Shown in pieces: positions 1 to 64,000 of a DNA stretch of 64,000 nt. Position numbers and translations under genes: made by a program. The stretch is from contig JAHCHY010000016.1 in assembly GCA_026129485.1 (NCBI GenBank), forward strand, positions 1 through 64,000. The letters are read 5' to 3'. The stretch is from Cyclobacteriaceae bacterium (GTDB taxonomy: Bacteria; Bacteroidota; Bacteroidia; Cytophagales; Cyclobacteriaceae). The notes beneath the pieces were generated by a model. The model was not told the DNA's origin. It saw only the letters and a list, made by a program, of their open reading frames with translations, and made no database searches. Position 1 is the stretch's first letter. Each line of letters opens with the position of its first letter.

Positions 1-134
1 TCAGTCGGGCTAAAGGCCTCCCCCCGCCCGTTATTATCGGTTGGAGCATCCGTAACGATCAGATTTCCCGATTTTACATGCTTTGCTTCGGTTCTCAGGT
101 TCCCCTGGTAATCAACTGTAGCCATAATTGCCAT
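1..134 (-). CDS. OsmC family protein, N-terminal part only (cut by window edge)
   Basis: The minus strand reads from ATG at 134 (or the in-frame ATG at 125) to the window edge without a stop. The 44 visible codons include LRTEAKHVKSGN and a DNNGRGEAFSPT stretch, which match the N-terminus of OsmC/Ohr-type proteins. These are usually about 140 residues and reduce organic hydroperoxides with two conserved cysteines; those cysteines lie beyond the edge. The call rests on the N-terminal motif only. The gene is divergent from the next gene, with 68 bases between them. Confidence 0.72.
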   Translation of the reverse strand, partial: MAIMATVDYQGNLRTEAKHVKSGNLIVTDAPTDNNGRGEAFSPT

Positions 135-202
135 AACAACCCTATTTTTTCTGCGTTAGTTATTTTACTTTTAATTCCTCGAAGGAACGAAATGCAGGTG
201 GT

Positions 203-937
203 ATGAAGCAAGTTTTCTATTTAGTTCTCGCAGGTTTGGTATCAGGCGCCCTTCCGGCATTTACCCAGACACAGGACAGCTATGAATATAACTCAGAATT
301 TACCTGGGGAATAAACAAAAATTCGGCTGGCGGATTTATTGGCGGGCTGGTTTTTAAGAAGGCCAGAAAGCTTAACAGCAATATGCTTGAGACTTACGGT
401 CTTGAGATTATGAATGTGAAGCATCCGCAGGAAGTAAGGCACAACTCCATTTATACGGGCAACTTTTTTATTTATGGAAAGAGCAACTACCTGTATGCCT
501 TGCGGTTTCAGTATGGCCGCGACCTGATTCTTTTCTCGAAAGCCCCGCAGCAGGGAGTAGAAATCAAAGCCGTTTTTGCGGCTGGTCCAAGCCTGGGCAT
601 TGTGGCACCGTACTACATTGAAAGAGCCGTAGATAACAGCATCTGGGCTTCAAGGCGTGAGCAGTATGATCCCAACAATCCCGATCATGCGTACTCCAAT
701 ATTCTGGGTACCGGCAATCTTTTTGAAGGTATTGGCGATTCTAAAATTCAGCTGGGCGCCAACCTTAAAGCTGCTCTTAATTTCGAGTTGGGATTTCTGA
801 AATCGCAGGTTACCGGGTTTGAAATCGGGGTTTTGGTGGATTCTTATTTCAAAAAGGTAGAAATCATGCCCTCAACCGAGAATAAAGCCATATTCCCTAC
901 CGTGTTTTTGACCATGTTCTACGGTAATCGTAAATAA
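203..937 (+). CDS. Secreted protein, probable outer-membrane beta-barrel, unknown function
   Basis: 244 residues. A signal peptide is clear (MKQVFYLVLAGLVSGALPAF, then TQTQ). The rest is rich in alternating aromatic and polar residues with Gly turns (for example GGFIGGLVF and LRFQYGRDLILF), as in small Bacteroidota outer-membrane barrels. The C-terminus ends in the strand-like FPTVFLTMFYGNRK. I do not recognise a named family. It stands alone, followed by the tonB-like gene 93 bases downstream on the same strand, so co-transcription is possible. Confidence 0.7.
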   Translation: MKQVFYLVLAGLVSGALPAFTQTQDSYEYNSEFTWGINKNSAGGFIGGLVFKKARKLNSNMLETYGLEIMNVKHPQEVRHNSIYTGNFFIYGKSNYLYALRFQYGRDLILFSKAPQQGVEIKAVFAAGPSLGIVAPYYIERAVDNSIWASRREQYDPNNPDHAYSNILGTGNLFEGIGDSKIQLGANLKAALNFELGFLKSQVTGFEIGVLVDSYFKKVEIMPSTENKAIFPTVFLTMFYGNRK

Positions 938-994
938 CCCCCTAAAAAATTCCGGATTTTATGTGACTAACCTCCGCTAAGCGGATTCTATTGC

Positions 995-1002
995 TATATT
1001 TG
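995..1002 (+). promoter_or_regulatory. Possible Bacteroidota -7 element upstream of tonB-like gene
   Basis: TATATTTG fits the TAnnTTTG -7 consensus and lies 28 bases before the tonB-like start. No clear TTTG is seen 19-21 bases upstream; instead there is a small CCGC-TAA-GCGG hairpin at 973-983. Weak prediction. Confidence 0.3.
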
Positions 1003-1030
1003 AAATTCCTAAACTGTAAAGATTTCGCGT

Positions 1031-1705
1031 ATGGAAGCTAAAAAAACTGATAAAGCGGATTTGACCAAGAAAACGTCCTTTTTCTTTAGCATAGGACTTT
1101 TGGTTGCGCTTGGCATTACTTTCATGGCTTTTGAGTGGAAAAGCTATGACGATGACCTGGTGGATCTTCAGGGAAAAAGCACAAACGTGTTTGAAGAGCT
1201 TGTGGAAGTTCCCCCTACCGAGCAACCACCTCCCCCGGCACCTATCATTCAGCAGCCCCAGATTGTAGAGGTACCGGATGAAGAAGAGATCAAAGAAGAC
1301 ATTCAGCTTAAGTTTGATGTTGAAGTAACAGAAGATACCAAGGTTGAAGCCGTAGTAGTAGCTCCTATCGAAGAAAAAGAAGATGTAGATCAGATCTTCA
1401 GCGTGGTAGAAGAAACTGCAGAACCCAAAGGCGGTATGCCTGCCTTCTACAAATATGTAGGTGAAAAAATGAAGTATCCTGCCCAGGCCCGCAGGATGGG
1501 CGTTGAAGGCCGGGTGTTCGTTGAATTCGTAGTAAACCGCGATGGCTCAATAGTAGATGTAAAAGCTATTAAGGGAATTGGCGCAGGTTGCGATGAAGAA
1601 GCCGTGCGCGTGGTACAAAGCGCGCCATCCTGGAAACCCGGTAAGCAAAGAGGTAAGCCTGTACGTCAGAAAATGGTTATCCCGATTATCTTCAAATTAG
1701 GGTAA
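1031..1705 (+). CDS. Energy transducer TonB
   Basis: 224 residues with the usual TonB order. There is a short cytoplasmic N-terminus, then one membrane anchor at about residues 16-36 (FFFSIGLLVALGITFMAF). A Pro/Glu/Val-rich periplasmic spacer follows at about 55-120, including PPTEQPPPPAP. The C-terminal TonB domain covers about 135-224, with YPAQARRMGVEGRVFVEFVV and the terminal VIPIIFKLG strand. The protein links the proton-motive force sensed by ExbB/ExbD to TonB-dependent outer-membrane receptors such as the SusC protein at the far end of this window. No exbBD genes are adjacent, as is common for extra TonB copies in this phylum. A hairpin terminator follows directly. Confidence 0.93.
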   Translation: MEAKKTDKADLTKKTSFFFSIGLLVALGITFMAFEWKSYDDDLVDLQGKSTNVFEELVEVPPTEQPPPPAPIIQQPQIVEVPDEEEIKEDIQLKFDVEVTEDTKVEAVVVAPIEEKEDVDQIFSVVEETAEPKGGMPAFYKYVGEKMKYPAQARRMGVEGRVFVEFVVNRDGSIVDVKAIKGIGAGCDEEAVRVVQSAPSWKPGKQRGKPVRQKMVIPIIFKLG

Positions 1706-1729
1706 CGGTACACGACTGAAAATATCAAG

Positions 1730-1753
1730 CCCCGCAAAATGCGGGGTTTTTTT
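1730..1753 (+). terminator. Rho-independent terminator after tonB-like gene
   Basis: Perfect 6-bp stem CCCCGC (1730-1735) and GCGGGG (1741-1746) with an AAAAT loop, followed by seven T (1747-1753). It lies 24 bases after the tonB-like stop codon. Confidence 0.88.
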
Positions 1754-1858
1754 ATGCTTTCAGAAATCTTGATAGCAAAGAAATCACCGTTTGCTTTCTA
1801 TGCTGAAGTTCAGCGCTGGTCAATGTGCAGGTAAGATTATTCCGCATACTCTTTTTTG

Positions 1859-3067
1859 CTATAAAATAAGTCCGCATCCAAGGCCAATAAGAATAACCGC
1901 CCACGCAGGAATTTTTGTAAACGCGGTAAGCGCGAACGTTCCCAATACAAACCCGGTGTCGGTTAAAATGGAAGCCGCGCTTTGCCCCACCACCAGCGGT
2001 TGAAAAAGTAAAACAGCAGCAGCAGTAACCAGCCCGGCATTGGCTGCATGTATTCCTTCCAGGGATGCGCGTATAGGCCTGAATTTTTTAAGGCTCTCCC
2101 AAATGCGGATCATAAAAAAGATGAGAAACGTACCCGGTAAAAAAATCCCGGCTGCTGACATGATCGCCCCGATAATTTCACCTGCAATGCCATAGTCGCG
2201 CATGGCCAGCGCCCCGATATACGAGCTGAATGAAAACACCGGCCCGGGCAAACCCTGCACAAATGCATACCCGGAAAGAAATTCTTCGGGGGTGAGGTAT
2301 TGCTTGGGCGCATATTGTACAAACTCGGTGTACAACATAGGCGTAAGCACCTGGCCTCCGCCAAAAATCAAACTGCCGTTACGATAAAAATTTTCAAACA
2401 ATCGCACAGGCAAAAACTCGGGAATGGATTTGGTTGCAGCGCCCAGCAAAGCAGCAAACACCAGCACACCTGCCCATAAAAAAAAGTTGGCCCACGAAAC
2501 ATCAAACTTCTGCTTTTCCTGCCGGGGGTGTGCCTTGTAGTTAAATGCGGTAATCAAGCCCGCCACCAAAAGAATTAACGGAAACACTACGGGCGACTTG
2601 AATATGTAAGTAGCCGCACCCGCGGCAATCATGATTAACGCACCCCGTCTGGTTGTAACGGTTTTCAGGCTGATGGCATAGGCTGCATACGCCACAAAGC
2701 CAACTGCCATAGGCTGTATGAATCGTGTAAAATCAAGTGATGCATGCTTATTAGCAAAGCTGTTGATGAGGATACCTGCTATGGTCATGATTGCTACGGA
2801 AGGTAACAGCCAGATCAGCAACGTAAGGTATGCCAGCTTTGCCCCGCCAAGACGATAGCCAATTGCAGAAAGCGTTTGGGTGGAGCTGGGGCCGGGCACT
2901 ACCTGGCACAGGGCATTCAGCTCAATCAGCTCTGCTTCAGAGATGTAATTTCGTTTTTCCACCAACACGCGCTGAAAATGTGCAATGTGCGCCTGCGGCC
3001 CACCGAAACAAGTAACCGATAACAGGAATACATCTTTTAGAAATTCATTCCGTATCCCCTGCTTCAC
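1859..3067 (-). CDS. chrA: Chromate efflux transporter (CHR family)
   Basis: 402 residues, the length of two-domain (long-chain) CHR proteins. The first half carries VTCFGGPQAHIAHF and VVPGPSSTQ. The second half repeats the pattern with LIFGGGQVLTPML and GLPGPVFSFSSYIG, showing the internal duplication typical of ChrA. About ten hydrophobic membrane segments are visible. The family exports chromate at the inner membrane, though many environmental members have unproven substrates. The start lies 6 bases downstream of the stop of the oxygenase gene on the same strand, so the two are probably one transcript. The functional link between them is unclear. Confidence 0.92.
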   Translation of the reverse strand: MKQGIRNEFLKDVFLLSVTCFGGPQAHIAHFQRVLVEKRNYISEAELIELNALCQVVPGPSSTQTLSAIGYRLGGAKLAYLTLLIWLLPSVAIMTIAGILINSFANKHASLDFTRFIQPMAVGFVAYAAYAISLKTVTTRRGALIMIAAGAATYIFKSPVVFPLILLVAGLITAFNYKAHPRQEKQKFDVSWANFFLWAGVLVFAALLGAATKSIPEFLPVRLFENFYRNGSLIFGGGQVLTPMLYTEFVQYAPKQYLTPEEFLSGYAFVQGLPGPVFSFSSYIGALAMRDYGIAGEIIGAIMSAAGIFLPGTFLIFFMIRIWESLKKFRPIRASLEGIHAANAGLVTAAAVLLFQPLVVGQSAASILTDTGFVLGTFALTAFTKIPAWAVILIGLGCGLIL

Positions 3068-3073
3068 GTCCGT

Positions 3074-4045
3074 TTATTTTTTCAACCCGATTTCGCGAAG
3101 ACGTTGATTCAGGAATTCTCCGGCCGTAATATCATCCCACAGTTTGGGATGGTCGGCATCCACGCAGGAAGGTAATGCCGTGAGATCCATCTCCGAACGC
3201 GGGTGCATAAAGAAAGGTATGGAATAACGCGGTGTATTCATCAAATGCCGGGGCGGATTCACCACGCGATGAATGGTAGATTTTAATTTTTTATTGGTCA
3301 GTCGCTCCAGCATATCCCCCACATTTACCACCAATTGCTCAGGCAATGCTGTAATAGGAATCCACTTGCCATCCCTGCGCAGCACCTGCAAGCCATCTGC
3401 GCTGGCGCCCATCAATAACGTTATCAGGTTTATATCGCCATGTTCGGCTGCGCGCACAGCATCTTCCGGCACAGCATCCGGGTCTTCAATGGGGAAATAA
3501 TGAATAGGCCTTAAAATGCTGTTACCATGGTGAACCTTATTATCAAAATAATTTTCAGGCAGGTCCAGGTAAAGCGCAATTGCCTTTAACATCTGCACGC
3601 CTGTTTTCTCTAACCGTTTGTACACATCCAGGGCGATGTCTTTGAACTCCGGCATTTCAGCCGGCCATATATTTTCCGGGTATTCATTTTTGATCGGATC
3701 GTTATCCAGCACTTCCTGCCCTACGTGGTAAAATTCTTTCAGGTCGCCCGTATTCCTGCCTTTGGCATGTTCTTTCCCTTTGCCGATATAACCACGCTGC
3801 CCGGCAAGCCCCGGTATTTCATACTGCTGCTTAACCGCATCGGGTAAGGAGTAGAATTTTTTTATCGCGCTGTAAAGCTTTGCAGAAAGCTCATCAGTAA
3901 GATAGTGGTTCTTGATGGCTGCAAAGCCAATATTGTTGTAAGCATCGCCCAACTGCTGCACAAATTTGTTTTTGCGCTGCGGATCGCCACTGGTAAAATC
4001 GGCCAGGTCAAGCGAAGGAATTTCATCAAACAGGATATCAGCCAT
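3074..4045 (-). CDS. 2-oxoglutarate/Fe(II)-dependent oxygenase, isopenicillin N synthase-like
   Basis: 323 residues. The N-terminal DIOX_N-type region covers about 6-120 (IPSLDLADF; YNNIGFAAIKNH). The C-terminal Fe(II)/2OG jelly-roll has the HxD metal pair in AEHGDINLITLLMG, the distal His in KLKSTIHRVVNPP, and the 2OG-binding Arg-x-Ser in PRYSIPFFMHPR, so the catalytic residues are all present. Relatives are annotated as isopenicillin N synthase family oxygenases. The substrate is unknown, and beta-lactam synthesis is not implied because no peptide synthetase is nearby. It precedes chrA on the same strand by 6 bases and is divergent from the superoxide dismutase gene. Confidence 0.9.
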   Translation of the reverse strand: MADILFDEIPSLDLADFTSGDPQRKNKFVQQLGDAYNNIGFAAIKNHYLTDELSAKLYSAIKKFYSLPDAVKQQYEIPGLAGQRGYIGKGKEHAKGRNTGDLKEFYHVGQEVLDNDPIKNEYPENIWPAEMPEFKDIALDVYKRLEKTGVQMLKAIALYLDLPENYFDNKVHHGNSILRPIHYFPIEDPDAVPEDAVRAAEHGDINLITLLMGASADGLQVLRRDGKWIPITALPEQLVVNVGDMLERLTNKKLKSTIHRVVNPPRHLMNTPRYSIPFFMHPRSEMDLTALPSCVDADHPKLWDDITAGEFLNQRLREIGLKK

Positions 4046-4152
4046 AGATATATAAATTGAGATTACAAGCTAATTATTTTCGGTAAATTTACACACATGC
4101 CGCAAGTTGGGCATGATATTGGTCAGTTTAGGGAACACAAACCAGATGCAAT

Positions 4153-4848
4153 ATGGAAACTATCAATAGAAGAAAATTTGTAAAACAGACCGTAACCGCA
4201 GCGGCAGCGTTGGCTGTACCGGCTTCGGTTTTTGGAAGCACTACTGCACCCCTGCAGTTTACCCAGTTGCCTTTACCGTATACCACCGCGGCACTGGAAC
4301 CTTATATCGATGGGCTTACTATGGATATTCATTATAGCAAGCACCATGCAGCGTACATTAAAAATATAAACGAAGCCATTGCTGCCGAGAATATTTCTTT
4401 CACCACTGAAAAGGAGTTTTTTGCAAACACCTCCAAGCTTTCGGCTAAAGCCCGCAACAACGGGGGTGGCGCCTGGAATCATAATTTTTTCTGGCAGGTA
4501 ATGAAGCCGGGGGCAAGCGGCACACCGTATGGAAAAGTCGTTGCCGCGTTGGATGGTGCATTTGGTTCGGTACCCAAATTTATCGAGCAGTTTAATGCGG
4601 CCGCGATGAGCCGGTTTGGTTCAGGCTGGGCCTGGTTAGTAAAAGATGGTAATACGCTGAAAGTGGGCAGCACGCCTAACCAGGATAACCCGTTGATGGA
4701 TGTTAGTGAGCTGAAAGGAACACCGCTGCTGGCTTTGGATGTTTGGGAACATGCCTACTATTTAAAATACCAGAACAAGCGAAACGAATACATAGCCAAC
4801 TGGTGGAACGTGGTGAATTGGGATGAAGTAGCCAAACGATTGAATTAA
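4153..4848 (+). CDS. Superoxide dismutase (Mn/Fe type) with Tat-like export signal
   Basis: 231 residues. The metal ligands are all visible: His60 (MDIHYSKHH), His110 (GGAWNHNFFW), Asp196 and His200 (LDVWEHAYY). Gly106 lies four residues before His110 and Gln177 sits in STPNQDNPL; this pattern favours a Mn-type or cambialistic enzyme over a pure Fe type. Residues 1-28 look like a twin-arginine signal (INRRKFVKQT, then an Ala/Val-rich stretch), so the enzyme is probably folded in the cytoplasm and exported to the periplasm. That is inferred. The secreted protein at 4853 starts 4 bases after the stop, so the two probably share a transcript. Confidence 0.94.
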   Translation: METINRRKFVKQTVTAAAALAVPASVFGSTTAPLQFTQLPLPYTTAALEPYIDGLTMDIHYSKHHAAYIKNINEAIAAENISFTTEKEFFANTSKLSAKARNNGGGAWNHNFFWQVMKPGASGTPYGKVVAALDGAFGSVPKFIEQFNAAAMSRFGSGWAWLVKDGNTLKVGSTPNQDNPLMDVSELKGTPLLALDVWEHAYYLKYQNKRNEYIANWWNVVNWDEVAKRLN

Positions 4849-4852
4849 TTAC

Positions 4853-5314
4853 GTGAAAAAAAATCTTTTCTTCCTTGTGCTGATAAGCTCAGCTATCGGC
4901 TTGAACGCACAAGACCGCTCCGAAATAAAAATGTATAAAACCTTTGGCGGTGCACGGTTTGAAATGGATACGCTTGTATTAAGTCCCAAGCAGGTATTGC
5001 AGGTTCTGAAAACAGAACCACTGGCCTATGAAAAGTTTAAAAAAGCGAAAGCGAATTATGATGCAGCCGATGTTTTGGGGTTTACCGGTGGTGTGCTGAT
5101 CGGGTTTCCGTTAGGCACTATGGTGGCTGGTGGCAACCCCGAATGGGGTATGGCTGTAGCCGGTGGCGTGTTGGTGCTGGGCTCGCTGTCATTCACCAGC
5201 ATTTTCCGAAGCCACGCCTTTGAAGCCATTGAACTCTACAATGGAAAGTCTGCCCGCATAAAAACCCGGTTTCAGTTCTACGGCACCGGTGGCCGCTTAG
5301 TGGTGCGGTTTTAA
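4853..5314 (+). CDS. Secreted small protein, unknown function
   Basis: 153 residues from a GTG start; the signal peptide follows at once (KKNLFFLVLISSAIGLNAQ), which supports this start. A charged segment (about 25-75) is followed by a Gly-rich hydrophobic stretch (FTGGVLIGFPLGTMVAGG, then GMAVAGGVLVLGSLSF) resembling a glycine-rich membrane hairpin, and a short basic tail. I do not recognise the family. It starts 4 bases after the superoxide dismutase gene, and its last 18 bases overlap the 3' end of the convergent ribD. Confidence 0.72.
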   Translation: MKKNLFFLVLISSAIGLNAQDRSEIKMYKTFGGARFEMDTLVLSPKQVLQVLKTEPLAYEKFKKAKANYDAADVLGFTGGVLIGFPLGTMVAGGNPEWGMAVAGGVLVLGSLSFTSIFRSHAFEAIELYNGKSARIKTRFQFYGTGGRLVVRF

Positions 5315-6340
5315 AACTTCGGGTGAATATACCCGGAGTGTATCGGCTTCAATCCTTTCTTCTGCAACCAGCGAACCGGTAAATGCCGGTGCAGCAATGC
5401 CTGTATAAAATTGCCGCGTTGAGGTAAAGACACGGGCTTCGTCCCACAAACCAGCATTTAGAAATAATGACAAGGTAGTGCTACCACCCTCTACCATTAC
5501 AGATTGTAATCCAATTGAAACCAGGTGCTCTAATAAGGATTCTATGAAATTGTTTTCCGGTAAACGCACCAGCATGAGATTAGCATGCTCTTCATGCTTC
5601 AGCACATTGTAACAAATGGTTTTTACCGAACCGTCAAAAAGCGAAAGCTTATCCGGCAACCGTAAAAACCGGTCGATCACCAACCTTACGGGATTGCGAC
5701 CCGACCAATTACGAACCGTTAACAGCGGGTTATCGTGCGCTGCGGTTTTTGTGCCTACCAGTACGGCATCTTCTTCGCTGCGCCATTTGTGCACCAGCTG
5801 GCGCGATTGCTCATGGCTGATCCACTTTGATTCGTAATTGGCACGCGCTATAAAACCATCCAAGGTCTGGGCCCATTTCAGGATAATGTACGGCCGCTGC
5901 CTTTCATGAAAGGTGAAGAACCGTTTGTTCAATTCGCGGCCTTCCCGCTCAAGCACGCCCTGCACCACCTCTATTCCCACAGCCTTTAGCTTGGCTATGC
6001 CCTTTCCTCCCACCAGGGTATTGGTATCGGTATTGGCAATTACCACTTTGCCTACCTTATGGGTGATCAGCAAATCAGCACAGGGCGGTGTTTTACCAAA
6101 ATGCGAACAGGGCTCGAGGTTAACATATACGGTACTTCCGGTTAGCTGATTCTTATCGGCCACACCGTTTATTGCATTTACCTCAGCATGTGCGCTTCCG
6201 TATTGCTTATGCCAGCCCTCGCCAATAATTTTTCCATCCTTCACAATTACACAACCCACGCGCGGGTTCGGACTTACCGAACCGATACCTTGCCGGGCCA
6301 GCTCAAAGCAACGGAGCATGTAATGTTCGTCTGTGGACAT
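5297..6340 (-). CDS. ribD: Bifunctional riboflavin biosynthesis protein RibD (deaminase/reductase)
   Basis: 347 residues. The N-terminal deaminase has its zinc site: His51-Ala-Glu53 (SAHAEVNAI), Cys78 (LEPCSHFGKTPPC) and Cys87. The C-terminal reductase begins at about 150 (YIILKWAQTLDGFIA) and contains VMVEGGSTTLSLFLNAGLWDE. It converts 2,5-diamino-6-ribosylamino-4(3H)-pyrimidinone 5'-phosphate to the 5-amino-6-ribitylamino uracil phosphate, two steps of riboflavin synthesis in the cytoplasm. No other rib genes are adjacent, which is normal in this phylum. Its 3' end overlaps the convergent upstream gene by 18 bases. Confidence 0.96.
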   Translation of the reverse strand: MSTDEHYMLRCFELARQGIGSVSPNPRVGCVIVKDGKIIGEGWHKQYGSAHAEVNAINGVADKNQLTGSTVYVNLEPCSHFGKTPPCADLLITHKVGKVVIANTDTNTLVGGKGIAKLKAVGIEVVQGVLEREGRELNKRFFTFHERQRPYIILKWAQTLDGFIARANYESKWISHEQSRQLVHKWRSEEDAVLVGTKTAAHDNPLLTVRNWSGRNPVRLVIDRFLRLPDKLSLFDGSVKTICYNVLKHEEHANLMLVRLPENNFIESLLEHLVSIGLQSVMVEGGSTTLSLFLNAGLWDEARVFTSTRQFYTGIAAPAFTGSLVAEERIEADTLRVYSPEVLKPHH

Positions 6341-6375
6341 AAGAAATTACTTACCTTGCAAAGATCATTTTCGGC

Positions 6376-7245
6376 ATGACCAATTCCAAAGAACTGTTTC
6401 ATGATCTGGTAAGCAGGATTACGTTGCCGGAAGATGTTCCCGAAATCCAAAGCATGGTTTACCTGCTGCTGGAAAAAGCGTGGGGCATAACACGAACCGA
6501 TATTCTTGCTGAGAAGAAAATCCCTTTGGCATGGGCTGAAGTGGAGCCTTATGTAAGGCGGATCAACGTGCACGAGCCCATTCAATATATTTTGGGCGAG
6601 GCTGAGTTTTTCGGTCGAACTTTTCGGGTTAATCGTTCGGTTTTGATTCCAAGACCCGAAACCGAGCTGCTGGTACATGAGATCATTAACCATGCAAAAA
6701 CATTGGCCAGAACATTGGATATACTGGACATTGGCACCGGAAGCGGGTGTATTGCCATTTCGCTGGCACTGGAAGTGCTGTGTATGGTACATGGTGTTGA
6801 TATAAACCCGGACGCATTAAAAGTTGCCGGAGAAAACGCCAGTCGGTTAAGTGCCCCTGTGAAGCTCAGTCAACTGGATATTTTAAAAGAGCCCATCACC
6901 GAAAGGTTTGACCTGGTGGTAAGCAACCCGCCTTACATTTCGCAACAGGAAAGGCAAAACATGAAACCCAACGTGTTGAATTATGAACCGCACATTGCGC
7001 TGTTCCCTGTTGGTGAAGATGCGTTTTTATTTTACCGGGTAATTGCAAGGCAGGCACAACAGGCACTAAAACCGGGTGGTTCATTGTGGTTTGAGATTAA
7101 TGAACATTATGGCAAGGAGATTAGTGAAATAATGAACGTAAACGGGTTTGAAAATGTGATCGTAGTAAAGGACTGGAATGGAAAAGACAGGGTGGTTTGG
7201 GGGAAGAAAACCAAAACCTCCGTGATTAGGAACAACAACACCTGA
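6376..7245 (+). CDS. prmC: Peptide chain release factor N5-glutamine methyltransferase PrmC
   Basis: 289 residues. The N-terminal helical domain (about 1-75) includes HEPIQYILGEAEFFG and IPRPETELLV. The SAM-binding motif I is DIGTGSGCIAISLA (118-131), and the catalytic NPPY is at 184-187 (VVSNPPYIS). PrmC methylates the Gln of the GGQ motif of release factors RF1 and RF2. It is divergent from ribD with only 35 bases between the two starts, so their promoters must overlap; this ribD-prmC pairing is common in Bacteroidota. Confidence 0.96.
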   Translation: MTNSKELFHDLVSRITLPEDVPEIQSMVYLLLEKAWGITRTDILAEKKIPLAWAEVEPYVRRINVHEPIQYILGEAEFFGRTFRVNRSVLIPRPETELLVHEIINHAKTLARTLDILDIGTGSGCIAISLALEVLCMVHGVDINPDALKVAGENASRLSAPVKLSQLDILKEPITERFDLVVSNPPYISQQERQNMKPNVLNYEPHIALFPVGEDAFLFYRVIARQAQQALKPGGSLWFEINEHYGKEISEIMNVNGFENVIVVKDWNGKDRVVWGKKTKTSVIRNNNT

Positions 7246-7370
7246 TCCCTCCATCCCAAAACCGAACACCTCTGCATAATAACGAACACTGCTGCCCTCC
7301 ATTCCGGGTTAAAATCCGGCATCCAGGCTATTGGTACGCATTTGGCAATACAGGGCCAAAACCTGAAACC

Positions 7371-9839
7371 ATGCTCAAGTATTCACTCCTGCTTTTCGTC
7401 CGCAACATCAGGCGGCAAAAGCTGTTTTCGTTCATCAACCTGCTGGGCCTTACGGTAAGCATGGCCAGCACGCTGCTCATTTATTTGTACGTACGGCATG
7501 AGCTTAGCTACGACCGCTTTCATCACGATGTTGACCGGATTTATCGCGTCAACCAGACCTTCATCTGGGGAGAAAACGTTACCAACCAATTCTCTTCCAC
7601 AGGGCCGGGAGTGGCTTACGCGATAAAGGAAGAATTGCCGGAGGCAGAGCTTATCACGAGCGTCCACACACCCGGTAACTTTGTTATTTCCTATACCAAT
7701 TCAGCGAACGAAGTCATCGCTTTTGAAGAAACAAATGTGTTTGCTGCCGATTCCAATTTTTTCAGGATGTTCAACTTCCCGCTTATCAAAGGAAATGAAG
7801 CGTCTGTTTTTACTACGGCCAACACAATGGTCATGACACAATCCACGGCCAAAAAATATTTTGGCGATGAAGAGCCTGTCGGCAAGCTGGTGCGGTTAGG
7901 CGGACTGGATGGCGAAGACCCGAAAACATACCAAGTGATTGGCGTGGTGAAAGATAACCCTGATAATTCCTATATTGAATTTGATGTATTGCTTTCATTG
8001 CGTGGATTTGCGGCTGAACAACGTTACTGGAGCTGGGTATGGACACAGTTGGAAACATTTATCCGGCTTGACCCGAATGCAAACGTTGAAACTGTCCGGG
8101 AAAAGCTGTCGAAAATTCCGCAGAAACATGCAGGAGAAACACTAAGGCGAGCCTTCAGCACAACCTGGGATGAATATATCGCATCAGGAAAAAAGTGGGA
8201 ACTCTTCCTGCAACCCATGACAAGCATTCACCTGCCGGACGAAACAGTTATCGATCGCCTGAATGATACAGGAAATATCAAGGTTATTTATTCTTTCATC
8301 GGGGCAGCCATATTTATCGCCCTGCTTTCGTGCATCAACTTTATGAATTTGTCAACGGCACAATTCACCCGCAGGCTGAAAGAAACCGGTGTACGGAAAA
8401 TTTTAGGGCTTGGGAAAATGGAGCTTAGCTTCGGCTATTTTCTTGAAGCCTTTGCGTTTTGTTTCATCGCTTTGATGGTGGCGATAAGCCTTACGCAATT
8501 GCTGCTTCCTGCTTTTAACTTAGTTATTGAAAAATCTTTGCAGCTTAACCTGTTCAGCGATTCGCAACTGCTCCTTGTTATCACAGGGCTTGTCCTGCTC
8601 ATGGCGCTTGTTTCGGCAAGCTATCCTGCCGTTTTCCTGAGCGCTTTTCATCCGGTAGAAGCCATTAAGGGAAAAGTAAAAGCCGGGCGCGGGGGAAAAT
8701 CTTTTCGCAACGGACTGGTGATTTTCCAGTTCAGCGTTTCCATCATACTCATTATCTGCACGGGTATTGTATTCCAGCAGCTTAACTATCTTTCAGATAA
8801 GGATATCGGTTTCAACCGGGAAAACCTGCTGACACTGAAACATGTGGAAGCGGTGAAAAATGGCGAGAGCTTTGCCCATGCTGCGCTGAATGTTCCGGGC
8901 GTAACCAGCGCTTCGTGGTGTACTTCCGTTCCGCCCAGGATACGGGGAGGAGATACCTTTGGCGTGGAGGAAAACAGCGAACTCGTGTTCCCGATGAATT
9001 TCACCAGCGCAGATGAAAATTACATTCCCACCCTTTCCATCAGCCTGAAAGCGGGACGAAATTTTTCTGCCGATAACCCGGGCGATGTTGAGCGGGTAAT
9101 CCTGAATGAAGCCGCCATCAAAAAAATCGGCTGGAAAGTAGATGAATCTGTGGTTGGGAAAAAGATCACATACGGTAATTCTTCGTTTGAAATTGCAGGC
9201 GTTGTAGCCGACTTTAATTACTGGGCGCTGGGGGGTTCCGTTGAGCCTATGGCAATTTTTCACATAAAAACCGACAAGCTATACCCGCAGAAAAACCAGT
9301 ATTTAGCCCTGCGCATAGAACCGCAAAGCCGCGATTCGTGGGATGCTACCCTTTCGGGTCTGAATGCGCTGTGGAAAGAACATGCCGGTGATGCACCTTT
9401 TGATTACAACTTCGTTGACCAGGCTTTTGCCAATGCATTTAAAAGCCAGCAGCAATTCGGAAAAGTGCTCACTATCATGGCAACCTTAGCCGTGATGATT
9501 GCCGCGCTTGGATTATTAGGCATGATCGTATATTCGCTGGAGCAGCGCACCAAAGAAATCGGCATCCGTAAAGTTTCAGGCGCATCGGTGTGGGATATTC
9601 TGAAATTGATTTCGCAGGGATACACTAGGCTTATTCTTGTTGCGTTTGTGATTGGCGCCCCGTTCTCGTACTGGCTCATGCAAAAGTGGCTGAGTGATTT
9701 TGCATACCGGATCACGCCTTCGGCTTGGGTTTTTGTGTTAACCGGTGTGAGCACATTACTGGTGGCTATCCTGATTACGAGCTATCATTCAGTTAAGGCC
9801 GCGCTTACCAACCCGGTGGAGGTGCTGAAAGATGAGTAA
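7371..9839 (+). CDS. ABC transporter permease, MacB/FtsX family (no adjacent ATPase)
   Basis: 822 residues, the standard size of Bacteroidota two-unit FtsX permeases. An N-terminal membrane segment (FINLLGLTVSMASTLLIYLYV, about 20-40) is followed by a MacB-type periplasmic domain (about 50-270). A first FtsX membrane unit follows (about 285-430, with GVRKILGLGKMELS). A second periplasmic domain and a final FtsX unit (about 690-822, with RTKEIGIRKVSGASVWDILKL) complete it. The C-terminus ends NPVEVLKDE, typical of this group. The ATPase must come from elsewhere. Such proteins are usually assigned to efflux or lipoprotein/peptide export; the substrate here is unknown. Confidence 0.93.
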   Translation: MLKYSLLLFVRNIRRQKLFSFINLLGLTVSMASTLLIYLYVRHELSYDRFHHDVDRIYRVNQTFIWGENVTNQFSSTGPGVAYAIKEELPEAELITSVHTPGNFVISYTNSANEVIAFEETNVFAADSNFFRMFNFPLIKGNEASVFTTANTMVMTQSTAKKYFGDEEPVGKLVRLGGLDGEDPKTYQVIGVVKDNPDNSYIEFDVLLSLRGFAAEQRYWSWVWTQLETFIRLDPNANVETVREKLSKIPQKHAGETLRRAFSTTWDEYIASGKKWELFLQPMTSIHLPDETVIDRLNDTGNIKVIYSFIGAAIFIALLSCINFMNLSTAQFTRRLKETGVRKILGLGKMELSFGYFLEAFAFCFIALMVAISLTQLLLPAFNLVIEKSLQLNLFSDSQLLLVITGLVLLMALVSASYPAVFLSAFHPVEAIKGKVKAGRGGKSFRNGLVIFQFSVSIILIICTGIVFQQLNYLSDKDIGFNRENLLTLKHVEAVKNGESFAHAALNVPGVTSASWCTSVPPRIRGGDTFGVEENSELVFPMNFTSADENYIPTLSISLKAGRNFSADNPGDVERVILNEAAIKKIGWKVDESVVGKKITYGNSSFEIAGVVADFNYWALGGSVEPMAIFHIKTDKLYPQKNQYLALRIEPQSRDSWDATLSGLNALWKEHAGDAPFDYNFVDQAFANAFKSQQQFGKVLTIMATLAVMIAALGLLGMIVYSLEQRTKEIGIRKVSGASVWDILKLISQGYTRLILVAFVIGAPFSYWLMQKWLSDFAYRITPSAWVFVLTGVSTLLVAILITSYHSVKAALTNPVEVLKDE

Positions 9840-9906
9840 GCAGGAAGTTTTTTAAACCTGTGGATTTATTTAAGTTGAAGAAACGGTTATTGCAGTTCAC
9901 CTTACA

Positions 9907-9919
9907 GGACTCTTGGGAC
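9907..9919 (+). repeat. Left inverted repeat flanking four-helix-bundle gene
   Basis: GGACTCTTGGGAC; its exact reverse complement occurs at 10667-10679. The pair brackets the gene at 9964-10545. In each copy, read inward from the shared 13-mer, a further GAC follows after six unmatched bases. Confidence 0.6.
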
Positions 9920-9963
9920 TGTTAAGACAACGCCTTCGGCACCTACAATGCTGTGAAAAAACT

Positions 9964-10545
9964 TCACTTCCCTTTATTTCTTTTCTCTATTCTTGCTTTG
10001 GTCATTCTTTCCCGTAAACCACCCTCTTTAAGGAAGGCCGCTTCAAGTTGTTTTATCTGCTGACTTAATAGATAAGTAGTAATTTTTATCAAAGTTATCA
10101 TGGCATTGGCACAAATCTCGGGATTTTCATGCTCAATAGCCCTTTTAAAAGTTTCGTAAGTAGGTTTGGGGGTACTGCGATTAAGCTCACGCAAACGGGC
10201 GACCAGCCGATGTTCCTTTTCCCAGGCAGGCAGCCTTTGAGTGCGTAAAAAATCTTCATAATCTATAAGCAGTTCTTCCAAACTGGCACGGGCTACATTA
10301 GTAAGTTTAATTTCCATTTCTTTAGATGTACCAGAAGCTACGCTTGCCTCGGCAATGTTTTGCTTGCCACTACGAGCTGCCTGCACCATTTGCCCTACAG
10401 TACGATCGTACTTATTGAAGAATCGATTGGTAAAATAAACCGTGCCGTCATAAATGATCTCTGCTTTTTGGTAGCTGAATAAATTACGGTAACCACCATG
10501 CGCGGGGATAAAGCCTTCGGTATCTTCTGATGTGTGGCTACTCAT
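9964..10545 (-). CDS. Four-helix-bundle suffix-domain protein (S23/Avd-like)
   Basis: 193 residues, almost entirely helical and rich in Lys/Arg/Glu. The core region LFSYQKAEIIYDGTVYF, then DRTVGQMVQAARSGKQNIAEA, matches the four-helix-bundle family related to the proteins encoded in 23S rRNA intervening sequences and to Avd of diversity-generating retroelements. The longer C-terminal helix (ITTYLLSQQIKQLEAAFLKE) fits the suffix-domain subgroup. These proteins bind nucleic acid in the studied cases; the role of this one is unknown. No reverse transcriptase or variable repeat is nearby, so a diversity-generating retroelement is not supported. Inverted 13-base repeats lie on both sides. Confidence 0.85.
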   Translation of the reverse strand: MSSHTSEDTEGFIPAHGGYRNLFSYQKAEIIYDGTVYFTNRFFNKYDRTVGQMVQAARSGKQNIAEASVASGTSKEMEIKLTNVARASLEELLIDYEDFLRTQRLPAWEKEHRLVARLRELNRSTPKPTYETFKRAIEHENPEICANAMITLIKITTYLLSQQIKQLEAAFLKEGGLRERMTKARIEKRNKGK

Positions 10546-10666
10546 GCAGGTGAATATAGTGAATATATTTGGGTTCGTAAATTGTAATGTTGAACACAGA
10601 GAATTATTTCAATACTTTTCAGTTTTCAATTCGAGCTCTTTGGATTGCGGGGACAACGTCATCAGC

Positions 10667-10679
10667 GTCCCAAGAGTCC
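10667..10679 (-). repeat. Right inverted repeat flanking four-helix-bundle gene
   Basis: GTCCCAAGAGTCC, the exact reverse complement of 9907-9919. It lies 121 bases beyond the start codon of the four-helix-bundle gene and 24 bases before the end of the leucine-rich-repeat remnant. Confidence 0.6.
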
Positions 10680-10702
10680 CGTGAAAGACATCACTTAAAA
10701 AA

Positions 10703-11279
10703 TCAAGCTTCTATAAAGACATCAGGTCGTTTTCTACGAATCTCTGCCAAACTTTTGTCTTTAACGTAAATTCCCTTAATTACCAACCTTGTCAATGATC
10801 TGCAAAGATAAATGCTCCCCAGTGAAGAAATTTTTGTAAACGAAATATCTAAATCAGTTATTCTCTTAAAATGATGGATAAGATTCAACGAGTCTAAGTT
10901 CGAGTTAGCCAATTCCAAAACCCTAAGTGATTCTCTTGAATTCCATAAATCTTGTAAGGAATTAAAACCCGAATGATCTCCGGAAAATCTGGCTAACCTT
11001 GATAATTTAGCAAGCGGCACATAGCTTTTAAAATTAGTGCTGTTTGCTATTATCTCGGTTAAAAATGAATATTTTTCAATCTCTTTAATATCCTTAAATT
11101 GGTGTACCTGAAATATTCAAATTGGATAATTTATCAGGGTTATCGGGAAGCCTTAAAATAGGAGCTTTACAATACGAAATATTAAGAGTTTTTAGATTCA
11201 CAAGATCTGTAATAGGGTAAAATGACTCGCAATTTGTGTTTGATATGTTTAAACTTTGAATATTAAAAGCTCTTTTAAA
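10703..11279 (-). pseudogene. Leucine-rich-repeat tail of the helicase gene, separated by frame changes
   Basis: Three reading segments on the minus strand continue one leucine-rich-repeat domain. The helicase frame ends at 11249. A -1 frame from about 11279 reads IQSLNISNTNCESFYPITDL and LVNLKTLNISYCKAPILRLP, and ends LSNLNISGTPI at the stop 11094-11096. From about 11098 a third segment reads FKDIKEIEKYSFLTEIIANS and then continues open to 10703 (LRVLELANSNLDSLNLI; ITDLDISFTKISSLGSIYL). The third segment is back in the helicase frame, so the two shifts cancel. The repeats have the L-x-x-L-x-L/I-S/A-x-T/N pattern. The 105-codon open frame ending at 10703 begins only at an internal GTG and is unlikely to be a separate gene. 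Confidence 0.75.
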
Positions 11280-12670
11280 TTCCTGATAGACTTAACTGAC
11301 ATTCTTGATAAATCTATCTCTTTCAATTTCCAGATATTCTGAATTAATTTTTGTGGATTCAAATCAGCATCATAAGCAAATCTTTTTGTAAAATACTCTC
11401 GTATCTCAGGAGTAAGTTTTTCCAACCAGACTTCATCCAGTTTACATGCATTGCCAGCAGGTGGTTCTGGTTCATCAACCTGAATCATTATCCTTTCATC
11501 TTCTGGCGGTCTTGTCGGCTCGGAATCCTTACCTGAATCCGGTTCAGGGGGTTCAGTCCCATCATCTCCGGCCTCCAATGTCCACTTTCTATCCGATTTT
11601 ACTGATCCAAATTCATCATAACAACAGGCGCTATCTAAGATTAGGGCATGCCTGCCATCCTGTTTGGGCCTAAGTACCCGGCCTACCTGCTGAAGATAAA
11701 GTGTTATCGATTTAGTCGGTCGTACCAATTGAACTATCTCAGCATCAGGGCAATCGAATCCTTCAGTAACAATTCCAACATTGCAGAGTACCGAAATTAA
11801 GCCATTGTTAAAATCGCTTAATATATTCTTTCGCATTTCTTTTGGTGTGTCTCCATCCAAATGAGCCGCTTTAATTCCTTTCCTGTTAAATCTGGCAACT
11901 AATGACTCTGAATGCTTAATATTTACGGCAAATACTATTGACTTTGTATAGTTACCTCTGTATTTCAAATAACTTTCCACAGCATCTGACATATAACCTT
12001 CATTGCTCATCAATTGCGCAAGCTTAACCTCATCAAAATCGTTGGTCAATTTATCAATCGGTATGTCGCTCAATTTCCTTTTTACATCATAATAACATGC
12101 TGTTTTATAATGTTCCACATTGGCTAAATACCCCCGTTCAATAAACTCTTTAATACTACATGATTGAACAAGTGTGCCAAAAATGCCTGCGAAGCCCTTA
12201 CCATCGGTACGTCTTGGTGTTGCAGTAACACCTAAAACCAGAGTGTTTTTGGATTTATAATGACTCAATAAATCAAGATATGTTTCAGAAGGGGTATGGT
12301 GTGCTTCATCTATAACAATCAATGATATGTTCCGAAGAAAATCAAGTTTACCTTTACGCCTGATTAAAGTTTGTACTGTAGCAATTTGAATCTGGTTATC
12401 TGGTTTGCTTTCCGTTCCTGCCATTATCTTACCAACCGAGGGAATTAAAAAACTTTTTAACCTTTCAACTGTTTGATAAACAAGTTCACGCTTGTGGGTT
12501 AGAATAAGTATCCTTGATCCTGTGTTTTTTAACCTATGCCTCTTTATGATTTCACAAAAAACATTGGTTTTACCTGTACCCGTTGGCATTTGAAGCAAAA
12601 TGCTATCGTGAAACTTCCATTCCTCTTCAATCTTATTTATGACTTCTACTTGGTACGGCCTCAATTCCAT
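11249..12670 (-). CDS. DEAD/DEAH-box superfamily 2 helicase, truncated by frameshift before an LRR tail
   Basis: 473 residues. The Q-motif-like start MELRPYQVEVI is followed by Walker A PTGTGKT (29-35), DEAH at 121-124 (VIDEAHH) and TATPRR at 149-154. The second RecA domain ends in QQVGRVLRP (near 340). This set resembles RadD/YejH-type helicases that remodel DNA or branched junctions with ATP. An acidic Pro-rich linker (about 375-410, with PPEPDSGKDSEP) leads to the start of a leucine-rich repeat (WKLKEIDLSRMSVKSIRNLK). The frame then breaks; the continuation lies downstream in other frames. The gene is visibly more AT-rich than its neighbours, which suggests horizontal transfer. The helicase part is intact; whether the cell makes the full fusion is unclear. 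Confidence 0.85.
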   Translation of the reverse strand: MELRPYQVEVINKIEEEWKFHDSILLQMPTGTGKTNVFCEIIKRHRLKNTGSRILILTHKRELVYQTVERLKSFLIPSVGKIMAGTESKPDNQIQIATVQTLIRRKGKLDFLRNISLIVIDEAHHTPSETYLDLLSHYKSKNTLVLGVTATPRRTDGKGFAGIFGTLVQSCSIKEFIERGYLANVEHYKTACYYDVKRKLSDIPIDKLTNDFDEVKLAQLMSNEGYMSDAVESYLKYRGNYTKSIVFAVNIKHSESLVARFNRKGIKAAHLDGDTPKEMRKNILSDFNNGLISVLCNVGIVTEGFDCPDAEIVQLVRPTKSITLYLQQVGRVLRPKQDGRHALILDSACCYDEFGSVKSDRKWTLEAGDDGTEPPEPDSGKDSEPTRPPEDERIMIQVDEPEPPAGNACKLDEVWLEKLTPEIREYFTKRFAYDADLNPQKLIQNIWKLKEIDLSRMSVKSIRNLKELLIFKV

Positions 12671-12798
12671 TCTGAAAATCTTTCAGGTGTTGCTCTTATT
12701 GGTTGAACTCACATTTTAACATAAAAAACCACTTTGATCTGATGAAGGAATGTCCGAAGAATGAGAAGAAAGAAGTTGAAATAGCTTTGTCTATTAAA

Positions 12799-13158
12799 CT
12801 AATCAATCATACATATAATATCCGGGTCAACTTCTAAAGACGTATCGCATTTTGGGCAAGGTTTTAAAGTTGTATCCCACAACTCCAAATTCAACCCTTC
12901 GCATACAGGGCATTTAACTACTTCTACTACACGTGGACGTGGAGGAGGTGTCCCTTCAAAGGGGAGTAACGGGCCTTTATTATCGAAATCGATCAAAATC
13001 GACCTTGGTGTCCAGACGCGTGTTGCGATGTCCATAATTTCACAGCAATCCAGGCACTTGAACGTCTCGGTGCCTGCACTAAAGGTTGCGTCAGGACCTG
13101 CGCTGGTAAGTACGCTGTAATCGCAAACCGGACAAGTATAAATTCGTAATGTACCCAT
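12799..13158 (-). CDS. Small double zinc-ribbon protein, unknown function
   Basis: 119 residues with four CxxC knuckles: CPVC (9-12), CLDC (near 35), CPVC (near 83) and CPKC (near 100). They form two probable zinc ribbons joined by a linker containing a Pro-rich stretch (GTPPPRPRVVEV). I do not recognise a named family. The C-terminus is acidic. It sits 128 bases upstream of the helicase gene on the same strand in the accessory patch, but the spacing does not force one operon. Confidence 0.65.
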   Translation of the reverse strand: MGTLRIYTCPVCDYSVLTSAGPDATFSAGTETFKCLDCCEIMDIATRVWTPRSILIDFDNKGPLLPFEGTPPPRPRVVEVVKCPVCEGLNLELWDTTLKPCPKCDTSLEVDPDIICMID

Positions 13159-13427
13159 GTGTTAAATGTTTTACCGGTACTGTAACATTACAGGGATGAA
13201 AAGTCAATAGGTTTTAACCGCTATTTTCAATCTGCTTCAATCTTTTTATTAAAAACCATGAATTCTGAAAGAATTAGAGGATTTTACTCCAGGCTTTCCT
13301 CCACCCAAAAAGCTGAGGAGCCATCCATTTGGCTTCCTCACCGCAGGCACTAAAACCACATCTACTTTAATGCCCCGGCCCAAAACGGTTTAGTGGCTTC
13401 TAATTGCAGATACCGTCTTGCCGGGCA
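13159..13427. other. Intergenic region, no gene supported
   Basis: 269 bases between the zinc-ribbon gene and the amidoligase cluster. It holds an imperfect stem GAGGAGCC (13315-13322) and GGCTTCCTC (13331-13339), about 90 bases after the last gene of the cluster, without a T-run. The minus strand has a stretch of about 45 open codons here (with VDVVLVPAVRKPNGWLL), but it has no start codon in a sensible place. It may be a decayed coding remnant. Confidence 0.4.
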
Positions 13428-14615
13428 TCACTCAAAAAAGCAAACCGAACCGCCCACCCAGGTTTTATCCTTATTGTACTTTACACCAATCATATCGCCC
13501 CGGCTCAGGCGCGCCAGGTTGGTGATGAGCTGCGGACGGGGTTCGCCTTCGTTCCAGGTAAACAACAACCGGATCTCGGTTTTAACCAAGCCATCAGGGG
13601 CCTGGATAACCGGTTCGTAATGCACCTTGCGTTGCAGCATAAAGTTTTTTCGTTCGGCTACCGGTATCGCATCCAGGTCGGCTTGCGTTACATGAAAGAT
13701 TACACCGCTTCCCGAAAAAGAAAAAAGCGGCTTTAATACATAATCCTCCAGGTTACCGGGCCATGCTGTGTATTCATTCAAAAATTTACATTCGGGCACG
13801 GCACTGCTTTGCACAAACGGCATGGTGTATTTGCTGATATAGAAAAACCAGTTCGGGTGCCCGGCCCACTCCACATCCACATCTTCGGTTAAATGAAATT
13901 CTGTTTTCAGGTCTTTTTGTGCGAGCAGCTCATCAAAAATCACGCGATTATAAATGCGATGCACGGGAATTTCTATCCCCTTTCGTTTGTAATACAATTT
14001 CCGGCCCCGAACGATCACATCACCCAAATGCACCGGTGTAACACCCAAGTGTCTTTGAGTAATCAGAAAATCAATGGCTGTATTCTGCTGCAGCGGATTT
14101 ATCTCCAGCAGAATTACATGATCGGGATCGTGATCTTTAACAATCACCTCGCGGATTCGCTGCCAGTATTCTTTTGAATTTAATCCAAAATGAAAATGCA
14201 AATCGTCAGGAATGCGGTAATACTCACGGAATTTATTTCCCAAAAAATCCTGGTAGCCAAACAGCGAAGGGAAGCCCTGCATTTCAATCAGGCGGGGCAC
14301 GCGCTCACCATTCTCGGTGCATACGGCAAAGTCCAGCGCAATAAACAAGGCGTTAGCTGTTTCGTTGGGCACCCGCACATTTGCCGGAAGCGCACCCTGC
14401 ATTTTACCTTTAAAGTCAGGCTTTACGATTACATCTATAATTTCACCGGCTGCCTTAAAAAGCTTTGCGCCAAACTCCTTATCCACAAACACCGGGCTTT
14501 CCGCTACCCGAAACGGAATTTTGTACTGAAACTCATTGTTCAGATCGGCAATAAATTTTTTATACTTCTCTTCCGAGAACTGCTGGTTGAATTGCTGTCG
14601 GGCGCTGGCAATCAT
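13428..14615 (-). CDS. ATP-grasp-like protein of an amidoligase cluster, unknown function
   Basis: 395 residues, last gene of the five-gene cluster. The C-terminal third looks like an ATP-grasp nucleotide site: DYVLKPLFSFSGSGVIFHV (Lys plus Gly-rich loop), NFMLQRKVHYEPVI (hinge-like strand) and LVKTEIRLLFTWNEG. The N-terminal half carries RLIEMQGFPSLFGYQ and VILLEINPLQQNTAIDFL; with these before the ATP-site motifs, the order resembles circularly permuted ATP-grasp proteins. The fold assignment is inferred from motifs. The start ATG overlaps the stop of the amidotransferase gene by 4 bases (ATGA), so translation is probably coupled. No signal peptide is seen, so it is cytoplasmic. Confidence 0.7.
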   Translation of the reverse strand: MIASARQQFNQQFSEEKYKKFIADLNNEFQYKIPFRVAESPVFVDKEFGAKLFKAAGEIIDVIVKPDFKGKMQGALPANVRVPNETANALFIALDFAVCTENGERVPRLIEMQGFPSLFGYQDFLGNKFREYYRIPDDLHFHFGLNSKEYWQRIREVIVKDHDPDHVILLEINPLQQNTAIDFLITQRHLGVTPVHLGDVIVRGRKLYYKRKGIEIPVHRIYNRVIFDELLAQKDLKTEFHLTEDVDVEWAGHPNWFFYISKYTMPFVQSSAVPECKFLNEYTAWPGNLEDYVLKPLFSFSGSGVIFHVTQADLDAIPVAERKNFMLQRKVHYEPVIQAPDGLVKTEIRLLFTWNEGEPRPQLITNLARLSRGDMIGVKYNKDKTWVGGSVCFFE

Positions 14616-15451
14616 AAAGAAACGGAGCTTAAGCGATTACGCAGGGCTAACATTAAAAACCGCGGCACTACGGTAGCGTAGGTAAGCATAATCTTATCCG
14701 GATCGGTGAGGTGGTTTAGCATCTCCCAATATTTTTTTTCACCGTGCTTTTCAATTACATGCGCTTTTTTGTCCTCGCGTAATAAATACATGCGCATACC
14801 TGCGGCATCGGCTTCCGGGTGAAATTGCATACCGATGATGGCATCGTTAAAACGAATGGACATCACGGCTCTTTCAAGATCAATATGCGGCCGGTATTTT
14901 TCAATGCATAACAGGGCGCCTCCTTCGGCTTCAATTTTTTCAGCATCCGGTTGTGTAATCTGGTAATCGCGTGAATCAACGGCCCACATCGGGTCGCCTA
15001 ACGAGCGAAACAAAGGATCGTGTAGCCCCTCGGTGGTCTTATGAATTGGCATTACGCCAAACGAAGTTGATTTCCGCTTCGACACGGTTCCTAACCCGTA
15101 GTAACGACAATAAATCTGAAAGCTGTGGCAAATCAACAGCACATGCTTCTTCCTGTCGGGATGTTGCCGGTTATGCGCTTTGATGGAGTCCACGAGGTTA
15201 AAGTAACGCTCTTCCCACAACGAGCCGGCACTATCGAGCGGACTGCCCGGCCCGCCTGAAGAAATGAAAGCATCGAAGCTTAAATCGGGTATTTCGTTTT
15301 TGCCGCGCACATCAAATATCTCATACACCATGTTGAGCTGGCAATCGCTGGCGAAACTTGAGATCAGTTGTTTGATGCCGCGCATCCCTTCGTTCGGTTC
15401 GCCCTCATATAAATCGAGCACGGCTATTTTGATCTGGCTTTCCTGAGTCAA
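14612..15451 (-). CDS. Class I glutamine amidotransferase-like protein
   Basis: 279 residues from a TTG start (no suitable ATG; it begins 10 bases after the ligase stop). The GAT1 fold is supported by DAFISSGGPGSPLD (oxyanion strand), the nucleophile Cys108 in VLLICHSFQ, and His211 with Glu213 in GMQFHPEAD, so the catalytic triad is complete. The nucleophile elbow is C-H-S-F rather than the common C-x-G-x-Q. The family releases ammonia from glutamine or hydrolyses gamma-glutamyl bonds. Here it sits between a YbdK-like ligase and an ATP-grasp-like protein, so it may supply ammonia for an amide bond or trim a gamma-glutamyl product. Both are inferences. Confidence 0.85.
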   Translation of the reverse strand: MTQESQIKIAVLDLYEGEPNEGMRGIKQLISSFASDCQLNMVYEIFDVRGKNEIPDLSFDAFISSGGPGSPLDSAGSLWEERYFNLVDSIKAHNRQHPDRKKHVLLICHSFQIYCRYYGLGTVSKRKSTSFGVMPIHKTTEGLHDPLFRSLGDPMWAVDSRDYQITQPDAEKIEAEGGALLCIEKYRPHIDLERAVMSIRFNDAIIGMQFHPEADAAGMRMYLLREDKKAHVIEKHGEKKYWEMLNHLTDPDKIMLTYATVVPRFLMLALRNRLSSVSL

Positions 15452-15461
15452 TGGAGTTGGT

Positions 15462-16559
15462 TTAAATTCCGCGCAGGGTTTCGTCTGTTATATAGTCAAC
15501 CACTTTTTCCAGGCTTCCGGTTTCCCGATACACAGCCAGTTGCCTGTCGGCACCGGTACCCTGCTCTAATATGGTGCGAATATAATTGATCGCGTTGCGG
15601 CTGCCAAGCTCATCCACCACATCATCCACAAAATCGAGCAGCTCTAAAATCAATGCGCGTGTATCCAGCTCAGCCTGCTTGCCAAAATCAATCAGCCTGC
15701 CATCGATTCCATAACGCGATGCGCGCCATTTGTTTTCATTGATGAGCGCGCGTGTGTACATAATGAAGCTCATATTCTGCAAACGAAGCTTGTATAATTT
15801 TACCACCAATGCCTGGAACACTGCCGTAATGGCAACGGTTTCTTCCACACGCATGGGCACATCGCAAATACGAAACTCAATGGTATCAAAAAACGGATGC
15901 ACGCGTACATCCCACCAGATCTTTTTTGCGTTGTCGATGCAGTTGGTTTTGATCAGCAGGTTTACATAGTTTTTAAAATCATCCCAGCCATCAAACTTAT
16001 CAGGGATGCCTGTGCGGGGAAACTTATCAAATACTTTCGTGCGAAATGATTTAAAGCCCGTGTTGCGGCCTTCCCAGAAAGGCGAGTTGCAACTGAGCGC
16101 ATACACGTGCGGCAAAAAATAGCGCACGGTGTTTTGAATATGGATAGCCATATTCTTGTCTTTAATGCCTACATGCACATGCAACCCAAAAATGAGATTG
16201 GAACGCGCTGCTTCCTGCATCTCCTGCACAATTTCATCATAGCGCGGGTTGGGTGTAATCAACTGCTTGCTCCAGTGCGAAAACGGGTGTGTGCCCGATG
16301 CTCCGATCTTTAACCCGAGCGAACCCGCCACTTCGCTTACTACTTTACGCAGCGTGGCAATTTCCTGGTAAGCCTGTGTTACATCTTTACAAATACCGGT
16401 GCCCACCTCCACTACAGCCTGGTGCATTTCGGCTTTTACGCTGTCTTTGATAACCTGCGAGGCAAGCTCAACAATTTTCTGATCGTGCGAGGTAAGCTCC
16501 CGCGTATGCGGGTCTGTTACCATATATTCTTCTTCAACGCCCAGTGTGAAGGTTTCCAT
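15462..16559 (-). CDS. Carboxylate-amine ligase, YbdK/GCS2 family
   Basis: 365 residues, the family's usual length. Diagnostic motifs are LGVEEEYMV (6-14), AVVEVGTG and GLHVHVG (125-131), followed by RYFLPHVYALSCNSPFWEG. The family adopts the glutamine-synthetase fold and joins a carboxylate (typically the gamma-carboxyl of glutamate) to an amine with ATP; E. coli YbdK has weak gamma-glutamylcysteine ligase activity in vitro. The true substrate here is unknown. It is the middle gene of the cluster, 24 bases after the ATP-grasp gene and 10 bases before the amidotransferase gene, so a role in building a glutamyl-type amide is likely. Confidence 0.92.
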   Translation of the reverse strand: METFTLGVEEEYMVTDPHTRELTSHDQKIVELASQVIKDSVKAEMHQAVVEVGTGICKDVTQAYQEIATLRKVVSEVAGSLGLKIGASGTHPFSHWSKQLITPNPRYDEIVQEMQEAARSNLIFGLHVHVGIKDKNMAIHIQNTVRYFLPHVYALSCNSPFWEGRNTGFKSFRTKVFDKFPRTGIPDKFDGWDDFKNYVNLLIKTNCIDNAKKIWWDVRVHPFFDTIEFRICDVPMRVEETVAITAVFQALVVKLYKLRLQNMSFIMYTRALINENKWRASRYGIDGRLIDFGKQAELDTRALILELLDFVDDVVDELGSRNAINYIRTILEQGTGADRQLAVYRETGSLEKVVDYITDETLRGI

Positions 16560-16583
16560 ATACTAATAACCAACAGTTAGATT

Positions 16584-17609
16584 CTACTTGCTTTTCGGTG
16601 ATTTGGCTTTTACTTCTTTGCCGGTAGCCACTTTGGTGGCTTTGGGCTTTACCAGTCCTGCTTCAAATGCCGCTACTGAGCTGGTAACAAAAGTTCCCCA
16701 CGTAAGGTTGTCCTTGCCGGGCTTCTGAACTTGTGCACGTTCTACCGCCATCTTGGCGGCATGCTCTACCACCCAGTCAAAATTTTCCTGGCCTACGGAA
16801 TGGACATCGGCATCGGGTGCAGGGTTGCAGAAGTCAATCGCATACGGAACACCGTTGCGTACGGCCATCTCAACGGTATTGAAATCGTAACCTAACGCAT
16901 TGCATAAATCCAGCACGTAGTCGCGCACTTTTTTCAGCAGCTTTTCAGATGCGGGCCCGTTGTTGCTCTGGTAACGCAAGTGATGCGGATTACGCGGCTC
17001 GTATTGCATAATGCGCACGTACTTTCTGCCGAGGCAATAGCAACGGAAATATTCCTCAAAGATGATCTCTTCCTGCAGCATCATCACCAACTGGCCGGTT
17101 TCGGCATAGGCTTTAAAAAAATCGTCCATATTGTTGAGCTTGTACACGCTCTTCCATCCGCCACCGGCATGGGGCTTCATATAAGCCGGCCAGCCGATGT
17201 GCTCAAATATTTTTTCCCAGCTTAACGGAAATTTCAGGTTGCTGAAGGATGCTTCACCTGTATCGGCAGGGCGCTCGTGCGAAGGTAGTATAACGGTTTT
17301 GGGAACCGGTACGCCAATCTTAACGGCAAGCGCATTGTTAAAAAACTTTTCATCGGCACTCCACCAGAACGGGTTGTTGATCACAGCCGTGCCGGATATA
17401 GCCGCATTTTTCAGGTAAGCCCTGTAAAAGGGAACATCCTGTGAAATACGATCGATGATTACCGCATAGTCGGTTGGCTCGCCCTGGCTTACCCTATCTA
17501 CCAGCACGGGCTCTGCTATAATATCTTTTAACCCCATCTTGTTAATGCGCTCGACAAAGGCTTCAGGGAAAGAGCGTTCCATGCCGTGCAGTATTCCGAT
17601 TTTTTTCAT
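16584..17609 (-). CDS. ATP-grasp ligase, unknown substrate
   Basis: 341 residues. ATP-grasp features are visible: WPAYMKPHAGGGWKSVYKL (nucleotide-binding Lys and Gly loop, about 148-166), MMLQEEIIFEEYFRCYCLG (hinge and phosphate-binding strand), and FNTVEMAVRNGVPYAIDFCN with NPAPD (metal-binding Asp and Asn). The overall layout resembles RimK and D-Ala-D-Ala ligases. The C-terminus ends in a Lys-rich tail (about 320-341) beyond the fold. ATP-grasp enzymes activate a carboxylate as acyl phosphate and couple it to an amine or thiol. Second gene of the cluster, 52 bases after the esterase gene. Confidence 0.85.
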   Translation of the reverse strand: MKKIGILHGMERSFPEAFVERINKMGLKDIIAEPVLVDRVSQGEPTDYAVIIDRISQDVPFYRAYLKNAAISGTAVINNPFWWSADEKFFNNALAVKIGVPVPKTVILPSHERPADTGEASFSNLKFPLSWEKIFEHIGWPAYMKPHAGGGWKSVYKLNNMDDFFKAYAETGQLVMMLQEEIIFEEYFRCYCLGRKYVRIMQYEPRNPHHLRYQSNNGPASEKLLKKVRDYVLDLCNALGYDFNTVEMAVRNGVPYAIDFCNPAPDADVHSVGQENFDWVVEHAAKMAVERAQVQKPGKDNLTWGTFVTSSVAAFEAGLVKPKATKVATGKEVKAKSPKSK

Positions 17610-17661
17610 GCGTAAAAATTTTAGGTGTTTGAATTATTTCTTTTTTATGATTGTATAAAAG

Positions 17662-18372
17662 CTACCGGATAAGGGACAAATAATGCGGGAACATTTCGCG
17701 CCATGCGGGCCAGTCGTGCGGGGCATTCTGGCGTACATCCAGCCAGTAGTGCACACCCTTGTTCTGCAGGATGTTGGCCATTTTTACATTGGCATCCCAG
17801 CACATATCGTGTGTGCCGGTGCCCAGCACTACATACATATCGGCAAAGTAGGGGTTATGCGCACCGGGAATAAAATCGAGCGGATTGTTGAAGTACACAT
17901 TATCATCGTAATATCCGTCCAGCTGATCTTTGATATCGAATGCCGCACCCATGTTAAACACGTACTTCACTACTTCGGGGTGCTTAAATGCAAAGTTGGT
18001 AGCATGATAGCCGCCAAAGCTGCAGCCCGCAGTGGCCACGCGCCTCACGCCTGTTTCGTGCTGTGCTAATGGCACCAGCTCATCCAGCAACATCAGGTCG
18101 TACCAGGTATGATTGCGCACCCGGTCGGCCGGATGAACATTTTTATTGTACCAGCTCATTTCATCAATTCCATCCACACAATAGATCTTAACCAGGCCTT
18201 CATCTAAAAACCAGGCAACGCTATCAATCAGCTTAAAATCTTTGTTTTCGTTATAATGCCCCATAGAGGTAGGAAACAGGATAACCGGGTAACCGCGTGT
18301 GCCAAAGGCCAGCACTTCAATATCGCGGCTCAGGCGGGGCGAATACCATTTATGATAATGTTCGTGCGGCAT
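17662..18372 (-). CDS. Esterase-family alpha/beta hydrolase (first gene of amidoligase cluster)
   Basis: 236 residues. The nucleophile elbow is GCSFGG with Ser118, and the late His219 is in NAPHDWPAW. The sequence matches the putative-esterase family (PF00756 type) found beside ATP-grasp genes. No signal peptide is present, so it acts in the cytoplasm. It is the first gene of the minus-strand cluster and lies back to back with a second esterase gene (91 bases between starts). In such clusters hydrolases may release or edit the amide or ester product; this is inference. Confidence 0.87.
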   Translation of the reverse strand: MPHEHYHKWYSPRLSRDIEVLAFGTRGYPVILFPTSMGHYNENKDFKLIDSVAWFLDEGLVKIYCVDGIDEMSWYNKNVHPADRVRNHTWYDLMLLDELVPLAQHETGVRRVATAGCSFGGYHATNFAFKHPEVVKYVFNMGAAFDIKDQLDGYYDDNVYFNNPLDFIPGAHNPYFADMYVVLGTGTHDMCWDANVKMANILQNKGVHYWLDVRQNAPHDWPAWREMFPHYLSLIR

Positions 18373-18463
18373 AGCAAACTTCTTATTTTTGTGGCAACAA
18401 TTTTCCGTTGAAAATCGGAAATGCGTTTTAAAATAGCTATCGAATTTAATTATTTCATTCCCG

Positions 18464-19288
18464 GTGCCGGCTTCGCATTATCATCCCGAAAAACTTACCG
18501 ATATACATTCTAAGCTGCTGGAACGCGATACTGTGGTGGAAATCTTTGTTCCACAGGGGCAACGCAACCCCGAACACGGCTATCCGCTGCTCATTCTGAA
18601 TGACGGGCAGGACAGCAAGGCCATTTCGCTTGAGTCCACGCTGGAACAATTAGCCACACAAAAATCTATTCCCGATGTAATTGTGGTTGCCGTGCACGCA
18701 GGCGACCGTATGCAGGAGTACGGTGTAGCTGCCAAACCCGACTTTAAGAAGCGCGGAACAAAAGCAAAAGCCTACAGCCGTTTTATCATGACCGAGCTGA
18801 TTCCGTATATCGAATACCGGTACCCCATCTCCCGGCAACCGGCCGAACGTGCCATTGCCGGATTTTCGCTTGGCGGATTGTCGGCAGTAGATATTGGCTG
18901 GCATCATGATTACTTTGGGCGAATAGGAGCCTTCAGCGGGTCGTTCTGGTGGCGTAAACGCGATTCTGCCAGCAGGTTTTATTCCGAGCATTACGATCGC
19001 ATCATGCACCAGCAAATCCGGAAAGGAAAATACAGGCCGGGATTAAAGTTCTGGTTTCAGACCGGGTTGCTGGACGAACAAAGCGACCGGAATAAAAATG
19101 GAGTGATTGATTCCATTGATGATACGCTTGACCTGATCGCAGAGCTGGTTAAGAAAGGTTACCGGCCTTTTCACGACATACAATACCTGGAGCTTGCTGA
19201 TGGTGCACACGACTTGCCCACCTGGGGGCGGGCCTTGCCGGAATTTTTAAAGTGGGCATTTCCCTCTCATGCTCCTCAAAAAGTTTAA
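18464..19288 (+). CDS. Esterase-family alpha/beta hydrolase, divergent from the cluster
   Basis: 274 residues from a GTG start. The nucleophile elbow is IAGFSLGGLSA with Ser135; the catalytic His is probably in LADGAHDLPTW near residue 250. PF00756-type core with LLILNDGQD and FGRIGAFSGSFWW. There is no signal peptide. It is divergent from the related but distinct esterase at 17662-18372, sharing one short promoter region, which suggests both belong to the same pathway. Confidence 0.87.
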   Translation: MPASHYHPEKLTDIHSKLLERDTVVEIFVPQGQRNPEHGYPLLILNDGQDSKAISLESTLEQLATQKSIPDVIVVAVHAGDRMQEYGVAAKPDFKKRGTKAKAYSRFIMTELIPYIEYRYPISRQPAERAIAGFSLGGLSAVDIGWHHDYFGRIGAFSGSFWWRKRDSASRFYSEHYDRIMHQQIRKGKYRPGLKFWFQTGLLDEQSDRNKNGVIDSIDDTLDLIAELVKKGYRPFHDIQYLELADGAHDLPTWGRALPEFLKWAFPSHAPQKV

Positions 19289-19323
19289 CTATCTTTACAA
19301 CCTTCACTAATCCGATATGGCGT

Positions 19324-19554
19324 ATGGAATTAGAAAACAGGATAGTTATTGACGAAGCGATCTGTGGGGGGAAGCCCGTTATTCGCGGTAAGCGCATAAC
19401 GGTTCAAACTATTTTGGAATTTTTAAGTGCCGGGGAAAGCAGGGAAGAAATTCTGAAACAATATCCCTCGTTGGAGGATGCTGATATTGATGCCAGCCTG
19501 CGCTTTGCCTCAAATCTGATGAATCGCAATTATATCATTAAAGAGCTGGCTTAG
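19324..19554 (+). CDS. DUF433 antitoxin-like protein
   Basis: 76 residues from ATG 19324 (an upstream in-frame ATG at 19252 overlaps the esterase end and is unlikely). The DUF433 pattern is clear: RIVIDEAICGGKPVIRGKRI, TVQTILEFLSAG, then ILKQYPSLEDADIDASLRFA. The fold is a small winged helix that usually acts as the antitoxin partner of DUF5615 PIN-like proteins. The DUF5615 gene follows after 1 base. Confidence 0.88.
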   Translation: MELENRIVIDEAICGGKPVIRGKRITVQTILEFLSAGESREEILKQYPSLEDADIDASLRFASNLMNRNYIIKELA

Positions 19555-19555
19555 T

Positions 19556-19897
19556 ATGCCCAGGTTTTTAGTTGATGTAAATCTCCCCTATTATTTTTCA
19601 CTTTGGAATAATCCGGATTACATACATCAGGTTGATATTGACGATACCTGGAAAGATTCAACTATTTGGAATTATGCCCGGGAGCATAATCTTACTATAA
19701 TTTCAAAGGATAGCGATTTTTCAAATCGGGTTATGCTGCAAAGCCCACCACCTAAAGTTATCCATATCCGATTTGGCAATCTGAAAATGAAAGATTTCTT
19801 TCAACGCATGACACAAGTTTGGCCGGAAGTAATCCGGTTAAATGAAAACTACAAGCTGGTAAACATTTTTATTGATCGAATTGAAGCTATAAATTAA
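19556..19897 (+). CDS. DUF5615 PIN-like protein (putative toxin)
   Basis: 113 residues. The PIN-like pattern is MPRFLVDVNLPYYF (first acidic residue Asp7), a later acidic pair at ISKDSDFSNRV, and VIHIRFGNLK. The family is a minimal PIN fold usually paired with DUF433; toxicity as an RNase is predicted, not shown. One base separates it from the DUF433 gene, and the HAD gene begins directly after its stop, so the three may be co-transcribed. Confidence 0.85.
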   Translation: MPRFLVDVNLPYYFSLWNNPDYIHQVDIDDTWKDSTIWNYAREHNLTIISKDSDFSNRVMLQSPPPKVIHIRFGNLKMKDFFQRMTQVWPEVIRLNENYKLVNIFIDRIEAIN

Positions 19898-20518
19898 ATG
19901 AGTGCACCGATAAACACCATTGTTTTTGACCTTGGCGCTGTTCTGATCGACTGGAACCCGCGCTACCTTTATCGTAAAATTTTTAAAACCGAAGAGGAAG
20001 TAACCTGGTTTTTAGAAAACATCTGCACGCACGACTGGAATGAAAAGCAGGATGCCGGCCGGTCATTCGAGGAAGCTACTGATGAGCTGCTGGCTAAATT
20101 CCCGGAGCATGAGGTTCCCATTCGCGCATGGTATGGTCGCTGGCAGGAAACCATGAACGGCCCCATACAAGGCACGGTGGACATCCTGAAAGAAATTCGC
20201 GATTCAAAAAAATACAAGCTCTATGCGCTTACCAACTGGTCGGCCGAAACATTTCCGTGGGCATTAGAGAAGTTCGAGTTTTTAAGCTGGTTTGATGGCA
20301 TTGTGGTTTCGGGTCATGAAAAAACACGCAAGCCTTTTGCGGATTTTTACCGGGTATTATTTGATCGCTACAGCATCAATCCTGCGCAAGCGCTTTTTAT
20401 TGATGACAGCCAGCGCAATATTGATGGCGCTGCTACAGTAGGCATGCCTGGCATCCGGTTTGAATCGCCCGAACAACTAAAGGCCGAGCTTATCAAAAGA
20501 AATATCCTGAACCGATAA
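19898..20518 (+). CDS. HAD-family phosphatase (YihX-like)
   Basis: 206 residues. Motif I is IVFDLGAVLIDWNP with nucleophile Asp11; the usual second Asp is Gly, as in the YihX subgroup. Motif II is LYALTNWSAETFP. Motif III is KTRKPFADFYRVL, and motif IV is ALFIDDSQRNIDGA with the metal-binding Asp pair. Such enzymes dephosphorylate sugar or nucleotide phosphates in the cytoplasm; the substrate is unknown. The start codon abuts the stop of the DUF5615 gene with no spacer. Confidence 0.9.
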   Translation: MSAPINTIVFDLGAVLIDWNPRYLYRKIFKTEEEVTWFLENICTHDWNEKQDAGRSFEEATDELLAKFPEHEVPIRAWYGRWQETMNGPIQGTVDILKEIRDSKKYKLYALTNWSAETFPWALEKFEFLSWFDGIVVSGHEKTRKPFADFYRVLFDRYSINPAQALFIDDSQRNIDGAATVGMPGIRFESPEQLKAELIKRNILNR

Positions 20519-20555
20519 AAACTTCTTATCCCTTATGATATGAATCTCAATTAAC

Positions 20556-21299
20556 ATGAGGCTGCATTATTTCGCTGTTATTGCACTACTGGCATTTGCC
20601 TGCAAAGCGCCCCGGGAAAAAAAGACGGATGTGGTTGCGCTTACCTGGCAAGTAGCTGGTGTTTACGAAGCATCCTTACCCTGCCAGGACTGCATCAGCA
20701 TTGAATACCAACTGGAGCTGGAGCCGGACTCATCGTTTATTGAACACATTACTTTCCTGGGCAAGCCCGATGGTAATTACGAAGTGCATGGTACGTGGGT
20801 AGCCGGGGCGGATTCATTGCTTACCCTTAGTCCCGGCAGGTTGGCTTATAAAATAAAAGTAAATGCCAATGGCAGCCTTACCATTTCCGATGCTACAGAG
20901 AACCATCTTGAAAAGCAGCCGGCTGTTTTAATGCGATTAGCTGCACAAAAAGCAGATGAGTCCGTTTTGCTGAATGATATTTGGGTGTTGGAAGCGATTG
21001 ATCAAACCGAAATAACCGAAGCTGACTACGCACAAGAACGCCCGCAATTAGAGTTCCATAAAGTTGATGGAAAAATAATAGGTACTACCGGGTGCAACCG
21101 GCTAAGCGGAACTTATACAACTACAGGAAACAACATTTCTTTCGGCCCGATGCTTACTACCAAAATGGCTTGTCCCGGAAATGGTGAAACCCGGTTTGTG
21201 AATGCATTGGGAGAAGTAACTTCTTTCAAGATTGTTAAGCTAAAGCTTTACCTGCTGGCAGGCAGCACGGAAAAGTTACGGTTCAGAGAAGCAGATTAA
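20556..21299 (+). CDS. Lipoprotein with NlpE-like and META domains
   Basis: 247 residues. The lipobox is LLAFAC with Cys16 as the lipidation site. An NlpE N-terminal-like domain covers about 30-130 (VAGVYEASLPCQDCISIEYQ, with a CxxC pair). A META (HslJ-like) domain covers about 140-245 (IIGTTGCNRLSGTYTTTGN, then FGPMLTTKMACPG). In E. coli NlpE senses surface contact and copper stress and HslJ is linked to novobiocin resistance; the joint protein is common in Bacteroidota and is probably an envelope-stress lipoprotein. Its 3' end faces rocD with 3 bases between stops. Confidence 0.88.
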   Translation: MRLHYFAVIALLAFACKAPREKKTDVVALTWQVAGVYEASLPCQDCISIEYQLELEPDSSFIEHITFLGKPDGNYEVHGTWVAGADSLLTLSPGRLAYKIKVNANGSLTISDATENHLEKQPAVLMRLAAQKADESVLLNDIWVLEAIDQTEITEADYAQERPQLEFHKVDGKIIGTTGCNRLSGTYTTTGNNISFGPMLTTKMACPGNGETRFVNALGEVTSFKIVKLKLYLLAGSTEKLRFREAD

Positions 21300-21302
21300 C
21301 AG

Positions 21303-22541
21303 TTATTTTTTATAGGCCAGCACCACACTTTCAATAATATCGCAACACTCGTGAACCTGCTCTTCCGTTATGACCAACGGAGGGGCCAAACGAATAATGT
21401 TGCCGTGTGTGGGTTTGGCCAGCAAGCCATTCGCTGCAAGCTCCAGGCAGATATTCCAAGCCGTTTGGCCATCAGGTGTATCGTTTATAACAATCGCATT
21501 TAACAGCCCCTTGCCGCGCACCAATGTGATAAGCGATGATTTCTTTATCAAAGCCTTCATCCGGTCGCGGAATATTTCACCGAGGTGCGCTGCCTGCTCA
21601 GCCAGGTGTTCATCTTTTACAACCTGCAAAGCTTCCACTACCACAGCAGCCGCTAACGGGTTACCGCCAAAGGTAGAGCCGTGTTCACCCGGCTTAATCA
21701 CCAGCATAATTTCATCATCGGCCAGCACAACCGAAACAGGCAGCACACCTCCTGAAAGCGCTTTGCCCAGAATCAGGATGTCGGCATGAACATTTTCATA
21801 ATCACTGGCCAGCATCTTACCCGTTCGGGCAATGCCGGTTTGTATTTCATCCATCATCAGCAGCACATTATGCTGCTTACATAAATCAGCCGCAGCTTTT
21901 AAATAGCCCGGTTGGGGCACGTACACACCCGCTTCACCCTGTATCGGCTCAATCCACAAAGCGCATACATTCGGGTTAGCCAATGCTTTTTCCAGGGCAG
22001 CCACATCATCGTACTCCACCATTTCAAAGCCGGGCATAAACGGGCCAAATCCTTTTCGGGCCGAAGGATCGGATGAAGCGGAAATAATGCTGGTTGTTCG
22101 CCCGTGAAAATTCTTTTTTGCAGCAACTATTACTGCCTTGTTATCTTGAATTCCCTTTTTGGTATAGCCCCACTTACGCGCCAGCTTGATGGCTGTTTCG
22201 TTGGCTTCGGCACCGCTGTTCATAAACAGCGCTTTATCATAGCCAAACGTATCGCACACGTATTTTTCGGCAACACCTAATTTATCATTATAAAAAGCCC
22301 GCGAGGTAAGCGTAAGCTCTTTTGCCTGTTCAACCAGCGCATTTACAATACGCGGGTGGCAATGCCCCTGGTTTACGGCACTGTAGGCTGAAAGAAAATC
22401 GTAGTAACGCTTGCCTTCCACATCCCACAAAAAAACACCCTCGCCCCGGTTAAGCACTACGGGCAACGGATGATAATTATGCGCACCGTATTTATCTTCT
22501 AATTCAATAGCTTCCCGGCTGGATGTAATTGTTGTTACCAT
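21303..22541 (-). CDS. rocD: Ornithine aminotransferase
   Basis: 412 residues, class III PLP aminotransferase. Diagnostic stretches are [83 protein letters not shown] and [13 protein letters not shown] (PLP Lys). [13 protein letters not shown] completes the pattern. The enzyme converts ornithine plus 2-oxoglutarate to glutamate semialdehyde and glutamate, linking arginine breakdown to proline and glutamate. It stands alone, so pathway partners are elsewhere. A Bacteroidota -7 element lies 20 bases upstream. Confidence 0.95.
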
Positions 22542-22560
22542 ATCCTGATTTTTTGCTTAT

Positions 22561-22568
22561 CAAAGGTA
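22561..22568 (-). promoter_or_regulatory. Possible -7 promoter element of rocD
   Basis: The minus strand reads TACCTTTG, an exact TAnnTTTG match, 20 bases upstream of the rocD start. The nearest TTG upstream is about 24 bases away, longer than the usual 19-21, so the -33 part is weak. Confidence 0.4.
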
Positions 22569-22601
22569 AGCATTTATTAAGTAGCTATGCGACAATCTTG
22601 T

Positions 22602-22632
22602 TTTGCGCTGGCCTGCGAATGCACTACCTTTG
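22602..22632 (+). promoter_or_regulatory. Bacteroidota-type promoter of the coiled-coil/RmuC-like gene
   Basis: TTTG at 22602-22605, a 19-base spacer, then TACCTTTG at 22625-22632. This fits the TTTG-N19-TAnnTTTG consensus exactly, and the start codon follows 22 bases downstream. Confidence 0.65.
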
Positions 22633-22654
22633 ACAAACATTTTTTAATCGCAGC

Positions 22655-24037
22655 ATGGAGGTTTTTTTAGATAGCACCCGCAGACTTTTTGACAGCCTGA
22701 AATCGCTGGGCTGGTGGGGGCGTTTGTTCGGCTGGGGCCGGATAAAATCGCAATTGGTTGAGGCCAATGGTGAGCTACAGAAGCTGAATGCGACCGCGTC
22801 TGCCTTAAAAGCAGAAAACACGCGACTGGAAAACGCGCTGTCTGTAGAGAAGGTGGAGCTAAAAAGTGCGCAGGATAGCTTCAATCGCGCCAACACCGAG
22901 CTTGAGGTAATTAAAAACACGCAACACCATCAGGCTGAAAAACTGAAAGAGCTTCAGGATAAAAATGTAACACTCGAAACACTCAACAGCCAATACCTGA
23001 AACGCGGCACCGAGCTGGCCAATGATCTGAATGGATTGAAGCAAAAGCTGGAAACGCTGGATAAAAACCTCCAGGAGCTAAAGGAAGAGAACAGCAAGCT
23101 TAAAAAAGAAGATGAGTTCCGCAGGCAGGAGCATTCCAACGCTATGGCTTCGCTGCGTGAGATTCAACGCAAAATTCAGGATGACCGCGAGCAGGAGCTG
23201 ACGGCAAAAAACCAGGCCGAGATAATCCGCATTCGCAAGCTGAAAGAAACGTGGCTGAAGCATGAAGAAAATGTAAAGAACCGTATGCGGGCCATCTGCC
23301 ACCGGCATGGCATTGAATACGTGGATAAAGTGCCTTTTAAAGGCAAGCCCGATAACACCGTAAAAATTAATGACGAGTATATCATCTTCGATGCCAAGAG
23401 CCCGGCCGGAGATGATCTTTCCAATTTTCCATCGTATGTAAAAGCGCAGGCCGAAGGCGCCATGAAGTATGTGAAAGAAGAAAATGTGCGCAAAGAAGTA
23501 TTCCTGGTGGTGCCCACCAATACGCTGGAATACCTGGAAACTTTTGAATATCGCCTGAGCGATTATACGGTTTATGTAATCTCGCGCGATTCGTTAGAGC
23601 CGATGCTGCTCACCTTAAGGCGGATTGAAGAATATGAATTTGCCGAGCAGATGAGCCCGGAAGAACGCGAAAACATCTGCCGGGTAATCGGCAAGTTTGT
23701 GCACCTGAGCAAACGCAGGATCCAGATTGACGGTTTCTTTGCCAAGCAGTTTTTTGAATTAGTATATCGTACCGAAGCCGATCTCTCAAAAGAATTTTTA
23801 GAGAAAGTGGCTCAGTTTGAGAAATCCGAGAAACTAAATCCACCACAGGAAAAACGCGAGAAGCAGATCAGCATGAAGGAGCTGGAAGCGGATGCAGAAA
23901 AAATCCAGGGTGAGGCCATTCAAAAAGGTATTGATGTGCAGGACGGCTTGCTCATTAAAGAAATCAATAAGCTGCCTTTGTACTCAACCCCTGATGATGA
24001 CAAAAGCCAGGGAAGCTTGTTCGACAAAACTATTTAG
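22655..24037 (+). CDS. Coiled-coil protein with PD-(D/E)XK-like, RmuC-related domain
   Basis: 460 residues. A short N-terminus (WWGRLFGWG) leads into a long coiled coil at about 30-200 (heptads in LKAENTRLENALSVEKVELK). A nuclease-fold core follows (about 215-320) with PFKGKPDNTVKINDEYIIFD and DAKSPAGDD, giving the PD...D-x-K signature of PD-(D/E)XK proteins. The layout (coiled coil then nuclease fold) matches RmuC, a DNA-recombination protein, though the overall sequence is a Bacteroidota-specific variant. Nuclease activity is not shown. It has its own well-formed promoter and is divergent from rocD. The C-terminal tail is charged and probably flexible. Confidence 0.75.
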   Translation: MEVFLDSTRRLFDSLKSLGWWGRLFGWGRIKSQLVEANGELQKLNATASALKAENTRLENALSVEKVELKSAQDSFNRANTELEVIKNTQHHQAEKLKELQDKNVTLETLNSQYLKRGTELANDLNGLKQKLETLDKNLQELKEENSKLKKEDEFRRQEHSNAMASLREIQRKIQDDREQELTAKNQAEIIRIRKLKETWLKHEENVKNRMRAICHRHGIEYVDKVPFKGKPDNTVKINDEYIIFDAKSPAGDDLSNFPSYVKAQAEGAMKYVKEENVRKEVFLVVPTNTLEYLETFEYRLSDYTVYVISRDSLEPMLLTLRRIEEYEFAEQMSPEERENICRVIGKFVHLSKRRIQIDGFFAKQFFELVYRTEADLSKEFLEKVAQFEKSEKLNPPQEKREKQISMKELEADAEKIQGEAIQKGIDVQDGLLIKEINKLPLYSTPDDDKSQGSLFDKTI

Positions 24038-24127
24038 CTATATGAAATGGCCATGCAGACGTTTTGCACCAACCGAAAATGATTATTTAGCCATTCCATC
24101 TGACCTTAAACAAAAAACAATTAACAG

Positions 24128-24502
24128 ATGAAAAACTATTTTTACCTGATTGTGCTCGTAAGCCTGGTTTCAGGCTGCGCCTCTACCAAAATCGTAAGTA
24201 AAATACCTTCCGCAGCAGGCGACTGGGACTATTCCATTAGCGGAACACCCCAGGGCGATTTTAAAGGCGTGATGACGATTGCAGAAGTGGAGAGGGTGTT
24301 AACCGCCAAACTTATAAGCGATGGCAGCGACCTTCCTATCGAGAAATTTGTTTACAGTAAGGAAACTCAAAAAATGTCGGGCGAGTTATTTTATTCCGGG
24401 GCGCTGGTGCTTTTTGATGCCGTATTAAATGGCGACCAGATTGACGGAACCATGTCCACCAGTGGTATGAGCTTTCCGTTCAAAGCAACGCGCAAGAATT
24501 AG
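24128..24502 (+). CDS. Small lipoprotein, unknown function
   Basis: 124 residues. The signal peptide with lipobox LVSGC (Cys17) is clear. The mature part is mostly beta-rich (AGDWDYSISGTPQGDFKG, IDGTMSTSGMSFPFKAT). The strand pattern resembles small Bacteroidota lipoproteins that I cannot place in a named family. The GroES-like gene starts 7 bases after its stop, so the two are probably co-transcribed. Confidence 0.75.
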   Translation: MKNYFYLIVLVSLVSGCASTKIVSKIPSAAGDWDYSISGTPQGDFKGVMTIAEVERVLTAKLISDGSDLPIEKFVYSKETQKMSGELFYSGALVLFDAVLNGDQIDGTMSTSGMSFPFKATRKN

Positions 24503-24509
24503 TTAAGCT

Positions 24510-24890
24510 ATGTCTGTAAAATTAACAGCCGATAACAAACTGAAGAAGCTTATTGTAGTGGGCGATCGTGTATTGATCCGTCCGGCTAAAGAGTCCGACA
24601 AAACAGAAAGCGGCTTATTCCTTCCACCCGGTGTGCAGGAGAAAGAAAAAATCCAGAAAGGATTTGTTATAAAAGTCGGGCCCGGCTACCCGCTTCCGCT
24701 CCCGGCCGATGAAGATGATCTGTGGAAAGGTAAGGAAGAGCAGGTAAAGTACCTGCCTTTACAGGCGATGGAAGGCGACATGGCCATCTTCCTTCAAAAG
24801 GGAGCGGTGGAGGTTCAATATGAAGGTGAAAAATATTTTATCGTTCCGCAGGCGTCTATCCTGATGCTGGAGCGGGAGGAGGAGCTCTGA
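24510..24890 (+). CDS. GroES-family co-chaperonin variant
   Basis: 126 residues, longer than classic GroES (about 97). The Cpn10 core is recognisable: VGDRVLIRPAKESDKTESGL, then LFLPPGVQEKEKIQKGFVI and VQYEGEKYFIVPQASIL. An insertion (about 58-80, GPGYPLPLPADEDDLWKGKE) sits in the middle of the fold. No groEL is adjacent, so it is likely a second, divergent GroES rather than the housekeeping copy. The position directly after a lipoprotein gene does not clarify its partner. Confidence 0.85.
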   Translation: MSVKLTADNKLKKLIVVGDRVLIRPAKESDKTESGLFLPPGVQEKEKIQKGFVIKVGPGYPLPLPADEDDLWKGKEEQVKYLPLQAMEGDMAIFLQKGAVEVQYEGEKYFIVPQASILMLEREEEL

Positions 24891-24912
24891 AATTCTTTTA
24901 TTACATTTGATT

Positions 24913-25494
24913 ATGGATGAAGTAATTCTGCGCATACCGGAGCAATACCCGATGACGGACGATGAGCTGTTTGCGTTTTGTGCTGCCAACAAAGAGCTAC
25001 GGATTGAGCGCGATGAAAACGGACAATTAATCATTATGTCACCAGCAGGCGGAATAACCGGGAATCTTAATTTTCGGCTCACAACAATTTTTGGCCAATG
25101 GGCCGATAAGCATACTCATTTGGGTTATGGATTTGATTCAGCAACGGGGTTCAGGCTAAAGGACAAATCCATGCGCTCACCCGATGTATCGTGGGTTGCC
25201 AGGCATAAATGGGAAAGCTTAAAGCTGGAAGACCAGGAGAAATTTGCTCCTGTATGCCCCGACTTTGTGATTGAGCTGCGATCAAAGTCGGATTCGTTAA
25301 GCCAGCTTAAATTAAAAATGGAGAAATGGATTACCAACGGATGCCTGTTAGGATGGCTGATTGATCCGCTGGATAAAAAAGTTTACATCTACACACCGGC
25401 AAACCCAGCAGAAGAAATATCGGGTTTTTCACAAAAGCTACAGGGCGGAGAGTTACTCCCCGGATTCGAACTGGACCTTGCGCGATTAAATTAA
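24913..25494 (+). CDS. Uma2-family (DUF820) PD-(D/E)XK endonuclease-like protein
   Basis: 193 residues from ATG 24913; the earlier in-frame TTG at 24907 adds only two residues. The Uma2 pattern is visible: MTDDELFAFCAANKELRIER, LIIMSPAGG, FRLKDKSMRSPDVSWV and VCPDFVIELRSKSDSL. These proteins have a restriction-endonuclease-like fold but their biological role is unknown. The stop overlaps the start of the small gene at 25494 by 1 base (TAATG), indicating coupling. Confidence 0.88.
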   Translation: MDEVILRIPEQYPMTDDELFAFCAANKELRIERDENGQLIIMSPAGGITGNLNFRLTTIFGQWADKHTHLGYGFDSATGFRLKDKSMRSPDVSWVARHKWESLKLEDQEKFAPVCPDFVIELRSKSDSLSQLKLKMEKWITNGCLLGWLIDPLDKKVYIYTPANPAEEISGFSQKLQGGELLPGFELDLARLN

Positions 25495-25703
25495 TGCCCG
25501 GTCTTTCGTTTGATGTTTTGCGTGTAGGCAAAAAGTACCGGCTCAGGAATTTCGGAGACGAATACGAATTTGAGATTGAACGTATTCTCACCAATGGCGA
25601 TTTTAAAGTAAAAGACCTGCACACGCTGGAACGTTATCTTTTGAAAGACACGATCAGGTTTGGCACGGGCAAAGATTTCGAGATCAGGGAAATTGAGAAA
25701 TAG
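25494..25703 (+). CDS. Small protein coupled to the Uma2 gene, unknown function
   Basis: 69 residues. It begins in a 1-base overlap (TAATG) with the Uma2 stop. The sequence is strand-rich and charged (VGKKYRLRNFGDEYEFEIER, then ILTNGDFKVKDL), suggesting a small SH3- or Tudor-like beta barrel. I recognise no named family. The tight overlap makes it a real gene rather than a chance frame. Confidence 0.7.
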   Translation: MPGLSFDVLRVGKKYRLRNFGDEYEFEIERILTNGDFKVKDLHTLERYLLKDTIRFGTGKDFEIREIEK

Positions 25704-25731
25704 CCGATTGATATTTCCGCAATGCTAATCT

Positions 25732-26799
25732 TCACTTCATCTCCGTTATCCACTGCCGCACCAGCGCCACACCTTCATCGTGGATAACAGAACGGCCCAG
25801 TTCCGGCATCATAATACCCGGATGTGTTGACTCAATGCGGAACTGTAATATGGATTGATCGGGCTTGCCGGGCACAATACCAAATGAAAGTCCGCCCGAA
25901 CCCTTACCTGCTGCAATGGGAGCTTTACCAATACCCAATCGCGATGGATTTGTTTCGCTTGCCAGCAAATGCAGTCCGCTGTTTTTGGCAGGGCCATCCG
26001 CCCGATGACAATGCGCACAGTTAATTTCAAGCCAGGCACGCGCTCGCTCATTCACCTGCACACATTGGTCTTCGTATGAAGCCAATCGCGAAACTTGTCC
26101 TATATCAGGAAGGCCGTCAAGCAAACCATGACTTTGCCAGTACAGTAACTGGTTTTGTTTAACCTCAGCAAAAGGATAATCTCCGTTTAATTGTCGCGCC
26201 ACAGGGCCTATGGGCGTTACCTTATCGCCACGCAAATGGCAACCTTTGCATTGGTTCATGTTGGGCACGGAGTAATTGACCTGGCGAATCTGCCCGTCAT
26301 CCTGTTTCCACGAAACAGGAATGGTTTTCCCAGCCACATCCAGGTACGCTTCGGTCTGCTCATCATTCCAGGTGTAAGGCAACGCTTTCCAGGTGCCGGC
26401 CTCGTTAATTAACAACCGGGTTTCGAGCAAGCGAATGTTTTCTTCCGGCTTGTTGAAATCGGCCGGGTAGTAAAAGTTTTTAATCAGGATTGTTCCTTCC
26501 GGAAAATTAAACACATCGTCTGCATGATAAGCCACAGTCTTGTCTTTTGGGATTTTTACAAAGCGTTTTTTGAAAGCATAATCCGAAAACAACGGTGCGT
26601 TAAGGGTGTAGGGCACCACGCCTTCAGCAGGCGTAAGCATTTTCATATCGCCCGTAAAAAAACCGTATTCTGAAAGTTTTGCTTTGCCAATGGCCGATAA
26701 GTCCACCTGTACCTGCTCTTCGGGCAAGACTATTATTTCCTGTTTCTTTTCAGCGCATGAAAAGAAAACCGGCAGCAACAAAATAATAATACGCTTCAT
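25732..26799 (-). CDS. SO2930-family diheme c-type cytochrome lipoprotein
   Basis: 355 residues. The signal with lipobox VFFSC (Cys15) is clear. Two haem c sites are visible: CKGCH (in NMNQCKGCHLRGD) and CAHCH (in INCAHCHRADG). Other typical stretches are GVVPYTLNAPLFSDYAFKKR and MPELGRSVIHDEGVALVRQW. The family (TIGR03806-type) nearly always sits beside a parallel beta-helix protein, as here. The electron donor or acceptor is unknown. Its start overlaps the stop of the beta-helix gene by 4 bases, so the pair is one translation-coupled operon. Confidence 0.9.
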   Translation of the reverse strand: MKRIIILLLPVFFSCAEKKQEIIVLPEEQVQVDLSAIGKAKLSEYGFFTGDMKMLTPAEGVVPYTLNAPLFSDYAFKKRFVKIPKDKTVAYHADDVFNFPEGTILIKNFYYPADFNKPEENIRLLETRLLINEAGTWKALPYTWNDEQTEAYLDVAGKTIPVSWKQDDGQIRQVNYSVPNMNQCKGCHLRGDKVTPIGPVARQLNGDYPFAEVKQNQLLYWQSHGLLDGLPDIGQVSRLASYEDQCVQVNERARAWLEINCAHCHRADGPAKNSGLHLLASETNPSRLGIGKAPIAAGKGSGGLSFGIVPGKPDQSILQFRIESTHPGIMMPELGRSVIHDEGVALVRQWITEMK

Positions 26800-28025
26800 T
26801 GATCTTTACAAGCCAGCGCGGTTGCATCTTTAGTTAATCCCTCAAAATCATGGGCAGCATCCAGCACCATTACAAGTACGCCTTCTTTTTCCGTTACACA
26901 AATCTGCCTGTCCGGCCGTTCAGGATCAGAAATACCGTCATACACCACATCGGGTGGATGCATGAAGGATTTCATGGCAAACAGCTTCCCGATATCGTGT
27001 CCTAATGCCGGGAACCAATGACTGTTGCTGTATTCGTTATTGTAAATTTTTATCCGGTAAGGAAAGGGATTGTAGAGCGTATCCTTTTTAAAATTGTTAT
27101 CCAGCGTTTGCACACCTCCTATGTTGGATGTTTGCTCCACTTCGCCCTCATTAAGAGCCGCTACCAACTCATAGCTGATAACGCCAACGCCTACCGTCTT
27201 ATTATCCATGATTTTGTTTTCGGTCAGCTCCAGCGTGTTGGTAGCCAATATCATAAAGCCCGTACCGGGCGGAATGCTGGCCACAATGTTTCCTTTAGCC
27301 GCAAAATTCTTGTGATTATTATTGTGCACATGATTGCGATATACTTTGGTACTGTGGCCGTATTGTGTAAGCCCCGGCAAATCGAAAATTAAAATACCCC
27401 CGGTATTGTCGTAAGCTTCATTATCATAAATCTCTACCCAGCGCGAGTTCTCGCTTTCAATGCCGGCCACATTCCAGTAGGCTTTGTTGTTGCGGATAAT
27501 TACCGAGTCGGACTGGCCTACGTATATACCGGCATCAGACGAGCCGGCCGCAATGCATTCTTCGATCATTACCTGCTTGCATAACACCGGGTATAATGCA
27601 TAGGCTCCGTTTTCGGTCCTGGGCCCTTCCGACCAAACCGAACGAATTCTTCTGAATGTAATGCCCCGTACCTCGCTCACCTTTACATTATCGCCTTTGG
27701 CATCTTCGACCGAAAAATCTTCCAGCACAATATTATTGCCGTTGCTGATGCGCAGGCCTTCAGCTCCTTCGGCCTGATTCTTAAAAGACAAAACGGTTTT
27801 ATCCATACCCTTACCGCGAATCACAACCGAATTTTTGCCATCCAGTACCAGGCTCCTCGTAAACATAAAATTACCTTCGGGCAGCTCCAGCGTATCGCCA
27901 TCCTGTATGGTGATGAGTTGGGTTTGCAGGCTTTGCTCCATGCTTTGCCAAACCCGCGGTTCAGGTTTTTCAACTGAACAGGAGAACAATAACACAAAGG
28001 CTGACAATGGTGCAACAAATTTCAT
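26796..28025 (-). CDS. Parallel beta-helix lipoprotein, partner of the diheme cytochrome
   Basis: 409 residues. The lipobox is LLFSC (Cys16). A parallel beta-helix is shown by recurring short N-x-V/I-x-I-R/Y-x-N turns, such as NNIVLEDFSVEDAKGDNVKV, SDSVIIRNNKAYWN, RWVEIYDNEAYDN and LELTENKIMDNKT. The fold is shared with pectate lyases, but no lyase catalytic site is evident. Partner of the SO2930-type cytochrome, first gene of the two-gene operon. Both lipoproteins probably face the periplasm; the joint role is unknown. Confidence 0.88.
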   Translation of the reverse strand: MKFVAPLSAFVLLFSCSVEKPEPRVWQSMEQSLQTQLITIQDGDTLELPEGNFMFTRSLVLDGKNSVVIRGKGMDKTVLSFKNQAEGAEGLRISNGNNIVLEDFSVEDAKGDNVKVSEVRGITFRRIRSVWSEGPRTENGAYALYPVLCKQVMIEECIAAGSSDAGIYVGQSDSVIIRNNKAYWNVAGIESENSRWVEIYDNEAYDNTGGILIFDLPGLTQYGHSTKVYRNHVHNNNHKNFAAKGNIVASIPPGTGFMILATNTLELTENKIMDNKTVGVGVISYELVAALNEGEVEQTSNIGGVQTLDNNFKKDTLYNPFPYRIKIYNNEYSNSHWFPALGHDIGKLFAMKSFMHPPDVVYDGISDPERPDRQICVTEKEGVLVMVLDAAHDFEGLTKDATALACKDQ

Positions 28026-28121
28026 AGTTCTAATTTGCTATTAAATATAGAGTGAAAACAAGGAAACGCGCACCAAAGTCCGGGAATTAAAATTGTCTTT
28101 GTAAGTTTATGCCTTCATTTT

Positions 28122-30755
28122 ATGAAGCTGGTATTCACATTATTGTTGTTCCCTATTTTTGTCTTCGGACAATCCTGGGATGAAACCAGTAAAAAAACTG
28201 CACTGGCTTACCATGCCGGTCAATTCGAACAAGCGCTGCCATTAGCCAGACAATCTGTAAAGCTGGCTGAGCAGGAGTTTGGCGCCCGTCATATCAATTA
28301 TTTTAACAGTGTAAATGACCTGGCCTCTGTGCTTAAGAAAGTGGGTTTTTACTCCGAAGCGCAAGACCTGGAGCAGCAAAATCTTTTGGCTATTTCCAAT
28401 ACGTTGGGTACCGGGCATCTCACCCATGTAAATACACTGAAAAACCTGGGCAACACCTTCCTGGCGCTGGAAGATTATCAACGGGCCGAGCTGTATTATA
28501 ACGAGGCTATTATTCAAATCGGCAAAATCGTTGCCAAGCGTGATACCTATTATACCGAAAATTCCTTTCAGGTTTTTGATGCCCATGTAAGCGCCAGCAT
28601 TCAATTGGGCGTTATTCAGCAACGCACCGGCAGAATACAAGGCGCTGAACAAATCTATACCAACCTGATCAGCTTTTGTAAAGATTACCTGGGCGATACC
28701 TATCAAGACTATGCGCCATACGCCACCATCATCAACAATCTTGCTCTTAATTACATTGAAACAAATCCCAACCGGGCAGAGGCTTACCTGAAAGAAGTGC
28801 TGGAGTTACATCATAACGGGCACGGTGAAAACTCGGCTTACTATCTTCAAACCCAGCTTAACCTGGCATCTGTTTATGAACGAACCGAAAGACCGGAAGA
28901 AGCAGGGGCGCTTTTGAAAGACGTCCTTGAAAAAATAAGCGAAACACAGGGGGTAAACAGCTCGGATTATATCACCACCCTGAACAACCTGGGCCAGCTA
29001 TATTTCAACCAGGACTTGTTAGGAGAAAGTGAACGCTACACGACAGAAGCGTTGCGACTACAGGAGAAGAATTTTGGCAAGAACAACCAGATGTATCAAA
29101 CGCTGGTGCACAACCTGGCCGAAACGTACCAATGGCAAAACCGCTATACGGAGGCAGACTCGTTATTTAAAATTGCCGTACAAAAAGTTTTAACCGATGT
29201 AGAAAAGAATTTCGCTTACCTGTCGGAAAGTGAGAAACGCAGCTTCTACCAGCACAATGCTTTGTTTGTAAACGAGTATGCCAACTTTGCCTTGGTTAAG
29301 TCAGGCGCTATTCCCTTACCGGGATTACCGAAAGAGCAGCTCTCCAAAAACAGCCTGGGTGATTTGTATAATCTTCAATTGAGCACCAAAGCGTTGATCC
29401 TGAATGCCACTGCCCGGATGAAACAAAACATCCTGGCCAGCAAGGACACGTTTCTGATCAGGCGCTTCGAAAAATGGGAACGGCTAAAGGAACAAATTGC
29501 ACAGCAATATAATTTGCCCGGCAGCACACGATTAAACCTGGATAGTCTTGTTGAACATGCTGAATCGCTGGAGAGCATGCTTAACAAGTACTCCTCCATG
29601 TTCCGGAAGGGCTTTGTAACCGAACCGGTAAGCTGGCAGGATGTTCAGAAAAAATTAAAACCGGGCGAGGCCGCGGTAGAGCTGGTGCGCTATTACAACG
29701 GGCTGATTTATGCTGCGCTGATCATAACACCGCAAACCAAACATCACCCTGAAATAGCCATCATCAAAAGCAGCAAGACCCGGAATCTGGAAAAAGAATT
29801 TCTTTCGTACTACAAAAACAACATCCGGTTTAAAACCACCGATACCATTTCCTACAATCGTTTCTGGAAGCCCGTTTACGACACGCTCAAAAAATATGCT
29901 CCCAGGCTGAAGAAAGTTTATTTGTCGCCAGACGGTATCTTCAATGAAGTTAATTTTAACACGCTGCAAAATCCGAAAAGCAAAAAATTTGTAGTGGACG
30001 AGCTTGAGCTTCACTTAGTAACCAATACACGAGATATACCGGGTAAATCTTCCCAATCCCGTAAAGCAAAAAACAAACGCACGGCCGTGTTGCTGGGCCG
30101 GCCCGATTATGGCGTCAGCGATGCTTCAACCGGAGATAAAACCCGAAGCGGCTTTACCGACCTGGAGGGGACCGAGAAAGAAGTAAAAGAAATTGCTTCG
30201 CTGCTGAAACAAAAAGCATGGGAAACAAACGTGCTTACCGCACAACAGGCAAACGAAGAATCGATCAAGGAACTGAGCAACCCGACCGTGTTACACCTCG
30301 CTACGCATGGTTTTTTTGTTCAGCCTTCGGGCGAAGAAACCAACCCTCATCACCTGCAATCAATCCTGCAATCCGGTGTTGTGCTGGCTCATGCCGCGAA
30401 CCCGTTGCCGGGTCGCGATGATGGAATTTTAACTGCGTATGAAGCCATGCATCTTACGCTGGATTCAACCGAGCTGGTCGTTCTCTCCGCCTGCGAAACC
30501 GGGCTGGGCAGCATTGAAGCCGGTGAAGGGGTTTACGGATTACAACGCACCCTTAAGGTAGCGGGGGCAAAAACCATTATGATGAGCCTTTGGAAAGTGG
30601 ACGATACCGCTACACAACAGCTGATGAACCTGTTCTACCGGGAATGGCTGAAAGGAAAATCCAAAAGAGAAGCTCTGCGGCTGGCCCAGCAGCAACTCAA
30701 GAAAAAATATCCGCAGCCTTATTTCTGGGGCGCGTTTGTTATGACGGGGGATTGA
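28122..30755 (+). CDS. Secreted TPR-CHAT protein (putative caspase-like protease)
   Basis: 877 residues. A signal peptide (MKLVFTLLLFPIFVFGQ) is followed by tetratricopeptide-type repeats over about 20-350 (TTLNNLGQLYFNQDLLGESE and similar). The C-terminal CHAT domain covers about 590-877, with the catalytic His729 in LHLATHGFF and Cys791 in VLSACETGLG, so the protease dyad is intact. Known CHAT proteins include separase and Craspase (TPR-CHAT), which act inside the cell; this one appears exported, so its target would be in the envelope or outside. Substrate and trigger are unknown. A GNAT gene follows after 47 bases. Confidence 0.9.
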   Translation: MKLVFTLLLFPIFVFGQSWDETSKKTALAYHAGQFEQALPLARQSVKLAEQEFGARHINYFNSVNDLASVLKKVGFYSEAQDLEQQNLLAISNTLGTGHLTHVNTLKNLGNTFLALEDYQRAELYYNEAIIQIGKIVAKRDTYYTENSFQVFDAHVSASIQLGVIQQRTGRIQGAEQIYTNLISFCKDYLGDTYQDYAPYATIINNLALNYIETNPNRAEAYLKEVLELHHNGHGENSAYYLQTQLNLASVYERTERPEEAGALLKDVLEKISETQGVNSSDYITTLNNLGQLYFNQDLLGESERYTTEALRLQEKNFGKNNQMYQTLVHNLAETYQWQNRYTEADSLFKIAVQKVLTDVEKNFAYLSESEKRSFYQHNALFVNEYANFALVKSGAIPLPGLPKEQLSKNSLGDLYNLQLSTKALILNATARMKQNILASKDTFLIRRFEKWERLKEQIAQQYNLPGSTRLNLDSLVEHAESLESMLNKYSSMFRKGFVTEPVSWQDVQKKLKPGEAAVELVRYYNGLIYAALIITPQTKHHPEIAIIKSSKTRNLEKEFLSYYKNNIRFKTTDTISYNRFWKPVYDTLKKYAPRLKKVYLSPDGIFNEVNFNTLQNPKSKKFVVDELELHLVTNTRDIPGKSSQSRKAKNKRTAVLLGRPDYGVSDASTGDKTRSGFTDLEGTEKEVKEIASLLKQKAWETNVLTAQQANEESIKELSNPTVLHLATHGFFVQPSGEETNPHHLQSILQSGVVLAHAANPLPGRDDGILTAYEAMHLTLDSTELVVLSACETGLGSIEAGEGVYGLQRTLKVAGAKTIMMSLWKVDDTATQQLMNLFYREWLKGKSKREALRLAQQQLKKKYPQPYFWGAFVMTGD

Positions 30756-30802
30756 AACCTGACGACAACATTTTGCTACCTTCAGCTCAAAATATTTTAG
30801 CC

Positions 30803-31315
30803 ATGATCGTTCCGGCAACACCCGCAGATACGCCTCAGCTTAATCAACTGGTGAACTCCGCTTACCGCGGAGATTCCTCGCGGCAAGGCTGGACTACAGA
30901 AGCCGACTTGCTGGATGGTACCCGGATTGATGAAGCTGCTATCCGCGACCTGATTCAAAAGCCCGGTACTGTTATTCTAACCTATCGCGAACAGGATGAA
31001 ATTCTCGGATGTGTAGAGCTGCGGACAGAAAAAGCCCGGGTTTATCTCGGTATGCTGAGCGTAAAGCCAAATACACAGGGTAAAGGGATTGGCAAAAAAT
31101 TAATGCAAGCGGCAGAAGACTTTGCTACACAAAATAATATTGATGCAATTTTTATGACGGTGATTTCCGTGCGAAAGGAACTGATCGATTGGTATGTGCG
31201 GCACGGCTACCGGTTAACCGGTGAGCGCAAACCGTTTGTAGTACCCGATGTGCGATGGGGTATTCCCAAAATGGAGCTTGAGTTTGTGGTGCTGGAAAAG
31301 AATTTAAAGCCATGA
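30803..31315 (+). CDS. GNAT-family N-acetyltransferase
   Basis: 170 residues from ATG 30803; the longer upstream frame overlaps the CHAT gene and is a shadow. The acetyl-CoA site is visible in LGMLSVKPNTQGKGIGKKLM (Q/R-x-x-G-x-G/A motif), and the C-terminal strands include DAIFMTVISVRKELIDWYVR and HGYRLTGERKPF. The substrate (an amine, antibiotic or protein N-terminus) cannot be told. Same strand as the CHAT gene, 47 bases apart. Confidence 0.9.
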   Translation: MIVPATPADTPQLNQLVNSAYRGDSSRQGWTTEADLLDGTRIDEAAIRDLIQKPGTVILTYREQDEILGCVELRTEKARVYLGMLSVKPNTQGKGIGKKLMQAAEDFATQNNIDAIFMTVISVRKELIDWYVRHGYRLTGERKPFVVPDVRWGIPKMELEFVVLEKNLKP

Positions 31316-31328
31316 TAAAAGTAGAATC

Positions 31329-31871
31329 TCAAAAATATCCACTGCTGCCAGGTCGCTCTGCCTTCTTTTTAATGCCGCGTAAAATTTCCATACGCACCAA
31401 CCCGCTGAACGGCCGGATGAACAACCGGTAGCGCGAAAACTTTTTTAAGGCTTTTGCATCCGTACAATAAATCCTTGTATCGGTTTGCACCAGTGTAGTG
31501 TTGGGTTTTGTTGCCAGTACGTTAAATGTCCAGACGGCTTTGCAGAAACCATTTTCTTTAAATGATATAAACTCATCCGGATTAAACTTCTGTAAATTCC
31601 CGCTGGGCCGCCAGAACTGGCCAATCAGTCCTATGGCTAATTCATGCGGGCTTTTCTCCAGAATTATAAAGCGGGAATTATCGAGTCCTTTCAATGTCAT
31701 CATACGGGCAGGCATACCTCGCAAAGCAAACAGCACGCGGATTATCCACGAACCGCTAAAATTCAGCCCGGTTACTGCTGGCCCTACCTTTTCAATCGCA
31801 CAGCTTACAAGGCGTTCGTGGTGCTCTGAAAAATGAAACTCAGGAAGGTATTTATCGGTCAGCATACTCAT
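31329..31871 (-). CDS. Conserved protein, possible SRPBCC-type fold, unknown function
   Basis: 180 residues. No signal peptide. Beta-strand-rich centre (SRFIILEKSPHELAIGLIGQ, FCKAVWTFNVLATKPNTTLV, QTDTRIYC) with a helical C-terminus (KKFSRYRLFIRPFSGLVRME) gives an SRPBCC/START-like outline. The assignment is structural guesswork. It lies on the same strand as the LytTR regulator, 19 bases after its stop, so the three genes 33792-31329 may be one transcript. Confidence 0.65.
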   Translation of the reverse strand: MSMLTDKYLPEFHFSEHHERLVSCAIEKVGPAVTGLNFSGSWIIRVLFALRGMPARMMTLKGLDNSRFIILEKSPHELAIGLIGQFWRPSGNLQKFNPDEFISFKENGFCKAVWTFNVLATKPNTTLVQTDTRIYCTDAKALKKFSRYRLFIRPFSGLVRMEILRGIKKKAERPGSSGYF

Positions 31872-31890
31872 TGGAAGCAGCTCCCCAAGC

Positions 31891-32637
31891 TTAAACCACC
31901 TTCTTCCGGATCAGCTTGGCATACGTGCGGCTAACCGGGAAGCTCTTCCCGTTCTGCATCTTCACGATCATGCCCCCGTTAAAATGACGTTCAATCTCCT
32001 TCAGAAAATTTACATTTACAATGGTAGAGCGGTGCACACGAATAAAGGTTTCGGGGTTCATCAGCTCTTCCAGCTTACCGATACCGGATGAGCTTACAAA
32101 CTGGTCGGCCTTGGTTGAGATTACCGTGTAATCACCAGAAGCTTCGAGGTAAATAATATCTTCCACCGGGAGGTTAAACAGCTTTTCTGATTTCTGAACA
32201 AACAAATGCGTATCGTACGAAGTGCGGGTGTTTACCGGTCTTAAGCTTCCCAGTAATTCTTCGAGGTTGCCGTCTTCCATTTTCTTGCGCTTAAGCGCAC
32301 GCTCCACGGCCAGCTTAAAGCGTTCCTGATCCAACGGCTTCAGCAGGTAATCCACGGCATTTCGTTCAAATGCTTTGATGGCGTACTGATCGTACGCGGT
32401 AGAAAATATGACATAGGGCTCATGCTCAATTTCATCCAGCACATCAAAGCCATTCATGCCGGGCATCTGCACATCCAGAAAAATCAGGTCGGGTTTCAGC
32501 TTATCGATTTGTTCCACGGCCTCAGTTCCTTTGCTGCATTCGCCAATAATTTCAATCTGCGGAAACGCTTCGAGGAACTCGCGTAAAAGCTCGCGTGCTA
32601 ATTTTTCGTCATCGATAATTAAACAGGTTGTATTCAT
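31891..32637 (-). CDS. LytTR-family response regulator
   Basis: 248 residues. The N-terminal receiver (1-120) has the acidic pair Asp9-Asp10 (LIIDDEK), phospho-acceptor Asp55 (FLDVQMPGMNGFDVL) and Lys105-like LLKPLD. The C-terminal LytTR DNA-binding domain (about 145-245) includes LEASGDYTVISTKADQF and FIRVHRSTIVNVNFLKEIER. It works with the histidine kinase gene 33 bases upstream. In Bacteroidota such pairs often tune envelope or polysaccharide genes; the target is unknown. Confidence 0.95.
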   Translation of the reverse strand: MNTTCLIIDDEKLARELLREFLEAFPQIEIIGECSKGTEAVEQIDKLKPDLIFLDVQMPGMNGFDVLDEIEHEPYVIFSTAYDQYAIKAFERNAVDYLLKPLDQERFKLAVERALKRKKMEDGNLEELLGSLRPVNTRTSYDTHLFVQKSEKLFNLPVEDIIYLEASGDYTVISTKADQFVSSSGIGKLEELMNPETFIRVHRSTIVNVNFLKEIERHFNGGMIVKMQNGKSFPVSRTYAKLIRKKVV

Positions 32638-32670
32638 GTGTTAATATTTATTTTTTTTATAATGGCCATT

Positions 32671-33792
32671 TTATACAAGTTGGTTTTCAAGTACAGGTTC
32701 CGGTTCAACCGGGGATTTGACATCGCGGTCTTCAATAAAAAAGCTGACGGAGTATCCATATTCGGTGGCCAGCACGCGCAGGTGCGATTGCACACCAAAA
32801 TAGCTTCGCAGGCGTAAATCGGTATTCATCATGCCTACACCGCTGGAGCTGCCATCCATTACTTTTTTTGCGTTTGATCCCAGGCCATCATCCTTAATCT
32901 CAAAAAAGATTACCGAACCAGAACGTTTTACGGTCAGCGAAATTGTACCGCCTTCTTCTTTCGGAGCAATACCATATTTTACAGAGTTTTCTACCAGCGG
33001 CTGCAAGATCATGGGCGGCAGGTAGATACCCAGGCATGTGGGGTCAATATGTTTTTCAAACTTGAGCCTGTCGCCAAAGCGCACCTGCTGAATGCGAACG
33101 TAATTATCGATAAACTCAATCTCGTGAATCAGCTTCACCATTTCACCATTATGCGAATCAAGCGCGTAACGGAAAATATCAGACAACTGGCTGATCACTT
33201 TACGCGCCCGCTCTTTGCTGGTATGCACTAATGTGCTGATCGAGTTCAGCGTATTAAAAAGAAAGTGCGGGTTTATTTGTGATTTCAATAGCGATATCTG
33301 CATCTCTTTATTGCGCAGGGCCAGCTCACTTTTTTCCTGCTCCTGCTTTTGTAATCCCTGGAAGTAACGGATCACATAATAAACCCCCACCGTAATAATG
33401 TACTGATCATGAATCCGCAACGCATCCCAGCTACTGAGCATACCTACCATATATTCTTTCCAGTGGTCAAAATAAACAAAGCCTTCCAGGTAGTCTGTAA
33501 AATAATACGACAAGGTACCCATAAGGAAAAAGAAAGTAATAATGCCAGACACATGGCCCATTATCTGCCAGGTAGCCGAAAACCTGAATAGCCAATGGCT
33601 CCAGAGAAAAGTAAGCAGGATAAAAACACACAACGCTTCAAACAGGAAAAGGGCCGTCCACAGCACATAGTATTCCGGTTTTACCAATCTCCATTCCAAT
33701 ACCGCGCTTATCGTAAAATTTAGCGCATACCACAAGCAAATAAGCAGGTAAGCTCGCTTCCAGATTCGGGGTATCGCATCAAGCCATTTCAT
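32671..33792 (-). CDS. LytS-type sensor histidine kinase (His_kinase family)
   Basis: 373 residues. Several membrane segments fill the first 145 residues (for example YYVLWTALFLFEALCVFILL and VSGIITFFFLMGTLSYYF), then a short coiled linker, then the phospho-acceptor His176 in SQINPHFLFNTLNSIS. The HATPase part has PPMILQPLVENSVKYGI (N-box) and FFEIKDDGLGSNAKK (G-box). There is no periplasmic sensor domain, as usual in this family. It pairs with the LytTR regulator downstream; the signal is unknown. Confidence 0.94.
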   Translation of the reverse strand: MKWLDAIPRIWKRAYLLICLWYALNFTISAVLEWRLVKPEYYVLWTALFLFEALCVFILLTFLWSHWLFRFSATWQIMGHVSGIITFFFLMGTLSYYFTDYLEGFVYFDHWKEYMVGMLSSWDALRIHDQYIITVGVYYVIRYFQGLQKQEQEKSELALRNKEMQISLLKSQINPHFLFNTLNSISTLVHTSKERARKVISQLSDIFRYALDSHNGEMVKLIHEIEFIDNYVRIQQVRFGDRLKFEKHIDPTCLGIYLPPMILQPLVENSVKYGIAPKEEGGTISLTVKRSGSVIFFEIKDDGLGSNAKKVMDGSSSGVGMMNTDLRLRSYFGVQSHLRVLATEYGYSVSFFIEDRDVKSPVEPEPVLENQLV

Positions 33793-33866
33793 GGAAAGGG
33801 AAAGATTGTTCCATAAAAATAAATATTAGAAGGGAAAGCCGACCAATGTAATGTATTGGCGGTTAA

Positions 33867-33896
33867 TTGAGTTTTAGGGGTGTTTACCTACCTTAG
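33867..33896 (+). promoter_or_regulatory. Probable promoter of the carboxypeptidase-regulatory-like gene
   Basis: TTG at 33867-33869, a 19-base spacer, then TACCTTAG at 33889-33896 (one mismatch to TAnnTTTG). Transcription would begin near 33903, which makes ATG 33906 nearly leaderless and supports ATG 33957 as the real start. Confidence 0.45.
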
Positions 33897-33956
33897 CCTA
33901 ACATTATGAATAACGTGCCTGTACACAAAACAGGGTTTAATCATCGTTTTCTTTAC

Positions 33957-35174
33957 ATGAGGAATGTTTTTCTTTTGGTTTTGCTGACTGTGCTGGCGCC
34001 CGCTACCTTGGCCCAGAAAATTACGTTGTCCGGCAGGGTAATTGACAAGGAAACCAAAGAACCACTGCCTTTTGCTTCCCTCGGCATTAAAGGGAAATCG
34101 ATCGGTACCATTACCAACCTGCAGGGCGAGTTTGATTTCCACATCCCGTCCCAGCTGCGAAACGATCTTTTTACACTTTCCATGCTGGGATACAAGACCT
34201 ACGAAGCTCCCGTATGGACCTTGATGGAGATCAAACCCCTCGTGATTGAGGTTGAAAAATCTACCTACCTGCTGGACGAAGTTACCGTAGCCGACTCCCT
34301 GCGCGGGGGTGAAATTCTGATGATCGCGCTTTCGCGGATAGAGCAGAACTACCCCATGGGGCCTTACCTGATAGAAGGCTTTTACCGCGACCTGAAAAAA
34401 GTTGGCGGCACCTATATATCGCTCCTCGAAGCCGCGGTAAAAATCTACGATGAAGATTATAAAGAACCCCGGAATAAGTTCAAGCTGCGCGAACGTGTAG
34501 CCCTGCAGGAAGTGCGCAGGAGCATTGGTTACGCAAACCGGTTCACCTCTTATTTCGACCAGGATAACCTGCTGGAAGATTTGCTGCTGCACAACAGCGT
34601 GCGTTATCGCCACTTTCCGCTGGAAGAAATTTTTTACCAAAGCCTGAAGCGGGAAAAAGACACCTACTATAACGATAAGCCCGTGTATGTAGTAAGCCAT
34701 ACCCGGGACTACCTGCTCAGGGTCTTTGTTGAAAAGAAGAACTATGCCATCATACGCGTGGAGTTTGAAAACAACCAGGAAGAGTCGCTTACCAAAAAAC
34801 GCGGAATGGAAAGCCGGTTTGTCGGGTTAAAGCGGGTGATGGAGTTTAAGCCATTCCTGGGAAAATATTATCTCAATTACCTGACTGTTGACTCGAAAGT
34901 GAATTGGTACGATATCCGTTCCGGTGAGTTAAAATTTGAAACCGAACTTAACCAGCACCTGCTGATAAATGAAATTGTTCCCAACACGATCAGGCGAATC
35001 GGTACCACTGAAAAAATGAAAACCTACGGGTTGCAATACCAGGACAGGCCTTACAACAAGGCGTTTTGGGATAACTATAATGTAATTAAAGAGAGTCCGC
35101 TCGACCTGAAAATTTTAAAAGACCTGGAACGCCACGGTCCGCTCGAAAAACAGTTTAAAGATCAGCCTTTCTAA
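33957..35174 (+). CDS. Secreted protein with carboxypeptidase-regulatory-like domain
   Basis: 405 residues from ATG 33957, where the signal peptide starts (MRNVFLLVLLTVLAPATLA). An earlier ATG at 33906 would add 17 residues before the signal. Residues 22-110 form a CarboxypepD_reg-like beta sandwich (LSGRVIDKETKEPLPFASLG, IGTITNLQGEFDFHIP). The rest (about 120-405) resembles the beta-strand-rich DUF5686-like region seen in outer-membrane proteins (YLIEGFYRDLKKVGGTYISL, ILKDLERHGPLEKQFK). Function unknown, probably surface-associated. It is divergent from the histidine kinase gene. Confidence 0.85.
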   Translation: MRNVFLLVLLTVLAPATLAQKITLSGRVIDKETKEPLPFASLGIKGKSIGTITNLQGEFDFHIPSQLRNDLFTLSMLGYKTYEAPVWTLMEIKPLVIEVEKSTYLLDEVTVADSLRGGEILMIALSRIEQNYPMGPYLIEGFYRDLKKVGGTYISLLEAAVKIYDEDYKEPRNKFKLRERVALQEVRRSIGYANRFTSYFDQDNLLEDLLLHNSVRYRHFPLEEIFYQSLKREKDTYYNDKPVYVVSHTRDYLLRVFVEKKNYAIIRVEFENNQEESLTKKRGMESRFVGLKRVMEFKPFLGKYYLNYLTVDSKVNWYDIRSGELKFETELNQHLLINEIVPNTIRRIGTTEKMKTYGLQYQDRPYNKAFWDNYNVIKESPLDLKILKDLERHGPLEKQFKDQPF

Positions 35175-35233
35175 AAGGACGTATAAGCCGTCAGACGCCT
35201 CACTTCGCTCACATCTCAAAGTAATCCCGATGT

Positions 35234-36415
35234 CTAATCGTTTCCAATAATCGGGTGGCGTTTAAACGGAACCGAACGATCAAAAATATACCGGTAAGTA
35301 ATTAGTGTGCGGCAATGTTCTGCTCCCAGGTTCCGCGAAATGTTGAGCATCTTGGGATTAAAGTCGCCCTGCCATAAAAGCTCCGTTTCCTTATAAACAC
35401 CTTTGGCTTTAATTACCTTCTCAGCCTCCACAATCATAAAATAATCCACACCGCTGCCCTGGAACTCGGGCACTATTCCATAAATAATTCCCACAAAGCG
35501 GTCGCAGGTGCGCTTAAGCTTATGATAAAAAAACCGGGCTTGGGCTAACAGGTTAAACTTGCCATTAAGATGTTTAATAATCTGGTTCATGTCGGGTATG
35601 CTGATCCACATGGCAACAGAATCAGTATGGTGATATACAAACCAAACCAGGTCAGGGTCTAAAATCGGCTTAAGCGCTTTAAAGATTTTACTGGCCTGCT
35701 CTGCATTCATTTCCTTGTTACCTTCGTGTATAGCCCATGCTTTATTATATACCGTGCAAAAATCCCGGATGCAGGTGTCTATATCCATAGCCGGATGTGC
35801 CAACGATCTTGCCTGAAACTCAGGATCAATGACAAACCGATCGTGCGCTTCATAAAATTTTGATTGTAGCTGGTTGGCCACTCCTGCTACCGGTATGCTC
35901 CAGCAATATTGATTATAAAAAACTCCAAACCCATACGCTTCAAACAGCTGCCGGTAATAAGGCGGGTTGTAATTCATACCATACAATGGTTCATAAAATC
36001 CGTGCACCAGCAAGCCCCACCACCGGTCGCGTTCACCAAAATTGATCGGCCCGTCCATCGCTTGCATGCCGTGCTCGGCCAGCCAGGCTTTGGCCGTATC
36101 AAACAATAAAAAAGCAGCTTGCAAATTGTCGGGGGAATCAAAGAATCCTATTCCGCCAACCGGGAACTCATCGTCTTTATTTTTATACTTTTTATTTACG
36201 AAGGCCGCAATGCGCCCAACCGGCTTGTGGTTATCGTACAACACCCAACGGCATGCTTCACCAAACCGAAAGGTTTTGTTCTTTAACGGATCAAACACCT
36301 GAAGAATGTCCTTATCCAGCGGTCTTATCCAGTTGGGGTCAGGTTGGTTGCCATGCACATGAGCCCGGATAAAATCGCGTTCCGCTTTAGGCGATTTTAC
36401 TTCAACTATGTTCAT
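35234..36415 (-). CDS. GNAT-like N-acyltransferase family protein, unknown function
   Basis: 393 residues from ATG 36415; an upstream in-frame ATG at 36457 would add a 14-residue extension with no match to the fold. The sequence begins MNIVEVKSPKAERDFIRAHV and contains two GNAT-like halves (CRWVLYDNHKPVGRIAAFVN; YGIVPEFQGSGVDYFMIVE). Such large proteins resemble hypothetical acyltransferases of Bacteroidota; no acceptor can be named. Convergent with the gene at 33957 and 59 bases away. Confidence 0.78.
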   Translation of the reverse strand: MNIVEVKSPKAERDFIRAHVHGNQPDPNWIRPLDKDILQVFDPLKNKTFRFGEACRWVLYDNHKPVGRIAAFVNKKYKNKDDEFPVGGIGFFDSPDNLQAAFLLFDTAKAWLAEHGMQAMDGPINFGERDRWWGLLVHGFYEPLYGMNYNPPYYRQLFEAYGFGVFYNQYCWSIPVAGVANQLQSKFYEAHDRFVIDPEFQARSLAHPAMDIDTCIRDFCTVYNKAWAIHEGNKEMNAEQASKIFKALKPILDPDLVWFVYHHTDSVAMWISIPDMNQIIKHLNGKFNLLAQARFFYHKLKRTCDRFVGIIYGIVPEFQGSGVDYFMIVEAEKVIKAKGVYKETELLWQGDFNPKMLNISRNLGAEHCRTLITYRYIFDRSVPFKRHPIIGND

Positions 36416-36549
36416 AAATAAGATTATTCCACAATTCTTAAAACGAATGGCGAACAACTCTGTTACGCGCGATACCTTAGGCTTCTAACGAGATCAGGAG
36501 GTCCAAAAATTTAAAGAATGTGATAGAAAAGGTTACACAGCTAAGATTT

Positions 36550-36792
36550 TTAATCTTTAGGGAGTGAATTAAAAAAGTCTTTAAGGCCGATTCCATGAAT
36601 TTCCAGCAAATTACAAAGACTGCGCAGGGTTAGGTTAGATTTGCCCTTCTCTATGCGCCAGTACTGCACACGCGAGAGGTCGTAATCATAGGCAAAGGTT
36701 TCGTGGCTGGTATAACCCTTCTTTTTACGCAATTCTGCCAGTTTTTCACCTATTTTAGCTAATTGCTTTTGAAATGCTGCTTCATTTTTCAC
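36550..36792 (-). CDS. XRE-family helix-turn-helix regulator
   Basis: 80 residues, one HTH_3 domain: IGEKLAELRKKKGYTSHETF, FAYDYDLSRVQYWRIEKGKS and LTLRSLCNLLEIHGIGLKDF. It lies on the minus strand at the start of an AT-rich patch and divergent from the Cys-rich lipoprotein gene, whose promoter is in the 163-base gap between them. It may regulate that promoter; no operator palindrome is clear. Confidence 0.9.
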   Translation of the reverse strand: MKNEAAFQKQLAKIGEKLAELRKKKGYTSHETFAYDYDLSRVQYWRIEKGKSNLTLRSLCNLLEIHGIGLKDFFNSLPKD

Positions 36793-36868
36793 GTTTGAAA
36801 ATTCAGCGCATTTCGCTTTAAATATTACTTCTTAAAAGCGTACAACTTATAAGTGAAACAAAAACGAC

Positions 36869-36899
36869 TTTGGCGGTCTTGGAAGGCCCGTTAGCTTTG
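36869..36899 (+). promoter_or_regulatory. Bacteroidota-type promoter of the cysteine-rich lipoprotein gene
   Basis: TTTG (36869-36872), a 19-base spacer, then TAGCTTTG (36892-36899): exact match to TTTG-N19-TAnnTTTG. The start codon lies 56 bases downstream, leaving a leader of about 50 bases that contains a T-run. Confidence 0.65.
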
Positions 36900-36955
36900 G
36901 TGTTAAGGTTCCGGCCGGGGCTGAGTTTTTTTTATTAATTAACTAAAGTAAAATC

Positions 36956-37522
36956 ATGAAAATACAACCTATTCTCTCAAAGTATTTGACCGCCTTAGTC
37001 ATTACCATTTTTGCTTTTGGCTGTAGTCCAAGCGATTCAGATCAACTTGAACTTGTAGAGTTACCTGACCAAGTACAAGTTGAAAGTATTAGATTTTCTG
37101 AATTCGCAGACCGGATAAACGCTTATGTCAGTACATTGAACGAAAAACACCAAGTTCTGCTTCAGAACTATATTTCCAATTTAGAAAACAAACTCAAAGC
37201 AGAAAATGGAAGAACCAGTGAAGCAACTTGCAATTGCCTTCAAGGGCAGACAAACTGTAGTGCATCGAGTTGGGCATCTGAATGCTGCATTTGCTGTAGT
37301 AATGGGGCAAGTGCTGTCTGTGGCGTTTACTGGTTCGTAGCAGCATGCCGATGTGGTGATGAAGACGAAGTCCCACCAGGATCCCGTGTAGGCTCACAAG
37401 AAGTTAGATATACAACATTTTATCCTAAACGCTTTAATGATGCGCTTAATTTTGCAAAGGATAATGGAATAGATGTAAAAGGAATGGAAACTGAATTCAA
37501 AGCACTAATGAATACTTTGTAA
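36956..37522 (+). CDS. Cysteine-rich lipoprotein, unknown function
   Basis: 188 residues. The lipobox is FAFGC (Cys23). After a helical stretch (about 45-80) the protein has a remarkable cysteine cluster at about 95-137, with ten Cys in roughly 40 residues (CNCLQGQTNC, ECCICC, AVC, AACRC). It ends in an ordinary charged region. I know no family with this pattern. It has a strong promoter and is followed, after 124 bases, by a TlpA-like thiol-disulfide protein that might form or reduce its disulfides. AT-rich like the surrounding patch. Confidence 0.75.
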   Translation: MKIQPILSKYLTALVITIFAFGCSPSDSDQLELVELPDQVQVESIRFSEFADRINAYVSTLNEKHQVLLQNYISNLENKLKAENGRTSEATCNCLQGQTNCSASSWASECCICCSNGASAVCGVYWFVAACRCGDEDEVPPGSRVGSQEVRYTTFYPKRFNDALNFAKDNGIDVKGMETEFKALMNTL

Positions 37523-37547
37523 AAGTAAATTCATTTTTAATTAAATT

Positions 37548-37608
37548 GGTATTACGTGCTATTAAGGTAATAACAAAATTTTCTTGATTACTAATAGCAT
37601 GTGATACC
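37548..37608. repeat. Inverted repeat before the TlpA-like gene
   Basis: GGTATTACGTGCTATTA (37548-37564) pairs with TAATAGCATGTGATACC (37592-37608): 15 of 17 positions are Watson-Crick and the other two are G-U in RNA. The loop is 27 bases. It could be a leader structure of the gene at 37647 or a small mobile remnant. Confidence 0.5.
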
Positions 37609-37646
37609 ACTTAATGTTTTACCAGGAAACAATATTAAATCTTCTA

Positions 37647-38786
37647 ATGAAAAAATTGATAACAATTTTTCTATTGCTGACCGGGGTCGTTGGCGCAATA
37701 GGGCAAGTGAAAATAACAGGAAGATTATTTCTCTCACCCAACTGGGAATCTAAACTATACGTGATGCGGGTTGATCGCATTGGCATATATATTCCAACGC
37801 TTGTAGATAGTATAGAATTAAAAAATGATGGTACATTTTCATACGATTTAGGCGATGACCCGCAAGGTATTCTATACCAATTCAGGCTACCACCTAAAGG
37901 TCATAATCATAAATCAATTAAATCCGGGTTTGATGATAACTGGTTCTTGCTTAGTACCGAAAAAACAGAATCCATTAAAATTACTGCCTCGGCCGACTCA
38001 CTTTTTTATTCTGTTAAAGTCGAAGGAGGAACTCTCAATAAAAAGCTGATAGCCTTCCAAAATATTAAAAGACCTTTTGCAAATCTCACCCGCCAGCTCA
38101 ATGATTCCATCCAAAAAACACCGCAACGTGCTGAAGAATTTCAGAGAAAATTATTACCCGTTGCCATGACTTATGCTAAGGAAGCCAGCGAAAAAATATC
38201 TGGCATCTTGGATACCGCCAATAATAAAACAATAAAGTTAGCCGGATTATTTTACCTTAATGACGCAAGTTTTGGCCAGTTACCTCGTGAAGTAATAGAA
38301 AAAAATATAATTGGAATGGACGGTGGGAAAGTTTTACTCGTAAAGAACTTGTTGAGCAGGCAAGAAGATATTAAAAGGGTTGGTGTTAAACTTCCGAACG
38401 TAACCTTAATCAGGTCAGACAACAGAAAAATTTCCTTTTATGACTTACAAGGTGAGTTTAAGGTTATAGATTTCTGGGCATCATGGTGCGGACCATGCAG
38501 AAAGGCAAACAAATCTGAACTGCCGAAGCTCAACGAGTACCTTACCCGAAATCAAATCTCCCTGATTTCCATTTCAATAGATAAGGATATTAGAAAATGG
38601 AAGCAGGCCGTTAAAAGTGATGGCACTACCTGGGGGCAATTCATGGATGATCAATATTTGCTATCTGAGCTAATAAATGTTCAAGCCGTACCGCAATACC
38701 TGATTTTAAATAAGGATAACGTGATCGTTTTTGAATCAAACGTTCTCTTTGCTGTAAAAATTTTTCTCGATAAGAATATGCACTAA
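37647..38786 (+). CDS. TlpA-like thiol-disulfide protein with DUF4369-like N-terminal domain
   Basis: 379 residues from ATG 37647, chosen because the signal peptide starts there (MKKLITIFLLLTGVVGAIGQ); the frame extends 11 codons further upstream without a signal. A beta-rich N-terminal domain of the DUF4369 type (VKITGRLFLSPNWESKLYVM) is followed by a helical region. The thioredoxin-like domain has WCGPC in VIDFWASWCGPCRKANKSEL, with VPQYLILNKDNVIVFE as the cis-Pro strand. The protein is exported and would handle disulfides in the periplasm or at the surface. It follows the cysteine-rich lipoprotein in the same patch. Confidence 0.9.
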   Translation: MKKLITIFLLLTGVVGAIGQVKITGRLFLSPNWESKLYVMRVDRIGIYIPTLVDSIELKNDGTFSYDLGDDPQGILYQFRLPPKGHNHKSIKSGFDDNWFLLSTEKTESIKITASADSLFYSVKVEGGTLNKKLIAFQNIKRPFANLTRQLNDSIQKTPQRAEEFQRKLLPVAMTYAKEASEKISGILDTANNKTIKLAGLFYLNDASFGQLPREVIEKNIIGMDGGKVLLVKNLLSRQEDIKRVGVKLPNVTLIRSDNRKISFYDLQGEFKVIDFWASWCGPCRKANKSELPKLNEYLTRNQISLISISIDKDIRKWKQAVKSDGTTWGQFMDDQYLLSELINVQAVPQYLILNKDNVIVFESNVLFAVKIFLDKNMH

Positions 38787-38814
38787 CTATTATCCTAAAA
38801 ATACACTATCAAAT

Positions 38815-38895
38815 ACCGATGCGCAGAGCCTCAGCCAGCAATTCACCTTTATCAATTGGCACCACACCCACATGCTGGCAAACCAATCCCCCACC
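38815..38895 (-). pseudogene. Diverged copy of the 3' end of the heptose kinase gene (rfaE1)
   Basis: The minus strand encodes GGLVCQHVGVVPIDKGELL, then AEALRIGI and a TGA stop. This matches the last 27 or so residues of the rfaE1 protein, whose own end is GGLVCQHVGVVPIDKDELL then AEAQRVGI. Over the 60-base core (38826-38885 against 39943-40002) only three positions differ; two of these changes are synonymous and one gives Asp to Gly. The similarity stops at about 38895 where the copy runs into unrelated sequence. It is a remnant in direct orientation to the intact gene 1.1 kb away. Confidence 0.8.
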
Positions 38896-39242
38896 TGTCA
38901 TAAAGTTTTACTCGAGCTGTTGTTGAGGGCTCCTCAAGAGGGACAAATAATAATTGGGTTACAATAGATTATACTGAATAAAGGATTAGTTTGAATTCAC
39001 TGCTATCTTGAAATACTTGATTTTAAAAATCTTTGTTTTAAGATAGTAGTTTATTGTTATGAACGTATGACCAGCTTCTTTGTTCTTTTCTTGATCAACA
39101 TTTTTCAACTATACGTTTCAAATCTATTGTTGCTGGATTTAAGATTGAGCAAAGGCATTTCAGCCAGAATTTCGAGATGCACAATATACCTTACTTACAA
39201 AGCGTTTTAAATAATTGATTCTACTCAAGGGCAAAATTACAA
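38896..39242. other. AT-rich stretch without a gene
   Basis: 347 bases between the rfaE1 remnant and the beta-barrel gene. No open frame with a plausible start is present. The only structure I see is an imperfect inverted repeat at 38999-39013 and 39036-39050. Confidence 0.5.
38999..39050. repeat. Imperfect inverted repeat in AT-rich gap
   Basis: ACTGCTATCTTGAAA (38999-39013) and TTTTAAGATAGTAGT (39036-39050) are complementary at 13 of 15 positions, with a 22-base AT-rich loop. There is no T-run of terminator type after it. Confidence 0.4.
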
Positions 39243-39914
39243 ATGAAAAAATTTATCAGTTATAACATTATATTAACACTATTTCTACTTGGCTGCTATT
39301 CCACTTTTGCTCAAGTGTCAAATGTAATCAACTATAAAAAAGTTCGATACATGAAGTTTCTAAGTGTAGGCGGATCGTCATTTGACGTGAACGGCCTCCC
39401 TTCTTCCCCAAGTTACGCATCGTTAGAATTAAGATTGGGAACTGGAATAGTCAAGCCAATTGGGAAGTATTTTGATTTAAAATCAGGACTTAATATAGGC
39501 CTGAAAGTAAAACGGAAATCTTATTTCTTTGGACCGTCAAGACAATTTACTTATAAACCATGGGTAATGTTAAGTTTAGATGAAGCCGCAAGTAATCGTA
39601 ATCATCTTTTCATAGACATCCCGTTAAGTTTGCAATTCAATTATCCCAAGTATAGATTAGGATTAAAAGGCGGACTAAATTTTCGTTTTTGGGCACCCAA
39701 CGATAAAAGTGTTGATGTTCTCACCGGTAGGTCGGAAATTGGGATGCTTGGAGGTATTTCTTATAATTTAATCAAGAGGATTAATATAGGCTTAGAATAT
39801 TACTATGGGTTAACCGACATATTGGGCGGGAGTTATTATGAAAATAATTCACACTTAATGGAATATCATGTAAGGAATCAATTCACTCAGATAACAATTG
39901 AGCATAATTTTTAA
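39243..39914 (+). CDS. Outer-membrane beta-barrel protein, unknown function
   Basis: 223 residues. A signal peptide (MKKFISYNIILTLFLLGCYSTFA) precedes many short amphipathic strands (YASLELRLGTGIVKPIGKYF, LFIDIPLSLQFNYPKYRLGL, INIGLEYYYGLTDILGG). The last residue is Phe (ITIEHNF), the usual end of barrels assembled by BamA. The layout fits an 8- to 10-strand porin-like or PorT-like protein; no ligand can be named. The gene lies between the rfaE1 remnant and the intact rfaE1, ends 11 bases before the latter's stop and is convergent with it. Confidence 0.8.
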   Translation: MKKFISYNIILTLFLLGCYSTFAQVSNVINYKKVRYMKFLSVGGSSFDVNGLPSSPSYASLELRLGTGIVKPIGKYFDLKSGLNIGLKVKRKSYFFGPSRQFTYKPWVMLSLDEAASNRNHLFIDIPLSLQFNYPKYRLGLKGGLNFRFWAPNDKSVDVLTGRSEIGMLGGISYNLIKRINIGLEYYYGLTDILGGSYYENNSHLMEYHVRNQFTQITIEHNF

Positions 39915-39925
39915 GTCATATCCCT

Positions 39926-40909
39926 TCAAATCCCCACTCGCTGAGCCTCAGCCAGCAATTCATCTTTATCAATCGGCACCACACCTACATGCTGGCAAAC
40001 CAAACCGCCACCCAGGTTGGAAAGCGCTGCAATCTGTTTAGGCGATAGCTTAAGCGCCACACACAGCGCGGCAATGCTTACCACCGTATCGCCCGCACCG
40101 GAAACATCGGCAATCTCGCGCGGGTGGGCAGGCAGTTTCAGTTTTTCATTTTGATAATCCATGTAAACGCCATGTTCGGATAAGGTGGCCATCACACCTT
40201 CTACCGCAAGCTTGTCCTTTAAAATTTTTATGGCCGATTCCAACTGCACCATGTTGCCCGCTTCCAATTCCACCTTCAGCCCTTCGCGCATTTCTTTCAG
40301 GTTGGGCTTGAACAACGTTACCTGTTGGTATGCCAGGAAATTCCGCTTCTTCGGATCGACAATGGTAGGGATGCCTTTCTTTTTGGCAAACGCTACCGTT
40401 TGGGTAACCAGACCGGGGCTGATCACTCCTTTGTCATAATCTTCAAAAACAACTGCATGACAGGACGGGAGAAGCTTTTCAATTCGCTTCAGCAGCTCAT
40501 GCTCTTCTTCGGCAGATGAGGGTTTATCCGATTCATCGTCCACACGCACAATGTGCTGGCTTGAGGCTATTACTCTTGTTTTAACGGTGGTCGGTCTTGC
40601 AGCCGAAACCACAAGTCCATCAGTTGAAAGATGCTGATCTTTTACAATTTGCTGTAACCGTTTACCGGCATCATCATCCCCGCAAAGGGCAACCATTACA
40701 GGGTTTGCCCCCAAGGCCTGCACGTTAAGCGCTACGTTGGCGGCACCACCCAAACGCACATCGCGTTTTTTTACGTTTACGACAGGAACGGGCGCTTCAG
40801 GCGAAATGCGTTCTACCGCACCCCAGATGTAGCTGTCCAGCATCACATCGCCCACAATCAACACGTTGAGGGAATTGAAGTCGGAAAAAATCTGCTGCAG
40901 GCTTTTCAT
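39926..40909 (-). CDS. rfaE1: D-glycero-beta-D-manno-heptose-7-phosphate kinase
   Basis: 327 residues, PfkB fold. Typical stretches are LIVGDVMLDSYIWGAVERIS, PEAPVPVVNVKKRDVRLGGA (sugar site), VFEDYDKGVI, and the catalytic ISPEAPVP...DVSGAGDTVVS with Asp as base in GAGD. It lacks the C-terminal adenylyltransferase domain that E. coli HldE carries, so adenylylation is done by a separate protein. It phosphorylates heptose-7-phosphate at C1 for the lipopolysaccharide inner core. The downstream 3' end is duplicated at 38815-38895. Co-directional with the aminotransferase gene (4 bases apart). Confidence 0.93.
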   Translation of the reverse strand: MKSLQQIFSDFNSLNVLIVGDVMLDSYIWGAVERISPEAPVPVVNVKKRDVRLGGAANVALNVQALGANPVMVALCGDDDAGKRLQQIVKDQHLSTDGLVVSAARPTTVKTRVIASSQHIVRVDDESDKPSSAEEEHELLKRIEKLLPSCHAVVFEDYDKGVISPGLVTQTVAFAKKKGIPTIVDPKKRNFLAYQQVTLFKPNLKEMREGLKVELEAGNMVQLESAIKILKDKLAVEGVMATLSEHGVYMDYQNEKLKLPAHPREIADVSGAGDTVVSIAALCVALKLSPKQIAALSNLGGGLVCQHVGVVPIDKDELLAEAQRVGI

Positions 40910-40913
40910 CGGC

Positions 40914-42110
40914 TTACTTCAGTTGTGCCAACGCTTCTTTTAACCTGCGCATGGCCTCTACCAATTCTTTTTCGGAAGCGGCATAGGAAAGGCGCACGCA
41001 TTTTTCTTCGCCAAAAGCGCCACCGGGCACTAATGAAACGTGGGCTTTTTCCAAAATGTATAAGCAAAGATCATCGCCATCTTTAATTACACGGTCGCCA
41101 TCTTTTTTACCATAGTAATAGCTCACATCCGGGAAGAAGTAGAAAGCGCCTTGCGGATAGTTGGCCTTAACCCCGGGAATCTCTTTCAGTAAATTATACA
41201 CAATATCCCTGCGCTTGTGGTATGCTTTTACCATTTCGTTTGTAGGGCCAAGATCACCGGTAATGGCAGCCAATGCACCGCGTTGCGATATGGAGCAGTT
41301 GGCCGAAGTGATCTGGCCTTGCACCTTGTTGCTGCCATCCACTACCCATTTAGGAGCAGCAATATAGCCCACACGCCAGCCCGTCATGGCAAAGCCTTTG
41401 GCAAAGCCGTTTACGGTGATGGTTCGGTCAAACATACCGGGTATGGAAGCCATGCTGGTTTGATCCCCGGCAAAGTTGATGTGCTCATAAATTTCGTCTG
41501 CAATTACCATCACGCCTTCGTGCTTCAGCACAACCTGTGCAATAGCTTCCAGCTCTTTTTTGCTGAATACGGAGCCGGTTGGATTACAGGGTGAAGAAAA
41601 AATAATGGCTTTTGTTTTAGGAGTAATCGCAGCCTCAACCTGTGCTGCTATTACCTTAAAATCATTTTCGAGCGTGCCCTTTACAATAACCGGTGTGGCT
41701 TCGGCCAGCCGAACCAACGCATCGTAGCTTACCCAATAAGGGGAGAATACGATCACTTCATCGCCCGGGTTTAACAAAGCCAGCATTACGTTAGCAATGG
41801 ATTGCTTGGCCCCGTTGCTTACCACAATGTTCTCGGCCTTGTAAGGCACGTTGTTTTCTTTCTGGTACTTGGCTGCCAGCGCTTCGCGCAAATCCTGGTA
41901 GCCTGCCACGGGCGGGTATGAAAAATATTTTCCTTCATCAATAGCCTTTTTGGCGGCATCGCATATATGCTGCGGTGTTTTAAAATCAGGTTCGCCCAGG
42001 CTCAGGCTGATTACATCAATGCCTCTTTGCTTGAACTCGCGGGCTTTGGCGGCCATAGCCAGCGTGGCTGATTCCTGTATAGCTTCAATACGGTTTGAAA
42101 GTTTGCTCAT
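40914..42110 (-). CDS. PLP-dependent class I aminotransferase (aspartate aminotransferase type)
   Basis: 398 residues from ATG 42110, which begins MSKLSNRIEAIQESATLAMA; an in-frame ATG at 42131 would add seven unrelated residues. Class I signatures are SLGEPDFKTPQHI, FSYPPVAGYQDLREALAAKY, NGAKQSIANVMLALLNPGDE, SSPCNPTGSVFSKKE, VIADEIYEHI and VNGFAKGFAMTGWRVGYIAA with the PLP Lys. The closest group is 1-beta aspartate aminotransferases, which move amino groups between aspartate and 2-oxoglutarate. It precedes rfaE1 by 4 bases, but a metabolic link is not obvious. Confidence 0.92.
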   Translation of the reverse strand: MSKLSNRIEAIQESATLAMAAKAREFKQRGIDVISLSLGEPDFKTPQHICDAAKKAIDEGKYFSYPPVAGYQDLREALAAKYQKENNVPYKAENIVVSNGAKQSIANVMLALLNPGDEVIVFSPYWVSYDALVRLAEATPVIVKGTLENDFKVIAAQVEAAITPKTKAIIFSSPCNPTGSVFSKKELEAIAQVVLKHEGVMVIADEIYEHINFAGDQTSMASIPGMFDRTITVNGFAKGFAMTGWRVGYIAAPKWVVDGSNKVQGQITSANCSISQRGALAAITGDLGPTNEMVKAYHKRRDIVYNLLKEIPGVKANYPQGAFYFFPDVSYYYGKKDGDRVIKDGDDLCLYILEKAHVSLVPGGAFGEEKCVRLSYAASEKELVEAMRRLKEALAQLK

Positions 42111-42215
42111 GATTATAGAAAATGTGCCCAAAAGTAAGAAAGAATCTTAACGGGATGAACGGGAAATGAAGATTGGTTACTAACTTAAACACTTGTTAGT
42201 TAAATCCATTGTTAC

Positions 42216-42644
42216 ATGAATTTCAGAAATGGAAAAGTGCCCGTATTTTCATTCGGCACCTGTGTATTTGCGCTGGGTGCTGTACTTTTTATTATGCAAT
42301 GGATGACCCAGGGAAGCCGGATAAGGGCTGACGCAATGATTACCGATATTGAAGAGCGTTCGTGGACTGACTCTACCGGAGCTCCGCATTTTTCTTACCA
42401 TGCCAACCTTAAATTCAAAACAGAGCAGGGCGATACATTAACCGGTTATCTTTACACTTCCGGGCGTTTTAAATTTAAATCCGGTCAGGAAGTCAGGATC
42501 ACCTACCGGGCAGGCGAACAGCAAGTCTATCCCGCCAGGAGTAAACTGTTTTATTTGTTGTTTGGCGCAATTACCCTTTTGGGGATAGGAATTATGGTTG
42601 TCTCTTTTAAATTGGAATCTGAAAAATTTGATGAGGCAACCTGA
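42216..42644 (+). CDS. DUF3592 membrane protein
   Basis: 142 residues. Two membrane segments, one at about 10-30 (VPVFSFGTCVFALGAVLFIM) and one at about 110-130 (LFYLLFGAITLLGIGIMVVS), enclose an extracytoplasmic beta-rich domain (MITDIEERSWTDSTGAPHFS, YTSGRFKFKSGQEVRITY). This is the DUF3592 layout. Role unknown. Convergent with recR, 6 bases between stops. Confidence 0.85.
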   Translation: MNFRNGKVPVFSFGTCVFALGAVLFIMQWMTQGSRIRADAMITDIEERSWTDSTGAPHFSYHANLKFKTEQGDTLTGYLYTSGRFKFKSGQEVRITYRAGEQQVYPARSKLFYLLFGAITLLGIGIMVVSFKLESEKFDEAT

Positions 42645-42650
42645 TGCTAA

Positions 42651-43262
42651 TCAAATCTGAAACGGCACCCGGCTGCTGATGCTTCTGCCCAGCGTAATCT
42701 CATCGGTGTATTCCAGCTCGCCACCTACCGGCACCCCGCGTGCAATGGATGTTACTTTTACCGAAAAATCTTTTAATCTTTTATGGAGATAAAAAGCAGT
42801 AGTATCACCTTCCATGGTTGGGCTTAATGCCAGCACGATTTCTTTAATGGAACCTTGTGCGTGTGCCACACGATCTACCAATGCATCTATTTTCAGGTCG
42901 GAAGGCCCTACCCCATTCATGGGAGAAATTACACCGCCCAGCACATGATATACCCCGTGGTATTGCGCGGTGTTTTCAATGGCCATAACATCGTTGGTCT
43001 CTTCCACCACGCACAGCACCGATCTATCTCTGCGATGGCTTTTGCAGATGCTGCATTCTTCCGTATCGGAAATATTGAAGCACGTTTTGCAAAAGCGGAT
43101 CTGCTGGCGCATACGGTTAAGCGCATCGGCAAGGGCTGCTGTTTTATGCTCCGATTCTTTTACAAGATGCAGCACTAACCGTAAAGCCGTTTTCTTTCCA
43201 ATGCCGGGCAGCTTGGAAACCTCGTTTACAGCGTCTTCAATAAGTTTGGATGGAAATTCCAC
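42651..43262 (-). CDS. recR: Recombination protein RecR
   Basis: 203 residues, full length. The N-terminal HhH motif lies in VNEVSKLPGIGKKTALRLVL. The zinc site is CKTCFNISDTEECSICK (four Cys). The Toprim domain has VVEETNDVMAIE and LALSPTMEGDTTAFYL, and the Walker-like C-terminus has TSIARGVPVGGELEYTDEIT. RecR works with RecF/RecO to load RecA at single-strand gaps. It lies 15 bases downstream of clpS on the same strand. Confidence 0.97.
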   Translation of the reverse strand: MEFPSKLIEDAVNEVSKLPGIGKKTALRLVLHLVKESEHKTAALADALNRMRQQIRFCKTCFNISDTEECSICKSHRRDRSVLCVVEETNDVMAIENTAQYHGVYHVLGGVISPMNGVGPSDLKIDALVDRVAHAQGSIKEIVLALSPTMEGDTTAFYLHKRLKDFSVKVTSIARGVPVGGELEYTDEITLGRSISSRVPFQI

Positions 43263-43277
43263 GGCTCAATCCAGGTT

Positions 43278-43559
43278 TTAAAGTATGCGTGCATCAATGC
43301 CCGCCTCACAAATTGCCTCGCACATGGGCTTTAGCTCTGCTTCAGAACCATTGCGCACGGCACATTTACCTTTATAATGAATCAGCCAAGTGCATTGTTC
43401 GGCTTGTTCAGGTGTATGCTTACAAACGCGGATAAGCGTGCTGATCACGTGATCGAAGGTATTGAAATCATCATTAAAAACAACGAGGTCGCGCAGATCG
43501 GTGTCTTCAACCAGCTCCAGTAAATCCGTTTCGTAAAGTTCCTGCCGCTTTGTTTTCAT
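43278..43559 (-). CDS. clpS: ClpS-family adaptor protein
   Basis: 93 residues from ATG 43559 (a TTG 3 bases upstream is the only earlier option). The core pattern is LVVFNDDFNTFDHVISTLIR with VCKHTPEQAEQC and then IHYKGKCAVRNGSEAELKPM, matching the ClpS N-degron-binding fold. ClpS delivers N-end-rule substrates to ClpA/ClpAP or ClpC. A TACCTTTG -7-like box lies at 43570-43577 on the minus strand, very close to the start. Probably co-transcribed with recR. Confidence 0.92.
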   Translation of the reverse strand: MKTKRQELYETDLLELVEDTDLRDLVVFNDDFNTFDHVISTLIRVCKHTPEQAEQCTWLIHYKGKCAVRNGSEAELKPMCEAICEAGIDARIL

Positions 43560-43653
43560 CAACCAAACGCAAAGGTAAAAATTTTAGGTCATCAAAAGGC
43601 AGGTGGTTATACAGTCAATTTTTAGTTTCTTTGTCCACCACTGACATCTATTC

Positions 43654-45096
43654 ATGAGTCCGCTCCTTGTTGTTTCCATACTGGTAGGGTATTTCGCTGT
43701 TCTTATTGGCATCTCGTTTATCACCTCGCGGGGTGCAGATACGAACACCTTTTTCACAGCCAATCGTCAATCGCCCTGGTACCTGGTGGCTTTCGGTATG
43801 ATCGGGGCATCGCTATCGGGAGTAACCTTTGTATCGGTACCCGGTAATGTAGGGAAGGTGGGATTTGCCTATGCCCAGGTTGTGTTGGGATACCTGGTGG
43901 GCTACTGGGTTATTATCGGTGTGCTTATGCCGCTTTATTACCGGCTTAATTTAATTTCGATTTATGCTTACTTAGAACAGCGCTTTGATACATGGGCCCA
44001 TCGAACCGGGGCAGCATTCTTCCTGGTATCACGGACGATTGGCTCATCGCTGCGCTTGTTCCTGGCCGCCACGGTACTGCAGCTTTTTCTGTTTGATGCC
44101 TGGCTCGTTCCATTCTATGTAACCGTTGCCGTTACCATTGCGCTTATCTGGGTTTATACATTCAGGGGAGGTATTAAAACCATTGTGTGGACGGATACTT
44201 TCCAGACATTATTCCTGGTATCCGCATTAGTGGTTACAGTTATTATTATCGCCACGAAGCTGGAGTTAGGTTTTTCTGAGCTGTTTGCTTCGCTGCGTAC
44301 GCATGGCTACACCCGCATTTTTCATTTTGACGATGCGAACTCGACCTTATTCTTTCCCAAGCAGTTTATTGGCGGTGCCCTGATCACCATTACCATGACC
44401 GGGCTTGACCAGGAGATCATGCAAAAAAACCTGACTTGTAAAACACTAAAGGATGCCCAGAAAAACATGTTCTGGTTTAGTCTTATCATGGCTGCCGTTA
44501 CATTATTATTCCTGGTATTGGGCGGATTGCTTTACCTGTATAGTGAAGCAAACGGAATGGAAATACCAGCCTATACCGATGAGCTGTTTCCCCGGTTGGC
44601 TCAAACCAAAGAGCTGGGCCTGGTTGTGGGGGTTTTCTTCTTATTGGGAATCACGGCTTCATCTTACGCCAGTGCCGATTCTGCATTGGCAGGGCTCACC
44701 ACATCATTTTGTATTGATTTTCTCAATTTCAAAAACAAGCCTGAAGCCGTGAGGTTGCGTGAAAAGTTTATCGTGCACCTGTCTTTTTCGCTTCTTTTCC
44801 TGCTCATCATTGTTGTTTTTAAGGAGATCAATGAAAAATCGGTAATTGACGCTGTGCTGAATGTAGCCGGCTACACCTATGGTCCGTTGCTGGGACTTTT
44901 CTCATTCGGAATATTTACCAACCGTAAGCTGAAAGGCGCTGCCGTTCTTGCGGTGTGCTTACTCTCACCGGTTTTAAGCTATGCGGTCAGCAGCCAGGCA
45001 CCGGCCTGGTTTAATGGTTATAAAATAGGGCTTGAAGTTTTGTTGATAAACGGATTGATCACGTTTGGCGGACTTTGGCTGATCTCTAAAAAATGA
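43654..45096 (+). CDS. Sodium/solute symporter (SSS family)
   Basis: 480 residues with about 13 membrane segments. SSS signatures are FFTANRQSPWYLVAFGMIGA, SLSGVTFVSVPG, WTDTFQTLFLVSALVV, MTGLDQEIMQKNLTCKTLKD and GITASSYASADSALAGLTTS. The family imports sugars, amino acids or vitamins with Na+; the substrate here is unknown. A strong hairpin follows the stop directly. Confidence 0.93.
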   Translation: MSPLLVVSILVGYFAVLIGISFITSRGADTNTFFTANRQSPWYLVAFGMIGASLSGVTFVSVPGNVGKVGFAYAQVVLGYLVGYWVIIGVLMPLYYRLNLISIYAYLEQRFDTWAHRTGAAFFLVSRTIGSSLRLFLAATVLQLFLFDAWLVPFYVTVAVTIALIWVYTFRGGIKTIVWTDTFQTLFLVSALVVTVIIIATKLELGFSELFASLRTHGYTRIFHFDDANSTLFFPKQFIGGALITITMTGLDQEIMQKNLTCKTLKDAQKNMFWFSLIMAAVTLLFLVLGGLLYLYSEANGMEIPAYTDELFPRLAQTKELGLVVGVFFLLGITASSYASADSALAGLTTSFCIDFLNFKNKPEAVRLREKFIVHLSFSLLFLLIIVVFKEINEKSVIDAVLNVAGYTYGPLLGLFSFGIFTNRKLKGAAVLAVCLLSPVLSYAVSSQAPAWFNGYKIGLEVLLINGLITFGGLWLISKK

Positions 45097-45122
45097 CGGA
45101 GCCCCGACAAGTCGGGGCTCCG
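45097..45122. terminator. Strong hairpin between convergent genes
   Basis: Perfect 12-base inverted repeat CGGAGCCCCGAC (45097-45108) and GTCGGGGCTCCG (45111-45122) right after the symporter stop. There is no T-run after it on the plus strand, so it may act as a bidirectional hairpin or mRNA 3'-end stabiliser. Confidence 0.6.
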
Positions 45123-45147
45123 CAGATTAAAGTACCAACGACTTAGA

Positions 45148-45456
45148 CTATCGCCAGTTTCTTACATATTCAAATTTTTCCACTTTGCCGTCTTTCTTTA
45201 CTACAATGGTGTAATAGCCGGCTCGCACATCTGAAAAATCAATTATCATTTTTCGCTTCATTAGCCGTTGCGAAGTAATCGGGGTTCCTTCCTCTGACAA
45301 CACTACTACATGCGCACCCAGCATTTCGCGATCTACCTTAAATATGAACTGGTTTTCATTCCGGGTGCGGATCACATCAACCGGGTCGTTTGCATACACC
45401 GGTAAAACAGCGGTCATTATTAAAACAAGGGCTGAGAATTTTATTATGGATTTCAT
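45148..45456 (-). CDS. Small secreted beta-strand protein, unknown function
   Basis: 102 residues. A signal peptide (MKSIIKFSALVLIMTAVLPV, then YA) precedes a beta-rich domain (IFKVDREMLGAHVVVLSEEG, then MIIDFSDVRAGYYTIVVKKD). Its strand order recalls the C-terminal sorting domains of type IX secreted proteins, but it stands alone, so this is only resemblance. I do not recognise a family. Confidence 0.7.
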   Translation of the reverse strand: MKSIIKFSALVLIMTAVLPVYANDPVDVIRTRNENQFIFKVDREMLGAHVVVLSEEGTPITSQRLMKRKMIIDFSDVRAGYYTIVVKKDGKVEKFEYVRNWR

Positions 45457-45583
45457 TTCGTTAGGGTGCTTTGGTCTATGTAATGGGTTTTGCCAAAACC
45501 CTGCCCTTAATAAAAAGCCTGTTAAACAGCCCTAAAATGCAGCCTAAGGCCCGGGGGTTCATCCCACTATGGGAATGTCAGTC

Positions 45584-45919
45584 TTACGATAATTCCAAAG
45601 CAGGATCCCAGAACACGTTTTTAAAGTCCTGAACCTGGTCTTTCTTCACCCTGATGCCCTCTTTTTCCAACCGGTTCTTCATTGCGGAAGGCGTTTCAAA
45701 GTGATGCTTACCGGTTAGCAAACCGTTACGGTTCACTACCCGGTGAGCCGGAATCTTTTTATGCGTATGTGCCGCATTCATGGCCCAACCTACCATGCGT
45801 GCGCTCAGGCCCGTGCCGAGGTAACGGGCTATTGCGCCATAGCTGCTCACCCGTCCACAGGGTATCAGTTTTACCACCTCATACACATCGTCAAAGAAAG
45901 AGTAGGTTTTATTTTTCAT
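45584..45919 (-). CDS. MGMT-family alkyltransferase-like protein (no active-site Cys)
   Basis: 111 residues. The fold is that of the C-terminal domain of O6-alkylguanine-DNA alkyltransferase: FFDDVYEVVKLIPCGRVSSY, ARYLGTGLSARMVGWAMNA, KIPAHRVVNRNG. The active-site motif is PAHRV (57-61): Ala58 replaces the acceptor Cys of PCHRV. Such alkyltransferase-like proteins bind O6-alkylguanine without repair and recruit nucleotide excision repair. The start at 45919 suits the usual size. Confidence 0.9.
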   Translation of the reverse strand: MKNKTYSFFDDVYEVVKLIPCGRVSSYGAIARYLGTGLSARMVGWAMNAAHTHKKIPAHRVVNRNGLLTGKHHFETPSAMKNRLEKEGIRVKKDQVQDFKNVFWDPALELS

Positions 45920-45988
45920 GTAAGCTGTTTAACGGAAAAACAGGTTCAAATTAAGCGGTCAGCGGTGTTTTTACCCCTTAAAAAGGGT

Positions 45989-45996
45989 TAAATTTG
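45989..45996 (+). promoter_or_regulatory. Possible -7 element of the 507-residue secreted protein gene
   Basis: TAAATTTG fits TAnnTTTG and is 32 bases before the start at 46029. No clear TTTG lies 19 bases upstream. Weak prediction. Confidence 0.35.
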
Positions 45997-46028
45997 CGTT
46001 TCTAAAAAAATTCTGGCCTAACTTATCC

Positions 46029-47552
46029 ATGAAATATTGCCTTTCAGTCGTTTTGTTTTTTAGCCTGGCTGTAACAGCATACGCTCAACATATTATTGTT
46101 CCGGATTCTGCCACATGGAGCAATATAAAAGAAGGCGCCACGCTTCAGTTCACTATTTCAACAGACGATGCGCATAAGCCCATGTTTCAATTGGAAGGAG
46201 CAAAAGGGTTGGGTATTATTCTGGATAGCATTGGCAATTTTTCATGGACACCCGCCTACACGCTGGTGGATCGCTTAGAGAAACAAAAAGAGTTTAGCGT
46301 AATCGTTCAGGCATCGTGGAAGGATGGCAGGAGGGTAAGCCGGACACTCAACTTTACAGTACATCATCAAAACCAGGCCCCGGTTATTGAAGACCTGCCT
46401 GTGTTTTATGTGAAGCAATCTTCTGCCAATCAATATCAGATACCCAATGAATATGTAAGCGATCCGGATGGAGATCCGATCATATTCAGATCGGTTCAAT
46501 CGCAAATGCCCGAGGGTGCCGCATTATCCTCGCAAGGCTTGTTAACGTGGTCGCCTTCACGCAGCCAGTTTAATGCATTAAAAAATAATCCGCTCACCAT
46601 CGAGTTCATTGTGCAGGATCAACCCGAGAAAGCCGAAACAAAAGGCAAAATAAGAATAGCCCAAACCCAGCTCGATCTGCCACCCGAAATGCTGATTGTA
46701 CCGGGCGATAGTGTTATTACGATTAAGGAAGATGACCGGGTAAACCTTAAGATCTATATATCTGATCCCAACGGGGATGACAATATTATGAGTGTATCCT
46801 TTATCTCTTCGGATGGACGCATTGAGCAAAGCAGCCTGGTGCAAAGTACACCTACACAAGCCGAGTTTACCTGGACACCCGGCTATTATTTTGTACAGGA
46901 AATTGAGAAGACCAAACCCGTTAACATCATATTTTTTGCGCTGGATAAATCCAATAACCGGGTACAACGTAAAGTAAGCATTGTAGTAAAGGATACTGAA
47001 AACATGGACGAGAAGCATAAGTTTCTCTACATGAAATACCGCAGCTCGCTGGTTCAGGCCAAGGCATTGCTCGACATCCTGGACAATAATTACGATGTAT
47101 TAAATAAGGCTTATCGCAAAGCCAAGCGCGGCAAAAAAAACCGATCCCTGGTTAACGCTTCGTTAGGTGCCACTACCGGCCTGTCGCCCGTTGTGCTGGA
47201 TACGGATCCTTCTAAAGTGGTATCGGCTGTTGGTGGTACCACCGTGCTTACGTTAGGTACACTGGAAGCCACCGAGGTGTTAGGTAAATCCAAAAACGAC
47301 ATTATGGACCGGTTAAAGATAAACGTAGAAATCCGCAATCAGCTGCAGTTAGAGGGCGACAACTTTGCCCGTAAGTATGCGCTTAAATCTACCCGGCTGG
47401 ACGAAAAGACTTTTAATAGCGACCGCGATAAGCTGTTACCCATCATCAACAACCAGAAACTGATAACGCTGGAGCTGGATGCCAATAAAGCAACACCCAA
47501 CTACACGGTTCAGCAAATGAAGAAAACCTTCCCTGATTTTGCCGAAGAGTAA
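46029..47552 (+). CDS. Secreted protein with cadherin-like repeats and helical C-terminal domain
   Basis: 507 residues. A signal peptide (MKYCLSVVLFFSLAVTAYAQ) precedes three putative cadherin/dystroglycan-like beta modules at about 25-330. Each ends in a run such as LSSQGLLTWSPSRSQFNAL, with calcium-type acidic turns (SDPDGDPIIF, SDPNGDDNIM). The C-terminal third (about 330-507) is helical and charged (HKFLYMKYRSSLVQAKALLD, RLKINVEIRNQLQLEGDNF). I know no family with the full layout. It may be a surface adhesin-type protein. The tRNA gene follows 71 bases downstream. Confidence 0.75.
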   Translation: MKYCLSVVLFFSLAVTAYAQHIIVPDSATWSNIKEGATLQFTISTDDAHKPMFQLEGAKGLGIILDSIGNFSWTPAYTLVDRLEKQKEFSVIVQASWKDGRRVSRTLNFTVHHQNQAPVIEDLPVFYVKQSSANQYQIPNEYVSDPDGDPIIFRSVQSQMPEGAALSSQGLLTWSPSRSQFNALKNNPLTIEFIVQDQPEKAETKGKIRIAQTQLDLPPEMLIVPGDSVITIKEDDRVNLKIYISDPNGDDNIMSVSFISSDGRIEQSSLVQSTPTQAEFTWTPGYYFVQEIEKTKPVNIIFFALDKSNNRVQRKVSIVVKDTENMDEKHKFLYMKYRSSLVQAKALLDILDNNYDVLNKAYRKAKRGKKNRSLVNASLGATTGLSPVVLDTDPSKVVSAVGGTTVLTLGTLEATEVLGKSKNDIMDRLKINVEIRNQLQLEGDNFARKYALKSTRLDEKTFNSDRDKLLPIINNQKLITLELDANKATPNYTVQQMKKTFPDFAEE

Positions 47553-47565
47553 AGGGAAACAGGCA

Positions 47566-47596
47566 TTTGTCGAATTAAAAATTCCCATTACTTTTG
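47566..47596 (+). promoter_or_regulatory. Promoter of tRNA-Ser
   Basis: TTTG (47566-47569), a 19-base spacer, then TACTTTTG (47589-47596): exact match to TTTG-N19-TAnnTTTG. The tRNA begins 27 bases downstream. Confidence 0.75.
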
Positions 47597-47623
47597 CAGT
47601 CCTTAAAGCAAAAACCAGCACAC

Positions 47624-47713
47624 AGAGGAGTGGTAGAGTGGTTTATTGCACCGGTCTTGAAAACCGGAGACCGTTCACGCGGTCCGGGGGTTCGAATCCC
47701 TCCTCCTCTGCCA
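47624..47713 (+). tRNA. tRNA-Ser (anticodon UGA)
   Basis: 90 bases including an encoded CCA (47711-47713). The acceptor stem AGAGGAG (47624-47630) pairs with CTCCTCT (47703-47709), with discriminator G. The anticodon stem is CCGGT and ACCGG around the loop CTTGAAA, giving anticodon TGA at 47658-47660. The long variable arm (GACCGTTCACGCGGTC) marks a class II tRNA, and the T arm contains GGTTCGAATCC. These traits identify tRNA-Ser for UCA and related codons. Confidence 0.96.
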
Positions 47714-47727
47714 GTAACTGATCAATC

Positions 47728-47762
47728 AAAAGCCCGAATTCTCTATGAATTCGGGCTTTTTT
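47728..47762 (+). terminator. Terminator after tRNA-Ser
   Basis: A 13-base stem AAAAGCCCGAATT (47728-47740) and AATTCGGGCTTTT (47748-47760), loop CTCTATG, ending in a T-run. Placed 15 bases after the tRNA end. Confidence 0.88.
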
Positions 47763-47891
47763 ATTGGTCTCAATAATGGGATTCAGAGGTCGAACTTCAT
47801 TCGTGTTTTTTTTATTTTGCCGCAAGAAAACCGTAGATTAATGTAAAGGTGCATGCGACAAAACGTGCGGATATGCCCGGGTAGAAAGTCA

Positions 47892-50423
47892 ATGTTTTTG
47901 TCCATAAGAATATATTGCTGCATAATGCTGGCCTGGGGCTTGTTACCTCTGCAGTCCCTGGCACAGGGCGGGTTAAAATTCCAGGGTAGTGAGCAGCCTA
48001 TTAACCAGCGAACCTCCTACAACGTTTTTGGCGATAGGTCTGTCCGCTTTTCCGGCAATTTCAATATCGGGTTTAATTTGTCGCTGTACCCGACCACCGC
48101 GTTCGGCTACATCTTGCGGATCAAAAACAAGGACAGCGACAGAATCTACAACCTGTTCTACGATGGCCAGGGAAGCAATCTCATTTTTCGGTTCAACGAA
48201 GAAGGTAAAAACAGCCTGATTGTGGCCCGGATAAACCGGGAAGAATTGTTGAACCTGAACTGGTTTAAGGTAGATGTCCTGTTCGACCTGAAAAATGATT
48301 CCATCAAGCTCACCATCCATAACCAAACGTTCAGCTCCGAAAGCAAAGATCTTCCTGATACCTATCACCCGGTTATATTGTTTGGTAAGAGCGATCATAT
48401 TATTGATGTGCCATCCTTCGCCATTAAAGACCTTGCCATCGGCAACCAGGAGAAGTACTTTTTTACACTCCATGAAGGCAAGGGCAACACCGTTTATGAT
48501 CGCAACGGCAAAGCCTTTGGTGAAGTTTCCAACCCGGAATGGCTGATCAACGATGCCTACCACTGGCGGCATAAGGCTTCGTTCAAATCAAAAACTGTTG
48601 CGGGCGCCAATTACAATGCTCACAAAAAGGAAATCTATTATTTCAACAAGGATTCACTGTTTGTTTACAATGTGTGGTCAGGCAGCACAAGCATTAAAGT
48701 GTTTGAAGAAAAATGCCCGGTTAAGCTGAAGCTGGGTACCAACTTCATCGATACAAAAAATAATAAACTGTATTCATACGAACCGTATAATGACGATTAC
48801 ACCGGCCCGACCGTGGCCAGCCTTGACTTAAGCACCTATCAATGGTCAGTTGAAAATTCAAAACAACTGGTAAGCCCGCTGCACCATCATGGCGCATACT
48901 TCAACCCGTTAACCGAACAATACACCATTTTCGGGGGCTTCGGACGGATGCATTACAGCAAGGATTTTTATACCTACGATCTGAACAACCAGGAATGGGA
49001 TACATTAGGAGGTTTTGCGGGCGACTTCCTTTCACCCCGCTATTTCTCGTCTGTGGGCTATTCCGGAAAAGCAAGCTCGGTTTACATTTTTGGCGGAATG
49101 GGCAATGAATCGGGTGAACAAACCGTAGGCAGACAATATTATTACGACCTGTATAAAATCGATTTAGGCACCAGGCACATCTCAAAGCTTTGGGAAATCA
49201 AATGGGAAAGGGATAACATGGTGCCGGTAAGGGGAATGATTATAGCAGACGACACAACCTTTTATACATTGTGCTATCCGGAGCACTTCTCTGAATCTTA
49301 CCTCAGGCTGTACCGGTTCTCCCTGAAAGATGGCCATTACGAAATCCTGGGAGATTCCATCCCGATACAATCGGATAAAATCACCACTAACGCCAACCTG
49401 TATTACGACAGCGCATTAAATAGCCTGTACACCATTGTCCAGGAATTTGACGATGATATTTCTTCCGACCTGAAAGTTTACAGCTTATCGTTTCCGCCTG
49501 TTACCGCGCATGGGCTGGAAAGCTATTCCAAAAACAAAAGCAATAATAGCTTAATCGTGATCATTCTCTCATCCGTTGTGGCTATAGGGATACTTTACGC
49601 TTTGTACCGGAAGTTAAAATCTCAAGGCAACCCGGTTGAGGCTGACTCATCCGGAATGCTTACTGAAGATAGCAACGCAGAAATTGCACCCGGGGCTGAC
49701 ACCAGCACCCGGAAAAGACCTAACTCCATAACGCTATTTGGAGATTTTACTGTGCGCAACAGGAAGAACCGCGATATCACGTATATGTTCAGCGCACAGT
49801 TAAAGCAGATCCTTTGTCTTACCTTACAATACAGCACAACCGAAGGTGGCATTGCATCGCAACGGCTCAGCAACATCTTGTGGCCCGACAAGCCGGCCGA
49901 TAAAGTAAAAAATTCCAGGGGAGTTACCATCAACCACCTGCGCAAAGCATTAAGCGAGCTTGATGGCATTGAGCTGATTTACGACAAAGGCAATTTCAAA
50001 ATAGAGCACACCGAAGCTTTTTATTGCGATTATACCCGGTGCATGCACATTATCTCTTCGCATGACATTGAAGCCCACCGCGATGAGCTGGTGGAGATCG
50101 TATCGCGCGGCAAGTTCCTGCAGCTCTTCGATCACCCTTTGTACGATTCTTTTAAAGAAGAAATGGAGAAGAAGCTGGAGCCGGTGCTGTTGCTTGAGAT
50201 GGAAAAGACTTTTGAAGCCGAACAATACCAGACAGCGATTGCGTTTGCAGAGGCTCTTGCCAACATCGATCCGCTAAACGATACGGCCCTAACGTTTCAG
50301 GTCAGGGCCATGCAACGGTTAAAGCTGAATGATGAGGCAAAGCTGCGGTACCGCACGTTTGTAATTGAATATAAAAAAGTAATGGGGACTGATTATCCCC
50401 ATCCTTATAACGAATTGAATTAA
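47892..50423 (+). CDS. Membrane-spanning kelch/LamG-like sensor with cytoplasmic winged-helix regulator domain
   Basis: 843 residues from ATG 47892, which starts at the signal-like MFLSIRIYCCIMLAWGLLPL; an in-frame start at 47853 would add 13 residues. A LamG-like domain (about 25-215: FGYILRIKNKDSDRIYNLF) precedes a kelch-type propeller (about 230-540: YTIFGGFGRMHYSKDFYTYD, SSVYIFGGMGNESGEQTVG). One membrane helix lies at about 552-572 (SLIVIILSSVVAIGILYALY). The inside part has a winged helix (about 605-690: TLFGDFTVRNRKNRDITYMF) and a BTAD-like helical domain to the end. This puts an extracytoplasmic sensor and a DNA-binding domain in one chain. It sits beside the polysaccharide locus and probably controls it. 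The ligand is unknown. Confidence 0.82.
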   Translation: MFLSIRIYCCIMLAWGLLPLQSLAQGGLKFQGSEQPINQRTSYNVFGDRSVRFSGNFNIGFNLSLYPTTAFGYILRIKNKDSDRIYNLFYDGQGSNLIFRFNEEGKNSLIVARINREELLNLNWFKVDVLFDLKNDSIKLTIHNQTFSSESKDLPDTYHPVILFGKSDHIIDVPSFAIKDLAIGNQEKYFFTLHEGKGNTVYDRNGKAFGEVSNPEWLINDAYHWRHKASFKSKTVAGANYNAHKKEIYYFNKDSLFVYNVWSGSTSIKVFEEKCPVKLKLGTNFIDTKNNKLYSYEPYNDDYTGPTVASLDLSTYQWSVENSKQLVSPLHHHGAYFNPLTEQYTIFGGFGRMHYSKDFYTYDLNNQEWDTLGGFAGDFLSPRYFSSVGYSGKASSVYIFGGMGNESGEQTVGRQYYYDLYKIDLGTRHISKLWEIKWERDNMVPVRGMIIADDTTFYTLCYPEHFSESYLRLYRFSLKDGHYEILGDSIPIQSDKITTNANLYYDSALNSLYTIVQEFDDDISSDLKVYSLSFPPVTAHGLESYSKNKSNNSLIVIILSSVVAIGILYALYRKLKSQGNPVEADSSGMLTEDSNAEIAPGADTSTRKRPNSITLFGDFTVRNRKNRDITYMFSAQLKQILCLTLQYSTTEGGIASQRLSNILWPDKPADKVKNSRGVTINHLRKALSELDGIELIYDKGNFKIEHTEAFYCDYTRCMHIISSHDIEAHRDELVEIVSRGKFLQLFDHPLYDSFKEEMEKKLEPVLLLEMEKTFEAEQYQTAIAFAEALANIDPLNDTALTFQVRAMQRLKLNDEAKLRYRTFVIEYKKVMGTDYPHPYNELN

Positions 50424-50435
50424 CCTGATCCGACA

Positions 50436-50511
50436 AAAAGCAGGCGTAGGCTGTTCAGCGATAACCAAACCCCAAAGGTATCTCGACTGGTTATGCCTAC
50501 TGCCTGCTTTT
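50436..50511. terminator. Long hairpin between convergent genes
   Basis: AAAAGCAGGC-GTAGGC (50436-50451) pairs with GCCTACTGCCTGCTTTT (50495-50511), with one bulged base. An inner pair ATAACCA (50461-50467) and TGGTTAT (50488-50494) extends it. The A- and T-rich ends suit a bidirectional terminator between the regulator and the glycan locus. Confidence 0.65.
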
Positions 50512-50515
50512 CATC

Positions 50516-50647
50516 TTATCCTGCAAGAAGATGACCCTTTCCTTCATTCACCAGCTTCAGCACCAGTTCGCCAAACAAGGTGTTTGCCCACGCAAACCAT
50601 GAGCGGGTGAAGTTTGCAGGATCATCTTTATGAACACTCTCGTGCAT
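50516..50647 (-). pseudogene. GH125 alpha-mannosidase C-terminal remnant (43 codons)
   Basis: The minus strand from ATG 50647 to the TAA at 50516-50518 encodes MHESVHKDDPANFTRSWFAW, then ANTLFGELVLKLVNEGKG. This matches the conserved C-terminal end of GH125 exo-alpha-1,6-mannosidases (full length about 430-480), where MHES is internal. Everything upstream is gone: the DUF4965 stop lies 3 bases away. GH125 enzymes often occur next to GH92 in mannan or N-glycan loci, so a deletion probably removed most of such a gene here. The piece could still be translated as a short peptide but would not be active. Confidence 0.8.
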
Positions 50648-50650
50648 ATT

Positions 50651-53152
50651 TTATTTTTCAAGCATCTTAATGTAATAACCGCCTACAACCGAGCGCGCCT
50701 GGAACCCGACCTGGGCGGCATCGGGTGTTTCATACCAATCACTCATGGGTACGCGATCCGGTGTTTCGGTAACAAAACCGTATAACGGATCGATAAGCTT
50801 CCGGAACGTTATCGTATCATCGGCTAACGTGGCAGTCCACACAATCCAGTCCGCTTTGGTATAGGTTCTGCGATTATCCAACGGCAAACCGTACGTGTTT
50901 TGCTTCGTGAGGTAGTAGGCCGTTTCTTTCTGCAATACTTCTTTCGGGAAGATGCCAAGATCAAGCAGCTTGTCCCACACCAGGTTATACTTCTGGCTCC
51001 ACGTTCCGGGCTGATCGAACGTTAAGCGGAAGTGATCGCCATCGTCAGCCATTTTGATCCACTCCTGCGCCATGCTTTTTGCCTGCGTGGTATATTTTTC
51101 GGCTACATCTTTTTTGCCCAGCATACCAGCCAGCTTTCCGTAACCGGCAATGCCCATAATGGCTTTTGCCGACAGGTTTACGTTATGCGCAAAATGTCCG
51201 GCAAAGTCATCGGTGCAAAGCTGGTTCTCCGGGTCAAGGCCGTGCTCCAGCAAATAGTTGGCCCACATTGTGAGCGCCTCCCAATGTTGTTCCGCATACC
51301 CGGCATTGCCTTCTGCATCGGCAATGGCCGTTGCCAGGATCAACATATTACCGCATTCTTCCACCGGCATATCGCCACCATAGGTTTGCCCGTTAGCCAA
51401 CGGATAGGTGCCCACATCATGTGCAGCAAAAGGCTTGGTCCACTTTCCGCTTTCGGTATAATAGAAAATCGGGTTCAGCATGCCTTTTAAAAGCTCCGGA
51501 TTGTACCTGAGGTACAACGGTGCAGACGGATATGTAACATCTACGGTACCGATGGAACCATTACTGAAATTCTCTTTCGACAAAAAGAGCGTATTGCCTT
51601 GCGTATCTTTTACCAGCTTGTGTGCTGCAATGGACTGGCGGTAGGCGAGCAAGCAAAGGCGCGCATAGTTTTCACCGCCTGCCGCCAAAGCTTCTTTATA
51701 AATTTTGCTATCCGTATCATCGCAGCGTTCCATGATCTTGTTGTAGCCGGCTGCTGCGGCTGTCAGGGCCTGGTCGAAGCTAACGGTTCCGCCTTTAGTC
51801 CACCACGCTTTCAGGTTATCGCCAAAGTATTGAATGGATTCAACATCATCGTAGGCCAGCATCACATACCCCTTGACCGGCTTTGATGAAACTTTCTCTA
51901 ACTTATCGGCATACGCCAGCACCGGCATTTTGTTCGCACGCACGCGCATGATTTTATCGCTTGCTGAAGCTATCGCACCACTTTCCAGGAATGATTTTTT
52001 CATAGCTGCAAAATCACCGGTTGCCAGTGCGGCATCTGGTTTCGCGGAAGCGAGGTAAAAATAACCCCAATCGATACGCACATTATCCCCTTTCTTTTTC
52101 AGCACAGGCTGCTCAATCGTTCCGGTTTTCGCAAAGCTGATATTGCCGGTTTTCCCGGTGGTTACTTCTACTTCCTGGTGGGGCTCGTTCACGGCCCATT
52201 CAGGCGTGGCATCAATGTAAACTTCTACCTCGTGCGGCTGGCCATCGTTGGAAACAACCCGGTAGTTCATATAGTTTACCGGCCGCGACAACACATCCAG
52301 GTCATCCATCAGCAATGGCGCAACAAATTCAACATCCAGGTCTACCGGGCCAGCCGTGAAGCTGTATTTCGTTTGTGTGGCAGAAATTTTTACACTGTTC
52401 TGAACCGCAGCTTCGGCAAACACCGGCTTAACATCACTTTCCCGGAAGATGCCAAAATCAACATAGGCCAACCCCACACGATCAAGACAATGGGCAGCAA
52501 TAACGTTTTTACCATCGGCACTCAATAAGCTCTTGTCAAGCTTTAACGTAACGTTGCTCCGGGCACGATTACCCGTATTTACAATTTGCGTTCCGTTCAG
52601 GTACAATTCGAAATCATCATCGTGCGAGTAGATGAGGTAAAGGTCATCGTTTGGATTTACCGGTGGCAGGCTGAATTCCCTGCGTACCCAGATTTCTTTG
52701 GTTTGCCACGGAGTATTGGTTTCACCGGTATTGGGCGTACCAAAAGCGCCTTTGCCTTTCTTCCACGCAGCATCGTTAAAGCCGGGTTGCTCCCAGCCTT
52801 TTGCAGGTTCCCGGTTTACATACTGGCCATCCCATGCTTCTGATTTTGCATTGTTCAAAACCGGTTGCAGTGGAATTTCTTCTTTGCCAAGAAACCGGTA
52901 AGTCTTTCCGTCAACACGCACCGCGCCAATCAACGAATGATTCCTGCCTGTCCAGTGCTTTACCGGGCTGTCAAACAACTGGTCGGATGTAGACCAGGCG
53001 CTGGTGTAAGGATCAATAGTGATCAGCGGGTAAGCCGGTGCACGAAATGCAATGCCTGCTTCTTCTTTGGGTGCTTGCTGCTGACTGCATGATGCGAGCA
53101 TTGCGCCCGCGGCAAAAGCAGTCAGCATGCGATTCAGAGATATTTTCAACAT
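50651..53152 (-). CDS. DUF4965/glutaminase A-like lipoprotein of the glycan locus
   Basis: 833 residues. The lipobox is MLASC (Cys22). Order: DUF5127-like N-terminal domain (about 35-130 and 230-470: APAYPLITIDPYTSAWSTSD) interrupted by a beta-sandwich insertion like a galactose-binding domain (about 120-230: VRREFSLPPVNPNDDLYLIY). DUF4965 (about 480-640: ARLCLLAYRQSIAAHKLV) and a DUF1793 (alpha/alpha barrel) end (about 640-833: NQLCTDDFAGHFAHNVNLSA) follow. The family is named after a fungal glutaminase but its bacterial members sit in glycan loci and may act on sugars. The substrate is unknown. Same strand as GH92, 55 bases after it. Confidence 0.88.
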   Translation of the reverse strand: MLKISLNRMLTAFAAGAMLASCSQQQAPKEEAGIAFRAPAYPLITIDPYTSAWSTSDQLFDSPVKHWTGRNHSLIGAVRVDGKTYRFLGKEEIPLQPVLNNAKSEAWDGQYVNREPAKGWEQPGFNDAAWKKGKGAFGTPNTGETNTPWQTKEIWVRREFSLPPVNPNDDLYLIYSHDDDFELYLNGTQIVNTGNRARSNVTLKLDKSLLSADGKNVIAAHCLDRVGLAYVDFGIFRESDVKPVFAEAAVQNSVKISATQTKYSFTAGPVDLDVEFVAPLLMDDLDVLSRPVNYMNYRVVSNDGQPHEVEVYIDATPEWAVNEPHQEVEVTTGKTGNISFAKTGTIEQPVLKKKGDNVRIDWGYFYLASAKPDAALATGDFAAMKKSFLESGAIASASDKIMRVRANKMPVLAYADKLEKVSSKPVKGYVMLAYDDVESIQYFGDNLKAWWTKGGTVSFDQALTAAAAGYNKIMERCDDTDSKIYKEALAAGGENYARLCLLAYRQSIAAHKLVKDTQGNTLFLSKENFSNGSIGTVDVTYPSAPLYLRYNPELLKGMLNPIFYYTESGKWTKPFAAHDVGTYPLANGQTYGGDMPVEECGNMLILATAIADAEGNAGYAEQHWEALTMWANYLLEHGLDPENQLCTDDFAGHFAHNVNLSAKAIMGIAGYGKLAGMLGKKDVAEKYTTQAKSMAQEWIKMADDGDHFRLTFDQPGTWSQKYNLVWDKLLDLGIFPKEVLQKETAYYLTKQNTYGLPLDNRRTYTKADWIVWTATLADDTITFRKLIDPLYGFVTETPDRVPMSDWYETPDAAQVGFQARSVVGGYYIKMLEK

Positions 53153-53207
53153 AAGGTTTATTTAGCTGCTTAAACTTTATTACATAACCGGCTACCCGGA
53201 CGCAAAA

Positions 53208-55493
53208 CTACTTCTCATCCGAGAACGAATATGGGAAATCATTTTTATCCGTGCCGCGGTTTTTGACAGGCGTTGCACTCATTTTAAAATGAATTTTCCC
53301 ACCGTTCATCAGCTCATCGTGTACGAGGTAATTTTTGGTGTGCACCTTATCATTCACTTTCATTTCCGACACGTACCGGTTCGCTTTCGAATTATTCTCT
53401 GATGTGATCAAAAGCTCTTTCCCGTTATCCAGCCTGATCTTTACGGAACGGAACAAAGGCGATCCCAATATGTATTCGTTGCTGCCCGGGCACAACGGGT
53501 AAAAACCTAATGCCGAGAATACATACCAAGCAGAAGTTTGTCCGTTATCTTCATCGCCACAATATCCATCGGGGGCAGCGGTATAAAGCTTGTCCATAAT
53601 TTCGCGCGCCCAGTATTGCGCTTTCCACGGTTCACCGGCATAGTTATACAGGTAAATCATGTGCTGAATCGGCTGGTTGCCGTGCGCATACTGGCCCATA
53701 TTCATTACCTGCATCTCGCGCATTTCGTGAATCATCGAACGGCTTTCCATTCCCTTCGCGCCCGGGATGATAAACACCGAGTCGAGCATGTTTACAAATT
53801 CTTTCGGCCCGCCCACGAGGTTGATCAACCCTTGCGGATCGTGGAAAACAGACCATGAATAATGCCAGCTGTTACCTTCTGTAAAATCACGGCCCCAGTC
53901 AGTCGGGTTAAATGCATCCGGGAAAACGCCTTTTATGGTGCGGCCTGCCATTAGCTTACGCTTCGGGTTATACAGGTTTTTGTAATTCGTGGCGCGCTTC
54001 GCATAAATATCAATTTCTTTTTTCGGCTTGTTCAGCGCTTTGCCCAACCGATAGATTGTCCAGTCGTTATAGGCATACTCTAATGAACGCGCCACGTTCT
54101 GATCAACTTCCACATCGTTCGGGATGTAGCCGTATTTATTATAGTAGTCGTAGCCTTTTCTCCCGGTAGCCGAAACTTTCGGGTGCACGTTGTTGGCCCC
54201 GTGCTTTAATGCTTCCCACAATGTTTCAATGTCATATCCGCGCAAACCTTTCAGGTATGCATCGGCTACAACCGATGCCGAGTTGTTTCCCACCATAATA
54301 TCGCGGTGGCCGGGACTTGCCCATTCCGGAAGAAAGCCGCTTTCTTTATACGCATTTACCAAACCTTCCTGCATCTTCACATTCTCGGCAGGGTATAAAA
54401 AATTCAGGAACGGAAACAAGCTGCGGAATGTATCCCAGAAGCCGGTATCGGTAAACATATAGCCGGGCAGCACGTTGCCGTTGTACGGACTGTAGTGAAC
54501 AATTTTACCGGATGCATCAACCTCAGAAAAATTCCTGGGGAACAATACCGAACGGTAAAAGCAGGAGTAGAAAGTTCGCAGGTTATCGATGTTATCATCT
54601 TCAACGTGAATTTTACCCAACACATCGTTCCAGCGTTTTCTTCCTTTGCTTACAAGCTGATCGAAGCTATCGTTACCCAGCTCTTTTAAATTAAGAGCAG
54701 CCTGCTCTTCGCTGATGAACGATGACGCTACCCGTGCGTGCACCTGCTCGCCATGGGTTGTGGCAAAGCCAACGATGGCCCCGGCATGGTTGCCGTTAAA
54801 TTCTTTTTCGCCTTCGGTGATCTTACCCTCTTTAACCGCTGCGAAGTACGAGAACGGTTTATCAAACACAATAACAAAGTAGTTCCTGAAATTACCGGGA
54901 ACACCACCGGTGTTTTTCGTAGTGTAGCCCACGATTTTTTTCTCTTCCGGAATAATTTTTACAAAAGAGCCTTTATCAAACGCATCGGTAATGATATAGG
55001 CGTTCTTACTGGCCGGAAACGTAAAGCGGAAAATGGCTGCCCGTTCGGTAGGTGTAATCTCGGTGGTTACATCATGATCGGCCAGGTAGACACTATAATA
55101 ATGCGGCTGTGCAATTTCCGCCTTATGCGAAAACCAGCTTGCACGTTCATCTTCATCAAACACCGGCTTGCCGGTTAGCGGCATTAACGAAAATTGTCCG
55201 TAGTCATTCATCCACGGGCTGGGCTGGTGAGTTTGCTTGAAACCCCTGATCTTATCGGCTGTGTAGGTGTACATCCAGCCATCGCCCATTTTGCCGGTTT
55301 GTGGCGACCAGAAATTCATACCCCACGGCAGTGCAATAGCCGGGTAAGTGTTACCGGTTGAAAGCTCGTACTTGGAATCTGTTCCTACCAGTGTGCTTAC
55401 ATAGCTCACCGGGTCGGGAAACTGCGCGTGCGCATCCGGGATAATACCGCATAAAAGGAATGTCAGGGCCAGCAATTTAATCTTACTTGTCAT
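53208..55493 (-). CDS. GH92 family alpha-mannosidase
   Basis: 761 residues from ATG 55493; the longer frame starts at TTG 55523 and adds ten residues before the signal peptide (MTSKIKLLALTFLLCGIIPD). The GH92 pattern is clear: VSYVSTLVGTDSKYELSTGN, TYPAIALPWGMNFWSPQTGK, FTDTGFWDTFRSLFPFLNF, FLPEWASPGHRDIMVGNNSA, FTEGNSWHYSWSVFHDPQGL and DEDNGQTSAWYVFSALGFYP. GH92 enzymes are calcium-dependent, inverting exo-alpha-mannosidases of the periplasm or surface. The full set of conserved acidic residues appears to be present. It lies between the DUF4965 gene (downstream) and the TIM-barrel gene (upstream). Confidence 0.95.
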   Translation of the reverse strand: MTSKIKLLALTFLLCGIIPDAHAQFPDPVSYVSTLVGTDSKYELSTGNTYPAIALPWGMNFWSPQTGKMGDGWMYTYTADKIRGFKQTHQPSPWMNDYGQFSLMPLTGKPVFDEDERASWFSHKAEIAQPHYYSVYLADHDVTTEITPTERAAIFRFTFPASKNAYIITDAFDKGSFVKIIPEEKKIVGYTTKNTGGVPGNFRNYFVIVFDKPFSYFAAVKEGKITEGEKEFNGNHAGAIVGFATTHGEQVHARVASSFISEEQAALNLKELGNDSFDQLVSKGRKRWNDVLGKIHVEDDNIDNLRTFYSCFYRSVLFPRNFSEVDASGKIVHYSPYNGNVLPGYMFTDTGFWDTFRSLFPFLNFLYPAENVKMQEGLVNAYKESGFLPEWASPGHRDIMVGNNSASVVADAYLKGLRGYDIETLWEALKHGANNVHPKVSATGRKGYDYYNKYGYIPNDVEVDQNVARSLEYAYNDWTIYRLGKALNKPKKEIDIYAKRATNYKNLYNPKRKLMAGRTIKGVFPDAFNPTDWGRDFTEGNSWHYSWSVFHDPQGLINLVGGPKEFVNMLDSVFIIPGAKGMESRSMIHEMREMQVMNMGQYAHGNQPIQHMIYLYNYAGEPWKAQYWAREIMDKLYTAAPDGYCGDEDNGQTSAWYVFSALGFYPLCPGSNEYILGSPLFRSVKIRLDNGKELLITSENNSKANRYVSEMKVNDKVHTKNYLVHDELMNGGKIHFKMSATPVKNRGTDKNDFPYSFSDEK

Positions 55494-55537
55494 TTTACGT
55501 TCTAATCTATTCTTCAAATTCAATTCTTTATTAAAAA

Positions 55538-57736
55538 CTACCAGCTCAGCTTTACATGAACTCCATCGGGATTGTTTTCAAAGCCGAGGAAATGCGTTTT
55601 GCTTGTTTCGTCCCACGATGTTTTTGCCTCAACAACATGGCCTGCGGCATCGGTTACTTCTATCTTCAATGCCTTTCCCGGTAACAAAACCCGCATTACA
55701 TTATTTGTGTTCAATGGGCTTTTCGCTACGAACGAATATGAGCTTTTGGTAACCTTCTCATCATAAACCCTGGATGCCGCTGCCAGCACCTGCGGTGTTT
55801 TCGGATTTTTAACCTTACCTATATTAAACAAAAATGCCTGCTCACCGGGCTTCACCTGCTTTTCAGCAAGCACCGGAATTTCCGGGTCAAACAAATCAAT
55901 TAGCCTGCCTTTGATGGTGTACGGAGCCTGGTCGGCATTTTCATCCACCACCGAGATAATTTCATAAGGCCCGCGCGTAAGCGCAAAGTGGTTTTTGAAT
56001 TCCAGCTTCCCGGATTTTGATTCGTACAGCTTCCTGATCGTGCTTACAAATTCAATATCGTTATTTTCGGTTAGCACAAACTCTTTCGGATCGTTGCGAA
56101 CGATCACCACCTTTCCTTTACCGTATGTGTATTCGCCCGCGCTGAAAGGCACTTTCAGGCCAAGCTGCTTAAACAGATGTTCCGATGGTGCGTTAAAAGA
56201 ATTTCCATTGGTGTTCCACCACTCCTGCACAGTTTGAAAAGGATCATCATCGCGGCCGGCATATACCAGCGTTCCCCCGTTCTTCACCCATTCCGCCATG
56301 TAGCCGTGCGAAGCCTCTTCCATCGGCTTCATGTTCGAGTACGACATTACGAGAATCTTCACATCCTTCCAGGTCTGCGGAAAAGAAACATTTTCGATGT
56401 GAATGGTTTTTACCGGCACCCCGCGTTTCAACAACGGGAGCGCCTGGCCGTAGAAGTTTGCTAACTGCGGATCTTCATAGCCATTGTGCGTAGGGAATCG
56501 CTGAAACATCAATGAGTTTGACATAAGCACGCCAATGCCCTGCGAGCCGCTTACTTTGTTTTCGGAAAGCGGCATGTGGTTGAGCGTATTGATCATCACC
56601 TGCATTTGCGTGGAATAAAAACGCGGAATCTGTTCCTTCTTATCGCTGTTGGCGCTGGTGCGGTAATATCCTTCGTAAATACGATCGGGCCACGGCATCA
56701 CTTCATAGTCGGCAATCATCGGGTACAGCAACTGCGCGGTGAAGGTGGCCTGGTAATTCCTTTTGTAATCGGCCCAATCGCGCGGCCAGTCTTCAATCGG
56801 GTCGGTCAGGAAAAACATTTTTCTTCCTGTTGGCGCAGTCATCGACTCCATCGAACCGTATTCGAGGAAGGCCGTTTCAAATACACGTTCTTTTCTTTTG
56901 CCGTTAAAGAAGTTCGGCTCGCGAGAAGTGCCCGTCCACACCTGCGCAATGTACCCATCCACACAAGGTAATGAGGCCAGGCTTGCTTCCGGGCTCACGA
57001 TCATCCACTGCGAATAATTCACCAGCGAGTGCGTGGGCACATAACACCGCACATCCATGCCTTTGCTTTTACCGTACTCTTTCGCGAAAGTGAAGCACTC
57101 GTTCAGCGCACGGTAATATAAATGATATTTCAGCTTGTTGGAGAGGTATGTGTTTTCCGGTGATTCATGCTGCGGCCTCCAGTCGAACCCGTAATACGCT
57201 TTCCATTCTTTCTTAAATGCTTCGCTATAGCCTGCGCGCGCCCAGAATTCGGGCTCTTCCAGGTAGATCGCATCAATGCCGGCATCGATCACGCGCTTGA
57301 TGATTTTTTCCTTCATATACGCAATGAAGTTTTCAGAAGGAACCAAATAGGGCACCAGCCGGCCGTGCCACAACGTGTCGCCTTTTTGCGTTACCTGCCC
57401 TTCATCAAGGTGCCATTTGCCATCCCAGCCACCGGTGAAATAATCCTGGTATTCGCCCCAGGCAATGCCTGTCATAAAATGTGCTTTGTAGCCTTTGTCG
57501 CGCCAGGACTGCACACGCTCCTCAAACGTCATGCTGCTCCTGCGGTGATGATCTTTTACACTATACACAATGGCCACATCTGCACGCACATCGGTTACGG
57601 GTTTCCACGGATTGGAGGTCTGGAACACGGTCTTCTCTCCCTTGGGCTCTTGTCCTGCTGTTTTCTTTGCAGGCTGTGAAAAAGCCCGGAAGGTTAAAGT
57701 TGCCAGGAGAAAAAATAGTATAGTCGGTTTTTGCAT
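55538..57736 (-). CDS. Uncharacterised glycoside hydrolase-like TIM-barrel protein
   Basis: 732 residues from ATG 57736, where a signal peptide begins (MQKPTILFFLLATLTFRAFS); the open frame runs 33 codons further upstream without one. The first 400 residues look like a TIM barrel: VQSWRDKGYKAHFMTGIAWG, YLEEPEFW (158-165, candidate catalytic Glu), DVRCYVPTHSLVNYSQWMIV and FFLTDPIEDWPRDWADYKRN. A GATase-like module resembling the trimerisation domain of GH42 enzymes follows (about 440-600: YMAEWVKNGGTLVYAGRDDD). A beta-sandwich end closes it. I cannot assign a GH family. Position between DUF3823 and GH92 implies a glycan role. Confidence 0.72.
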   Translation of the reverse strand: MQKPTILFFLLATLTFRAFSQPAKKTAGQEPKGEKTVFQTSNPWKPVTDVRADVAIVYSVKDHHRRSSMTFEERVQSWRDKGYKAHFMTGIAWGEYQDYFTGGWDGKWHLDEGQVTQKGDTLWHGRLVPYLVPSENFIAYMKEKIIKRVIDAGIDAIYLEEPEFWARAGYSEAFKKEWKAYYGFDWRPQHESPENTYLSNKLKYHLYYRALNECFTFAKEYGKSKGMDVRCYVPTHSLVNYSQWMIVSPEASLASLPCVDGYIAQVWTGTSREPNFFNGKRKERVFETAFLEYGSMESMTAPTGRKMFFLTDPIEDWPRDWADYKRNYQATFTAQLLYPMIADYEVMPWPDRIYEGYYRTSANSDKKEQIPRFYSTQMQVMINTLNHMPLSENKVSGSQGIGVLMSNSLMFQRFPTHNGYEDPQLANFYGQALPLLKRGVPVKTIHIENVSFPQTWKDVKILVMSYSNMKPMEEASHGYMAEWVKNGGTLVYAGRDDDPFQTVQEWWNTNGNSFNAPSEHLFKQLGLKVPFSAGEYTYGKGKVVIVRNDPKEFVLTENNDIEFVSTIRKLYESKSGKLEFKNHFALTRGPYEIISVVDENADQAPYTIKGRLIDLFDPEIPVLAEKQVKPGEQAFLFNIGKVKNPKTPQVLAAASRVYDEKVTKSSYSFVAKSPLNTNNVMRVLLPGKALKIEVTDAAGHVVEAKTSWDETSKTHFLGFENNPDGVHVKLSW

Positions 57737-57840
57737 TATTATCGATACTGTTTTAATAAATGAAAAAAGGGAATCATACTTCCCGTTCGTTATGATGACT
57801 GATTGTGTGGACAACAGCTTTCCAGCATGCGCCACAAAAA

Positions 57841-57884
57841 AAAATTAAAAGAGGCTGTATCAAAAGTGTGCCTCTTTTAATTTT
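57841..57884 (-). terminator. Terminator after the SusC-SusD-DUF3823 genes
   Basis: Perfect 15-base inverted repeat AAAATTAAAAGAGGC (57841-57855) and GCCTCTTTTAATTTT (57870-57884). Read on the minus strand it is followed by a long T-run (57840 downward). It lies 5 bases after the DUF3823 stop, so the transport genes end here while the enzyme genes continue 105 bases further on. Confidence 0.85.
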
Positions 57885-57889
57885 CACGA

Positions 57890-58705
57890 TCAGGGAATCA
57901 GCACCTGCAAGGGCTCATTGTAATTCCACCTTCTTGTTCCGCTGCCTCTTGGCGTATCGTAATTGATACGGGCAGCCGCACGAATGAAAACTGCTCTTCC
58001 GGAAGGAATGGTTCCGTTAGATTCAATCGTAACGGTTTGTCCCAACTGGGAGTTAAATGCCGAACCGGAATATTCAACCTGGTTTGACCAGCGTGTATCC
58101 CGTGCACGATACCCCACCGAAGAAGAATAGCTCACAAACAACTGGACATCGGTAACATTCAGAAAGCTGCTGCTGTAACCACCCATAGGCTGGATCTTAT
58201 CCTGGAAATCTGCCGGGGAAACGCCACGCGTAACACGCACCTTCGCCCGGACTTTACCATTGATTACTTCGGGCTCTTCCACCCACTCCACTTTCAGGAA
58301 TGGCTGTACTTCAAACTTTACTTTCGTAACACCGCTGATATCTACCGTTTGTGTTTCATCCGCAAGCGGAACGCCACGATCGTCCTCCCGTATCAACGGA
58401 ATAAACGGGCCATCGATACGGACATTATAAGTTCCCTTAAAAAGCTTCGTATTCTGAAACGTTCCATCCGGCATACAAAATAAGTCGGGGTTAGGCGTAA
58501 CATTATCGCCCCAGCTAAGCTCAGTTAACCGTACGCGTATGCCTTCGCTTCCCTGGTCAGTAAATACAGGCTCGCCTGTGGCGATGTCCACTACCTCGCC
58601 CTGTAATGTTTCGGCAGGCGCATCGTAGTTATCGATTTCAAACAGGCCGCATGAAGCGAGCGAAAACATCGCGATCAATAACGTATAAATGGATATCTTT
58701 TTCAT
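57890..58705 (-). CDS. DUF3823 surface lipoprotein of the glycan locus (SusE/F position)
   Basis: 271 residues. The lipobox is SLASC (Cys19). The DUF3823 pattern is visible: NYDAPAETLQGEVVDIATGE, PVFTDQGSEGIRVRLTELSW, LFKGTYNVRIDGPFIPLIRE and a second Ig-like half (KVKFEVQPFLKVEWVEEPEV). Such proteins follow SusD and probably bind glycan at the surface, as SusE/SusF do. It is 36 bases after susD. A terminator follows. Confidence 0.9.
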   Translation of the reverse strand: MKKISIYTLLIAMFSLASCGLFEIDNYDAPAETLQGEVVDIATGEPVFTDQGSEGIRVRLTELSWGDNVTPNPDLFCMPDGTFQNTKLFKGTYNVRIDGPFIPLIREDDRGVPLADETQTVDISGVTKVKFEVQPFLKVEWVEEPEVINGKVRAKVRVTRGVSPADFQDKIQPMGGYSSSFLNVTDVQLFVSYSSSVGYRARDTRWSNQVEYSGSAFNSQLGQTVTIESNGTIPSGRAVFIRAAARINYDTPRGSGTRRWNYNEPLQVLIP

Positions 58706-58741
58706 CTCTGTAACTCTTGATTATTAATTATTAATTATTCT

Positions 58742-60820
58742 TTATCGGTTCGGTTGCTGATCAATTACAGGGCTCTTCGACACCTCGCCCCCCGGAATAG
58801 CAAAGTAGTAATCAACCGCATTGTACTCGAAAGTCTTCAGACTTATCCACTGGAAACGCGCATCGAAGAAATACTGGCCGGTTTGCGTTGAAAAGAACGG
58901 GTACAAGCCGCGGAAACGGTACCGTGAATTGTTGCTGTAAGCATCTTTATCTCTTTCTTCGCCCCAGAAACCATCGCGTCCTTCGTAGTGCTGCACTCTC
59001 CACCTGCGCAAATCCCATTTTGTTTTATGCTCCAGCGCAAGCTCTTTCCTGCGTTCTTTCCGCACTATGTTACGCCCGGTTATATCGGATGTAACACTTC
59101 CGGCAAGCAGGGTTGCACCGGCTCTTTCGCGGATTTCATTTACGGATGAAGTAGCCACCTGCAGCAGGTCGGCTCCATCGGGAGATGGCTCACCGGCCAG
59201 CGAAAGCTCTACGGCCGCTTCGGCTGCATTCAACAATACTTCGGCATAGCGCATCAGCACAAAGTGTTGTGCCGACCGGCCTTCACCGGCTTCGAATGAA
59301 GGATCAGGATTTAACCACTTGCGGCCATACAATCCCGTTAAGCAGCTTTCTCCGTTATCGAAGAACGGGCCATTGGCGCCTGCGGCTGTTATGTTGCTGC
59401 CTTCATACGAAACAATCTCCTGGCCGTTCCCTTCACGCGGACTGAGGAAAAGTGTTTTCGGTGATTGCGTATAAGCCGGCAGGGTTTGATAGCGGGTTTC
59501 GGCAGTGGCAAATGAATAATTGTTAAACAACGGGCTAACGGGCACCGACCCGGTAAACACTCCCGCGCGGATTTCAATTTCCCTGCCTTTGAATACACTG
59601 CCCGGGAAAATCACGTAAGCGCGAAGGCGGGGCTCTGCGTTCTGGAAAAAAGCGGCAGGTGAATTATACATCAGGTAGTTCCCTTGTGTATTTGACGAGC
59701 CTGTTGTAACCCTTATTGAACCATCGGGGTAACGATCGAAGCCTTCAAACAGCTCCAGGAAATCCAGTGTGGGGCAGGTTCCGGATGCGAGAGGCGCCTT
59801 GAAAATAAACGGGGCGCTGTATGCATCGTATCCATGCGTGGCAATGGGAAAAACATATTCCTTCGCATAAATATTTTCAGGGCTTGTCAGATCGCTGAAC
59901 ATGTCTACCATGTTCTGGTATTGCGCCTGCGGATCGCCAGCAGCCCATCTTCTTTTGTAAAGCGAATAGCGACCGCTGTTGATCACTTCGCGAGCTGCGA
60001 GATAAGATTCCCTGAAATATTTTCTTGATGCCGCCTGTGCCGCTTCTTCTGCAAAGCCAATCACACGCACTCCTGTCTTTTGACCGAATCCTGTAAGGCG
60101 GCCGGGAACGGTTTCGTTGTACCTGGCTACGCTACCGGCATACAGCATGGCTTCTGACTTGAAAGCCAATGCCACATACCTGTTTGAATATCCGCTTTTG
60201 GGGCTGATGGGCTGCAGCAAAGCAACGGCCTGGTTATAATCGGCCAGCACCTGGTCCCAGGTTTCTTCTTCTGAAGCGCGGGGCACTTCAAGATCGCCCT
60301 CGCCCGGATAACGGATTACACTGGTTACCAGCGGCACTCCGCCAAAACGCCTGGCCATGGCAGAGAATACCACCGCACGCACAAAGTACGCTTCGCCCAG
60401 GTAGTGGTTGTACGTAACTTCGGGGAAAGAGCTCTGGAACTCCGGCAGCTTTTCGATCAGGTAGTTGGCATCACGCAACAAAACAAAAGCGTTTGTCCAG
60501 TACGGTGTTCGTTCGCTCCTGAACGCTGTGCATATTCCATCGCGGTTAAGCGCTTCACCGGTTCCTTCTATGCCCATAGCGCCCAGCCATGAGTTAAACT
60601 CAACTCCCCATTGCGCCATGTATTTGAAATCTTCAAACGGCATACGGCTATACATCCGGGCCATATAAACATCCATACCGGATTCGCTGGTCATGAGTGT
60701 TTCATCTCCAATCACGTTTGGAGGCGGTATATCCAGATCCGCACAGGCGGAGAAGCAGAACAAGCCAACCAGAAATAATAGGTATCTCCTTTTCATCGTA
60801 TTATTCATTTTATTACTCAC
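58742..60820 (-). CDS. SusD/RagB-family nutrient-binding lipoprotein
   Basis: 692 residues, within the longer range for the family. The lipobox is FSAC with Cys26 (from the first ATG); ATG at 60808 or 60796 would also give a signal peptide. The RagB/SusD pattern includes TPYWTNAFVLLRDANYLIEK, YNHYLGEAYFVRAVVFSAMA, RRFGGVPLVTSVIRYPGEGD, QHFVLMRYAEVLLNAAEAAV and NEIRERAGATLLAGSVTSDI with RKERRKELALEHKTKWDLRR. It binds glycan at the cell surface and caps the SusC channel. It begins 10 bases after the SusC stop. Confidence 0.95.
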   Translation of the reverse strand: MSNKMNNTMKRRYLLFLVGLFCFSACADLDIPPPNVIGDETLMTSESGMDVYMARMYSRMPFEDFKYMAQWGVEFNSWLGAMGIEGTGEALNRDGICTAFRSERTPYWTNAFVLLRDANYLIEKLPEFQSSFPEVTYNHYLGEAYFVRAVVFSAMARRFGGVPLVTSVIRYPGEGDLEVPRASEEETWDQVLADYNQAVALLQPISPKSGYSNRYVALAFKSEAMLYAGSVARYNETVPGRLTGFGQKTGVRVIGFAEEAAQAASRKYFRESYLAAREVINSGRYSLYKRRWAAGDPQAQYQNMVDMFSDLTSPENIYAKEYVFPIATHGYDAYSAPFIFKAPLASGTCPTLDFLELFEGFDRYPDGSIRVTTGSSNTQGNYLMYNSPAAFFQNAEPRLRAYVIFPGSVFKGREIEIRAGVFTGSVPVSPLFNNYSFATAETRYQTLPAYTQSPKTLFLSPREGNGQEIVSYEGSNITAAGANGPFFDNGESCLTGLYGRKWLNPDPSFEAGEGRSAQHFVLMRYAEVLLNAAEAAVELSLAGEPSPDGADLLQVATSSVNEIRERAGATLLAGSVTSDITGRNIVRKERRKELALEHKTKWDLRRWRVQHYEGRDGFWGEERDKDAYSNNSRYRFRGLYPFFSTQTGQYFFDARFQWISLKTFEYNAVDYYFAIPGGEVSKSPVIDQQPNR

Positions 60821-60830
60821 TTATCAATTA

Positions 60831-63800
60831 TTAAAAGCGGGCCGAAACACCAACCGTGTACGTCTTGTTAAGCGGATACATCCGCCCCAGGTCGTCATCC
60901 GGATGTTCCGGATCGACAAATCTTACTCCTGTAATGGTGAACATGTTGTAGGCATTGGCAAACACCCGCACATGCATGGAAGAAGCAGGTCTGCGCTTAG
61001 GCAGCGTATAACCCAGCTCAATGCTCTTCAAACGGAGGTAAGCTGTGCTTACGCGGTTGAAAGTCGAATTCTCGCGCGGGTATCTCCCGGTAAAGCCATA
61101 ATAGCCGCTTACCCATTGTGTTTCCGGGTTGTAAGGATCGGCCAATGGATCGGTTGGATGCCAGCGATCGAGATATTGCGTAAGGGTACCACCGCCATTG
61201 GTTCCCCAGATGGCATACAACGGCTCGCGGTATTGCATAGAGCCTAATGTTGTTCCCTGGAAGAGGAAGTTCAGATCGAAGTTCTTATACGAGGCATCGT
61301 ACGCCAGGCTGAAGTTGAACCACGGTGTCTGATCGTATGCAAACGGGCGCTCGTCCAAACCGTTGATCTCACCATCGCCATTCCAGTCTTCGTACTTGTA
61401 ATCACCCGGTAAAATATCCCGTTCCTTATAAATCGGGAAAGACCAGATGTCTTCCCAGCTTGTATAACGACCGGCACCTACATATCCGAACTGCACACCC
61501 TGGTAGCGGTTGTTCAGGTTATCCCTGCGCCAACGTTCATACGAGTTTCCGTACGGGCCGTTCTGTACCGCTCTTAAATATTTGTTACGGGTAATTGTAC
61601 CGATGGCCCTTACGCGATAGGAAAGTCCGCCAATGCGGTTACGGTGCGAGAGCTCGAGGTCAAGACCAAACTGACGATCGCTGTTCAGGTTCTCCCTTGG
61701 CGCGCCTGTACCCACTACGGTAGGCACTTCGCCCGTGCGATTGGCAAAAAGCCCATCACGGTAACGGTTAAAGTAATCCAATGAAAAGCCAAACAGGCCG
61801 TTCCATCCCTGGAAGTCAATACCGGCATTGAATGTTTCAGCCGTCCACCAGGTAATTCTTTCGTTCGGGACGATCAGCGATACGCCATTTACAAATGAAC
61901 CTCCGAACATATAGCCGGGAGCATATTGATTATAGTACCCGTTTTCTGCGTTGCCGCTTGTTGCCGGATAGAGATAGCCCGGGTACCACTCGTATGCCAG
62001 CGAGCCATCATCGGCCGTTACTCCATAGCTGGCCCGCAGCTTCAGCTGGTCAACAAAAGACAGGAAAGAAGCAGACTTGAAGAATGATTCTTCCGATAAA
62101 CGCCAGCCGATTGAACCTGAAGGGAAGAAGCCCCACTGGTTATTTCCAACAAACTTCGAGGAGCCGTCATACCGAAACTGAAACTCGGCAATGTAGCGAT
62201 CGGCATACGTGTAATTCGCTCTTCCGAATACTGCGGAGTTGGCGATCTCGTAGAGATCATCCGTACCGCCCAGCATACCGCTTACCATGTTATCGTTCAC
62301 ACCGCCCAGCAGGTGTTCCATAGCAAAAGCCAAATCGCGTTGCGCAAAGAAATTATCGCCCCTGCGTTTCTGGCTTTCCCAGCCCAGCAGCCCGGTTACA
62401 TTGTGGTTGTCAAACGCGCGGTTATAATTCAACAGGAACTGGCCCAATACCTGTTGCCTGTTGAACATCTCGCGCCTGAGCCGGTTTGGTGCGCTCAGGT
62501 TGTATAGCTTTGAAAGATAAGTATCGGAATTCCCGTCATACACATATTGATAATACTCTTTGCGATAGGCGGTGTTATCGTCCTGCCGGAAATCGTAGCT
62601 GAGCATACCTTTTGCCGATAAGCCTTTTAAAGCGGCAGATACTGTTCCGAAATCAAAATTAAGAGAGGCTGAAGACTGAAAGTTTTTCTGATTGAATTTG
62701 CGATAGCCCGATACATCGGCTGTCATCATAGCTACGGTGTTTTGCTCAAGGTCTAAGCCTTCATAGCTCAGCATCGTATTTCCGGGATCGGCATAAGCCG
62801 GGAACAACACTCCCTGCCGCCAGTAGTTCCGGATAATGTCTACCGCGCTGGAGTATGGTGTGTTTCGCTGGTCAGTCATACCGGCCAGGTTGATGTTGAA
62901 CGTTAACCCTTCGGCAAGCTCGGTGGTAATGTTTGAGCGCAGGTTGATCTTGTTGTAATTCAAATCACCCGATTTGAAAAAGCCTTCCTGGTAAAGGAAT
63001 CCTCCACCGATGAAGTACTGTGTTTTCTCGTTTCCACCGGTAATGCTGATATCGTGCTGGGCCTGTGGTGAAAAGTCTGCAATCACCAACGCATTCCAGT
63101 CTGCCGAGCGAAGCTGGCCTGTACGATAGGCTTCGAATTTATCGGAGCCGTAAATAATGGTCGGATTATCGATGTTATTCATGGATCGCTCGTTATAGAG
63201 CGTCATGGTTTGAAACGGATCGGCAAGCTTCGGCATGTTGGAAGGTTGCTGCAGCGTAAAAGAACCGTTATACGATATGGAGGTTTTTCCCACGCTGCCT
63301 TTTTTAGTCGTTACCAGCACAACCCCGTTGGCGGCCCGCACACCATAAATAGCAGCCGAAGCATCTTTCAATACCGATATATCATCAATATCGTTTGAGT
63401 TTAACCGTTGAAAATCGGCCATGGTACGCTGAACTCCGTCAATCACAATCAGGGGCGCGCCCAACCCGCGTATGTCAAAGTTATTATTAAATGTACCGGG
63501 CTCTGCGCTCCGTTGCCATACCCGTACACCGGCAATTCTACCGGTAAGCATGTTCTGCGGATTTTCATTTTTGGTTTGCCGCATTTCATCACCTTTCACA
63601 TTGGCCACCGCACCGGTTAGGGTAACTTTCTGCTGTATACCATAACCCACTACCACGACTTCATTCAGCTGCTGAACATCGGTAGCCAAAACCACATCAA
63701 TCACCGATCGTGAATCAACGGCAATCTCCTGGGTTGTGTAGCCTATGAAGGAGAAAACCAGCGCGACATTCGTACCCGATACCTGCAAGGTATACCTGCC

Positions 63801-64000
63801 ATCGGCATCGGTAGTCGTTCCGCGGCTTGTGCCTTTTACCAAAATGCTTACACCGGGTAAGCCTGTACCATCTTCGGCGGACGTAACGCGGCCGGTTACC
63901 GTAACCTCCTGCTGCGCTGCACGCGCAAAGACGGAAGTAAAAAGAACACACTGGATGATCACTCCATACATGGAATACATCACCAGGCTTTTTAATAGTT
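60831..64000 (-). CDS. SusC/RagA-family TonB-dependent receptor, 5' end beyond the window
   Basis: At least 1056 codons. The frame is open through GTG 63983 and ATG 63980 to the edge (reading LLKSLVMYSMYGVIIQCVLF), and this LLKSLVMYS pattern is typical of SusC signal sequences. The true start therefore probably lies just outside. Domains in order: signal, CarboxypepD_reg-like domain (VTGRVTSAEDGTGLPGVSIL), TonB-box region (NEVVVVGYGIQQKVTLTGAV), plug (RIAGVRVWQRSAEPGTFNNN, DASAAIYGVRAANGVVLVTT) and a 22-strand barrel to the terminal VGVSARF. It imports oligosaccharides with TonB energy. SusD follows after 10 bases. Confidence 0.95.
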   Translation of the reverse strand, partial: LLKSLVMYSMYGVIIQCVLFTSVFARAAQQEVTVTGRVTSAEDGTGLPGVSILVKGTSRGTTTDADGRYTLQVSGTNVALVFSFIGYTTQEIAVDSRSVIDVVLATDVQQLNEVVVVGYGIQQKVTLTGAVANVKGDEMRQTKNENPQNMLTGRIAGVRVWQRSAEPGTFNNNFDIRGLGAPLIVIDGVQRTMADFQRLNSNDIDDISVLKDASAAIYGVRAANGVVLVTTKKGSVGKTSISYNGSFTLQQPSNMPKLADPFQTMTLYNERSMNNIDNPTIIYGSDKFEAYRTGQLRSADWNALVIADFSPQAQHDISITGGNEKTQYFIGGGFLYQEGFFKSGDLNYNKINLRSNITTELAEGLTFNINLAGMTDQRNTPYSSAVDIIRNYWRQGVLFPAYADPGNTMLSYEGLDLEQNTVAMMTADVSGYRKFNQKNFQSSASLNFDFGTVSAALKGLSAKGMLSYDFRQDDNTAYRKEYYQYVYDGNSDTYLSKLYNLSAPNRLRREMFNRQQVLGQFLLNYNRAFDNHNVTGLLGWESQKRRGDNFFAQRDLAFAMEHLLGGVNDNMVSGMLGGTDDLYEIANSAVFGRANYTYADRYIAEFQFRYDGSSKFVGNNQWGFFPSGSIGWRLSEESFFKSASFLSFVDQLKLRASYGVTADDGSLAYEWYPGYLYPATSGNAENGYYNQYAPGYMFGGSFVNGVSLIVPNERITWWTAETFNAGIDFQGWNGLFGFSLDYFNRYRDGLFANRTGEVPTVVGTGAPRENLNSDRQFGLDLELSHRNRIGGLSYRVRAIGTITRNKYLRAVQNGPYGNSYERWRRDNLNNRYQGVQFGYVGAGRYTSWEDIWSFPIYKERDILPGDYKYEDWNGDGEINGLDERPFAYDQTPWFNFSLAYDASYKNFDLNFLFQGTTLGSMQYREPLYAIWGTNGGGTLTQYLDRWHPTDPLADPYNPETQWVSGYYGFTGRYPRENSTFNRVSTAYLRLKSIELGYTLPKRRPASSMHVRVFANAYNMFTITGVRFVDPEHPDDDLGRMYPLNKTYTVGVSARF

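Follow-up and report, generated by a model that had tools for sequence, protein, structure and literature searches.

The permuted ATP-grasp enzymes to which the locus described here can be compared include GspS, YgiC/YjfC and the eukaryotic-type glutathione synthetases. RimK and LysX/ArgX act on proteins, while the PuuA-PuuD pair salvages amines via gamma-glutamylation and hydrolysis. Amidoligase gene neighbourhoods were reportedly predicted by Iyer et al. in 2009, and the general theme that they share with the present gene set is an operon in which a number of amide ligases are combined with peptidases. No description of this gene set was recognised among the open-licence PubMed Central matches listed. 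Another permuted ATP-grasp enzyme is Cp1B (structure 9cjn), from fungal E-64 biosynthesis. Cp1B carries an R-x-D ... E-x-N set composed of R139, D141, E163 and N165, and the other enzymes used in E-64 synthesis include an oxygenase and an ANL-family amide synthetase (PMC12568646). For the YbdK/GCS2 ligases, GhExE is given as the signature (PMC2588565).

The window analysed here is a stretch of 64,000 nucleotides from a Cyclobacteriaceae bacterium, and its ORF list contains six intact genes between 13428 and 19288: A to E lie packed on the minus strand, and F diverges from them on the plus strand. The packed genes are transcribed in the direction E-D-C-B-A; A and B overlap by 4 bases, and the spacings are 10 bases for B/C, 24 for C/D and 52 for D/E. 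The divergent E and F are separated by 91 bases (18373..18463, unstranded), presumed to be the promoter region. The sequence-only reading had described six genes in this span with these strands and with the same gaps and overlap within the packed five, and the ORFs lie where it placed them. All six have dN of 0.03-0.10 and dS of 0.8-2.0 against two same-genus relatives (one NG86 dS being saturated). Among ORFs of at least 80 aa, the six genes include no NRPS module, carrier protein or precursor peptide, and none of them is a transporter. Promoter-like sites (11 versus 10.1 expected, and so no more than chance would give) and terminator-like sites (13 versus 7.6 expected) were scanned for and the scans were not used; no tandem repeats were found, and a tRNA was the sole match of the Rfam scan. 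A defence system was considered and rejected, the six proteins giving 0 PADLOC matches at E 0.01.

Gene A (13428..14615, minus strand, 395 aa) is, on its predicted model, a circularly permuted ATP-grasp of the glutathione synthetase/GspS/YgiC type: the permuted fold spans the full length of the protein, and A resembles the yeast and human glutathione synthetases in the fold comparison. While sharing this predicted fold with GspS, YgiC, YjfC and the eukaryotic-type glutathione synthetases, A is only about 8-15% identical to them in the alignments and has no Pfam match with an E-value of 0.1 or lower, either to the GspS family (PF03738) or to any other. D95 and E111 are present in 62/62 homologues, Q113 replaces Asn equally in 62/62, and at position 93 Arg is not among the five commonest residues, which cover 60/62. 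With Gln for Asn and no Arg two positions before the Asp, A differs from these enzymes and, when matched by sequence and not on coordinates, also departs from the residue set of Cp1B. The genomic partners of A are likewise unlike those of GspS, YgiC, YjfC and glutathione synthetase, and neither the oxygenase nor the ANL-family synthetase of E-64 synthesis is found in the six-gene set. In one relative's locus (L107), an SSF symporter is fused to A.

Gene D (16584..17609, minus strand, 341 aa) is a RimK-type ATP-grasp according to its predicted model, with RimK and LysX/ArgX as the top matches in the fold comparison. It stays under every Pfam cut-off and far under the NCBIfam cut-offs for the RimK family (27.6 versus 143.4 bits) and LysX (26.9 versus 275.6 bits), and it carries D259-x-x-N262, conserved in 37/37 homologues, at the place where the usual motif is E-x-N. 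Assignment of D to the R2K ATP-grasps was rejected, since the Pfam match (E 0.073) is under the cut-off and RimK comes first in the fold comparison. The third ligase, C (15462..16559, minus strand, 365 aa), belongs to the YbdK/GCS2 carboxylate-amine ligases: it scores 219.2 bits for GCS2 (PF04107, cut-off 21), passes the NCBIfam model PRK13515 'carboxylate-amine ligase' (NF010039) with 532.5 versus 371 bits, and gives a profile match of E 1.5e-66 to the YbdK structure 1r8g. Its GVEEEY conforms to the GhExE signature, and E9, E10 and E11, together with H127 and H129, are identical in 32/32 aligned homologues. Like the YbdK family, C lies above the curated PRK13515 cut-off, and the family name gives no substrate; unlike the family model alone, C is tied to two ATP-grasp ligases.

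Gene B (14612..15451, minus strand, 279 aa, with a TTG start in the ORF list) is a class I glutamine-amidotransferase-like protein (GATase PF00117, 36.7 bits, cut-off 22.8), whose triad C108/H211/E213 is identical in 35/35 aligned homologues. The remaining two genes encode PF00756 esterases: E (17662..18372, minus strand, 236 aa), a small alpha/beta-hydrolase (33 bits, cut-off 22), and F (18464..19288, plus strand, 274 aa; 97.3 bits, cut-off 22), which is enterochelin-esterase-like and scores 65.8 bits for the enterochelin esterase model NF007758, under its cut-off of 222. In E, Asp189 is kept in 29/29 homologues and His219 in 27/29, while the serine of F, in a GFSLGG motif, is read from the window sequence alone. 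The esterase, GCS2 and amidotransferase families, the catalytic residues of B and the ligase motifs of C had all been named in the sequence-only reading and agree with these scores and alignments; its 'unusual ATP-grasp-like' label for A can be refined to the predicted permuted type given above. It had also described both esterase serines as intact, which is true of the window, but Ser118 of E is kept in only 26/29 homologues and lost in three.

The gene order is kept far past the host genus and far above chance. Of 111 genomes with A, 100 A-centred loci were examined, the window's own included (G010, G014, G132, G150, G175, G181, G268, G270, G301, G313 and G319 were left out). A-B-C-D-E are adjacent in 34/100 of these loci and are joined by the divergent F in 24/100; C and D adjoin in 53/53 loci holding both, D and E in 45/45, and E and F are adjacent and divergent in 24/27. 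Some genomes apparently also occur in a second set, centred on D and made of the best 80 of 580 relatives (65-93% identical), where A-B-C-D-E are adjacent in 39/80 and F is added in 30/80, C and D adjoin in 73/73 loci holding both, and E and F are adjacent and divergent in 39/40. Pedobacter, Dyadobacter and Algoriphagus are cultured genera with D among these best 80 of 580. Peptidases of the M29, M42, S33 and S10 families recur near the set, and no recurrent small protein was found beside it in 100 neighbourhoods (ORFs of at least 70 aa). A tblastn search of 72,556 plasmid records gave no hit for A or D at E 1e-5, while C matches 72 records, all below 60% identity; two plasmid regions with a C match (Paracoccus and Spirosoma), whose annotation is incomplete, have no annotated ATP-grasp or amidotransferase gene.

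Co-inheritance was scored in 296 Bacteroidota genomes, at E thresholds of 0.001 for A, 1e-30 for B and 1e-50 for C, the M29 aminopeptidase and k2, another permuted ATP-grasp. For D, 113 genomes matched at E 0.001 and five weak partial matches (G043, G085, G213, G217 and G252; E 2e-5 to 8e-4) were dropped, leaving 108 genomes (E below 1e-60), this count and some others being drawn from a scored part of the first-look candidates. A occurs in 92/296 genomes and D in 108/296, with both in 89 (Fisher 3e-52, shared ancestry ignored, as in all p values here). Since 41/89 of these pairs do not lie within 10 kb (drafts with possible contig-end splits, such as G104 and G287, included), the co-inheritance of A and D is independent of linkage; removal of the 48 linked genomes leaves p 1.5e-28. 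Among 24 genomes of the window's own genus, A and D are present in the same 17 and absent from the same 7, and at least 12 families contain genomes with both alongside genomes without any of A, B, C, D and k2. The six genes are unequal members, and their near-invariant core pairs D with a permuted ATP-grasp, either A or k2, found in 104/108 D genomes. C accompanies A in 87/92 genomes, B is missing from 37/92, and F is the member rarest near A (30/100 loci). The earlier expectation of a conserved order thus holds among Bacteroidota relatives, and the six-gene unit proposed with it stands as a conserved, co-inherited set, but not as one of equal members.

The k2 protein falls narrowly under the Pfam cut-offs for CP_ATPgrasp_2 and CP_ATPgrasp_1 (28.8 versus 32 and 19.8 versus 23.1 bits), and its profile comparison with A gives a probability of 10.6% at E 0.0029, so that the two may or may not be homologous. 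It is present in 15/15 genomes that have B and D without A, and all 70/70 B genomes carry exactly one of A and k2. The 15 strong-k2 genomes span 9 families. As none of these families yielded an A gene, a single old event could account for the A/k2 split. In the 10/10 loci examined k2 adjoins D, and in 9 it lies between D and B, whereas A lies beyond B. Because this is the place that C holds in the window, k2 may be a substitute for C, or for A and C together, and not for A alone. C is missing from 8/15 of the genomes with B, D and k2.

B and the M29 aminopeptidase also occur complementarily. All 6/6 genomes with M29 fall within the 37 that have A but no B (p 0.003 within A genomes alone, uncorrected), and 5/6 copies sit between A and C, in the place of B; in the other 31/37, no M29 protein was matched at E 1e-50. 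Since an aminopeptidase occupies its place in these five B-less loci, B is pointed to as a hydrolase, rather than an ammonia-transferring partner, as far as sequence comparison can tell.

Since the gene set is kept or lost as a unit, a small peptide-like compound is very probably among the products of these bacteria, and the genes probably constitute one NRPS-independent amide-ligation pathway to such a metabolite. The free small product foreseen in the sequence-only reading is a candidate, and a tag on a protein would be an alternative to it. This reading is based on predicted folds, intact active-site residues, gene order, co-inheritance and the complementarity of A/k2 and B/M29. In the most likely scheme, C would couple an amine to glutamate through its gamma-carboxylate, or to a similar acid, D would activate a carboxylate as acyl-phosphate and add an amino acid, and A would add the last amine or amino acid, by analogy to glutathione synthetase, GspS, YgiC and Cp1B. 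Deprotection or trimming would follow, with B taking off a gamma-glutamyl or an aminoacyl group and a peptidase perhaps doing so in some relatives, while E and F would act in ester hydrolysis or product turnover. The gamma-glutamyl step and its removal could not be universal, because C is missing from 5/92 genomes with A and from 8/15 with B, D and k2, and B from 37/92 genomes with A.

Some of the other products that can be imagined were addressed with 40 cluster-positive genomes (the first 40 in a random sample of 45 taken from the genomes that carry A, C and D) and with cluster-negative genomes drawn from those with none of the set. One is a glutathione-like redox thiol, in which C would form gamma-Glu-Cys and A or D would add the third residue; membership of C in GCS2, the resemblance of A to the yeast and human glutathione synthetases and the broad occurrence expected of a housekeeping metabolite speak for it. 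On the other hand, BshC, of bacillithiol synthesis, has matches in 38/40 cluster-positive and 40/40 cluster-negative genomes (35 and 40 above the curated cut-off), and the window's genome has one on another contig, outside the cluster. Nearly all of these genomes, whether they carry the set or not, therefore already have a thiol pathway, so that a main thiol or glutathione substitute is not favoured and, with C absent from over half of the genomes with B, D and k2, a thiol product is improbable. Alternatively, C and D would make a short peptide whose carboxylate is linked by A to a polyamine, which would parallel GspS and YgiC/YjfC. NspC, the one polyamine route probed, is above cut-off in 3/40 cluster-positive and 1/39 cluster-negative genomes and reaches 55.3 bits versus a cut-off of 409 in the window's genome; as most genomes of either group lack it, the result does not favour a spermidine conjugate. 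The Arg that Cp1B has two before the Asp is also wanting among the five commonest residues at that position of A, and a polyamine conjugate seems unlikely.

Proteins could also be the target, with D and A attaching a peptide or amine and B or a peptidase taking it off, given that the best fold matches of D are protein-modifying enzymes (entry 5zk6 is titled as RimK complexed with RpsF) and that the set has hydrolases which might undo such a tag. Such tagging would leave two esterases unexplained and finds no recurrent small protein as its target in the 100 neighbourhoods (ORFs of at least 70 aa), and we regard it as a poor prospect. Salvage of amines or peptides in the PuuA-PuuD manner would make use of a ligase, a GAT1 hydrolase, the recurrent peptidases and the symporter fused to A, but the ATP spent by three ligases is a high price for catabolism and no amine or aldehyde oxidase occurs among the classified neighbours (a minority of all neighbours), which makes it very improbable. 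Finally, each family by itself is common and multifunctional, which would suit chance neighbours of unrelated functions; the conserved order, the co-inheritance of unlinked copies and the complementarity of A and k2 contradict this, and it can practically be dismissed.

Beyond the amide-ligation pathway itself, a more tentative proposal is that about a third of the sampled Bacteroidota might make a near-housekeeping peptide-like metabolite via the RimK-type ligase and usually the YbdK ligase, with A or k2 standing in for each other and the amidotransferase-like hydrolase exchangeable for an aminopeptidase. Through these exchanges the individual steps become open to testing, since they predict one common reaction for A and k2 (or for k2 and C) and one common bond to be cut by B and by the M29 peptidase. 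A core present in 104/296 genomes, with no product recognised in the literature listed, would mean that part of a major phylum's metabolism is missing from the present picture and, if the proposal is true, current annotation would be overlooking a cofactor, stress compound or signal on the scale of the phylum.

The six genes occupy positions 13428-19288, and the ORF list confirms the layout described in the sequence-only reading, with gaps of 10, 24 and 52 bases, one 4-base overlap and a divergent gene F. The genes are A (13428-14615, minus strand), a circularly permuted ATP-grasp ORF that lies above no Pfam cut-off; B (14612-15451, minus strand), a class I amidotransferase by Pfam; C (15462-16559, minus strand), a GCS2/YbdK ligase by Pfam that is also above the NCBIfam PRK13515 cut-off; D (16584-17609, minus strand), a RimK-type ATP-grasp ORF above no Pfam cut-off; and the Pfam-assigned esterases E (17662-18372, minus strand) and F (18464-19288, plus strand). 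The order of transcription is E-D-C-B-A, the divergent gap between E and F measures 91 bases, and dN is far below dS for all six genes when compared with two same-genus relatives. The checked active-site residues are invariant among 62 aligned sequences of A, 35 of B, 32 of C and 37 of D, except for Q328 and N366 of A. The serine of E is missing in 3 of 29 homologues. These (in loci L100, L104 and L118) carry Gly, Asp and Glu in place of the nucleophilic serine and are possibly non-catalytic.

A toxin-antitoxin-like DUF433 and DUF5615 gene pair is found at 19252-19897, between F and a HAD gene. Six same-genus loci (L049-L054) have F followed by the HAD gene and lack the pair, which looks like an insertion in the window genome. 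Close to the set, a 473-aa ResIII/DEAD helicase (11249-12670) has partial PADLOC matches to a type IV restriction enzyme, and the product of 9964-10545 has a weak, below cut-off match to a 23S rRNA-intervening-sequence protein.

The expectation that the gene order would recur in relatives is borne out. For this, loci around A were taken from 100 of the 111 genomes with A and partners were sought by tblastn; two genes count as adjacent if fewer than 1600 bases separate them and their strands are as expected. The search located C in 57 of these loci, D in 56, B in 51, E in 45 and F in 30. In loci that hold both partners, C-D (53/53), D-E (45/45) and A-B (50/51) adjacency is almost without exception. 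Complete A-B-C-D-E adjacency is kept in 34 of the 100 loci, 24 of which also have the divergent F. Around D, among the best 80 of 580 relatives, A-B-C-D-E is adjacent in 39 loci, with divergent F in 30, and C-D in 73/73. Carriers among these best 80 include Runella, Arcicella, Dyadobacter, Pedobacter, Mucilaginibacter, Algoriphagus, Sediminibacterium, Cryomorpha, Thermaurantimonas and Stygiobacter, in which D is adjoined by the whole set or part of it. In locus L077 of genome G191, the gene sited beyond E in its genus mate (L076) comes right after A, B and C; the search of G191 for D, in which 7 of 13 candidates were scored, gave no match, and D and E have probably been deleted.

Co-inheritance was followed in one sample of 296 Bacteroidota genomes, where A is present in 92, B in 70, C in 103 and D in 108 (the strong ones of 113 at E 0.001). 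Genomes with A have D in 89/92 and C in 87/92 cases, and those with B have D in 69/70. The patterns with A are ABCD (50), ACD (34), ABD (4), AC (2), ABC (1) and AD (1), and those without A are BD (8), BCD (7), C alone (9) and D alone (4). Of the 89 genomes with both A and D, 41 do not have the two genes within 10 kb, a count that includes different contigs of drafts, and the association persists after removal of the 48 linked genomes (p 1.5e-28). The P values disregard shared ancestry; the patterns within families and genera are better evidence. At the thresholds used, at least 12 families mix genomes having A and D with genomes lacking A, B, C, D and k2, another permuted ATP-grasp. Among 24 genomes of the window's own genus, A and D occur together in 17 (on separate contigs in G001 and G002), and the other 7, including four that are at least 95% complete, lack both.

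All 15 genomes with B and D and without A encode k2, which is about 450-480 aa long and matches CP_ATPgrasp_2 and CP_ATPgrasp_1 below threshold. It adjoins D in all ten loci read from these genomes and lies between D and B in nine (E-D-k2-B, E not being found in all); the remaining one (G326, L239) has B on a different contig. All 70 B genomes carry either A or k2 and never both, A or k2 occurs in 104/108 D genomes, and D in 104/107 genomes with A or k2; G174 has A plus a distant k2 match (E 8e-112). Judged by occurrence, k2 is a stand-in for A. Its position is that of C in the window order and C is missing from 8 of the 15 genomes, so k2 may be a replacement for A or for both A and C. The 15 genomes come from nine families, in none of which A was found, so the split could be one old event.

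The role of B can be weighed through the genes found near or instead of it. An M29 aminopeptidase (PF02073, E <1e-50) occurs in 6/296 genomes, all among the 37 with A and without B, and five of the six copies lie between A and C, the usual place of B (L074, L092, L096, L115, L145), the sixth (G244) being unlinked. There are further recurrent peptidases, namely an S33 type found between D and E in seven own-genus and six D-centred loci (perhaps overlapping genomes), an M42 type adjoining B in L081, and an S10 type adjoining C in L240, with a homologue at the same place in L241. The inferred role of B is cleavage of an amide bond in an intermediate rather than the supply of ammonia; against this, M29 is absent at E <1e-50 from 31 of the 37 genomes with A and without B. 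Deprotection or trimming by B is somewhat less likely than not. In L240 and L241 (family f36), the neighbour of D is an aromatic amino acid lyase; about 10-14 kb away, C lies beside the S10-type carboxypeptidase gene. Families were called on L240, with homologues in L241.

Two candidate functions are not favoured. BshC, a bacillithiol gene, has matches in 38/40 cluster-positive (the window's own genome included) and 40/40 cluster-negative genomes, 35 and 40 being above cut-off; the set is not these bacteria's usual thiol pathway, BshC being near-universal with or without it. Nor is the set tied to the carboxynorspermidine route to spermidine, NspC being above cut-off in just 3/40 positives and 1/39 negatives.

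In family f40, A is accompanied by a sodium:solute symporter, fused to it in a single 867-aa ORF in L107 (6637-9240; SSF by Pfam); in L094 (7790-10369) A adjoins a similar ORF, and in L146 (7273-9950) two ORFs jointly resemble the fusion, with A in the second. The substrate of A may be imported. The steps would run C, then D, A and B, an order that is tentative and rather unlikely to be right throughout.

Many ligase-rich peptide operons of such a kind were reportedly predicted by Iyer et al. in 2009. An NRPS-independent, ligase-rich peptide pathway (E-64; PMC12568646), R2K ligase operons (PMC4431377) and a GCS2-like ligase adjoining an amidotransferase-like thiol peptidase (PMC2588565) are already known. 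Searches of open-licence PubMed Central papers showed no description of this gene set; the general kind of pathway is known, and the set is therefore regarded as a novel form of it. The genes almost certainly serve one pathway, and its product is probably a small peptide-like molecule. Overall, the balance leans towards a single NRPS-independent amide-ligation pathway that would give these bacteria a small peptide-like metabolite.
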